DNA of 39,838 nucleotides from Alphaproteobacteria bacterium. GTDB lineage: Bacteria; Pseudomonadota; Alphaproteobacteria; Rickettsiales; VGDC01. A program made the translations under genes and the position numbers. Positions 1 through 39,838 of the stretch are shown piece after piece (position 1 is the first letter of the stretch; each line of letters opens with the position of its first letter). The DNA is taken from assembly GCA_022450665.1 (NCBI GenBank), contig JAKUPQ010000001.1, positions 65,272-105,109 of the forward strand, in the 5' to 3' direction. The notes beneath the pieces are model-generated. The model saw only the letters and a list, made by a program, of their open reading frames with translations, searched no databases and was not told where the DNA came from.

Positions 1-29
1 GAGTGCCTACCTACCGTGGGCGTGGCTGA

Positions 30-1286
30 TCATTGTACTTTTTGCGATAACATCGCTAAATCTAAAAACGTAAATCGATTGCGTATCAAATGTGCATTAT
101 GTGCAGCCTCGCGAAATTGCTCTGGCGTCCAGCGGATTGCTTGCGCATGAGTAGGTGCCCCAGCATATTCCAAACTGCGCGCCAATATGTCAACGGGCAG
201 AATAATTTCGGTTATTTTTTGCCGAATATCCTGCCAATTCGCGGCTAAGTGGCGATTGTAATGCTCGACATCACCTATTGCCGCACATTTTGCCTGCCAT
301 TCCAGCCATACCGATTGTCCGGTTTCTTCACCAAAGCGCTGCAAAACCTCGCCGCGCTCTGGCAATGTTGTCTGCCACAAAGGTGGGGCTTCCATTGTTA
401 ATAAACTTTGCTGCAAACTGGCCATAAAAATAGTGGTTATGGCAATTTGTTCACCATGAAAACTGTATTGTCCCAGCTGTGGAAAGCGCATGTCTATGTA
501 ATGTGCCAATAAATGCTCGCCCTGACTTGCCGGATAGCTGCCGCCGCACAGGCTCATTCCCAAACCCGAAAGCAAAAGCGTGGTGATGAGTGCCTTATCG
601 TCACCATCAATCATGGATTGTTCGTAGGGCTGAAGCAGCTTAAACGGCAAAGCATCATAAAAAGTATTCAATAGATAATGCGAAAGCAGCCAGTCGGCTT
701 GTGCGGTTGACCGACATAATGAATCACCAATACCTGCATGTTTAAGTCGATCAGGCGCATTAGAAATAACACTTACATCAAACAATGCAGCACAGGGCAG
801 GGAGGCAGGAAGTGACTTTTTATGTCCATGTTCACTAATTGCAGAATTCACCGACAGATAGCCATTCATCGAAGGAGCTGTGGCGCAAATGGCATAGGGC
901 TTACGCAATTCATGGGCGCTGTATTTTACCAAATCATTGATAGTGCCACTGCCAATGGCAATCATTGCGTCACATGGTGCGGCTTGCTGGCAAATGTGTT
1001 GCACCGTATTCATATCGGCATGCGGCGCAATACCCAGATCGATTGGCACCAAAGAATATCCTTGGGCAGTGAGCGCCTGTGAAATATCCTTCCCCAATGC
1101 TAACCATGTATTGCTGTCATATATAATGGCTGTATTTTTCTTCCAGCCTAACGTGGCAAAAGCCTCTGCCCAATGGATTTTATTGGCAATAGATATCCGT
1201 AATCCCTCAAGAATTTTGTCACAACGCATGATTTCAGCAGAATCAAGCGTAGAAGGATAGAGTGTTCTGGCAGAGATAAAAGCCAT
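30..1286 (-). CDS. sn-glycerol-1-phosphate dehydrogenase-like iron-containing dehydrogenase
   Basis: The 418-residue protein looks like the glycerol-1-phosphate dehydrogenase (EgsA/AraM) branch of the iron-containing alcohol dehydrogenase/dehydroquinate synthase fold. The family reduces dihydroxyacetone phosphate to sn-glycerol-1-phosphate with NAD(P)H. Visible signs are the nucleotide-binding GSGTINDL, the following TAPSMNGYLS, and likely metal ligands Asp in AGIGDSL, His in SQGEHLLAH and His in FHGEQIA. The ATG is preceded by AAGG at close spacing. It is transcribed away from the wall operon and stands alone. The fold is fairly certain. The exact substrate is inferred, because related enzymes act on other polyol phosphates. 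Confidence 0.75.
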   Translation of the reverse strand: MAFISARTLYPSTLDSAEIMRCDKILEGLRISIANKIHWAEAFATLGWKKNTAIIYDSNTWLALGKDISQALTAQGYSLVPIDLGIAPHADMNTVQHICQQAAPCDAMIAIGSGTINDLVKYSAHELRKPYAICATAPSMNGYLSVNSAISEHGHKKSLPASLPCAALFDVSVISNAPDRLKHAGIGDSLCRSTAQADWLLSHYLLNTFYDALPFKLLQPYEQSMIDGDDKALITTLLLSGLGMSLCGGSYPASQGEHLLAHYIDMRFPQLGQYSFHGEQIAITTIFMASLQQSLLTMEAPPLWQTTLPERGEVLQRFGEETGQSVWLEWQAKCAAIGDVEHYNRHLAANWQDIRQKITEIILPVDILARSLEYAGAPTHAQAIRWTPEQFREAAHNAHLIRNRFTFLDLAMLSQKVQ

Positions 1287-1366
1287 AAAACCTTACGATT
1301 CCCCTTGTCATTTGTGCTAATTATTGGGATAAATAACCACGTTTACTACTATATATGGGATATTAT

Positions 1367-2377
1367 ATGCTGTTTTCACAGTTTACCAATCAAATAAAAA
1401 CTAAACTTTCGCCTCTGGCCGCTATTGTATTATGTGTGACCTGTGCTATGCCTGCATTTACCGCCAGCGCTGCCGATCAGCCTTTTAACCAGTGGGTAGA
1501 TAACTATAAACGTGAAGCGCGGGCACTGGGCATTGCAAAACCATTGCTTGATGATGCGTTTGCTCACATGGAGCCTAATGATCGCGTTGTGGAACTAGAT
1601 CGCAAACAACCTGAAGGCACGATGACATTTGCGCGTTATAAAGAGCGGGTAATCAATGCACAGCGTATCAAAGAAGGGCGGCGCAAGCTGACACAGCATC
1701 GCGACCTATTAAATAAAGTAAGCAAGAAATATGGTGTGCAGCCCCGTTTTATTGTCGCCTTATGGGGTATTGAAACCAATTATGGCACTAATACTGGTGG
1801 CTTTGATGTTATCGAAGCCTTAGCAACCTTGGCTTATGATGGACGCCGTGGTGAATTTTTTCGTAAAGAGCTAACTAATGCCTTGCAAATCATCAATGAC
1901 GGACATATTTCCTTAGACGATATGCGCGGCTCTTGGGCTGGGGCAATGGGGCAATGCCAGTTCATGCCATCAAGCTTTATTGCGTTTGCGCAAGATGGCA
2001 ATGGCGATGGCAAAAAAGACATCTGGAATGATCTTGAAGACGTGTTTGCCTCTATCGCGAATTATCTTTCAAAATCCGGCTGGGACGATGAATATACATG
2101 GGGGCGTCGTGTGGCATTTCCCGCAGGGTTCAGCCGTCAGTATGGCGATATAAAATCTTCGCGCAGTCTTTTAGAATGGGCAAAAATGGGAATACGAACA
2201 GAGTTTGGTTCTGCTTTGCCACAGGTAGATATTCAGGCTTCTTTGGTATATCCGGATGATGCATCGAATGAGGCATATTTGGTGTACAACAACTATAAAA
2301 CCGTCATGAAATGGAATCGCTCGCTGTATTTTGCAACAGCAGTAGGGCTATTATCTGATGAAATAGGCGGACTTTAA
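1367..2377 (+). CDS. mltB: Lytic murein transglycosylase, MltB family
   Basis: Periplasmic enzyme that cleaves the MurNAc-GlcNAc bond of peptidoglycan with formation of 1,6-anhydro ends. The 336-residue product starts with a Sec signal peptide of about 35 residues ending near ASAA. The catalytic glutamate is E136 in WGIETNYG, and the family block AGAMGQCQFMPSSF with the following DGNGDG Ca-loop-like stretch is intact. I prefer the ATG at 1367 over the upstream in-frame ATG at 1355 because GGGA at 1357-1360 gives it a ribosome site and the signal peptide then has normal length. It lacks a lipobox, so it is probably soluble. First gene of the wall-to-replication operon. Confidence 0.9.
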   Translation: MLFSQFTNQIKTKLSPLAAIVLCVTCAMPAFTASAADQPFNQWVDNYKREARALGIAKPLLDDAFAHMEPNDRVVELDRKQPEGTMTFARYKERVINAQRIKEGRRKLTQHRDLLNKVSKKYGVQPRFIVALWGIETNYGTNTGGFDVIEALATLAYDGRRGEFFRKELTNALQIINDGHISLDDMRGSWAGAMGQCQFMPSSFIAFAQDGNGDGKKDIWNDLEDVFASIANYLSKSGWDDEYTWGRRVAFPAGFSRQYGDIKSSRSLLEWAKMGIRTEFGSALPQVDIQASLVYPDDASNEAYLVYNNYKTVMKWNRSLYFATAVGLLSDEIGGL

Positions 2378-2410
2378 AAAAACACTCACATATAAATTGC
2401 AGGGGGCAAA

Positions 2411-3634
2411 ATGCAATCACGCGTAGTCATGGCAGTATCGCTAGCGGTAATGGTTTCTACTATAATATCCGGTTGTGGCAGTAAAAAAGGTGTGCCAGAA
2501 GACAAACCCAGCCCGTATGTAGCTGGAAACTACCCCGGAAATTTAAAAATTGGTAATCCTTACGACATTGATGGGCGCACCTATATACCAGCCTATGACC
2601 CTGATTATGACGAAACCGGCGTAGCTTCATGGTATGGGCCAGGGTTTCATGGGCGTTCAACCGCGAATGGCGAACGCTTCGACCAACATGCGCTAACCGC
2701 AGCGCACCGTACCTTGCCTTTGCCAAGTGTGGTACGTGTTACCAACACAGAAAACGGCAAGATCGCGGTTTTAACCGTCAATGATCGCGGCCCGTTCAAA
2801 AAAGACCGCATCATAGATTTATCTAAAGCCTCCGCCGAAAAACTCGGAGTTATCGCCAGCGGTACTGCGCCGGTACGTGTAGAATATCTACCCGTAGAAA
2901 GCCGCCGTATGGTGATAGATTTAGTGCGCAACAATAAACTCAAAGCCTCCCAGGACACACTTGCCATGTTGGGTATAGATAATTTGGTGCAGGAAAATGC
3001 CATTGATTTGGTGGCAGATGTTCAACCTACCGCGCCACGCACTGCACCATCCAGTGGTTTTGGGTTGGTTTCAAGCGCTGCCGCAGCTACGCCTGCAGCA
3101 AGACGTGCTGCCGCATCCTCCATGGCAAGTGGTAGCTTGCAAGAAGCACCAGAAGAAATGCGATTAGCGCGTCTGGATAATGTTGCTGCAATGGATGCAT
3201 CTGCACCCCAATATATGTTGGATGAAACAGAAAATGTTGTTGCAGTTGCCGCGCCAAACAATTTGCAACAGTTACCCGATTCTCAAATGCAAGATACCCC
3301 GCTTTATAAGCCGTTAGATGCACCAGAAATGCCAACTCCCCAAGCTCAGCAATATGATTCTGTTGCCAATACCAATGCGGTAACATCCCGCCCCAATACA
3401 TCTCCATCTGGAATTTTTATACAAGCTGGTTCATTTAGTGAATCACGTAATGCTAACAATTTGTCGCAAAGAATTGCCTCAATTGGACAAACAAGCGTAA
3501 AGCCTGTTGAAATTAGTGGCCGAACATGGTATCGCGTACGGGTTGGTCCACTTACCAACATGAATACTGCGCATTCTGCGTTGCGCAACTTGCAAAACAT
3601 GGGCATCTCTGATGCACATGTTGTTAAAGACTAA
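2411..3634 (+). CDS. rlpA: RlpA-type septal lipoprotein (DPBB plus SPOR domains)
   Basis: Outer-membrane lipoprotein of the RlpA family, which in some bacteria is a lytic transglycosylase acting on peptide-free glycan at the septum. The lipobox IISGC places the acylated Cys at residue 22. The double-psi beta-barrel (about residues 60-150) carries ASWYGPGFHGRSTANGE and the catalytic-type NDRGPF. A long Ala/Pro/Gln-rich linker follows, then a C-terminal SPOR domain (about 333-405, starting FIQAGSF) that binds denuded septal glycan. An AGGGGG ribosome site precedes the ATG. It lies 33 nt after mltB, fitting a joint role in daughter-cell separation. Confidence 0.92.
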   Translation: MQSRVVMAVSLAVMVSTIISGCGSKKGVPEDKPSPYVAGNYPGNLKIGNPYDIDGRTYIPAYDPDYDETGVASWYGPGFHGRSTANGERFDQHALTAAHRTLPLPSVVRVTNTENGKIAVLTVNDRGPFKKDRIIDLSKASAEKLGVIASGTAPVRVEYLPVESRRMVIDLVRNNKLKASQDTLAMLGIDNLVQENAIDLVADVQPTAPRTAPSSGFGLVSSAAAATPAARRAAASSMASGSLQEAPEEMRLARLDNVAAMDASAPQYMLDETENVVAVAAPNNLQQLPDSQMQDTPLYKPLDAPEMPTPQAQQYDSVANTNAVTSRPNTSPSGIFIQAGSFSESRNANNLSQRIASIGQTSVKPVEISGRTWYRVRVGPLTNMNTAHSALRNLQNMGISDAHVVKD

Positions 3635-3667
3635 TCAACAATTAACACCTAGTCTGGATAGAAAACT

Positions 3668-4012
3668 ATGAATCATTCAACATTAAATATTATCAAAAAA
3701 GCTGCTTTTGTTATTGCTATTGGCGCTGCGGCATCCGCTTGTGCTGGCAAACAAACTCCACGCGCTGCACAAATAACTACCATTGATAAAAATATGAGCT
3801 GTGAAGAACTCGCGCTCGAAATCAATGATGCTGAATACATCCGTATGACTGCTCAGGAAAACAGCGGCATGTCGGCTCGTAATATCCTTTGGCCGTTCGG
3901 CTACCCTGCAACCTATATGAGCGCCAATGACGCATTGGCCAGTGCAGACCGCCGCTTGGCTTACCTGCAAAAAGTATATGGCATCAAAGAGTGCAAACGT
4001 CCTTTATACTAA
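3668..4012 (+). CDS. Small putative lipoprotein of unknown function
   Basis: A 114-residue protein that I cannot name. It has a hydrophobic N-terminus ending in a lipobox-like ASAC (Cys about residue 25), although the usual Leu at -3 is Ala. The mature part is mostly helical, with MSCEELALEINDAE, a central LWPFGYPATYMSANDAL and a terminal helix of DRRLAYLQKVY type. The two mature Cys (SCEE and KECK) flank this helical region and could form a disulfide. Similar small lipoproteins occur in Proteobacteria without an assigned role. It sits between rlpA and the carboxypeptidase gene, so an envelope function is likely but inferred. Confidence 0.7.
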   Translation: MNHSTLNIIKKAAFVIAIGAAASACAGKQTPRAAQITTIDKNMSCEELALEINDAEYIRMTAQENSGMSARNILWPFGYPATYMSANDALASADRRLAYLQKVYGIKECKRPLY

Positions 4013-4034
4013 AATACTTTAATTGGAGCGATCT

Positions 4035-5180
4035 GTGAAAAAACAGCGCTTACTTGCTATTTTTACGATTCTGGTTGCAGGTGCTGCGCATGGGACATCC
4101 TATGCCGCACCTGCAATGCAAACAAAAGCAGAGCAGGCAATTGTTGCGGATGTGGAAACAAATACGGTCTTGTTGAGCAAAAACGCTTACGAGCCTATGT
4201 ATCCGGCATCAATGACAAAAATGATGACTGCACATGTTTTGTTTGATTACCTAAAAACAGGCAAACTCACAAAAGAAGATACATTCCCCGTCAGCGAAAA
4301 AGCGTGGCGCATGGGTGGCTCCAAAATGTTTGTAAAAGTAAATACCCGCGTCAACGTGGACGATTTACTTAAGGGTATCGTAGTGCAATCCGGTAATGAC
4401 GCGTGTCTCGTGGTGTCTGAGGGTATATCGGGAAGCGAAGAGCAGTTTGCTACTGTAATGAATCGCTATGCCAAAGAATTGGGAATGAAGCAGACCAATT
4501 TTGAAAACTCTACAGGCTGGCCAGATGAAAATCATGTGACCTCGCCTTACGATTTGTATTTGTTGGCGAAAGATACCATCGTTAATTATCCTGAATTATA
4601 TGCTTATTACGCTATCAAAGAATTCACTTATAGCGGGATTCGACAGCCAAACCGCAATTTATTGCTAGATCGCGGCATTGGTGTCGATGGTTTAAAAACC
4701 GGTCATACTGAGGCCTCGGGCTTTGGTATCACCATTTCGGGCGTAAACCCTGAAGATGGCCGCCGTATTATTGTGGTAGTCAATGGTCTCGATAGTGAAA
4801 AATCGCGGGCAGATGAGTCAGAACGTTTGTTGCTGTGGGCATATCGTAATTTTGAGAACGCTACTTTATGGTCGGCGAATGAAAAGATCGCGAAGGCTGA
4901 TGTATGGTTTGGTGAAAGCTCTACAGTGCCTTTGATTGTATCTGAAGATGTGAGAATGACTGTCCCTAAAGGCGATAGTGATAATATTAAAATGACGGTA
5001 ACCTATAATGGTCCTGTCACAGCGCCCGTAAAAAAAGGTCAGGAAATTGGCACATTAACGGTTAAAGTGGCTGACCGTGAGCCTGTAACAAGGGCGTTAT
5101 TGGCGGGCGCCGATGTTGAAAAACTCTCCGGATTTAAGCGCTTGGCTCCAGCGATACGTTATTACATGTCTCCCAATTGA
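4035..5180 (+). CDS. dacC: D-alanyl-D-alanine carboxypeptidase (PBP5/6 type)
   Basis: Low-molecular-weight penicillin-binding protein that removes the terminal D-Ala from peptidoglycan pentapeptides in the periplasm. All three active-site motifs of the S11 family are present: SMTK at residues 59-62, SGN near residue 120, and KTG in GLKTGHT near residue 225. A C-terminal PBP5-type beta domain follows. The signal peptide ends near SYAA. I chose the GTG at 4035 because GGAG at 4025-4028 lies 6 nt upstream; an in-frame TTG at 4023 would have no ribosome site. The C-terminus is not obviously amphipathic for membrane anchoring. It precedes tmk by 10 nt. Confidence 0.92.
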   Translation: MKKQRLLAIFTILVAGAAHGTSYAAPAMQTKAEQAIVADVETNTVLLSKNAYEPMYPASMTKMMTAHVLFDYLKTGKLTKEDTFPVSEKAWRMGGSKMFVKVNTRVNVDDLLKGIVVQSGNDACLVVSEGISGSEEQFATVMNRYAKELGMKQTNFENSTGWPDENHVTSPYDLYLLAKDTIVNYPELYAYYAIKEFTYSGIRQPNRNLLLDRGIGVDGLKTGHTEASGFGITISGVNPEDGRRIIVVVNGLDSEKSRADESERLLLWAYRNFENATLWSANEKIAKADVWFGESSTVPLIVSEDVRMTVPKGDSDNIKMTVTYNGPVTAPVKKGQEIGTLTVKVADREPVTRALLAGADVEKLSGFKRLAPAIRYYMSPN

Positions 5181-5190
5181 TTGCTGTGCG

Positions 5191-5850
5191 ATGTCCGGGC
5201 ATTTCATCACCATAGAAGGCGGCGAAGGGTCGGGTAAAACTACACAAATCCGACTTTTGATGGATGCTTTTTCACATACCTCCATTGCAACGTTTTCTAC
5301 CCGAGAGCCAGGCGGCACTGAAAGCGCAGAAATTTTGCGCAATTTGTTACTGCAAGGCGATGAAAACAAATGGGATGCTATCAGCGAAACATTACTTTTT
5401 TATGCTGCCCGCCGCGAGCACATGGTACATGTAGTCTGGCCTGCCATGAAGGAGGGGACAACGGTAATTTGTGATCGCTTTCACGATTCCACCCGTGCCT
5501 ATCAAGGTTTTGCCAAATGTCTGGGGGATGACTTTGTCATGCAATTACACCGTTTAGTCATAGGCAATTTTTTACCCGATTTAACATTATGGTTGGATAT
5601 TAATGCAGAAAAGGGGCTGGAGCGCGCTATATCCCGTCCTGATGAAAAAGAATTGCGTTTTGAAAGCATACAAGACGGATTTCATGATCGCGTGCGCTTG
5701 GGCTTTGAAACTTTGGCAGAAAATGAATCAAAACGCATTGTTCGGATTAACGCGAATCACAGCATTACTAAGGTGCATGAGGCAATTATCCATGCCTTAA
5801 ACCATCATCTTGATTTACAGCTTATCCCTCAGCAAGAAGCTAAAATATAA
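5191..5850 (+). CDS. tmk: Thymidylate kinase (dTMP kinase)
   Basis: Phosphorylates dTMP to dTDP with ATP in the cytosol, for DNA synthesis. The product of 219 residues begins MSGHFITIEGG. It carries the P-loop GGEGSGKTTQ, the dTMP-binding REPGGTESAE and the DRFHDSTRAYQG motif, with a usual family length. The frame is open upstream to 5113, but that part would overlap dacC and has no homology to the family, so the ATG at 5191 is chosen. The stop overlaps the holB start by one base, implying coupled translation. Confidence 0.93.
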   Translation: MSGHFITIEGGEGSGKTTQIRLLMDAFSHTSIATFSTREPGGTESAEILRNLLLQGDENKWDAISETLLFYAARREHMVHVVWPAMKEGTTVICDRFHDSTRAYQGFAKCLGDDFVMQLHRLVIGNFLPDLTLWLDINAEKGLERAISRPDEKELRFESIQDGFHDRVRLGFETLAENESKRIVRINANHSITKVHEAIIHALNHHLDLQLIPQQEAKI

Positions 5851-6923
5851 TGGTGGCCAAAAGCAAAAAGAAAGAGCGGCAAAGTGAACCGAACATCCGT
5901 CACCCGCGTGATACCACGTTTTTGCGGGGGCAAAAGGCGGCGGAGATGCAATTTTTGCAGGCGCTGTCCAGTGGGCGAATGCCCCATGCATGGCTGATCA
6001 ATGGCCCTAAGGGCATAGGTAAAGCAACATTAGCCTATCGCATTGCCCGCTATTTACTTTCTGATAGTGCCGCACCAAGTTTGGATGTGGATATGAGTGC
6101 ACCAGCAATTCGTCGCATTCAAAACCAGAGCCACGGCGATTTAAAGCTGCTTGAAAGTGTGGGCGGGGATGTGAGTGTTGAAGAGGGGCGGGAGATCGGC
6201 AAGTTCTTATCGCACACTCCCTCCGAAAGCCAATGGCGCGTGGTGATCATTGATAGTGTGGATGACATGAACCGCAATGCGGCAAATGCAATTTTAAAAA
6301 CACTTGAAGAGCCGCCATCACGCGCAGTTATTCTACTTATTAGTCATAATCCAGGCGTATTGCTGCCCACCATACGTTCCCGTTGCCGCGCATTAAAGCT
6401 GCAACCTTTGTCGAAGGATGGTTTTGCGGATATTGTGCGTGAACATGCACCGCAGCTGGATGTAGATATGCAACATGCATATTTTGCGCTTTCCAGCGGC
6501 TCACCTGGCTTGGCACTATTCCTCATAGATCAAGAGGCGCTGGCACTCTACCACGCAGTGCTTGAGCTGTTTCCAATCAACAGCACGATACCTGATTGGA
6601 GTCGTGCGCATAAACTGGCAGACCAGATGAGCGGTGTTGCTAATACCGTGCGTTTTGAGGCCATGCAGCACGTTATGCAATATCTGTTTTGCCAAATCAT
6701 CCGCACTTCCTTACAACAACGCAGTGCAGAAGATGAAGTGCTTGAAGGTGAAAACGCTGTGCTATTAACTATAGCAAATTTCAAATCGCTGAAAGCATGG
6801 CTTGACCTATGGCAGGAATCTGCCATATTTTTGCAAGATACGCGCAGGATCCACTTAGATCGCAAACAAGTCTTACTAAATATTATTGCTTCAATGCAGC
6901 CGCAAGGGAATTTAGTCAATTAA
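5850..6923 (+). CDS. holB: DNA polymerase III delta-prime subunit
   Basis: Clamp-loader subunit of the replicative polymerase. The 357-residue AAA+ protein has a Walker A-like GPKGIGKAT, the family motif ILKTLEEPP around sensor 1, and the SRC motif in TIRSRCRAL, which supplies the arginine finger. It lacks an obvious four-Cys zinc module in the N-terminal part, as in many alphaproteobacterial delta-prime proteins. It starts on the last base of the tmk stop codon. The order tmk-holB-metG-tatD is conserved across Alphaproteobacteria. Confidence 0.93.
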   Translation: MVAKSKKKERQSEPNIRHPRDTTFLRGQKAAEMQFLQALSSGRMPHAWLINGPKGIGKATLAYRIARYLLSDSAAPSLDVDMSAPAIRRIQNQSHGDLKLLESVGGDVSVEEGREIGKFLSHTPSESQWRVVIIDSVDDMNRNAANAILKTLEEPPSRAVILLISHNPGVLLPTIRSRCRALKLQPLSKDGFADIVREHAPQLDVDMQHAYFALSSGSPGLALFLIDQEALALYHAVLELFPINSTIPDWSRAHKLADQMSGVANTVRFEAMQHVMQYLFCQIIRTSLQQRSAEDEVLEGENAVLLTIANFKSLKAWLDLWQESAIFLQDTRRIHLDRKQVLLNIIASMQPQGNLVN

Positions 6924-6954
6924 ATAATTTTGTTTAAGAAAGCATATTAACCAA

Positions 6955-8550
6955 GTGTTAAATAATAGTTTCTACGTAACAACTCCCATCTATTATGTGA
7001 ATGATAAGCCTCATATTGGCCATGCATACACCACCATTGCCTGCGATGCTATGGCACGCTTTATGCGATTAGAAGGCAGGGATACCTATTTTTTGACAGG
7101 AACAGACGAGCATGGGCAAAAGGTTGCAAAATCTGCCGAGGCTAAAAACATAGCGCCCCAACAATTCACGGACACCGTGTCGCAGGGGTTTCGCGATTTG
7201 GTGGCAAGCGGTGACAATTTGCTCAATGTGAGCAATAACGATTTTATTCGCACTACAGAAGATCGGCACAAAATAGCCTGCCAAGCGCTGTGGAAGCGCA
7301 TAGAAGCCAATGGATATATCTATAAAGATAACTATGGCGGCTGGTACGCGGTTCGTGATGAAGCTTACTACACAGAGTCGGAGCTGGTTGAAAAAAATGG
7401 TAAGAAATATGCACCAACCGGAGCAGAAGTAGAATGGGTAGAAGAAGAAAGCTATTATTTCAAGCTTTCTGCGTTTCAAGATCGCTTATTAGAGCTATAT
7501 GATCGAGAAGCGCCATTTGTTTTGCCACAAAGTCGCTTGAATGAAGTGCGTAGTTTTGTATCCGGCGGTTTGCGCGACCTGTCAATATCGCGCACCACAT
7601 TTAATTGGGGAGTCGCCGTACCCAATGATGACGCCCATGTAATGTATGTATGGATTGATGCGCTAACAAATTATCTTACTTCCTTAGGCTATGGCACAGA
7701 TGACACCCGAAATTTCCAGCAATTTTGGGAGAAGGGGGAGGTAAGCCATGTGGTGGGAAAAGATATTTTACGCTTTCATGCCGTGTATTGGCCCGCATTT
7801 TTAATGGCTGCCGATCTACCTTTGCCTCAGCGTGTTATCGCGCATGGCTGGTGGACTATAGAAGGCGAGAAAATGAGTAAATCGCTTGGTAACGTCTTAT
7901 CGCCCGATGCGATGATTGCTCAGGCAGGTGGCATAGATCAATTGCGGTATTTTATGCTCAAAGCCATGCCATTTGGTAATGATGGCGACTTTTCATACGA
8001 GCGTATGGTAGATGTGATTAACGCAGATTTGGCGAATAATATTGGTAATTTAGCGCAGCGTACGCTCAGTATGATTCAGAAGAATTGCAACGCCACGGTA
8101 CCGTATTACGATATGAAAAATATCGCTGAAGATGATCAGCATCTCTTAGTAGAAGCTACGCAACATGCGTTGCATGAATATCGCCGCCATATGCAGCAGT
8201 TTCACTACCATCTTGCATTGCAGGCGATTATTGACTTAGGTAACGCTGCCAATGGATATATTGACCAAATGCAGCCATGGACATTGAAAAAAACCGATCC
8301 TGAACGCATGTCACAGGTGCTATATGTGCTTGCCGAAACAGTGCGCGTAATAGTTATTATGCTACAGCCGTTTTGTGTCGATGCCGCATCCCGCTTACTG
8401 GATCAGTTAGGCATTGCGCAAAATGAACGCAGCTTTGCGCATTTGATACGAGAGTTTGCCTTAAAATCTGGCACAATACTTCCTAAGTCTGAAGGTGTAT
8501 TTCCACGATTACAACCTATTGAAACCACCGAGGCAGCGCATGTTAGTTGA
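6955..8550 (+). CDS. metG: Methionyl-tRNA synthetase
   Basis: Charges tRNA-Met. The class I signature PHIGHAYTT (HIGH) is near residue 20 and KMSKS near residue 306. The protein has 531 residues and lacks both the C-terminal tRNA-binding domain of longer homologues and the zinc-knuckle cysteines in the connective peptide (DEAYYTESELVEKN... then TGAEVEWVEEES), matching the short Zn-free form usual in this class. The start is a GTG at 6955; the ribosome site is weak and no better start exists in frame before the conserved TPIYYVND. Its end overlaps tatD by 11 nt. Confidence 0.95.
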   Translation: MLNNSFYVTTPIYYVNDKPHIGHAYTTIACDAMARFMRLEGRDTYFLTGTDEHGQKVAKSAEAKNIAPQQFTDTVSQGFRDLVASGDNLLNVSNNDFIRTTEDRHKIACQALWKRIEANGYIYKDNYGGWYAVRDEAYYTESELVEKNGKKYAPTGAEVEWVEEESYYFKLSAFQDRLLELYDREAPFVLPQSRLNEVRSFVSGGLRDLSISRTTFNWGVAVPNDDAHVMYVWIDALTNYLTSLGYGTDDTRNFQQFWEKGEVSHVVGKDILRFHAVYWPAFLMAADLPLPQRVIAHGWWTIEGEKMSKSLGNVLSPDAMIAQAGGIDQLRYFMLKAMPFGNDGDFSYERMVDVINADLANNIGNLAQRTLSMIQKNCNATVPYYDMKNIAEDDQHLLVEATQHALHEYRRHMQQFHYHLALQAIIDLGNAANGYIDQMQPWTLKKTDPERMSQVLYVLAETVRVIVIMLQPFCVDAASRLLDQLGIAQNERSFAHLIREFALKSGTILPKSEGVFPRLQPIETTEAAHVS

Positions 8551-9322
8551 TAGCCATTGTCATTTGAACTTTTCTGATTTTGTGGAAGATCTAGACGATG
8601 TTATAGCGCGTGCGCAGGGGCAGGGTGTGGGGGTTATGCAAACCATCTGCACAAAAATGCACGAATTTGATGGTATTTTGGCCATTGCTGAAAAATACCC
8701 GAATATCTACTGTTCTGTGGGGGTGCATCCACACGAAGCAGCACAAGAGCCCATGGTTACTGTTGAGCAACTACTGGAAAAATCCCGCCATCATAAGGTG
8801 ATTGGCACCGGCGAAACCGGATTGGATTTTTTTTATGAACACAGTCCGCGCCGTGAGCAAGAAGAAAGCTTCCGCCGTCATATTACCGCATGTCGCGAAA
8901 GCAAATTACCGCTAATAGTCCATACCCGCGATGCAGACGATGATACCATACGCATAATGCAAGACGAGATGAAAATTGGCGAATATCCTGGTTTGATTCA
9001 TTGTTTTAGCTCTGGGCAGCGTATGGCAGATGCTGCGTTAGAAATGGGTTTTTATATTTCTGTTTCGGGAATCGCAACCTTCAAAAAAGCGCAAGAATTG
9101 CGCGATGTTTTAAAAACAGTGCCGCTAGAGAAAATGCTCATCGAAACCGATGCACCGTTTCTGGCACCCATGCCTTACCGTGGCAAGCGCAACGAGCCCT
9201 CCTATGTAACTGAAACCAACAAAATATTGGCCGAGTTGAAAGAAGTGGATTACACAACATGCGCAAATATCACCACCGATAATTTCTTTTCATTGTTTTC
9301 TAAAGCGCAAAGACCGCAATAG
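8540..9322 (+). CDS. tatD: TatD-family metal-dependent hydrolase (DNase-like)
   Basis: A TIM-barrel amidohydrolase-fold nuclease of 260 residues; characterised relatives degrade DNA 3'-5' with divalent metal. Ligand motifs are DSHCHLNF at the N-terminus, the glutamate in GTGETGLDFFY, His in IVHTRDAD, His in IHCFSS and Asp in IETDAPFLAP, followed by RNEPSYV. The ATG at 8540 lies inside the end of metG in another frame. The frame is open further upstream but only the part from MLVDSHCHL fits the family. It follows metG directly in many alphaproteobacteria. Confidence 0.92.
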   Translation: MLVDSHCHLNFSDFVEDLDDVIARAQGQGVGVMQTICTKMHEFDGILAIAEKYPNIYCSVGVHPHEAAQEPMVTVEQLLEKSRHHKVIGTGETGLDFFYEHSPRREQEESFRRHITACRESKLPLIVHTRDADDDTIRIMQDEMKIGEYPGLIHCFSSGQRMADAALEMGFYISVSGIATFKKAQELRDVLKTVPLEKMLIETDAPFLAPMPYRGKRNEPSYVTETNKILAELKEVDYTTCANITTDNFFSLFSKAQRPQ

Positions 9323-9330
9323 GAGCATAT

Positions 9331-10116
9331 ATGCGGGTGACAATTTTAGGCTGTGGTGCATCGACAGGCGTTCCTGTTATTGGTTGCAATTGCCGCACTT
9401 GCATCTCTGAAAATCCCAAAAACACCCGAAGTCGCGTTTCTATATTAGTGCAATATGCCACGGGCGCCACTGTTTTAGTAGATACCTCTCCCGACCTGCG
9501 GAATCAGTTATTAGTAAACAATATCAAGCGAATTGATGCTATTATATACACCCATGCTCATGCTGACCATAGCCACGGCATTGATGATATTCGCCCATTT
9601 AACATGTTGCAAGATGCTGCAATTCCTGCTTATGGCACTGCGGATACATTAATGGACTTAAAGCAAAGATTTTCCTATGTTTGGCCAGAAAATACCAAGA
9701 AATACTGGCCTCGCGCAGCACTTAAAGCCCATGAAATTGAAGCAGGGCAGAGTATTCATCTACCCAGCGGAGAAGTAATTGAAACCTTCGAGCAAACGCA
9801 TGGAAATGGCACCACATTAGGACTGAAATTTGGTGATATTGTATATTCTACCGATGTTAACGCATTTCCAAAAGCATCCGAGCCCATGTTGAAAAACCTG
9901 AAATGGTGGATAGTGGATTGCTTGCGTGATGGATTTGCAGGATCGCATGCAAGTCTGGATGTGGCACTAGAGTGGATTGAGAAATACACACCCAATAACG
10001 CCGTGTTAACCCATATGAATCATGAACTGGAATATGAAGCGCTTAATGCAAGGCTGCCAAAGAATGTTTTTGCGGCCTATGATAATATGCAGATAGTAGA
10101 TCAAACGAATAATTAA
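9331..10116 (+). CDS. PhnP-like metallo-beta-lactamase-fold hydrolase
   Basis: A 261-residue MBL-fold phosphodiesterase-like protein. It shows the PhnP-type N-terminus CGASTGVPVIGC with a Cys cluster GCNCRTC that in PhnP binds a structural zinc, the HAHADHSHG metal motif, and later ligands in TDVNAFP and LTHMNHE. PhnP itself is a cyclic phosphate phosphodiesterase. No other phn gene is present, so the substrate here is unknown. The ribosome site AGGAG overlaps the tatD stop. Last gene of the operon; no clear intrinsic terminator was seen in 10117-10226. Confidence 0.88.
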   Translation: MRVTILGCGASTGVPVIGCNCRTCISENPKNTRSRVSILVQYATGATVLVDTSPDLRNQLLVNNIKRIDAIIYTHAHADHSHGIDDIRPFNMLQDAAIPAYGTADTLMDLKQRFSYVWPENTKKYWPRAALKAHEIEAGQSIHLPSGEVIETFEQTHGNGTTLGLKFGDIVYSTDVNAFPKASEPMLKNLKWWIVDCLRDGFAGSHASLDVALEWIEKYTPNNAVLTHMNHELEYEALNARLPKNVFAAYDNMQIVDQTNN

Positions 10117-10226
10117 ATTAAATGCCGCAATTTGCACCTTGATTTTCCATAATCTGTATTATAGAACTAATGCGTGTTTTTGTTTTTCAGCTGAGTTTGG
10201 CTACATTCCTCTAAGCATACAATATT

Positions 10227-10913
10227 TTATTGAATAGATTCCGTTGCAATTTTTTGGCCATCGCCAAATTCGAGGAATTCGAAGTTTTGCAAGTTATCGT
10301 TACTACTCACGCCGCCATCGTGACTTTGTACATAAATGCTATTGCCATCACGCCGCACACGATAAACATTTTGGGCGTACATATAAAATGCAGTATCAGT
10401 GCCACTGCCCCCATCGGCAGAGTTTGATCCGGTGCCCAGAGTTACATAGTCATTTCCTGCACCGGCATAAACTAAATCATTACCACCTTTAACATCTATA
10501 ATATTGCTCTGTCGATTGGCATAAAATACGTCATTTGCATCGGTGCTGGTGTATTCCTCCAGGTGCTTAGCAAGCAAATAATGTTTGGAATCTTTGTAGG
10601 GGATAATAATGGTTAATGAGCCTTTCCATGCAACAGCTAGCGCATCTTGATACATATCCACCCCTGGCCCGGGCGTTTGCACCACGGAACCGTTAAAGTA
10701 TTCAACATCTGAAACAATGAGTTTGGCAACATTGCGCTTAGTAGGATTCGATATCATTGAGAATCCATCGGTTTTGTCGTCTTCTCGATGAATCATATCC
10801 AGATTACTACCATCTGAGCGGATTATCATATGGGTGTAGTACACAGCGAAAGCTGCAAGCGGATAACAAATAGTTAGAAATACAATCGGTATAAATAGAA
10901 CTAAGCGCTTCAT
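10227..10913 (-). CDS. Secreted or anchored protein with RTX-like calcium-binding repeats
   Basis: A 228-residue protein of unknown function. An N-terminal hydrophobic segment (about residues 4-24, ending PLAAFA) looks like a signal peptide or anchor. Residues 140-175 contain degenerate RTX nonapeptides: GGNDLVYAG, GAGNDYVTLG, TGSNSADGG and SGTDTAFY. The tail NLQNFEFLEFGDGQ resembles the segment that follows the beta-roll in type I-secreted proteins. RTX proteins are normally exported without a Sec signal, so the combination is unusual. Its AGGAG site overlaps the end of ccmB, and only 15 nt separate the genes, so it is probably cotranscribed with ccmAB. Confidence 0.7.
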   Translation of the reverse strand: MKRLVLFIPIVFLTICYPLAAFAVYYTHMIIRSDGSNLDMIHREDDKTDGFSMISNPTKRNVAKLIVSDVEYFNGSVVQTPGPGVDMYQDALAVAWKGSLTIIIPYKDSKHYLLAKHLEEYTSTDANDVFYANRQSNIIDVKGGNDLVYAGAGNDYVTLGTGSNSADGGSGTDTAFYMYAQNVYRVRRDGNSIYVQSHDGGVSSNDNLQNFEFLEFGDGQKIATESIQ

Positions 10914-10928
10914 TTTTATTATTATCTC

Positions 10929-11600
10929 CTAATCCTGCAGCCTCACAATCCAAGCAGAAACCCAGCACGAAATTGGAATGACTGCTAGCAATAGACCCGA
11001 AAGCAGCAATGCTTCTGCCATATTATATAAAGGATTTTCGGGTGGTGACATAGCAACAATTGTAGCAAATATCAATACAGGAATATATAGCGGCAGCACC
11101 ACCACGGCCAGCACCCCTGATTTATTTGAAGCATAGAGTGTTAAAGCCGCTCCCAGCGCGCCTAAGCAGCATAATATCGGAGTGCCAAGCAACAAGGAAA
11201 CCATCAGCCGTGCCCCCTGCTCGTTGCTTACGCCAAGCATCATTGCCATGAGTGGTGCAAAAAATATTAATGGCAGTTGGCATGTAAGCCAGTTAGCAAT
11301 GCATTTTGCAAGCACACACCACTCTAATGCTAAACTTGAGAGCCGCAATTGATCGAGTGAACCATCATTCACATCCCTGTAAAACATGGCGGGTAATGAT
11401 AAGAGCGCCGAAAGCAGTGCAATCACCCAAATAAACGCAGGTGCTAAGGTGGCAATATTCGGGTTATTTGCGCCGAGCGCAAACGGAAACAATGTGAGTG
11501 CAATACAGAAGAACGCAATCACTGTACCCACCTCGCCACCTTTGCGAGCGTAGAGCTTAACTTCATAATTTACACAGTTGGTAAAGGATTTAATCAGCAT
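10929..11600 (-). CDS. ccmB: Heme exporter membrane protein CcmB
   Basis: Integral membrane partner of CcmA in cytochrome c maturation System I, helping release holo-CcmE from CcmC/D. The 223-residue product has about six hydrophobic helices and family-like stretches FYRDVNDGSLDQLRLS near the first third and LLGTPILCCLGALGAALTL in the middle. I start it at the ATG at 11600, with GAGGA just upstream; it overlaps ccmA by 11 nt. A longer frame to 11633 lacks support. Cys and aromatic content are ordinary. Confidence 0.9.
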   Translation of the reverse strand: MLIKSFTNCVNYEVKLYARKGGEVGTVIAFFCIALTLFPFALGANNPNIATLAPAFIWVIALLSALLSLPAMFYRDVNDGSLDQLRLSSLALEWCVLAKCIANWLTCQLPLIFFAPLMAMMLGVSNEQGARLMVSLLLGTPILCCLGALGAALTLYASNKSGVLAVVVLPLYIPVLIFATIVAMSPPENPLYNMAEALLLSGLLLAVIPISCWVSAWIVRLQD

Positions 11601-12225
11601 ATAAATCCTCGGAGAAAAAGCCGCAATATTCACTTACATCAAGTGTTATAGCGTTTTTAGGAATATTTTTTGAATGGCTGGCCAATATTATTATGCCGCC
11701 TTGTTTTGCCCGTGTAGCAATCAATCCATCTAGCATTTCCACACCATATGAATCTAAGTTTGCGGTTGGTTCATCCAGCAACCATATAAGACTGGGAATC
11801 GCTATTAATCGCGCCAGTGCTACTCTGCGTTGCCAGCCCGCCGAAAGCTGTCCTGCAGAAAGTTCTGCCATAGGCCATAAATCAAAAAACTGCAACGCCG
11901 CCGGAGCCAGCATTTCGCTGCCGCGCATAGACGCCCAATATTGCACGTTATCATAAACAGTAAGCTCAGGCTTAATGGCATTTTGGTGGCCGATATACAA
12001 CATCAGCTCTTTATAATCATTATTATTGTATACGTTGCGCTCCTGCCAACAAACATCGCCCTTGGCACTTGGCATTAATCCCGCAAGCATACGCAGGAGT
12101 GTGGATTTTCCACAGCCATTTGCACCGCGCAACACAAGGATAGCCCCCGGCTTTAAGCTGAAGCCTAAATGGTCGAAAAGCAATCGTTCACCGCGAATTG
12201 CACGTAAGTTTTGGCAGCTGAGCAT
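11590..12225 (-). CDS. ccmA: Heme exporter ATP-binding protein CcmA
   Basis: ABC ATPase of the CcmAB complex; its ATP hydrolysis releases heme-loaded CcmE. In 211 residues it shows Walker A GANGCGKST, the signature-like ELSAGQLSAGWQRRVALARL and Walker B LIWLLDEPTANLD, with the switch His in ASHSK. The short size without a transmembrane part is normal. It is divergent from acnA, 138 nt away. The remaining ccm genes lie about 7 kb further on the opposite strand, an uncommon split. Confidence 0.93.
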   Translation of the reverse strand: MLSCQNLRAIRGERLLFDHLGFSLKPGAILVLRGANGCGKSTLLRMLAGLMPSAKGDVCWQERNVYNNNDYKELMLYIGHQNAIKPELTVYDNVQYWASMRGSEMLAPAALQFFDLWPMAELSAGQLSAGWQRRVALARLIAIPSLIWLLDEPTANLDSYGVEMLDGLIATRAKQGGIIILASHSKNIPKNAITLDVSEYCGFFSEDLYAD

Positions 12226-12363
12226 AAAATTCTTTTGAGTTAAATGTTGATACTACTGTAAAGCCTATTGCACTGTCGCTTCAAGCCTTATATTGTAGGC
12301 GCATCCTCTCTGAACACCATCCCTTGTTCAGCCCGCCGAAGAATTTATCAAGGAGTTACCGTT

Positions 12364-15057
12364 GTGACGCATGTTGGCCACGATACATTAAAAACCCGCC
12401 GCACTCTTAACGCCGCTGGAAAGGACTATGACTACTATAGTATCGAAGCAGCTGGCGAAGCGGCCGGCGCGGATTTTACCCGTCTTCCCTACTCTCTCAA
12501 AGTGTTGCTCGAAAATATGCTGCGCTACGAAGATGACACTACGGTAAAGACTGATGATATTATGGCATTCAGCACATGGCTTAAAAATAATGGCTCGTGC
12601 GACAGAGAAATACAATATCGCCCTGCCCGTGTGCTGATGCAGGATTTTACTGGCGTTCCTGCTGTTGTGGATTTAGCCGCAATGCGTGATGCTATGAAAA
12701 ATCTCGGTGGTGATCCAAATAAAATTAATCCGCTATCACCCGTTGATCTTGTGATTGATCACTCCGTACAGGTGGATTTTTTTGGCACAGATAATTCTTT
12801 CCGTAAAAATGTAGAAATAGAAATGCAGCGCAATAAAGAGCGCTATGAATTTTTACGCTGGGGGCAAAAGGCATTCAATAATTTCCGCGTTGTGCCTCCC
12901 GGAACCGGAATCTGCCATCAGGTGAATCTGGAATATCTTGCGCAAACCGTGTGGACCGCAGATGTTGACGGCACCACCGTTGCCTATCCCGATACCTGCG
13001 TTGGAACAGACAGCCATACCACCATGGTTAATGCTCTCGCCGTTCTTGGTTGGGGCGTGGGCGGTATCGAAGCCGAAGCTGCAATGTTGGGGCAGCCAGT
13101 AACGATGCTTATTCCAGAAGTGGTGGGTTTTAAACTCACAGGCGCCTTAAAAGAAGGTACAACCGCTACAGATTTAGTGCTTACCGTAACGCAAATGCTG
13201 CGTAGCAAAGGCGTGGTGGGCAAATTTGTAGAGTTCTTTGGTGAAGGTCTCGACCATTTGCCGCTTGCAGACCGCGCAACCATTGCCAATATGGCACCGG
13301 AATATGGGGCAACTTGTGGTATTTTTCCTGTTGATAATGAGACACTTGCCTATTTGAATCTTACTGGCCGCGAAGAAGATCGTGTTAAGCTTGTGGAAAC
13401 CTATGCGAAAACGCAAGGCATGTGGCGTCAAACATTCGCCGATCCGAGCTTCTCCGAGGGGATGGAGTTGGATCTGGCTACGGTTGAGCCAAGCATTGCC
13501 GGCCCTAAACGTCCGCAAGATAAGGTGCTGCTTTCACAAGCCGCACAAGCATTCGAAGAGGCGGTGCCGGCGCTCAATTCTGGCAGCAAGCGCTATGGCG
13601 AACAAGTTGCAGTGGCAGGTGAAGATTATAAACTAAGTCATGGTAATGTAGTTATAGCTGCTATTACCAGCTGCACCAACACCTCGAACCCTTATGTAAT
13701 GATGGCGGCAGGACTTGTGGCGCGCAAGGCGCTTGATAGAGGGCTGAGTGTGAAGCCATGGGTTAAAACCTCGCTGGCACCTGGCTCTAAAGTCGTAACC
13801 GAGTATTTAGAGAACTCTGGCCTGCAAGAAGATTTGGACGCGCTTGGATTTAATTTGGTGGGCTATGGTTGCACCACATGTATTGGTAATTCAGGCCCAT
13901 TATCCGATGGAATCGAAGCAGCAATCCGCGAAAATCAGCTGGTGGTGGGAGGTGTATTGTCGGGAAACCGCAATTTTGAAGGCCGGATTCATCCGTTTGT
14001 ACGTGCTAATTATTTAGCCTCCCCTCCTTTAGTGGTGGCGTATGCACTTGCTGGCAGTCTTACAATTGACATTACCACCCAGCCATTAGGGCAGAATGCC
14101 AACGGCGAAGACATATATTTACGCGACATCTGGCCTACGACTACAGAAATTCGTGAAATAGTGGAAAAAACCGTTACTCAGAAAATGTTTAAATCTAAAT
14201 ATGCCGATGTATTTAGTGGCGATGATATCTGGCAAAGCATTCAAACCGCCGAAGGTCAGACCTATAGCTGGGTTAATGAAAGCACCTATGTGCAAAATCC
14301 ACCGTATTTTGATGGTATGACTGCGCAAGTTAATCACAGCGGCGAAGCCATTAAAAATGCGCATATTCTGGCGCTTTTAGGCGATAGTATCACGACTGAT
14401 CATATTTCCCCTGCCGGAAGTATTGCTAAAAATAGCCCTGCGGCACGCTATTTGATGGATAATGGCGTAGAGCAAAAAGACTTTAACTCCTATGGAGCGC
14501 GTCGCGGCAGTCATGACGTAATGATGCGCGGAACATTTGCTAATACGCGCATTAAAAATGAAATGCTCGATGGTGTTGAAGGTGGCTATACCAAGCATAT
14601 TCCGTCAGGCGAAGAAATGTCTATTTACGACGCCGCAATGAAATATAAGTCAGAAGACACATCTTTGGTCGTGATCGCGGGCAAAGAATATGGCACCGGG
14701 TCTTCGCGGGATTGGGCAGCTAAAGGCACGAATCTGTTAGGCGTTAAAGCAGTGATTGCCGAAAGTTTTGAACGCATTCACCGCTCTAACTTGGTGGGAA
14801 TGGGAGTATTGCCACTGACTTTTAAGAACAACCAAACCCGTAAAACACTCAAGCTTAACGGCTCTGAGAAAATTGATATTATGGGGTTAGACGCCTTAGA
14901 GCCACGGATGGACATTCCTGCAGTGGTAACACGTACCGATGGCAGCAAGGAAAATGTTACCTTGCTCTGCCGTATCGATACGGCAAATGAGCTGGAGTAT
15001 TATCATAGCGGCGGTATTTTGCAGCATGTAATTCGTCAATTAATGCGTACAGCATAA
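12364..15057 (+). CDS. acnA: Aconitate hydratase A
   Basis: Interconverts citrate and isocitrate in the TCA cycle. The 4Fe-4S cluster ligands are visible in TSCTNTSNP and GYGCTTCIGNSGP, and the C-terminal swivel domain carries the conserved GSSRDWAAKGT. From the GTG at 12364 the protein has 897 residues, the usual AcnA length. AGGAG at 12351-12355 lies 8 nt upstream. An open frame back to 12268 would add 32 residues unlike the family. An intrinsic terminator follows at 15082. It is monocistronic. Confidence 0.95.
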   Translation: MTHVGHDTLKTRRTLNAAGKDYDYYSIEAAGEAAGADFTRLPYSLKVLLENMLRYEDDTTVKTDDIMAFSTWLKNNGSCDREIQYRPARVLMQDFTGVPAVVDLAAMRDAMKNLGGDPNKINPLSPVDLVIDHSVQVDFFGTDNSFRKNVEIEMQRNKERYEFLRWGQKAFNNFRVVPPGTGICHQVNLEYLAQTVWTADVDGTTVAYPDTCVGTDSHTTMVNALAVLGWGVGGIEAEAAMLGQPVTMLIPEVVGFKLTGALKEGTTATDLVLTVTQMLRSKGVVGKFVEFFGEGLDHLPLADRATIANMAPEYGATCGIFPVDNETLAYLNLTGREEDRVKLVETYAKTQGMWRQTFADPSFSEGMELDLATVEPSIAGPKRPQDKVLLSQAAQAFEEAVPALNSGSKRYGEQVAVAGEDYKLSHGNVVIAAITSCTNTSNPYVMMAAGLVARKALDRGLSVKPWVKTSLAPGSKVVTEYLENSGLQEDLDALGFNLVGYGCTTCIGNSGPLSDGIEAAIRENQLVVGGVLSGNRNFEGRIHPFVRANYLASPPLVVAYALAGSLTIDITTQPLGQNANGEDIYLRDIWPTTTEIREIVEKTVTQKMFKSKYADVFSGDDIWQSIQTAEGQTYSWVNESTYVQNPPYFDGMTAQVNHSGEAIKNAHILALLGDSITTDHISPAGSIAKNSPAARYLMDNGVEQKDFNSYGARRGSHDVMMRGTFANTRIKNEMLDGVEGGYTKHIPSGEEMSIYDAAMKYKSEDTSLVVIAGKEYGTGSSRDWAAKGTNLLGVKAVIAESFERIHRSNLVGMGVLPLTFKNNQTRKTLKLNGSEKIDIMGLDALEPRMDIPAVVTRTDGSKENVTLLCRIDTANELEYYHSGGILQHVIRQLMRTA

Positions 15058-15081
15058 ATTTATAACCTACATTTAATTGAA

Positions 15082-15117
15082 AACAGCCCGCATCTACCAT
15101 CATGCGGGCTGTTTTTT
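15082..15117 (+). terminator. Intrinsic terminator of acnA
   Basis: A 10-bp stem, CAGCCCGCAT (15084-15093) pairing with ATGCGGGCTG (15102-15111), is followed at once by six T. It starts 26 nt after the acnA stop, in the right orientation for acnA. Confidence 0.9.
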
Positions 15118-15199
15118 GTGCTATATTTTTATGATTTAATAAGTGACATAATGACTTTGAAGTAAATAGGTTAATTATAATTTCTTAACGCTTACATTA

Positions 15200-15232
15200 A
15201 AAACAAAAAGTCCCCACCCGAAGGTGGGGACT
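15200..15232 (-). terminator. Intrinsic terminator of the diguanylate cyclase gene, UUCG loop
   Basis: On the minus strand a perfect 10-bp stem AGTCCCCACC/GGTGGGGACT is closed by a C(UUCG)G tetraloop and followed by TTTTGTTTTT. It begins 34 nt after the stop of the PAS-GGDEF gene. The U-tract lies on the minus side only, so it serves that gene rather than acnA. Confidence 0.92.
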
Positions 15233-15265
15233 GAGTCGGAAGTGACCGCTCGCTAGTGAACTTGA

Positions 15266-16369
15266 TTAATGCACAGGGGTGGTATTGGGGCGCTGTGCGG
15301 TTGCAGGGCTGGCTCCACAAACTTGGTTGCGCCCAGAATTTTTTGCGATATATAAACGGGTATCCGCCATTTTATACATTTTGGTTGCATCGGTTTCTTC
15401 ATCAAACCGTGAAGTCGTGATGCCAATAGAAACGGTGCAGCCTATAGGACGGTTTTGTTTCGCATCTGCCATAAAAGTATGCTTGGCAATTGCGCCGCGT
15501 ACGCGCTCTGCTACTTGGAATGCGCCCTGCTCGTTCGTTTCTGGCAAGAATATTGCGAATTCTTCGCCGCCCATTCGCGCCGGAACATCAATTTCACGCA
15601 GGCATCGCTTGATAACTTTGGTAATTTCGATAAGAACGAAGTCCCCAATATCATGCCCATAGCTATCATTAATTTTCTTGAAGTGATCAATATCTAACAA
15701 CAGCATACTGAATTCACCGCGGCCACGGCGTATACGCTTTAGCTCATCCTCAGATTTTTCAAAGAAAACCCGACGGTTAGATATTCCTGTTAATGGATCA
15801 GTGTTGGCAATACGTTTAAGCTCTTCTTTAACTTTGGTTTCTGCGTCTATGCGGTCGCCAATATCGCGCAATGAGCCTACAGAGCCTACGATAGATCCAT
15901 CATCATCAAACCAAGGATAGGAAATATCGCTCACCCATATGCGGCGACCATCTTTTGTTTTCATTAAATAATCGGCTTGCCATTTACTGACTTCGCCTTT
16001 TTTTCGCGTATCTTCTAAGCGATCAAAAGATTCGACGGTTTTCATACCATCATTTACGATTTTTGTTTCTACTATAAGTGCGCGAATATTAATACGCTGC
16101 ATTTCTTCGCAAGAATATCCGAGAAGCTTTGTTACTGAAGGGCTGATATAATCATACTTCATGCCGTCATAGCGCAGACGATAAATAACATCGGTAGAAT
16201 AAGACGTTAAGAGCGCAACTTCAGATTTTAGTTCATTAATAGTTTTAATGGCATCTAAGGCGTGCCGACCACGCGAGATCTTTTTGCTTGTACGTTTGCG
16301 AAGTAACCGTGAAATACTGCGTACGCGTTTACCGGAAAATTTCCTGCTTTGGCGTCGTGATTCCTGCAT
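15266..16369 (-). CDS. PAS-GGDEF diguanylate cyclase
   Basis: Likely synthesises cyclic di-GMP from two GTP. The 367-residue protein has a very basic N-terminus (many Arg/Lys in the first 40 residues), a PAS domain (about 55-180, with DYISPSVTKLLGYS and the PAC-like GSLRDIGDR), and a GGDEF domain (about 190-350) with the intact active site GGEEF and an inhibitory I-site RxxD (REID) five residues before it, so product inhibition is expected. No transmembrane segment is seen; the basic tail might touch membrane or nucleic acid (inference). A GGAGG site precedes the ATG. It lies downstream of htpG on the same strand but 137 nt away. Confidence 0.92.
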   Translation of the reverse strand: MQESRRQSRKFSGKRVRSISRLLRKRTSKKISRGRHALDAIKTINELKSEVALLTSYSTDVIYRLRYDGMKYDYISPSVTKLLGYSCEEMQRINIRALIVETKIVNDGMKTVESFDRLEDTRKKGEVSKWQADYLMKTKDGRRIWVSDISYPWFDDDGSIVGSVGSLRDIGDRIDAETKVKEELKRIANTDPLTGISNRRVFFEKSEDELKRIRRGRGEFSMLLLDIDHFKKINDSYGHDIGDFVLIEITKVIKRCLREIDVPARMGGEEFAIFLPETNEQGAFQVAERVRGAIAKHTFMADAKQNRPIGCTVSIGITTSRFDEETDATKMYKMADTRLYIAKNSGRNQVCGASPATAQRPNTTPVH

Positions 16370-16506
16370 GCCCGCACCTCCGAAATGTTGCCCTACCCGC
16401 TTAAATTTACAGGTTTATTTTAACAATATAGCCACTATATCTATGGCCTTGTTACTTTTTTATAACAACATCTCGAAGGCACGTCAACACAATATATAGT
16501 ATGTCC

Positions 16507-18432
16507 CTAAGCTGCGTAGTTTCGTGCAATAAGTGCGTTTATACGCTGTGTAAAGCCACTAGGGTCGCTTAACTCCTCACCTTCAATGATGCGCGCCTGA
16601 TCCAAAAGTAGTCGTGCGGTATCTTCTATATCTTGTGGTTTTTTGCCGGATTCCAGCGCTTTTGATAGGCCTATAATGATTGGATGTTCAGAATTAATCT
16701 CTAAAATCCTTGCCGAAGCTCCGGGCAGCTGCTTATGCTCTATTAAAAAACGCTCCATTCGCATACTCATCATGCCTTCATCCACCGCAAGGCAGACGGG
16801 GCTTTCAGTGAGTTTTGCTGTCGTGCGAACATCTTGCACCTCATCACCAAACAGCTCTTTAAATGCTGTGACTAGATTGGCAATATCTATTTTTTGTGAC
16901 GGTTTTTCATCAACGCTTTCTTCATTATTATCATCTGATTTTTCACCGCTTAATTGCTCAAGCTCTGAACCGGAATTCAATACATTCTTAAATTTTTTGC
17001 CTTTAAAGTCAGAAACTACGGTTACCCAGAAATCATCCACATGATCATTTAACAATAATACCTCGATGTTATTTTTGGCAAACCCTTCTAATTGAGGGCT
17101 TTTTCTGAGGGCGTCTACACGGTCTCCGGTAATGTAATAAATGTTTTCCTGTTTTTCATCCATCCTGCTGATGTAATCGTCCAGGCTGGTCAATGCCGTA
17201 TCGTCATGGGTACTGGTAAAGCGGCACACTTCCAGCAATGGCTCTTTGTTATAAATGCTATCGCACAAGCCCTCTTTTAAAACAGAGCCAAAGTTAGCCC
17301 AAAAAGTTTTGTATTCTTCTGGGTCTTTTTGCGCCTTGCGCTTAAGCTCTGTTAACACCCGCTTTGTAATAGATTCACGGATCTGCGCCAGCATGGGATT
17401 ATCCTGCAACGTTTCGCGGCTAATGTTTAGCGGCAAATCTTCCGAATCAATTATGCCGCGCAAAAAGCGCAGATAATGCGGAATTAAATCAATATTTTCA
17501 TCGGTAATAAAAACCCGTTTAACATATAGTTTCACACGGCGGCGACGATCGGGATGAAACAAGTCAAACGGACGTATTGTAGGAATAAACAGCAAATTGG
17601 TATAAGATAACTTACCTTCCACCTGATTGTGCATAGTCAAAAACGGCTCGTCAGCTGTATGCCCCACATGATGGTAAAATTCGCGATACTGGTCTTCACT
17701 AATCTCAGATTTATTGCGCACCCACAAGGCCGAACCTTCATTGATCACTTCGGCAGCCTCATCTTCTTCGCCGCGATATTCGATAGGAAACGAAATATGG
17801 TCGGAGTAAACGCCAATAATATGTTGTAGCTTAAATTTATCGAGATATTCCTCTGCATCTTTACGCAGATTCAGCTTAATAGAAGTTCCTCGCGGGGTAT
17901 CCCCTTCTATAGGAGTGATTGAGAACTCCCCTTCACCGCTTGATTGCCAGTGATATCCCGTATCTTCACCTGCTTTTCGGGTGATTACCTCCACCGAATC
18001 GGCCACCATGAATGCCGAGTAAAACCCTACACCGAATTGACCAATGAGTGATGCATCTTTTTTAGCATCGCCTGTAAGCTCATCAAAAAACTGTTCTGTG
18101 CCAGATTTAGCAATAGTACCAAGATTATTTACCAAATCATCGTAGTTCATGCCCACGCCATTATCACTGATAATGAGGGTTTTTGCTTTTTCGTTGGCGG
18201 CGATAGTAATTTTTAATTCGGTGGATTCTTTTGCAATATCATTGTCTGTGAGTGCCAGATAACGTAGTTTTTCGCAAGCATCTGAAGCGTTTGAAATTAA
18301 TTCACGAAGGAAAATGTCTTTATTTGTGTATAAAGAATGGATAACCAGCTTTAGTACTTTGCTGATTTCCGCATTAAACGGCAATGTTTTGCCGTCAGAT
18401 TCTTTAGGGGATTGTTTGGTGGAAGTGGCCAT
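16507..18432 (-). CDS. htpG: Chaperone HtpG (Hsp90)
   Basis: Cytosolic ATP-dependent chaperone. The 641-residue protein has the GHKL ATPase motifs ELISNASDA, DNGVGM and GQFGVGFYSAF, and the middle-domain motif LPLNISRETLQ. It lacks the eukaryotic MEEVD tail, as expected in bacteria. AAGGAG stands 7 nt before the ATG. A sigma-32-like promoter lies just upstream (18471-18499), indicating heat-shock control. Confidence 0.96.
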   Translation of the reverse strand: MATSTKQSPKESDGKTLPFNAEISKVLKLVIHSLYTNKDIFLRELISNASDACEKLRYLALTDNDIAKESTELKITIAANEKAKTLIISDNGVGMNYDDLVNNLGTIAKSGTEQFFDELTGDAKKDASLIGQFGVGFYSAFMVADSVEVITRKAGEDTGYHWQSSGEGEFSITPIEGDTPRGTSIKLNLRKDAEEYLDKFKLQHIIGVYSDHISFPIEYRGEEDEAAEVINEGSALWVRNKSEISEDQYREFYHHVGHTADEPFLTMHNQVEGKLSYTNLLFIPTIRPFDLFHPDRRRRVKLYVKRVFITDENIDLIPHYLRFLRGIIDSEDLPLNISRETLQDNPMLAQIRESITKRVLTELKRKAQKDPEEYKTFWANFGSVLKEGLCDSIYNKEPLLEVCRFTSTHDDTALTSLDDYISRMDEKQENIYYITGDRVDALRKSPQLEGFAKNNIEVLLLNDHVDDFWVTVVSDFKGKKFKNVLNSGSELEQLSGEKSDDNNEESVDEKPSQKIDIANLVTAFKELFGDEVQDVRTTAKLTESPVCLAVDEGMMSMRMERFLIEHKQLPGASARILEINSEHPIIIGLSKALESGKKPQDIEDTARLLLDQARIIEGEELSDPSGFTQRINALIARNYAA

Positions 18433-18470
18433 AACGCGCTCCTTATAATAATGTTGTTCCTATGCACAGC

Positions 18471-18499
18471 ATATGGTGTGGTCAAACAAACGCTTCAAG
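18471..18499 (-). promoter_or_regulatory. Sigma-32 (RpoH)-type promoter of htpG
   Basis: Read on the minus strand: CTTGAA (18499-18494), a 15-nt spacer, then CACCATAT (18478-18471). The enterobacterial heat-shock consensus is CTTGAA with a 13-15 nt spacer and CCCCATNT, so only one defined base differs. It lies about 40 nt before the htpG ATG, leaving room for a short leader. Confidence 0.75.
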
Positions 18500-18586
18500 A
18501 GGTAGCAAAAAATAAAAATTGGATTTGTCTAACTTTGAAGGTCTTGTATAGTGGGGGTGATTTTGAAACAACTTATAGTGGTATCT

Positions 18587-19477
18587 ATGCATCTGATAAT
18601 TCAATATGTTGCTAAATTTTTAGCTGTTATCTCGTTAATCGCTTTGTTTGCATCCTCAGCCTTGGCACTTGACAAGCAAGACGAAGATTTGATCTATGAG
18701 GCTAATTTTGGTGAGCCAGCTACGGTTGAAGCGCTTTTGAAAGCAGGTGCCAATCCCAACGCTATAGGTGAAGATAAATGGCCGGTAATTTCCCTTGCAT
18801 CTATGCGTGCGGATCAAAAAGCTTTCGATACTGTAAAGCTTTTGGTAGAGGCCGGAGCAGACCTGAATGTGCGCGACCCTAACGGCGAAACACCGCTTAT
18901 GAATGCCATTTCAATCAATAATCCGGATATGGTTAAATATATGATCGAAGAAGGTGCAGATTTTCATGCGGTAAATGCCAATGGTCGTAATGTGAAATTA
19001 TTTGCTGAACATTATGGTAATGAGGATGTTGTCTTCTTAATAGAAGAAGCGCTACGCCTCGAGAAAAAACGTATGCGCGATGGTCGTAGCCGCAAGCGCA
19101 TGTATAAAAAGCTTGATGACTACATTTATTATAACTGCGCCATGCAATACATTTCGTATAATCAAGCAGTTGGAATATATCCCAAATCTCAATCTGGCAA
19201 AACCGAGCGCTTGCTTGCTGATGTGGTGGCAAAAATCGGCAATGCACAAATGGATCTGATGTATGATTTCCGCATGGAAGAAAGAGCATTAACCAAAATA
19301 GCAAAAGACACGCAAAATCTTATTTTTGGCGACTTAGAAGCGCTTATTTCTAACCGTAACCGCATGAAATATGGTGTGGGCAAAGATTCGGATTTAGATA
19401 AGCGTTGCAAAGAAATTTTGGAAAAATGGCGCGTTGCGTATCAGCAATATGAAAACCAAGACACGCATAAAGAATAA
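18587..19477 (+). CDS. Exported ankyrin-repeat protein
   Basis: About 296 residues. A signal peptide (hydrophobic AVISLIALFASSALA) is followed by three to four ankyrin repeats (about residues 30-150): VEALLKAGANPNAIG, VKLLVEAGADLNVRDPNGETPLMNAI and VKYMIEEGADFHAVN are clear. The C-terminal half is helical and charged, with no recognised domain. Ankyrin repeats mediate protein contacts; the partner is unknown. The start is uncertain: ATG 18587 gives a normal signal peptide, while TTG 18563 and GTG 18551 are also in frame. It occupies the place before ccmD where ccmC is usually found. Confidence 0.8.
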   Translation: MHLIIQYVAKFLAVISLIALFASSALALDKQDEDLIYEANFGEPATVEALLKAGANPNAIGEDKWPVISLASMRADQKAFDTVKLLVEAGADLNVRDPNGETPLMNAISINNPDMVKYMIEEGADFHAVNANGRNVKLFAEHYGNEDVVFLIEEALRLEKKRMRDGRSRKRMYKKLDDYIYYNCAMQYISYNQAVGIYPKSQSGKTERLLADVVAKIGNAQMDLMYDFRMEERALTKIAKDTQNLIFGDLEALISNRNRMKYGVGKDSDLDKRCKEILEKWRVAYQQYENQDTHKE

Positions 19478-19542
19478 TGACAGAAAGCAATCTTGCGACC
19501 ACTATGGAAGATTATAGATTTTAAATTGGCATGACTTAAGCC

Positions 19543-19674
19543 GTGGCGGCGGTTATCATGTCATGGCTACTGCTACAGGCAATCGCGCAGCAACGCCGTA
19601 ACATCCTGAAGCTGAAAAGGTTGCAATCGCCTGCTGAGCCTGTTAGTGAAGAGTCCATTGATAATGCCGTGTAA
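19543..19674 (+). CDS. ccmD: CcmD-like small heme-exporter protein, probably N-terminally eroded
   Basis: A 43-codon frame beginning GTG 19543 encodes one hydrophobic stretch (AAVIMSWLLLQAIA) followed by a basic helix (QQRRNILKLKRLQ). This is the layout of CcmD, which sits directly before ccmE in many genomes and stabilises the CcmC-CcmE complex. The same frame is open further back to an ATG at 19504 except for two TAA codons at 19522 and 19537, and the second lies where CcmD proteins often have Tyr before Ala-Val. The usual glycine/aromatic N-terminal part is missing. It could be a short working gene or a pseudogene. No strong ribosome site precedes the GTG. Confidence 0.5.
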   Translation: MAAVIMSWLLLQAIAQQRRNILKLKRLQSPAEPVSEESIDNAV

Positions 19675-19692
19675 TGCTTGAGGCTGTTTTCG

Positions 19693-20178
19693 ATGACACC
19701 TAAACGTCAGCGTTTAATATTTGCCATTTTTGGTATTGGCTTACTCACCGCCTCTACCTTATTGATAATGAACGCATTTAATGAGCATTTGGTTTTTTTC
19801 TATACTCCCTCCGATTTGCATACGGCTCCTGCTACACCATCTTCACAACTTGTGCGTATAGGTGGATTGGTAGAAGAAGACTCTGTGACACAAACGGATA
19901 CTACAATAAATTTTGTCATTACTGATCTTTCTGCCACCCTGCCCGTAACTTATGTCGGCACTCCGCCGGCGCTGTTTCGTGAGGGGCAAGGAGTCGTAGC
20001 AGAAGGATATGTTGAAAGTAACCGCCTACGTGCCACAAAGCTTTTGGCAAAGCATGACGAAAATTATATGCCACCGGAAGTAGCAGAAGCCTTGCGTAAA
20101 TCTGGCAGATGGAAGCAGCCTGTGCCGGGTAAAGCGCAGTCAGAATCTCCAATACAACCAGCTACGGCAGCACCATGA
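19693..20178 (+). CDS. ccmE: Cytochrome c maturation heme chaperone CcmE
   Basis: Periplasmic heme chaperone, anchored by an N-terminal helix (about residues 8-28), that carries heme covalently to the CcmF/H ligation complex. The start MTPKRQRLIF and the VFFYTPSDL segment are typical. The heme-attachment region near residue 120 reads LLAKHDENYMPPE, with the essential His in KHDENYMP. From the ATG at 19693 it has 161 residues; an upstream TTG at 19678 is less likely. GAGG lies 9 nt before. Its stop overlaps the ccmF start (ATGA). Confidence 0.94.
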   Translation: MTPKRQRLIFAIFGIGLLTASTLLIMNAFNEHLVFFYTPSDLHTAPATPSSQLVRIGGLVEEDSVTQTDTTINFVITDLSATLPVTYVGTPPALFREGQGVVAEGYVESNRLRATKLLAKHDENYMPPEVAEALRKSGRWKQPVPGKAQSESPIQPATAAP

Positions 20179-22154
20179 TAGCAGAAATTGCTAATGCACT
20201 GCTGTGCCTCGCTACGTTTGCCGCACTTGCGCAATGGGGATTGGGGGGCTATGGGATACTGCGCAATCTTCATGTTCCTGATCTGACGCGACGCTTGACG
20301 CTGGTGCAGTTTGCATTGATTACGGTATCGTTTGGGTTGCTTATGACCCTTTACATTATCTCTGATTTTAGTGTGATGAATGTTTATGAAAATTCGCACA
20401 GCACGATGCCATTGCTATATAAAATCACCGGGAGCTGGGGTAACCACGAAGGCTCTATGCTGCTTTGGCTGTGGGTATTGAGCGCCTATGGCGTAGCTTA
20501 TGCTTATGTGCGCCCATCAGTAGATTTTGATAAACCGGTGGCGTTTTATTGCACAGTGTTAACAATTGTGGCGTTTGTAGCTTTTGGATTACTCTTGTTT
20601 ATCCTCCTTACATCGAATCCATTCTTGCGTATAGCTGATGTGCCAATTGAAGGGCGCGAGCTTAATCCATTATTGCAGGATATTGGTCTGGCAATGCATC
20701 CTCCCTTGCTATATCTGGGTTATGTGGGCTTTGTAATGGTGTTTGCCATTGCTATTGCTGCATTGGTTGTGCAACAGGATATCAATAGCTTATGGGCGGT
20801 ACATGTTCGTCCGTGGGCGCTCTTGGCATGGAGCTTACTCACTGCAGGTATCGGCCTTGGTAGTTGGTGGGCATATCGCGAATTAGGCTGGGGCGGTTGG
20901 TGGTTCTGGGATCCGGTAGAAAATGTATCTTTATTGCCGTGGCTGTCTGCTACCGCATTAATTCACTGCCTATTAGTGTTAACGAAACGTCCTATTTTGC
21001 AAAACTGGACATTACTGCTGGCGATATTTACTTTCACCTTCAGCTTGCTGGGTACATTTTTGGTACGCTCCGGCTTGCTAACTTCGGTGCATAGTTTTGC
21101 TAGCGATCCTACCCGTGGATTATACATACTATCATTTATCGCACTACTAACCCTTGGCAGCCTTGCTATTTACGCTGTGCGTTATCCACGTGCTAATGCG
21201 CCGGATTTTGTGCCCCTATCTCGTGAGGGAGGGATTATGGTCAATAACCTGCTATTGGTAGTGCTTTGCGCTACTATATTGCTGGGTATCATTTATCCCC
21301 TGCTCATGCAAATTTTTACTATGCCCTCGGTTTCGGTGGGCGCACCATATTATAATACAGTGGTGGTGCCTATTTGTGTGCCATTATTGATTCTGGCAGG
21401 CTTAACCCCCTTAATTTCATGGCGACAGGCAAGCTGGAAGGCCTCGCTACGTTTAGTGAAACATAGCGTTATGGTGACGCTTTTGGTGGCGGTTGGCGCA
21501 TGGCTGTTGCAGGGGAACATATTAAGCAATCTCTATCATACTCCAATGGCATTATTTATAGGCATTGCAGGAGTGTGGATGCTTGGCGCAACCCTAAGCT
21601 ATGGAAAAAAGTTATTGCGTAGTGTCAATCGCCCTGCCCTAAGCCAATACGGAATGCTGCTGGCACATGGTGGCTTGGCAGTTTTTGCAATCGCCGCCGC
21701 GTGCGCTACCGTGGGTCGTGTGGAGGCCGAACACAAGATGATAGTGAATGATAAAATTGTGGTGGAGGGTTATGAAATCGAACTTGCAGAGCTAGAGCCT
21801 ATGCAATACGAAAACTATATGCGTACCCGCGCCACACTTCATGTAACAAGTCTGAACAACCAAACTGCAATTACCTTAACCCCTGAAATGCGCTACTATC
21901 CAACGCGACAGATGGAAACATCGGAGTCCTCTATTTTTGTAAGTATGCAGCACGATTTGTATACGGCGGTTGCAACAGGCACCAATTTAGGCAATAGTAG
22001 TAAAAAGCAAGATTTTATCGTTTTGCGTGTGTATATTATTCCTGCAATGTGGTGGTTATGGCTGGGTTTTCTTTCTGTAGCAATGGGCGGTTTAATTGCA
22101 GCGGCAGCTTATTTCCATAAATCACATCGCTTTTCATATCAAGGTTCAGGCTAG
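20175..22154 (+). CDS. ccmF: Cytochrome c heme lyase subunit CcmF
   Basis: Large inner-membrane subunit of the System I heme ligation complex, 659 residues with about 14-15 predicted helices. The tryptophan-rich WWD motif is GWGGWWFWDPVENVSLLPW, and the upstream WGNHEGSMLLW and conserved periplasmic His residues are also present. The last part has the usual large periplasmic loop and a final helix. Translation is probably coupled to ccmE by the 4-nt overlap. Confidence 0.95.
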   Translation: MIAEIANALLCLATFAALAQWGLGGYGILRNLHVPDLTRRLTLVQFALITVSFGLLMTLYIISDFSVMNVYENSHSTMPLLYKITGSWGNHEGSMLLWLWVLSAYGVAYAYVRPSVDFDKPVAFYCTVLTIVAFVAFGLLLFILLTSNPFLRIADVPIEGRELNPLLQDIGLAMHPPLLYLGYVGFVMVFAIAIAALVVQQDINSLWAVHVRPWALLAWSLLTAGIGLGSWWAYRELGWGGWWFWDPVENVSLLPWLSATALIHCLLVLTKRPILQNWTLLLAIFTFTFSLLGTFLVRSGLLTSVHSFASDPTRGLYILSFIALLTLGSLAIYAVRYPRANAPDFVPLSREGGIMVNNLLLVVLCATILLGIIYPLLMQIFTMPSVSVGAPYYNTVVVPICVPLLILAGLTPLISWRQASWKASLRLVKHSVMVTLLVAVGAWLLQGNILSNLYHTPMALFIGIAGVWMLGATLSYGKKLLRSVNRPALSQYGMLLAHGGLAVFAIAAACATVGRVEAEHKMIVNDKIVVEGYEIELAELEPMQYENYMRTRATLHVTSLNNQTAITLTPEMRYYPTRQMETSESSIFVSMQHDLYTAVATGTNLGNSSKKQDFIVLRVYIIPAMWWLWLGFLSVAMGGLIAAAAYFHKSHRFSYQGSG

Positions 22155-22157
22155 CTT

Positions 22158-22781
22158 ATGGTTAATATGAAATTCTCTCATCCACTACAGTGGCCTAATG
22201 GTTTTCCGCGTACAGAAAAATGGGAAAAAAGCATCAACAACTCCTTCAAAGTTGGCTTAACCCTGCAAGAAGCACTCACATTTGTTTATGACGAGTTGAA
22301 TGAACTGGGAGCTAAGAAAGCCACATTATTCACCGACTATGAAAATGTTGAACAGCCGCGCAGCGTACGCCGTGTAGGTAGCGATAATGGTGCAGCACTC
22401 AGCTTTGAATACAATGAACAAGTCTATCGCATGGCGTGTGATCGCTGGGTCAATCTTGAACAAAACATTTATGCCATTCATCTGGCTATTCGTAATATGC
22501 GCCACATCGTCCTGTGGGGCGTTGGCAATGTAGAAAATGTTTTTGGTGGATACAGCACTAAAGCACAGCAATCAGCACAGCCTCGAAGTGGTGCAACAAA
22601 TGCGAAAACCGCTCATACTACAGATGGCTGGCGGTTGGAACTTGGCCTAGGCCCTACAGCTACTTTGGATGATGCACAGGCAGTTTATCGCAGACGCGCT
22701 AAAAACTTTGCAAATAATCAGGAAGAGCTAATGAAATTGAATCTTGCTATGGATGAGGCAACAAAGGCTTTAAGCCTTTAA
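22158..22781 (+). CDS. Degenerate J-domain-like protein of a mobile-element family
   Basis: A 207-residue protein not normally part of ccm operons. The first 130 residues (LQWPNGFPRTEKWEKS near the start, later YRMACDRWVNLEQNI and an Ala-rich helix up to VENVFGGY) match, from memory, a family with a C-terminal J domain found on integrated elements and plasmids of Proteobacteria. The last 50 residues resemble a J domain (LELGLGPTATLDDAQAVYRR, then KLNLAMDEATKAL), but the HPD tripeptide needed to stimulate DnaK is absent; the loop reads AKNFANNQEE. It starts 3 nt after ccmF and ends 10 nt before ccmG, so it is cotranscribed. The role is unknown. Confidence 0.7.
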   Translation: MVNMKFSHPLQWPNGFPRTEKWEKSINNSFKVGLTLQEALTFVYDELNELGAKKATLFTDYENVEQPRSVRRVGSDNGAALSFEYNEQVYRMACDRWVNLEQNIYAIHLAIRNMRHIVLWGVGNVENVFGGYSTKAQQSAQPRSGATNAKTAHTTDGWRLELGLGPTATLDDAQAVYRRRAKNFANNQEELMKLNLAMDEATKALSL

Positions 22782-22791
22782 TGGATTGCAA

Positions 22792-23352
22792 ATGAACCGA
22801 GTATTTCGCATATTACCCCTTTTGATGATAGCTGTTTTGACTGGCGCAATGTTACTACGTATATTTCAAGAGCAAGCGCCCGAATTGAGTGCTGGGCTAT
22901 ATCTTGACCCCATGCTAGATAAACCTATCCCTGCATTATCTCTTGCGCCACTTCACAATACCGATCGCCCACTTAATTTGGCTGAGCTTAAAGGCGAGCC
23001 ATATTTGTTCAACGTGTTTGCTTCCTGGTGCTCTATGTGCCAACTTGAGCACGAAGAATTAAAAAAGCTTAAAGAAAAAACCGGATTGCCTCTTTATGGC
23101 ATGGCGTGGAAAGATAATCCCGAAGATACGAAAATTTGGTTGAATCGTTTTGGTAATATTTATGATGCCGTTGGTACGGATATACATGGTAAAGCCGCAA
23201 TAGAACTTGGCCTTACGGGTTCACCCGAAACATATTTGGTAGATAAGAATGGCATAATCATCGCAATTAACCGCGGTGTGTTAGCCGAGGTAATTGCAAA
23301 TCACCGGTTTTTACCGGCGCTGCTAGAAGCACAACAAGAAGGCGCTATATGA
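22792..23352 (+). CDS. ccmG: Thiol:disulfide interchange protein CcmG/DsbE
   Basis: Membrane-anchored periplasmic thioredoxin-fold reductant that keeps the apocytochrome CxxCH thiols reduced. It has an N-terminal anchor helix, then a thioredoxin domain with active site WCSMC and the cis-Pro loop GSPETYLVD. Many homologues have a proline inside the CxxC; this one has Ser-Met. I use the ATG at 22792 rather than the TTG at 22786. Length is 186 residues. Its end overlaps ccmH by 4 nt (ATGA). Confidence 0.92.
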   Translation: MNRVFRILPLLMIAVLTGAMLLRIFQEQAPELSAGLYLDPMLDKPIPALSLAPLHNTDRPLNLAELKGEPYLFNVFASWCSMCQLEHEELKKLKEKTGLPLYGMAWKDNPEDTKIWLNRFGNIYDAVGTDIHGKAAIELGLTGSPETYLVDKNGIIIAINRGVLAEVIANHRFLPALLEAQQEGAI

Positions 23353-23753
23353 TACGATTGTTAATGATTACATGGCTTTGCATTGCCGCCTTCCCAGTGT
23401 CGGCACAAGTTACGCAATCGGAAACGGCTCTCACTGACAGCTCACAAGAGCAACGCGCTAGAGCATTGTTTCGTGAGCTGCGTTGCGAAGTTTGCGATGG
23501 ACAAACCATTGCTGATTCTAACGCGGGGCTAGCACAGGATATGCGCATACTCGTGCGTGATAAGCTGCGCGAAGGACAAAGCGATGAGGCCATTTTAGGC
23601 TTTTTTTCCGAACGTTATGGGCAAGATATTCTAATGCGTCCACCTATGAATAGCGAAACGGCTCCCTTGTGGCTGGCGCCAATTTTCGTGTTGCTTATGG
23701 GTGGATGGTTTATTATTCGCTATTTCGCCCGTAAAAAGCAGTCGCATTTCTAA
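23349..23753 (+). CDS. ccmH: Cytochrome c maturation protein CcmH (CycL type)
   Basis: Periplasmic thiol-redox component of the heme ligation complex. The 134-residue protein has a signal peptide ending near VSAQ, the redox motif LRCEVC in LFRELRCEVCDGQTIADS, the conserved RILVRDKLREGQSDEAI helix, and a C-terminal membrane helix (about 105-125). This is the short form without the TPR domain that is fused in E. coli; the TPR part is the next gene. Confidence 0.93.
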   Translation: MIRLLMITWLCIAAFPVSAQVTQSETALTDSSQEQRARALFRELRCEVCDGQTIADSNAGLAQDMRILVRDKLREGQSDEAILGFFSERYGQDILMRPPMNSETAPLWLAPIFVLLMGGWFIIRYFARKKQSHF

Positions 23754-24394
23754 TGGGTGCGGATTCAACGGTTTTCTATATTGCTGCTTTCATTGTAATT
23801 ATCATTACTTTGGCGGCGTGGCCGTGGATTAAAAACCCGCAAACCCGCGAAAAAAGCATAGTATTTTCACTGGTGGGTGCGTTGCTTTCATTGGCATTAT
23901 ACATGTTTGTAGGCAGCCCTTATCAACAAGAACACATTGAAGATAAACAACATAACAATACCGAGTTAATAGGCCAGATCACGCAGTTATCTGATGCGCT
24001 TTCGATGGCAGAAGCACCAGACGATCCAAGCTATGCTTCGCAATGGATTAAATTGGGCGCCGCGCATATGCAGTTAGAGCAATACGACGCAGCAGCCGAA
24101 GCTTTTCGCCATGCGGTGCTGGCAAGCGAAGGTCAACCAGAAATTATTTTGGTCTATGGAAAAGCGCAATTATTGGCAGCCGATGGTGTACTCACTCCTT
24201 CAGCAGAACACAGCCTGAAAATGGCAAGCAGGTTAATGCCAGATAACCCGGAGCCTATGATGCTGATAGCAATGGGGCATATGCAAAATGGTGAAACCGA
24301 TGCAGCACGCGAGATGTTCAAAAAATTATTACCACTGCTTCCCGAATCTGCACCGCTCAGACAGCGTTTAATGCAACAAATGCCAGAAGAATAA
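23753..24394 (+). CDS. ccmI: Cytochrome c biogenesis TPR protein CcmI (CycH)
   Basis: Apocytochrome chaperone of the heme ligation complex. Two N-terminal membrane helices (about residues 5-25 and 37-53) are followed by TPR-like repeats, including WIKLGAAHMQLEQYDAAAEAF and MLIAMGHMQNGETDAAREMF. At 213 residues it is shorter than the 350-400 residues of many alphaproteobacterial CycH proteins and has only the TPR-containing periplasmic part, without an extended C-terminal domain. It overlaps the ccmH stop by one base and ends the operon, 5 nt from the convergent next gene. Confidence 0.88.
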   Translation: MGADSTVFYIAAFIVIIITLAAWPWIKNPQTREKSIVFSLVGALLSLALYMFVGSPYQQEHIEDKQHNNTELIGQITQLSDALSMAEAPDDPSYASQWIKLGAAHMQLEQYDAAAEAFRHAVLASEGQPEIILVYGKAQLLAADGVLTPSAEHSLKMASRLMPDNPEPMMLIAMGHMQNGETDAAREMFKKLLPLLPESAPLRQRLMQQMPEE

Positions 24395-24399
24395 CGTAG

Positions 24400-25176
24400 C
24401 TATTGCCATGTGATACAAAAACGATAAGGAGATGTCTCCTCGCCAGCGATCACTATGTTATCACCAAAATTCAGAGTCGCCTGATAGCTTTCTGAAGTAT
24501 CTTTACCAATGGACATGCCATTAACAATAGTACCTGTACGGCTGCCACGATCACTGATATACAACCCCTCTGCGCCACGCTGAATGGCAAAATGGTTACG
24601 TGCAATAATGGCGTTATCTGCATCTTCCACAAATAAATTATTCCAGTCCAGCGGATTTGGTTCTACCCCTAATGGTAAGCCCCCAACCCTATATGGTAGG
24701 CTGGTGGTAGAAATGCCCTCTTTGGGCATGCGTAATTCCAAAAAAGACGACATGGGCGTTATAATCACCCGTGTGATTGGAGGAGTTTTTCTCCCCTCAC
24801 CCGCAACATCAAACTGAGATTGTTTATTCATCAAGGTGGCTACGCTACGATTTGTCTCGCGAAGTCGCTCCATAAGGGCGCGCACAACCAAGATCACTTC
24901 TTCTGGCTGCTTCGTCATGTGGTTGATGAATAAGTCGCGGTGAATTTCGGTGACGGTTACATCCGTTGCGGCAGAGGCATATGCTGCTCGTGGCAACTCG
25001 CTAAGCACCCCCATTTCACCAAATATCTCTCCCTCGCCTAACGTTGCGAGAAGCAATGAGCCTTGTTTAATTTGACGGAATATCTCAACTTTGCCACTGC
25101 GTATAATATACGCTTTATCGCTTTCATCGCCTTCGCGAAAAATAATCTGTCCGGCAGAGATTTGACGTAGCGACAC
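24400..25176 (-). CDS. Cyclic-nucleotide-binding and FHA two-domain protein
   Basis: About 258 residues. An N-terminal cNMP-binding domain (about 1-115) shows IIFREGDESDKAYII, a phosphate-binding cassette FGEMGVLSELPRAAYASA and a following helix. A C-terminal FHA domain (about 160-258) shows NHFAIQRGAEGLYISDRGSR and GTIVNG. FHA domains bind phosphothreonine, so the protein may join nucleotide sensing to a Ser/Thr kinase signal; no kinase is nearby. The frame is open back to 25251, but that part lies in the tRNA-His gene; GTG 25176, just before SLRQISAGQ, is the best start. The ribosome site is weak. Confidence 0.82.
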   Translation of the reverse strand: MSLRQISAGQIIFREGDESDKAYIIRSGKVEIFRQIKQGSLLLATLGEGEIFGEMGVLSELPRAAYASAATDVTVTEIHRDLFINHMTKQPEEVILVVRALMERLRETNRSVATLMNKQSQFDVAGEGRKTPPITRVIITPMSSFLELRMPKEGISTTSLPYRVGGLPLGVEPNPLDWNNLFVEDADNAIIARNHFAIQRGAEGLYISDRGSRTGTIVNGMSIGKDTSESYQATLNFGDNIVIAGEETSPYRFCITWQ

Positions 25177-25208
25177 AAACGCCCCGCATTGAGGAATGAG
25201 ATGGGATA

Positions 25209-25286
25209 TGGGGCGAGTGACCGGGATTGAACCGGCGACCTCCAGAGCCACAATCTGGCGCTCTAACCAACTGAGCTACACCCGCC
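25209..25286 (-). tRNA. tRNA-His (GTG anticodon)
   Basis: Cloverleaf on the minus strand: acceptor GCGGGTG pairing with CACTCGC (one G-U), D arm GCTC/GAGC, anticodon stem CCAGA/TCTGG around TTGTGGC with anticodon GTG, and T arm GCCGG TTCAATC CCGGT. Position -1 is G (25286), discriminator base is C73 (25212), and CCA is encoded (25211-25209). These are the standard bacterial tRNA-His identity features. The next gene on this strand starts 32 nt downstream with no terminator between. Confidence 0.97.
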
Positions 25287-25303
25287 ATAAATCTAGAGCT
25301 TTG

Positions 25304-25333
25304 TGTTTACCCAATTTCACTGCCATTGGTCAA
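25304..25333 (-). promoter_or_regulatory. Possible sigma-70-type promoter of tRNA-His
   Basis: TTGACC (25333-25328) and, 18 nt further, TAAACA (25309-25304) on the minus strand, about 18 nt before the tRNA 5' end. The -35 is good; the -10 is only a fair match. Confidence 0.4.
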
Positions 25334-25393
25334 GCATTATGCGACACAATATCAAAAACAATTCTCAATCTGCTTAATATTATAGCATGACGC

Positions 25394-25410
25394 TGCCTTG
25401 TTTTTAGGCA
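25394..25410 (+). promoter_or_regulatory. Putative NtrC-binding site upstream of glnB
   Basis: The 17-bp sequence TGCCTTGTTTTTAGGCA fits the NtrC pattern TGC-N11-GCA, with four-base inverted ends TGCC/GGCA. Its centre lies about 95 nt before the transcription start expected from the sigma-54 promoter, a usual enhancer distance. The inner bases differ from the enteric consensus. Confidence 0.55.
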
Positions 25411-25472
25411 AAACAAAGCCATTTTAATCTGCTAAAAATACAAAAATATTCATAAACAACTACTTATGGTTT

Positions 25473-25488
25473 TGGCACGGTTTGTGCT
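25473..25488 (+). promoter_or_regulatory. Sigma-54 (RpoN) promoter of glnB-glnA
   Basis: TGGCACGGTTTGTGCT matches the -24/-12 consensus TGGCACG-N4-TTGCW with one mismatch (G for the first T of the -12 element) and the essential GG and GC ten bases apart. Transcription should start near 25499, leaving a leader of about 25 nt before the glnB ATG at 25525. Confidence 0.88.
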
Positions 25489-25503
25489 GTATAGGGCACG
25501 TAA

Positions 25504-25863
<360 letters not shown>

Positions 25864-25920
25864 GTCATATTTAACCCCGTAATACAAATACTAATCTCGC
25901 TTACATAAAGGAAAGAAACT

Positions 25921-27330
25921 ATGTCTGATTTAGGAAAAGTCTTTGAAATGATCAAAGAGCATGATGTCGAGTTTATCGATTTTCGCTTCACTGACCCCAA
26001 AGGAAAATGTCAACACACCACCTATTTTGCCAAAAAAGTCGATGAGAACACCTTTGAAGAAGGCGTGATGTTTGATGGATCCTCAATTGCCGGATGGAAA
26101 AGCATCAACGAATCCGACATGATTTTAATGCCGGACCCTGCCACTGCATTTATTGATCCTTTTTCAGCCGCACCTACACTAGCAATTTTTTGCGACGTGA
26201 TCGAACCTAGTACTGGCCAAGGATATGGCCGCGACCCTCGCTCCACTGCTAAACGTGCCGAGGCCTATTTAAATTATACTGGCATTGCAGATACAGCATT
26301 CTTTGGCCCCGAGCTGGAATTTTTTGTGTTTGATGATGTGCGCTTCCGCGTAGAAATGAATGGCTGTAGCTATTCATTAGACTCTGAAGAAGGCCCATAC
26401 AACAGCAACCGTGAATATGCTCAAGGCAATATGGGGCACCGTCCAGGGGTTAAGGGCGGATATTTTCCCGTTGCACCAGTCGATTCTGCGAGCGATATGC
26501 GCGGTGAAATGCTTAGCATTTTAGAAGATGTTGGTATCATTCCTGTATTGCATCACCATGAAGTTGCACCCTCTCAGCATGAGTTGGGCACAGAATTCAG
26601 TACCATGATTTCTACTGCAGATAACGTGCAAAAATACAAATATGTCATTCATAACGTTGCCCATGCCTATGGAAAAACCGCAACGTTCATGCCCAAACCA
26701 GTAAAAGGCGATAATGGATCGGGTATGCATGTTCATCAATCTTTATGGAAAGATAACAAGCCTTTATTCGCAGGCAATGGCTATGCAGATTTATCGGAAA
26801 CCTGCTTGTATTATATTGGCGGCATTGTCAAACACGCAAAAGCACTGAATGCTTTTACCAATGCATCTACTAACAGCTATAAACGCCTGATCCCTGGATT
26901 TGAAGCACCTGTGTTGCTGGCTTATTCGGCGCGCAACCGCTCAGCATCCATCCGTATCCCGCATGTTGCCAGCCCCAAAGGCAAACGTATTGAGTGCCGC
27001 TTTCCAGATGCCACAGCCAACCCATATTTTGCCTTTGCTGCAATGATGATGGCAGGGCTGGATGGGATAGAAAATAAAATTCATCCAGGCGATGCAATGG
27101 ATAAAAATCTTTATGATCTGCCACCAGAAGAATTGAAAGATGTGCCAACCGTTGCAGCTTCCTTACGTGAAGCATTGGATGCGCTCAGTGCAGATCGTGA
27201 CTTTTTGAAAAAGGGCGATGTATTTACCGACGATCAGATAGATGCCTATATTGCACTGAAAATGGAGGAAGTTTACTCCCTCGAGCATACGCCACATCCG
27301 GTTGAGTTTAAGAATTACTATAGCGTTTAA
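25921..27330 (+). CDS. glnA: Glutamine synthetase type I
   Basis: Makes glutamine from glutamate, ammonia and ATP as a dodecamer. The 469-residue GSI-beta-type protein has [10 protein letters not shown], the catalytic [11 protein letters not shown] and the adenylylation site Tyr in [11 protein letters not shown] (Tyr397 equivalent), so activity control by GlnE is expected. A strong AAGGAAAG ribosome site lies before the ATG. A terminator follows at 27358. Confidence 0.97.
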
Positions 27331-27357
27331 AGCCAACTAACTTACGCCGCATTTAAA

Positions 27358-27385
27358 CCGCCCCGCAAAATGGGGCGGTTTTTTT
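27358..27385 (+). terminator. Intrinsic terminator of glnBA
   Basis: A 7-bp GC stem CCGCCCC (27358-27364) pairing with GGGGCGG (27372-27378), followed by seven T. Confidence 0.93.
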
Positions 27386-27410
27386 GCATAAAAAAAGCCG
27401 GATAACCGGC
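27385..27410 (-). terminator. Terminator of the minus-strand gene next to glnA
   Basis: GCCGG-TTAT-CCGGC on the minus strand (27410-27397) followed by a run of T opposite the A-run 27390-27396. It lies 30 nt after the stop of the 175-residue protein gene and faces the glnA terminator. Confidence 0.75.
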
Positions 27411-27439
27411 GCTTATCATGTGCAAAATATAATATTATG

Positions 27440-27967
27440 TTATGTAGATTTTCCTAGGGTCATCGCGTTGTTATGCAATATGGAAGCAATTTTCTCATCG
27501 CGTTGGCGCAATTGCTCTAAATCAGATTTTTGCATGATTCTATCCAGCGATAGATCGACAAAATCAACAAAAATACTAATCAATTTTTCTATGTGGCGCT
27601 TAATGCTATCAATGATTGGATTCACCGTAGCACAAATTGCCTCCATCGTTTGGCTATGAATAGCGGCTACGCGTGTGCTGTAGTCATGCATTGCGGCATA
27701 CAGCTTACGAAATGCTGTTTCGATACGTCCGCGATGCATGGTTCCCATGCTGCTGTCTTCCCCTTCAGCCATACTTATGAACTCTTCGCTCAAGATATCA
27801 GTAGAAGATTCAAGCTGTTCAACAACAGGGTTCACAAGTTTAAAATGTGCGGCTTGCTGGCTTTCGGGCGACTGCATCGTATCCGAAATCAATTGCTCGG
27901 CCATGTCGTATAGCGCAACGACCTGAGCGTAAGATTCTTCCATTTGTTCTTTGCTATACGCATTCAT
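27440..27967 (-). CDS. Helical protein of unknown function
   Basis: 175 residues, not recognised. The sequence is almost wholly alpha-helical by composition, acidic in the middle (MAEGEDSS), without signal peptide or membrane segment, and Met-rich. Helices such as MEESYAQVVALYDMAEQLI and IHSQTMEAICATVNPIIDSI could form a bundle or coiled coil. It is a lone gene with its own terminator; the ribosome site is weak. The ORF is real by size, isolation and terminator, but no function can be offered. Confidence 0.65.
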   Translation of the reverse strand: MNAYSKEQMEESYAQVVALYDMAEQLISDTMQSPESQQAAHFKLVNPVVEQLESSTDILSEEFISMAEGEDSSMGTMHRGRIETAFRKLYAAMHDYSTRVAAIHSQTMEAICATVNPIIDSIKRHIEKLISIFVDFVDLSLDRIMQKSDLEQLRQRDEKIASILHNNAMTLGKST

Positions 27968-28114
27968 ATTATGTTTGCCTAACAGGTATATCCATAAATT
28001 CGCCTTCTTATTAATGCAAAACGCTTAATTTGTAAAGCAATCTGCAATCTTAGAGGCAATTAAAGATATATAATATCATATTTTTGAGTGAAAGATGTTA
28101 CAAAATCATGATAT

Positions 28115-28639
28115 TTACTTTTGCATCAATTGCATAATCCATTCATCGTCACGGTGGTTGCCTACCATAAAATGATATTCCTGAATTTTTTGAAAGCCAT
28201 TGGCTGCGTAAAACTTCTGTGCTGCATAGTTTTCGGAATACACACCTACAAACACTTCGGAAGCATTTTTTTGTGCAAAATACCCTAAATTTTTTTGCAT
28301 AAGCTTTGTGCCAATGCGCAAACGTTTTGCTTCTTCGCGCACATAAAGTCTGTGCAATTCATATGCATTGGGGGGCATGCTTGCAACAGGAAGCTTGCAG
28401 GGGGCGGACTTCGAAAAACCCAGCAATTTTCCATCATGTTCGGCTACCAAGATATAACAATCGGGTGCCAGAATTTCCTGTTTTTGCAACTCGGGCGCAT
28501 ACACACCATCCATAAAGCTATTCAAGTCTTTTGATGCATAAAGATGCCCAAAGTTTTCGCAAAATGTATCGCGTCCCAGCTCTGCTAAGCCTGAAGCATC
28601 GCTAACTGAAGCCTCGCGAATAATTACCTGAGTGCTCAT
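28115..28639 (-). CDS. GNAT-family N-acetyltransferase
   Basis: 174 residues with the GNAT fold: N-terminal IREASVSDASGLAELGRDTF, the beta4 and acetyl-CoA loop LHRLYVREEAKRLRIGTKLM (R/Q-x-x-G-x-G/A type), and C-terminal VYSENYAAQKFYAANGF. It transfers an acetyl group to an unknown amine. Its start overlaps the RDD gene by 4 nt. Confidence 0.9.
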   Translation of the reverse strand: MSTQVIIREASVSDASGLAELGRDTFCENFGHLYASKDLNSFMDGVYAPELQKQEILAPDCYILVAEHDGKLLGFSKSAPCKLPVASMPPNAYELHRLYVREEAKRLRIGTKLMQKNLGYFAQKNASEVFVGVYSENYAAQKFYAANGFQKIQEYHFMVGNHRDDEWIMQLMQK

Positions 28640-29133
28640 TTTATAACCGTGACGCGTGGGCTTGGGTTGTAGATTACACGGGTATAAGCAATCAAATCAT
28701 GCACTGCAGATTTGTCGGCGCGTTTAATAATGTAATAGACACACATAAAATGCCAAACAAAGAAAATTGAATAGAAAAACCGTGTTTGGGGGTTAAATTC
28801 CTTTGCGTCTATATCCACTACCAGCAAAAGCTGAATGAGAATGAAAACGCTATATGGCAGGTAGCGCACCGTAGATTGTAACAAGCTCAGCGGATTGCCA
28901 TCAATGCTTATCACCTGAATTTCCATCAGCTTTTTGCCCGGTGTCGCACCAGTTTTGGCGTGGTAATATATGAAATACGCCGATGAAAAAATCAGATTAA
29001 ATATGGCCACGTAAATGCCATTTTTTTCTAAATCGAACTGAAAAATCATCTGCATTATTAAGCCAACAACAATAATAATCATATTGTCGGCTATATATGC
29101 AGCTAATCGTTGAAAAAAACTGGCGGGTTTCAC
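28636..29133 (-). CDS. RDD-family membrane protein
   Basis: 165 residues with about four membrane helices. The family signature is seen in FFQRLAAYIADNMIIIVVG (the Arg/Asp pair) and AKTGATPGKKLMEIQVI. RDD proteins are poorly defined; some have been linked to ion or proton exchange. It lies in a tight minus-strand run after mscL, which suggests an envelope or osmotic role, by context only. Confidence 0.85.
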   Translation of the reverse strand: MKPASFFQRLAAYIADNMIIIVVGLIMQMIFQFDLEKNGIYVAIFNLIFSSAYFIYYHAKTGATPGKKLMEIQVISIDGNPLSLLQSTVRYLPYSVFILIQLLLVVDIDAKEFNPQTRFFYSIFFVWHFMCVYYIIKRADKSAVHDLIAYTRVIYNPSPRVTVIK

Positions 29134-29148
29134 GGGCGATTCACTCGG

Positions 29149-29463
29149 TTATGGCTTACATGTCCATTCTGGAGGAGGACATTTTTTTTCGCAATCACTA
29201 TTATCTGCTCTATCCCAACATGCGCCACCACAGGCAGAAATTATTTCTCCCTGTGGTAACGTCACGTAAAAAGTTGGGCCATCAAGCTCAGGCTGGCATG
29301 ATACAAATAACATCGCCCCGCAAGTAGCTTCGGCTGTGCAGTTGCTACCAAGGTTTTTTGCAATTTCGTCATGCGCATTGGCACGACTCATGGCAAATGC
29401 GCTTCCTGCTGCTAAAAAAAACAGACTAGCTACTATACCTACAGTGCACTGCGCTGATTTCAC
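29149..29463 (-). CDS. Small Cys-rich secreted protein
   Basis: 104 residues, not recognised. A clear signal peptide ([10 protein letters not shown]) precedes a mature part of about 80 residues with eight cysteines, enough for four disulfides, ending with the Cys/Pro-rich [15 protein letters not shown]. It overlaps the mscL stop by 4 nt, so it is translated with mscL. It could be a periplasmic or extracellular disulfide-bonded protein; no function is visible. Confidence 0.72.
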
Positions 29464-29873
29464 TGTTGCGCCTTTAATAAATCACGAATTTCTGTGAGTA
29501 ACACTTCTTCTGTGCTGGGTTTTGCTGGCGCAGGGGCTGCCGCTTCTTTTGCCTCTTCTTTGCGTTTTAGGCTGTTAATGCCTTTAACCAACATAAAAAT
29601 AGCAAATGCAACAATAATAAAATTAAGCGAAACCTGCACCAAAGCGCCATAATTTAATGTAACAGCAGCAGTTTCTCCTACCGCCTCTTTCAGCACTATT
29701 ACGCGATCGCTAAAATCGACGCCGCCAGTCATTACACCTACTACCGGCATGACGATATCGTTAACGATGGAATTGACAATTTTGCCGAATGCAGCACCAA
29801 TAATAATGCCGACTGCCATATCTATAACATTGCCTTTTACAGCAAATTCTTTGAATTCAGCCATCATTCCCAT
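29460..29873 (-). CDS. mscL: Large-conductance mechanosensitive channel MscL
   Basis: Pentameric inner-membrane channel that opens on hypo-osmotic shock. The 137-residue product shows [23 protein letters not shown] (split here as first amphipathic helix and TM1), the conserved [11 protein letters not shown]2 around [17 protein letters not shown], and a charged C-terminal bundle ending [12 protein letters not shown]. The start could be this ATG or the ATGs 6 and 9 nt on. Confidence 0.95.
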
Positions 29874-30020
29874 AGTCAGGGCTCACCTATCTTAAAGATT
29901 TAAAAAAACAGCTGCATAAATGGCATATTCTGTATGGCATTGCAACCAGTTATGGCGCAATACAATACTATATAGCAAACAAATATAGAAAATTGCGTCC
30001 GTCTCACCTAAGCTACTGCA

Positions 30021-31232
30021 ATGATATATAGCCTGCCTGAAAAAATAGAGAAATTTGTTGCAGATGTAGTTGCGAATAGCACCCCAAGCCACTCACCTGT
30101 TTTTATATTAGACATGGATGGCAATGCATTGCTGGGGTATGAATTTGCGGGAAATACCCCACCCTGCTTTGATAGAGAAAAGCTTGGTGCGCAACGCTCT
30201 ATTCCCGCAAATGCAAATATTGCACAATTGGTTGAAAGCGGCATGATTGTGCCTAGAATATTTGCACAATATCCGCTGGATGTTCGGTTGCCTAATCAAC
30301 TTAGGCAATGCATCAATAGCTGTATTTCACAAGGCCGCCTTTACACAATTTGTTTTTTAACCTCGCGTGCAATGGAAGATGCCTTGCAAATTCTTGCCGA
30401 CTCCGGCATAGACTCGCCTCATTTGGTGACACTTATTGCAGATAGCGGCGCTATTGCGCGTTTTGAAGGCGTGCAAACCAACGTCGCTATGCTCAATGCG
30501 CCACAACAAGGGGTTCTCAACAATATTGCAACCCTTCTGCCCGACATAGAAACAGTCATAGATACAACTCTGATTGCCCATGATTTCAATGTGAAATCCC
30601 GTCCAGAGGTGTCTGTGGAAAGAAAAAATATCGCCTGTAACTTTCACTATCGTAAAATACTAGAGTTTTACGATTGCAACGCTTCATCATCATTGGCTCA
30701 AGATATCGCACAAGCGCTTGCAAGCCAGTGTCAGAAATATTTAGACGCGTCAGCTCCTTCTGATTTTGCTTTGTTGCATGGACCTGCCACGATTGAAATA
30801 AAGTTGGTGGGATGCGATAAATCGAATGGCATTGAAGCTTTGGTAAAACAATTGAAAACGAAGGATGTTAAGCCTTCTGCATTAATTTATGCGGGCGATG
30901 ATGTGTGTTCGCACCATGCAAATGGCGCCGTGTTTCCAGGAACGGATTACTTTGCATTTTTGGCAATTCAGCAATTGAAGCGAACCGCTTTGTTTCCCGT
31001 ATACACTATACACACCCTGCATCCATTAGGCAGTGATTTGCTAGGTGTATCACCTGACCCTGCTAAAACAATAGCACCATTTGGTATTGCGTATGAGAAT
31101 TTGGAGCCGGCAACAATAACTCTTGCTACACCACTGGCGCTAGAAGCCATAGTAGTAGACACAGTGACGCGATTAATGCCGGAAAAAGATAATAATGACT
31201 GGCAGAGAGAGCGGGATTCGAACCCGCGTTAG
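30021..31232 (+). CDS. HAD-superfamily phosphatase, trehalose-phosphatase (OtsB)-like
   Basis: 403 residues with all HAD motifs: nucleophile D31 in ILDMDGN, motif II Ser/Thr in CFLTSRA, the Lys of motif III in GCDKSNGIEAL, and motif IV GDD in IYAGDDVCSHHANG. The DKxxGxxxL followed by YxGDD order is that of HAD-IIB trehalose-6-phosphate phosphatases, but no otsA is near, so the substrate is uncertain. The frame runs 33 nt into the tRNA-Ser gene on the other strand, and the last residues RERDSNPR are tRNA-encoded. The neighbouring frame has three stops (TAATAATGA) at about 31189-31197, so the end may be altered by a 1-nt deletion. Confidence 0.72.
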   Translation: MIYSLPEKIEKFVADVVANSTPSHSPVFILDMDGNALLGYEFAGNTPPCFDREKLGAQRSIPANANIAQLVESGMIVPRIFAQYPLDVRLPNQLRQCINSCISQGRLYTICFLTSRAMEDALQILADSGIDSPHLVTLIADSGAIARFEGVQTNVAMLNAPQQGVLNNIATLLPDIETVIDTTLIAHDFNVKSRPEVSVERKNIACNFHYRKILEFYDCNASSSLAQDIAQALASQCQKYLDASAPSDFALLHGPATIEIKLVGCDKSNGIEALVKQLKTKDVKPSALIYAGDDVCSHHANGAVFPGTDYFAFLAIQQLKRTALFPVYTIHTLHPLGSDLLGVSPDPAKTIAPFGIAYENLEPATITLATPLALEAIVVDTVTRLMPEKDNNDWQRERDSNPR

Positions 31233-31289
31233 TGTTACCACTAAACACGCTTTCCAAGCGTGCGCCTTAAGCCACTCGGCCACCTCTCC
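31200..31289 (-). tRNA. tRNA-Ser (GGA anticodon)
   Basis: Minus-strand cloverleaf with a long variable arm, typical of tRNA-Ser: acceptor GGAGAGG/TCTCTCT (with wobble ends), anticodon stem CACGC/GCGTG around TTGGAAA giving GGA, T arm GCGGG TTCGAAT CCCGC, discriminator G73 (31203) and encoded CCA (31202-31200). Confidence 0.97.
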
Positions 31290-31314
31290 ACTGGCGCAGT
31301 CATCAATGCATCCC

Positions 31315-31343
31315 GTGATGCCAGAACAATAAGAGCTTGTCAA
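31315..31343 (-). promoter_or_regulatory. Possible promoter of tRNA-Ser
   Basis: A perfect -35 TTGACA (31343-31338 on the minus strand) with a 17-nt spacer before CATCAC (31320-31315), a poor -10. The position suits the tRNA start at 31289. Confidence 0.3.
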
Positions 31344-31367
31344 CGCTTATTGGCAGTACAGGAATGA

Positions 31368-33137
31368 TTAATCTTCGTTTTGCTGGCTGTATTGTTTCCA
31401 CATTTCGCTGAATGCGCCTTTATGATCCAACAGATCTTTTAGCGATCCTTCCTCGATTATGGCACCATCCTCCATGACATAAATCCAGTCGAACTCCTCG
31501 AGTAGATGCAAACGGTGAATAGAAGATATTATAGCGGCCTCAGGAAATGCGGAGAATATATTATTATATATTTGCCGTTCGGTGGTGCTGTCTATGCTGC
31601 TGGTTGGCTCATCTAGCAGTAAAATACTGCTGCTACGTGCTGCAAAAATGCCCCGTGAAAGCGCAAGTCGTTGTTTTTGTCCACCCGAAAGATTAACACC
31701 ACGCTCACGAATATCCGTTTCCAACCCTTTTTCTAACTGCTCTACTACAGGTGTAAAACATGCCGTATCTATTGCCCATTGCAGCTCGTCGGGATTATGT
31801 TCCATGCCAGTGGTAATATTATACAAAATCGTGTTTTCAAATATTTCCGGATCCTGAGGAATCAATGTAATGAGTTTTTGCAAAATATTGATATCGCGTG
31901 ATTTTTCTTCGCCATCAACAAACACCTCGGCATTATGCGCTTCAAACATGCCGCGAAGCAGCCCCAGTAATGTACTCTTACCGGATCCACTATGGCCAAC
32001 CAGAGCAATGCGTTGTCCGCGATTGATATTGATGGCAATGTCGTCAATATGATGAATCTTATGCTCGCGTCCTTCGTAGGAAAAACGCACATTTTTCAAC
32101 TGCAACTCTTTCCAATCACGAACTTCGTCGATATTAGACCTTTGCGGTAGTGCTTTATGCGCCTCTTGAATATATTGCGCTGAGTTATAATCGGTGCGCC
32201 AGCGGATAATCAGCTCAAAGTTTTGCGCTAAGCCAACGGCAATTTCGCTCAGTCGGCGTAAATATTGATACACCATAACCGCAGCACCCACCATGAGTGG
32301 GTTGCCATTGCGCACTTCTATCCATATATAGAACAATAATATTGCCACTTCTATGGTTACGCGGCAAATGGTAAGCGAAAACCACTTCCACTCATTAATC
32401 ACAATCGTGCGGCGAACTACCGGATAGATATTTCCAAGGCGGCGGTTGAGCTCGCTACGTGTGCGGCCGCCAATGCGCAGACTGATAATAGTCGCAATAT
32501 TGCTTACATAATCAAAAAATGCGGAGGAGTAATTATGCTCCAGCTCATTTTCTTCTTCCAATAAGGGCACAAGCTTTTGATCATAGCGGCGAATAACCAA
32601 TGTTGTGATCACACCGCTTATCATCGCAAGCAGCGCTACAATGGGTGACACAAACATCAAGGCAATCAACGGGCCAAAAAAGCCGATAATATACATAATG
32701 TATAAGAACTGCACCTGACTAAAATCATACAAGCCGCGTGAGGCCTTGTTGATACGGTTGATAGTGTTGCCTGAATGGTTGTTTTGATGCCACTTCATAG
32801 GCAACTCTTTAACACGGCGATACATATCGTCTACAAAGTGCTGGCGAATATGAAACGCTATTTTGCGCTCCATCACCCGCGAAGGGCCATGCAGCAACCA
32901 ATATAAAAAGGTGAATCCAGCATAAAGCGCCATCCAGAAACTAAGCTCATTCATAATTTCTGGTGGGTTGCGCTGTAAGACATCGAATACTTTACCAAGC
33001 AGATAGGGCAGGAAAAGCAATGCAATATTCGCTAATATCGACAGCACATAAAACACAACAAATTTTTTGCGATGCCCCACTGCGTGATGCCAGCTTAACG
33101 CGACTAAATGAAAGTATGGGTTAGAAATATATTTCAT
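31368..33137 (-). CDS. ABC exporter, fused permease and ATPase half-transporter
   Basis: 589 residues: six membrane helices in the first 320 residues (ABC transporter type 1 fold), then an ATPase domain with Walker A GHSGSGKST, signature LSGGQKQRLAL, Walker B ILLLDEPTSSID and a His-loop in SSIHRLHL. Such half-transporters dimerise to export lipids, peptides or drugs; the substrate is unknown. Its start overlaps the COQ10/RatA gene by 4 nt, so it is the last gene of the pdh-lipA operon, although the nearby tRNA may mark the end. Confidence 0.9.
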   Translation of the reverse strand: MKYISNPYFHLVALSWHHAVGHRKKFVVFYVLSILANIALLFLPYLLGKVFDVLQRNPPEIMNELSFWMALYAGFTFLYWLLHGPSRVMERKIAFHIRQHFVDDMYRRVKELPMKWHQNNHSGNTINRINKASRGLYDFSQVQFLYIMYIIGFFGPLIALMFVSPIVALLAMISGVITTLVIRRYDQKLVPLLEEENELEHNYSSAFFDYVSNIATIISLRIGGRTRSELNRRLGNIYPVVRRTIVINEWKWFSLTICRVTIEVAILLFYIWIEVRNGNPLMVGAAVMVYQYLRRLSEIAVGLAQNFELIIRWRTDYNSAQYIQEAHKALPQRSNIDEVRDWKELQLKNVRFSYEGREHKIHHIDDIAININRGQRIALVGHSGSGKSTLLGLLRGMFEAHNAEVFVDGEEKSRDINILQKLITLIPQDPEIFENTILYNITTGMEHNPDELQWAIDTACFTPVVEQLEKGLETDIRERGVNLSGGQKQRLALSRGIFAARSSSILLLDEPTSSIDSTTERQIYNNIFSAFPEAAIISSIHRLHLLEEFDWIYVMEDGAIIEEGSLKDLLDHKGAFSEMWKQYSQQNED

Positions 33138-33598
33138 TCTTGTGGAGTACCGTAAAGCTCATCTGCGCGTTTTTTAAAGGCTTCTGCCATGCGTCCGGTG
33201 ACTGTAGCAAAAAACTTTCCTAAAAGCGAATCCAGAATTTTCGATTTAAATGCAAAGTCTAAAATGAAATCAATTTTAGTTCCGCCTTCTTCCGTTGCTG
33301 TGAGATGCCACGTATTTGTCAGGTGGTGAAATGGTCCTTGTGTCATTTCTACATAGATTGAGTGTTCGCCCATTTCGCTATCTGCAGGGCATAGCTTGAC
33401 TCGTGATGTATAACGCTCACTCATATGTTTATAAGCAATCACCAGCTCTGCTAAGAAAGTGTTATTATCTTCTTTTTCCAAAATTCTTGCCGCACGGCAC
33501 CATGGCAAAAAATGAGGATAATTTGGCACATCGGCCACAAGATCAAAAATTTGTTGGGGCGTATATGGAGAATATTGTACGTCGTGGTGATGCGTCAT
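33134..33598 (-). CDS. COQ10/RatA-type START-domain protein
   Basis: 154 residues of the polyketide-cyclase/START fold: the signature YSPYTPQQIFDLVADVPNYP then FLPWCRAARI. In mitochondria and alphaproteobacteria this family binds ubiquinone (COQ10); in E. coli it is annotated RatA. After lipA a quinone or respiratory role is more likely than a toxin (context). I use the ATG at 33598, which leaves 1 nt after the lipA stop, instead of the longer frame to 33616. Confidence 0.88.
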   Translation of the reverse strand: MTHHHDVQYSPYTPQQIFDLVADVPNYPHFLPWCRAARILEKEDNNTFLAELVIAYKHMSERYTSRVKLCPADSEMGEHSIYVEMTQGPFHHLTNTWHLTATEEGGTKIDFILDFAFKSKILDSLLGKFFATVTGRMAEAFKKRADELYGTPQE

Positions 33599-33599
33599 A

Positions 33600-34529
33600 T
33601 TAGTCTTCTTTGGCAAGCATGGCGTCGCGATTGGCTTTCATTTGCTCGAAATCGCTATCTGCATGATAGCTTGAACGGGTCAACGGGCTTGAAGACACCA
33701 TTAAAAAGCCTTTGGCCTTTGCTTGTCTAGCATAATAATCAAATTCATCTGGTGTCACAAAACGGTCAACCACATGGTGGCGCGGGGTGGGTTGAAGGTA
33801 TTGCCCAATTGTAATAAAATCTACTTCAGCGGCGCGCAAATCATCCATAACCTGTAAGACTTCGTCTTTAGTCTCGCCTAGGCCTACCATTAATCCTGAT
33901 TTAGTAAAAATAGAAGGATCCAGGTCTTTTACTGTTTTAAGCAGATGTAGTGAATTAAAGTAACGCGCACCAGGACGAACAGTTTTATACAAGCGCGGCA
34001 CAGTTTCGATGTTGTGATTATATACGTCAGGCTTTGCTACCACCACACGCTCAATAGCGTGGGTCTTACGTAAAAAGTCAGGGGTTAAAACTTCAATAGT
34101 GGTATTTGGCGCGGTTTCGCGTAGACGGGTAATGCAGCGACCAAAATGTTCTGCTCCACCATCGGGCAAATCATCACGATCAACCGAGGTAATCACCACA
34201 TGTTTAAGCCCTAGCTCACCCACGGCTTCAGCTAAGTGATCCGGCTCATGCGGGTCGAGAAGATCGGGCTTACCGGTGGCCACATTGCAAAAAGCACAGG
34301 CGCGGGTGCATACGCTACCCAAAATCATTACCGTTGCATGTTTTTTGCTCCAACATTCGCCAATATTAGGACAGGCAGCCTCCTCGCATACGGTGTTGAG
34401 TTTTTGACGGCGCATGAGGTCTTTAGTTTTATGGTATTCCGCGCTCACTGGTGCCTTCACCCGAATCCAGTCGGGTTTTGGGAGTTTTTTATCTGAACGT
34501 TCAGCGATGTTGTGGATGTTATCGGTCAT
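33600..34529 (-). CDS. lipA: Lipoyl synthase
   Basis: Radical SAM enzyme that inserts two sulfurs into octanoyl groups on lipoyl domains such as that of PdhC. The auxiliary cluster motif [12 protein letters not shown], the radical-SAM CTRACAFC, and the C-terminal RSSYHAD (whose Ser binds the auxiliary cluster) are all intact. I start at MTDNIHN (34529), giving 309 residues; the frame to 34610 would run into the kinase gene. It lies in the pdh operon, next to its substrates. Confidence 0.95.
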
Positions 34530-34531
34530 AG

Positions 34532-35092
34532 TCAACCCAGTAATTTTTTCACATTTGTGCGCGCCTGTGCCTCGCGTTGCTGCCATATGCCAGCATCTAC
34601 CACTATACACGGTTTGCCAGCAAAATACCTTGCAACAAACGCAGCGCAGGCATCGGCAAATGCATTGCGATCTTCAAGTTCTGGCATGGCGCGCATACCA
34701 TCATCATTCCACCCCAATGCCGCGTGCGGTCTGCATAGCACAAAGGCATCATAGCCGCCATTGGTCGCATAATCCATGATTTTGGCATCTATTTTTGTGA
34801 AATCAAAGACAAGCTTGCCCTCAACATGCGTCATACCAGCATAAAGCGGCCCATGGATAGTGCTGGAGTCAATAAACAACAGCCCCTCGCCCTGCTCTGC
34901 TGCTTGTTGTCCTGCCATCACTTCGCACATTTCTTCGCGGTTAAGTGCATAGTCGGCTGGCAGCGCACGCTCGGCAAAATAGCGGCGGGCATATTCTTCG
35001 GTGGCTGTGCCGCCAAAATGCCGCGCCAATGTTGCCGCAAGTTCAGTTTTGCCTGAAGCCTCAGGGCCAATGATGGCGATTCGCAAACCCAT
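34532..35092 (-). CDS. NadR-like P-loop kinase (ribosylnicotinamide kinase type)
   Basis: 186 residues with an N-terminal P-loop [11 protein letters not shown], followed by [18 protein letters not shown] and [21 protein letters not shown]. This pattern fits the kinase domain of NadR, which phosphorylates nicotinamide riboside to NMN. The N-terminal repressor and adenylyltransferase parts of enteric NadR are missing. Its ATG overlaps the lpd stop by one base (TAATG) and its stop lies 2 nt before lipA, so it is translated with the pdh genes. The substrate is inferred; other nucleoside or sugar kinases use the same fold. Confidence 0.78.
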
Positions 35093-36501
35093 TACATATG
35101 AATGACTTTGCCGTATGCATCCAGCACCGACTCATGCATCATTTCGCTCAGAGTTGGGTGTGGGAATACGGTATGCATCAACTCGGCCTCGGTACTTTCT
35201 AATGTGCGCGCTATGGTGTAGCCCTGAATCATCTCGGTCACTTCCGCGCCAATCATGTGTGCGCCCAACAATTGGCCGGTTTTTGCATCAAATACGGTTT
35301 TTACCATACCTTCCGGCTCGCCCAATGCAATGGCCTTACCGTTGCCAATAAACTGGAAGCGACCAACTTTTACATCATGGCCTTTGGCTTTGGCGGCTTT
35401 TTCAGTCAGGCCAACGCTTGCCACTTGTGGGCGGGTGTAGGTACATCCGGGTACGTTGGTCATGTCCATTGCATGCACGCCTTCCACGCCAGCGATATGT
35501 TCAACACATAACACACCTTCATGGCTGGCTTTATGCGCTAGCCATGGCGGCCCTGCAATATCGCCAATGGCATAGACACCCGGCTCGCCGGTTTCGCAGA
35601 ATTCGTTGATAACCACATGGGTTTTTTCCACTTTCACCTTAGTGCCTTCAAGGCCAAGATTCTCTACATTACCCACAATACCTACCGCAGAAATAACGCG
35701 GTCTACGGTAATTTCGCTGGTTTTGCCTTTGGCGTCTTCGAGTGTGGCAGTTACCGAATCTTTAGCACGTTTGAGGTTTTTCACCTGTGTGGTGGTATGA
35801 ATTTTCATGCCTTGTTTTTCAAACTGCTTACGGGCGAATTTGCTTATTTCTTCGTCTTCTACGGGCAAAATCTGATCCATCACTTCCACAAGCGTCACCT
35901 CAGAACCCATGTTCAAATAGAAGCTCGCAAACTCAGTGCCGATAGCGCCGGAGCCAATCACCAACAGCTTTTTGGGCATGGCTTCAGGCACGAGGGCGTT
36001 TTTGTAGTTCCACACCAGTTTTCCATCTGCCTCTAGGCCGGGCAATTCGCGGGCGCGGGCGCCTGTGGCGAGAATAATATGTTTGGCGGTAATTTCAGCT
36101 ATGCGCTTGCCATCTTTGTCATCCACACCCACCTTGCCTTTGCCAGCTATTTTGCCAGAGCCGTCAATCACGGTGACTTTGTTCTTTTTCATTAGCATAT
36201 GAATGCCTTTGACCAATTGCGCCGAAACATCGCGTGAGCGCTGCACCACTTTTTTGAAGTCAAATTTGATGTCTTTTGCCGAAAAGCCATACTCATCTAG
36301 TGAATGCAGCAAATGATTGATTTCGCTAGAGCGCAACAACGCCTTGGTAGGAATACATCCCCAGTTAAGGCAGATTCCGCCCATATGCTCGCGTTCCACT
36401 ACAGCGGCTTTCAGCCCCAGTTGCGATGCACGAATTGCCGCCACATAACCACCCGGCCCACCGCCGATGATAACTACGTCAAAGCTTTGCTGTTCTGCCA
36501 T
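35092..36501 (-). CDS. lpdA: Dihydrolipoamide dehydrogenase (E3)
   Basis: FAD enzyme that reoxidises the dihydrolipoyl arm of pyruvate (and 2-oxoglutarate) dehydrogenase, passing electrons to NAD+. The 469-residue protein has the FAD-binding GGGPGGYVAA, redox disulfide GGICLNWGCIPTKAL, the NAD-binding GSGAIGTEFA and the C-terminal His-Glu pair in HTVFPHPTLSEMMHE. An AGGAGAAG site precedes the ATG. It is separated from pdhC by a small membrane-protein gene. Confidence 0.95.
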   Translation of the reverse strand: MAEQQSFDVVIIGGGPGGYVAAIRASQLGLKAAVVEREHMGGICLNWGCIPTKALLRSSEINHLLHSLDEYGFSAKDIKFDFKKVVQRSRDVSAQLVKGIHMLMKKNKVTVIDGSGKIAGKGKVGVDDKDGKRIAEITAKHIILATGARARELPGLEADGKLVWNYKNALVPEAMPKKLLVIGSGAIGTEFASFYLNMGSEVTLVEVMDQILPVEDEEISKFARKQFEKQGMKIHTTTQVKNLKRAKDSVTATLEDAKGKTSEITVDRVISAVGIVGNVENLGLEGTKVKVEKTHVVINEFCETGEPGVYAIGDIAGPPWLAHKASHEGVLCVEHIAGVEGVHAMDMTNVPGCTYTRPQVASVGLTEKAAKAKGHDVKVGRFQFIGNGKAIALGEPEGMVKTVFDAKTGQLLGAHMIGAEVTEMIQGYTIARTLESTEAELMHTVFPHPTLSEMMHESVLDAYGKVIHM

Positions 36502-36566
36502 GTGTCTTCTCCTGCATTTTTAGGTCGTCTAGCAAATGCCATAATCAGAACAATTGCTTAGTGGGA

Positions 36567-37028
36567 TTACGGTTTTACACTATCAGTATCAGCGTGGATT
36601 GTTTGTGAAGGCCGCTTTTTACTGAAAAGCTTTTCAAATAAAAGTACGAATGCGACAAAAATTGCCATTTTTACGCAGGCTATTATTATCTGAGTCACTG
36701 TGAAAAACCAATACTTAGGATGCATACTCTGTTGCAAAATATTTTCTGTTAAAAAGTTTAGACTCGTAAAAAAAGTGACTTCCAGTACCGATTGCAGAAT
36801 AACAAAACCCAAGCTAAAAGCGAACCTCTTTACCTTGGGAATTTTCTGATTTAATGCCGCTCTAAGCGCAAAAAAAATGATAATCGAACTTGGTAAGGCT
36901 ACAATCCAAGCATAAAAAGAACTTAGTTCATATAATCGCATTACAGGTGAGATTGCGATGTAAGTATTTATAAAGTACACCCAACAGAAGATTATGTAGA
37001 ATATTGCTTTTGCAATTTTTCCGAACAT
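36567..37028 (-). CDS. Small membrane protein of unknown function in the pdh operon
   Basis: 153 residues with about four hydrophobic helices (AIFYIIFCWVYFI; WIVALPSSIIIFFAL; a middle FSLGFVILQSVLEVTFFTS; IIIACVKMAIFVAFVLLF) and a charged, Lys-rich C-terminal tail (SKKRPSQTIHAD). No family is recognised. A strong AAGGAG site lies before the ATG, 11 nt after pdhC. The base composition is AT-richer than pdhC and lpd, which hints at later insertion. A gene of this kind is not normally found between pdhC and lpd. Confidence 0.7.
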   Translation of the reverse strand: MFGKIAKAIFYIIFCWVYFINTYIAISPVMRLYELSSFYAWIVALPSSIIIFFALRAALNQKIPKVKRFAFSLGFVILQSVLEVTFFTSLNFLTENILQQSMHPKYWFFTVTQIIIACVKMAIFVAFVLLFEKLFSKKRPSQTIHADTDSVKP

Positions 37029-37039
37029 ATCTTTCTCCT

Positions 37040-38392
37040 TTAAACCAGCAACAGGCTGGGACTCTCAATATAGTGCTTAAACGCGCTGAGGAACTGGGCG
37101 CCCACTGCCCCGTCCACCACGCGGTGATCGACCGAGAGTGTGCAATCCATCACAGTGGCGGGCTGCATTACGCCGTTTTTCACCACCACGCGCTGCTCAC
37201 CTGCGCCTACAGCCAAAATACAGGCTTGCGGCGGATTCACAATGGCGTTGAAGTTCTTGATGCCAAACATGCCGAGGTTCGAGATGCTGAAGCCACCACC
37301 CTGATATTCTTCGGGTTGCAGTTTGCCTTTGCGAGCGCGGCCAGCGAGGTCTTTCATCTCGTTCGAAATCATAATTACAGATTTTTGGTCGGCATTAGCA
37401 ACGATTGGGGTAATCAAGCCGCCCTCAATCGCCACCGCCACCGAAATATCAATATTATTATATTGATACACTTTATCATCAATCCATGAAGCATTAGCCT
37501 CCGGCACTTTTTTCATCGCTGCTGACACCGCTTTAATGATGAAATCGTTCACCGAAAGCTTAAAAGCAGGCTTGCCGTCTTTGCCAGCATCGGCAGCAGC
37601 TTGGCCGTTGAGCTCTTTGCGCATATCCATGAGCTTGTCGAGGTGACATTCCACATTCAGGTAAAAATGTGGCACCCATTGCTTTGATTCGGTAAGGCGC
37701 TTGGCAATGGTTTTGCGCATTCCGCTTACCGGCACTTCGTAATAATCCGACGGGTTCCGCACGACTTTGGTCATACCTGCGCCAAGCCCCACACCGCTGG
37801 CTTTTGCGTCTAACACATCCTGCGCCACAATACGTCCATTGGGGCCATGGCCGGCAACTTTAGCAAGATCTACCCCTTCTTGTTCGGCAATGCGTTTTGC
37901 CAGAGGGCTGGCGAATACGTTTTCATCTGCACCACGAGCACTTCCTGCTGCTGCGGGTTCGCCTTGAGTGAGATGCGAGGCAATAGCAAATTGCGGTTTC
38001 GCTAATCCGCCGCCCGATTGAGCCGCAGGTTTTGCAGTTTTCTTTTCGCTTTTTTCTTCGGAGTCTTCTTCCAAATCTTCTTCAGCGGCCTCTTCTTTAG
38101 GCGGCTCAACGGATTTAGGTTTATAATCCGCTAAGGCTTTTTTGTCTTCGCCTTCTTCCAAAAGCAATGCGATTGCCTGATTAACTGGAACATTTTCTGC
38201 GCCTTCGTTAATGAGTATTTTTCCCATAACGCCTTCATCAACCGCTTCAACTTCCATGGTCGCCTTATCGGTTTCGATCTCGGCAATGACTTTGCCAGCG
38301 CTGATTTCGTCTCCTTCTTTCACATGCCATTTGGCAAGGGTTCCCTCGGTCATGGTGGGTGAAAGTGCAGGCATGAGAATTTCGATAGGCAT
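37040..38392 (-). CDS. pdhC: Pyruvate dehydrogenase E2, dihydrolipoamide acetyltransferase
   Basis: Core of the PDH complex, moving acetyl groups to CoA. The 450-residue protein has one lipoyl domain with the lipoylated Lys in [12 protein letters not shown], an acidic/Pro-Ala linker, a peripheral subunit-binding domain ([28 protein letters not shown]) and the acetyltransferase domain with [14 protein letters not shown]. One lipoyl domain is usual in Alphaproteobacteria. It is 35 nt after pdhB. Confidence 0.95.
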
Positions 38393-38427
38393 GGTAACTT
38401 CCCTTATGATGCTTGATTCATCAAGAC

Positions 38428-39423
38428 TTAGGCGGCTTTTTTGTTGCGGAAGCAGGCTTCCTTGGCGGCTGTGACAATACTGTCTACCTGTGGTAGCGCC
38501 AATTTTTCGAGGTTAGCGGCATAGGGCAATGGCACATCCACACCTGCCACGCGAATGGGCTGGCAATCAAGATAATCGAATGCCTGCTCAACCACTACGG
38601 CAGATATCTCTGCACCCACGCCGTAGCCTGGCCACCCTTCTTCTACCGAAACAATGCGATTCGTCTTTTTCACCGACTCAATAATTGTTTCTGTATCCAA
38701 AGGACGAATGGTGCGTAAATCAATAACTTCGGCATTAATACCTTCTTTTGCAAGGATATCCGCAGCTTTAAGCGCATGGCCAACCATTAAAGAAAATGCA
38801 GTAATGGTAACATCGCTGCCTTCGCGCAACACAGCTGCTTTTCCGATTGGCACCAGATAATCTTCTTCATCCGGCACATCGAAGCTTTGGCCATAGAGCA
38901 TTTCATTTTCTAAAAACACTACCGGATTCGGGTTGCGAATCGCGGATTTAAGCAAGCCTTTTGCTGAAGCTGCATCATAAGGGCAAAGCACAATTAGCCC
39001 TGGCACATGTCCATACCAGCTGGCGAAGCATTGCGAATGCTGTGCACCTACACGGGAAGCCGCACCATTAGGCCCACGAAACACCATTTGGCAGCCAATT
39101 TGTCCGCCAGACATGTAACGGGTTTTTGCGGCAGAATTAATTATGTGATCTATCGCCTGCATAGCAAAATTAAATGTCATGAATTCAACAACAGGCTTTA
39201 GCCCCATCATTGCAGCGCCAACGCCCACACCAGAAAATCCATATTCAGTAATTGGTGTATCAATAATACGCTCAGCACCGAATTCTTGCAGCAAGCCCTG
39301 AGTGACTTTGTAAGCCCCCTGATATTCTGCCACTTCTTCGCCCATTACAAATACATCTGCATCGCGGCGCATTTCTTCGGCCATTGCATCGCGCAGGGCT
39401 TCACGTACGGTTATATTCGCCAT
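38428..39423 (-). CDS. pdhB: Pyruvate dehydrogenase E1 beta subunit
   Basis: 331 residues, with the transketolase pyrimidine-binding domain ([44 protein letters not shown]) and C-terminal domain (EEGWPGYG). Many alphaproteobacterial PdhB proteins have an N-terminal lipoyl domain; this one lacks it and starts directly with [14 protein letters not shown]. An AGGAAAG site precedes the ATG. It forms the E1 heterotetramer with PdhA, 14 nt upstream. Confidence 0.95.
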
Positions 39424-39437
39424 AATTTCTTTCCTGC

Positions 39438-39838
39438 TTAATATTCTGCCAAAACATCGGTATAAAGCTCGAATGCATCCGGCTCGGGGCTTTCTTTACT
39501 ATACTCCGCCGAAGCATTAACTATTTCTTTGATTTCATTATCAACTTTCTTGATATCTTCTTCTTTGAAATAGCCGCTATCCAAAATTATCTTCTTGATA
39601 CCATCAATAGGATCGCGGGTTTCGCGGAATTGCTCCACCTCCTCGCGAGTACGATATTTTGCGGGATCCGACATAGAGTGGCCGCGATAACGATAAGTTT
39701 TAATTTCTAACAGCATTGGGCCATTGCCTTCGCGCACGTGTTTCACAGCCCGCTCACCCGCTTCGCGAACAGCTAAAACGCTCATGCCATCCACTTGTTC
39801 GCTGGGAATGCCAAATGCCTCGCCACGCTTATAAAAAT
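39438..39838 (-). CDS. pdhA: Pyruvate dehydrogenase E1 alpha subunit, C-terminal part
   Basis: Partial: the gene runs beyond the right edge of the window. The 133 codons present encode the C-terminal part of a TPP-dependent E1 alpha, including KRGEAFGIP, the E1-alpha regulatory-loop-like [21 protein letters not shown], and the final helical region. It is the first gene of the operon on this strand inside the window. Confidence 0.93.

Follow-up and report, generated by a model that had tools for sequence, protein, structure and literature searches.

Two kinds of described proteins come closest to the one reported here: degenerate J proteins such as Pam16/Tim16, and phrog_9210, a phage protein family of unknown function. 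The J domain of Pam16 lacks the HPD motif and forms a complex with Pam18 (PMC13254874). In known J proteins, even conservative changes in HPD abolish stimulation, although a designed J analogue reportedly stimulates Hsp70 even with no HPD (PMC13254874). Few descriptions exist of domesticated phage J proteins or of bacterial J-like proteins that lack HPD and are under selection; our literature searches returned none, and nothing relevant was found on the family treated below or on any J protein in ccm operons. We describe here a gene in the ccm operon of environmental Rickettsiales for which, on balance, we favor the following reading: a phage or plasmid J gene was captured once, lost its HPD motif, and now probably encodes a cytoplasmic pseudo-J adaptor, with a pre-apocytochrome as its likeliest client.

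The window, that is, the whole stretch of 39,838 nucleotides that was analyzed, encodes this 207-residue pseudo-J protein (hereafter J) at 22158..22781 on the plus strand, with ATG 22158 as the start and ATG 22167 as a possible alternative. The gene lies directly 3′ of ccmF (20175..22154, +; PF16327 (CcmF_C), 5.9e-69; PF01578, 2.9e-45) and directly 5′ of a thioredoxin-like ccmG/dsbE gene (22792..23352, +; TIGR00385, 4.3e-35). The initial annotation had placed it between ccmF and ccmG as a gene possibly captured from a mobile element and had proposed a profile search, a structure prediction, and a survey of ccm operons in relatives as checks. The reading frame of 207 codons was found exactly as described, 3 nt from the ccmF stop and 10 nt from the ccmG ATG at 22792, the latter gap being 4 nt if ccmG starts at the alternative TTG 22786. 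The cluster further contains ccmE (19678..20178, +; PF03100, 1.6e-29), ccmH (23349..23753, +; PF03918, 1.7e-39), and ccmI (CycH TPR; 23753..24394, +; PF23914, 5.5e-15), and it is preceded by an ankyrin-repeat gene 5′ of ccmE (18551..19477, +). About 7.5 kb from this ccmEF-J-GHI cluster, on the opposite strand, are ccmB (Pfam match) and an ABC ATPase gene (10929-11633 and 11590-12225, 44-nt overlap); the ATPase looks ccmA-like by inspection only. Directly downstream of ccmB, the minus-strand stretch 10227-10913 encodes a protein with RTX-type calcium-binding repeats rich in glycine and aspartate (GGNDLVYAGAGND).

The J protein had no match in Pfam, including Pfam DnaJ, or in NCBIfam, and a sequence search against solved structures gave no meaningful match. 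The proposed profile search, in turn, identified it as a full-length member of phrog_9210 (E = 6e-28, residues 8-204, i.e., essentially the entire protein). The kinship of the N-terminal part to element-borne J proteins, which the initial annotation had proposed, was borne out as well, as residues 1-130 alone match 107 of the 128 element-borne members (best 1.6e-14; E < 1e-3 with the database size set to one million). Full-length phage relatives detected by tblastn include those of Caulobacter, Synechococcus, Erythrobacter, and Microcystis phages and of Halorubrum virus BJ1. Plasmids of Nostoc, Tolypothrix, and haloarchaea carry further relatives, which are for the most part annotated as J domain proteins, and IMG/VR yielded 150 contigs by one query and 39 by another. 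Phage copies occur close to SSB, exonuclease, and Bet genes, among genes of DNA metabolism. In HPD-bearing relatives, Pfam DnaJ sits at the C-terminus, in a position homologous to the J-like hairpin described below, and the C-terminal part only of the phrog_9210-family profile matches DnaJ proteins in most Rickettsiales genomes.

Structure prediction with AlphaFold2 modelled J (pLDDT 91.5) as an HPF/YfiA-like domain followed by a J-like hairpin. The predicted N-terminal alpha/beta domain (residues 1-128; 22158..22541, +) has a strand-helix-three strands-helix order, an HPF/YfiA-like arrangement, and reached a pLDDT of 93.7 and a pTM of 0.88 when modelled alone. It is followed by a putative flexible linker (residues 139-155; 22572..22622, +; pLDDT <50 at residues 146-154) and by the J-like helical hairpin (residues 156-207; 22623..22778, +), with predicted helices at 157-162, 170-183, and 188-205. 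Known J domains align to the modelled hairpin at Z 5.5-6.8, for example 6jmg_B at 1.6 Å over 52 residues. The best 19 structural neighbors of residues 1-128 are all HPF/YfiA proteins, followed mostly by dsRBDs, with Z up to 7.5 (3.7 Å over 87 residues), best Foldseek E-values of 0.012-0.03, and an identity of 0-14%. As Z is below 8, the kinship to HPF is suggestive only, and the likeness may reflect merely a common arrangement.

A full-length J gene was found in 17 of the 105 Rickettsiales genomes sampled, in five families; none of the carriers is known to be in culture. The source organism is itself a member of the Rickettsiales, and the relatives found in named collections are MAGs from the environment that bear the label Rickettsiales or Alphaproteobacteria. 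The survey of ccm operons placed J directly after ccmF in 13 of the 17 carriers, with tight or overlapping spacing in most of these 13 genomes; in 15 carriers, it lies between ccmF and ccmG or adjoins one of them. The four carriers without ccmF linkage have a ccmG-like neighbor (G086 and G087) or an ankyrin neighbor (G020 and G040). The window gene, with its ccm operon context, does not share the family's carriage on mobile elements. Two local departures were seen: in G096 (L082 7062-8846), tsaD rather than ccmG follows the ccmF-linked J, a local operon break, and G068 (G068:C33, L085) has a second ccmF without J, which is overlapped by a long CcmH-like frame. Presence in most alphaproteobacterial ccm operons, which would have spoken against the capture first suggested, was not seen: among 385 Alphaproteobacteria genomes, a ccm-type profile retrieved two Rickettsiales carriers and one other protein. 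The latter, the sole match outside Rickettsiales, is an integrase-linked, HPD-bearing copy. No relative was confirmed when viral contigs were scanned with the same profile. Beside its ccm-type copy, genome G087 has a second, HPD-bearing copy of the family near a tyrosine integrase (G087:C2, L025 4320-4895), and a mobile form of the family thus still circulates in Rickettsiales.

Four of the J-carrying genomes (G020, G040, G086, and G087) were found to lack CcmE, CcmF, and a convincing CcmB, G086 having a weak CcmB-like match only. They belong to three families scattered over different parts of the J clade, and all four encode ResB, of System II, together with cytochrome c1. J was therefore kept in three lineages after the loss of CcmE, CcmF, and CcmB, which is a new observation, and System I was repeatedly replaced by System II inside Rickettsiales; the main texts of the Rickettsiales phylogenomics papers searched mention neither 'cytochrome c' nor 'ccm'. 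The lineages without Ccm and with ResB and cytochrome c1 are G020, G040, G086, G067, G087, and G041 (loci L019, L022, L023, and L024). J is missing from G067 (89% complete), which has ResB and belongs to the same genus as G086, so retention of J may not be universal. A search for System III (Cyto_heme_lyase) gave no match, and gave none in the control genomes either.

Gene order suggests how J came to stand alone. Family f20 has the order ankyrin-J, while the window's family and two J-less families have ankyrin-ccmE-ccmF; ccmE-ccmF were thus most simply deleted from between the ankyrin gene and J. Inspection by eye of three frames 5′ of J revealed no CcmF remnants in f20 or G087. In G086 and G087, a ccmG-like thioredoxin gene with CxxC is still present 3′ of J, which in G087 follows RNase E. 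Upstream of J in G086 (L022 ~2615-2752), a short frame with one hydrophobic stretch, possibly CcmD-like, has a stop that overlaps the J start. In four genomes, which represent three families, the ankyrin gene stands directly 5′ of ccmE; in the two f20 genomes, which have lost ccm, J is the gene that directly follows it (window 18551-19477; L078 2176-3468; L092 3255-4253; L093 9295-10215; L019 10080-10934; L023 1112-1972).

Conversely, CcmF occurs without J in 63 of the 88 J-less genomes. The presence and absence of CcmF (13/4 among J carriers vs 63/25 among J-less genomes) shows no association with J (Fisher p = 0.78), which leaves gene order to carry the link to cytochromes. J therefore has the operon location expected of a Ccm component (13/17) but does not co-occur with the Ccm system. 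This double dissociation, with J lacking CcmE/F/B in four genomes and CcmF lacking J in 63, would be explained if J were a domesticated pseudo-J unrelated to cytochromes that merely uses the ccm promoter, for instance to tune DnaK/DnaJ or as a decoy against phages bringing J proteins. The position of J after the ankyrin gene in f20 and after RNase E in G087 agrees with such a role, as does the location of the phage family members among DNA-metabolism genes. However, the ccm-operon position is conserved in four families, and J remained beside ccmG in two lineages after the loss of ccmE/ccmF, where a free agent might be expected to move. We regard this explanation as a serious contender with a somewhat less than even chance, and we consider a role outside cytochromes nearly as probable as a pre-apocytochrome client.

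The same genomes bear on the proposal that J is an auxiliary Ccm part holding CcmF, as the initial annotation had suggested, or the CcmFGH complex. In most of the 13 genomes that have the two genes side by side, J lies very close to ccmF or overlaps it, which would suit such a partner, but J was kept after the loss of CcmE, CcmF, and CcmB in three lineages, and in f20 it is still constrained. Moreover, 63 genomes have CcmF and no J, and inspection of the J sequence by eye revealed neither an evident signal peptide nor an evident membrane segment. J cannot be only a CcmF helper, since it persists in the four genomes without CcmE/F/B and is missing from the 63 with CcmF, and we consider the holder role improbable.

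In an alignment of 145 members, the HPD position of the window protein reads A185-N186-N187 (22710..22718, +), and the GGS loop that follows is deleted. The loss of HPD had been noticed from the window gene at the outset, and it extends to all 16 clade relatives: 113 of the 128 element-borne proteins have the motif, against 0 of 17 from Rickettsiales, in which the loop is short and GGS is missing. Of the 15 HPD-less element-borne proteins, one is truncated. As some phage members also lack the motif, its absence marks a branch and not the family. The two groups differ at other sites as well. S58, D76, Y82, R115, and R119 are near-invariant in element-borne members and lost or unconserved in the ccm clade. 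In the ccm clade alone, near-invariance is seen at Y105, H108, L109, R112, R180, A181, K182, L194, and N195, while P9, P13, F30, E46, C94, D95, W97, N103, and G121 are kept in both groups. The G087 copy has a long branch and has lost C94-D95. J might still be a working co-chaperone that recruits DnaK in an unusual manner without HPD, given that the J fold is kept and that a designed analogue reportedly stimulates Hsp70 without the motif (PMC13254874). With the entire HPD loop deleted, and with conservative changes in the motif already abolishing stimulation in known J proteins (PMC13254874), we find this even less probable than a CcmF holder.

A maximum-likelihood tree of 75 members (HPD columns left out, no outgroup) grouped the 17 Rickettsiales proteins into a single clade (100/100) with every element-borne member outside it, and the branching inside the clade largely tracks families. 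This separation agrees with the capture that had been suggested and, as judged from the sequences, points to a single domestication followed by vertical descent and losses. The HPD-less phage proteins are scattered in the tree among HPD-bearing phages, which indicates that they lost the motif independently. The HPD-less copies of phages Sansa and R6L, whose tails resemble that of the ccm form, were considered as its source and were rejected, as the tree places both outside the ccm clade. Transfer was probably from element to chromosome, given the breadth of the element-borne family and HPD as the ancestral state. Sister genera with an intact ccm lost or never had J, and in the CcmF tree, genera with and without J group together inside families f23 and f29; J was therefore lost (or gained) there without replacement of ccmF.

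Within one genus, the amino-acid identity is 60-74% for J, 69-76% for CcmF, and 46-63% for CcmG, with saturated synonymous sites, and the dN of J is as low as that of CcmF while dS is saturated. A comparison of the two f20 genomes, which have no Ccm, gives an identity of 71% for J and of 55% for the ankyrin protein next to it. J is thus under purifying selection and is not a pseudogene, and a frame conserved in 17 genomes with CcmF-like conservation is more than chance. That J is what remains, in decay, of a prophage or element that inserted recently, as the lost HPD and the phage-borne family might suggest, is untenable in view of the selection data, the intact frame in 17 genomes, and an operon that holds no other element genes.

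The reading that we favor, a captured J gene turned cytoplasmic adaptor, would proceed as follows. In an ancestor shared by several environmental Rickettsiales families, a single insertion would have put a J gene of the phrog_9210 family between ccmF and ccmG. The gene would then have been inherited vertically. On this branch, HPD was lost together with its loop, as were several residues of the N-terminal part that hardly vary among mobile-element members, and new clade-specific invariant residues arose. The present protein would not stimulate DnaK in the usual way; its J-like hairpin is probably a docking surface, by analogy with the degenerate J domain of Pam16, and its N-terminal domain would bind the client. 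J is presumably co-expressed with the ccm genes, and the lack of an evident membrane segment or signal peptide suggests that it sits in the cytoplasm. As J stays with ccm genes yet persists where System II replaced Ccm, its client would most likely be common to Systems I and II. The best candidate is pre-apocytochrome c, which we put forward tentatively, at somewhat less than an even chance. The broader proposal that a phage-derived, DnaK-independent J protein aids c-type cytochrome biogenesis in the cytoplasm, before heme attachment and upstream of both systems, is rather unlikely as a whole, though worth stating. If true, an auxiliary J factor would have survived the swap of a whole maturation machine.

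The domestication of J appears to be ancient, being traceable through five families. System I gave way to System II three times, and each time the neighboring J survived. This natural experiment distinguishes a helper specific to one machine from a factor serving something common to both systems, and it yields a testable hypothesis, namely a cytoplasmic step before heme attachment. The HPF/YfiA-like fold may in addition hint at the binding targets of the phage proteins (nucleic acid or ribosome, as an ancestral role).

Compared with known systems, J is closest to phrog_9210, as represented by Caulobacter phage Sansa gp74, Synechococcus phage Ssp-JY39, Erythrobacter phage vB_EliS_R6L, Halorubrum virus BJ1 ORF5, and the Nostoc and Tolypothrix plasmid proteins. 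It shares with this family the predicted N-terminal alpha/beta domain and C-terminal J-like hairpin, as well as the conserved P9, P13, F30, C94-D95, W97, N103, G121, and Y177. The window's clade differs in its chromosomal location, which in most carriers is within the ccm operon or next to it, in its other invariant residues, and in its lack of HPD (present in 0/17 vs 113/128 element-borne members). The likeness to HPF/YfiA hibernation factors, the best structural neighbors of residues 1-128, concerns the fold of the N-terminal domain only. Judged by its sequence, J lacks the HPD expected of class C, Hsp70-stimulating J proteins. As modelled, it falls among the type IV (pseudo-J) proteins, having a recognizable J fold in which HPD is non-conservatively replaced, an assignment that relies on the alignment of the hairpin to J domains and on homology to Pfam-DnaJ-positive relatives. 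With Pam16/Tim16 and other proteins of that class, J would share a J fold without HPD that is preserved by selection, and the adaptor proposed here, acting without stimulation of DnaK, would follow a logic comparable to that of Pam16. Unlike Pam16/Tim16, however, J is bacterial, has an HPF-like N-terminal domain, and has no membrane anchor, no known J partner, and no demonstrated sequence kinship to them.
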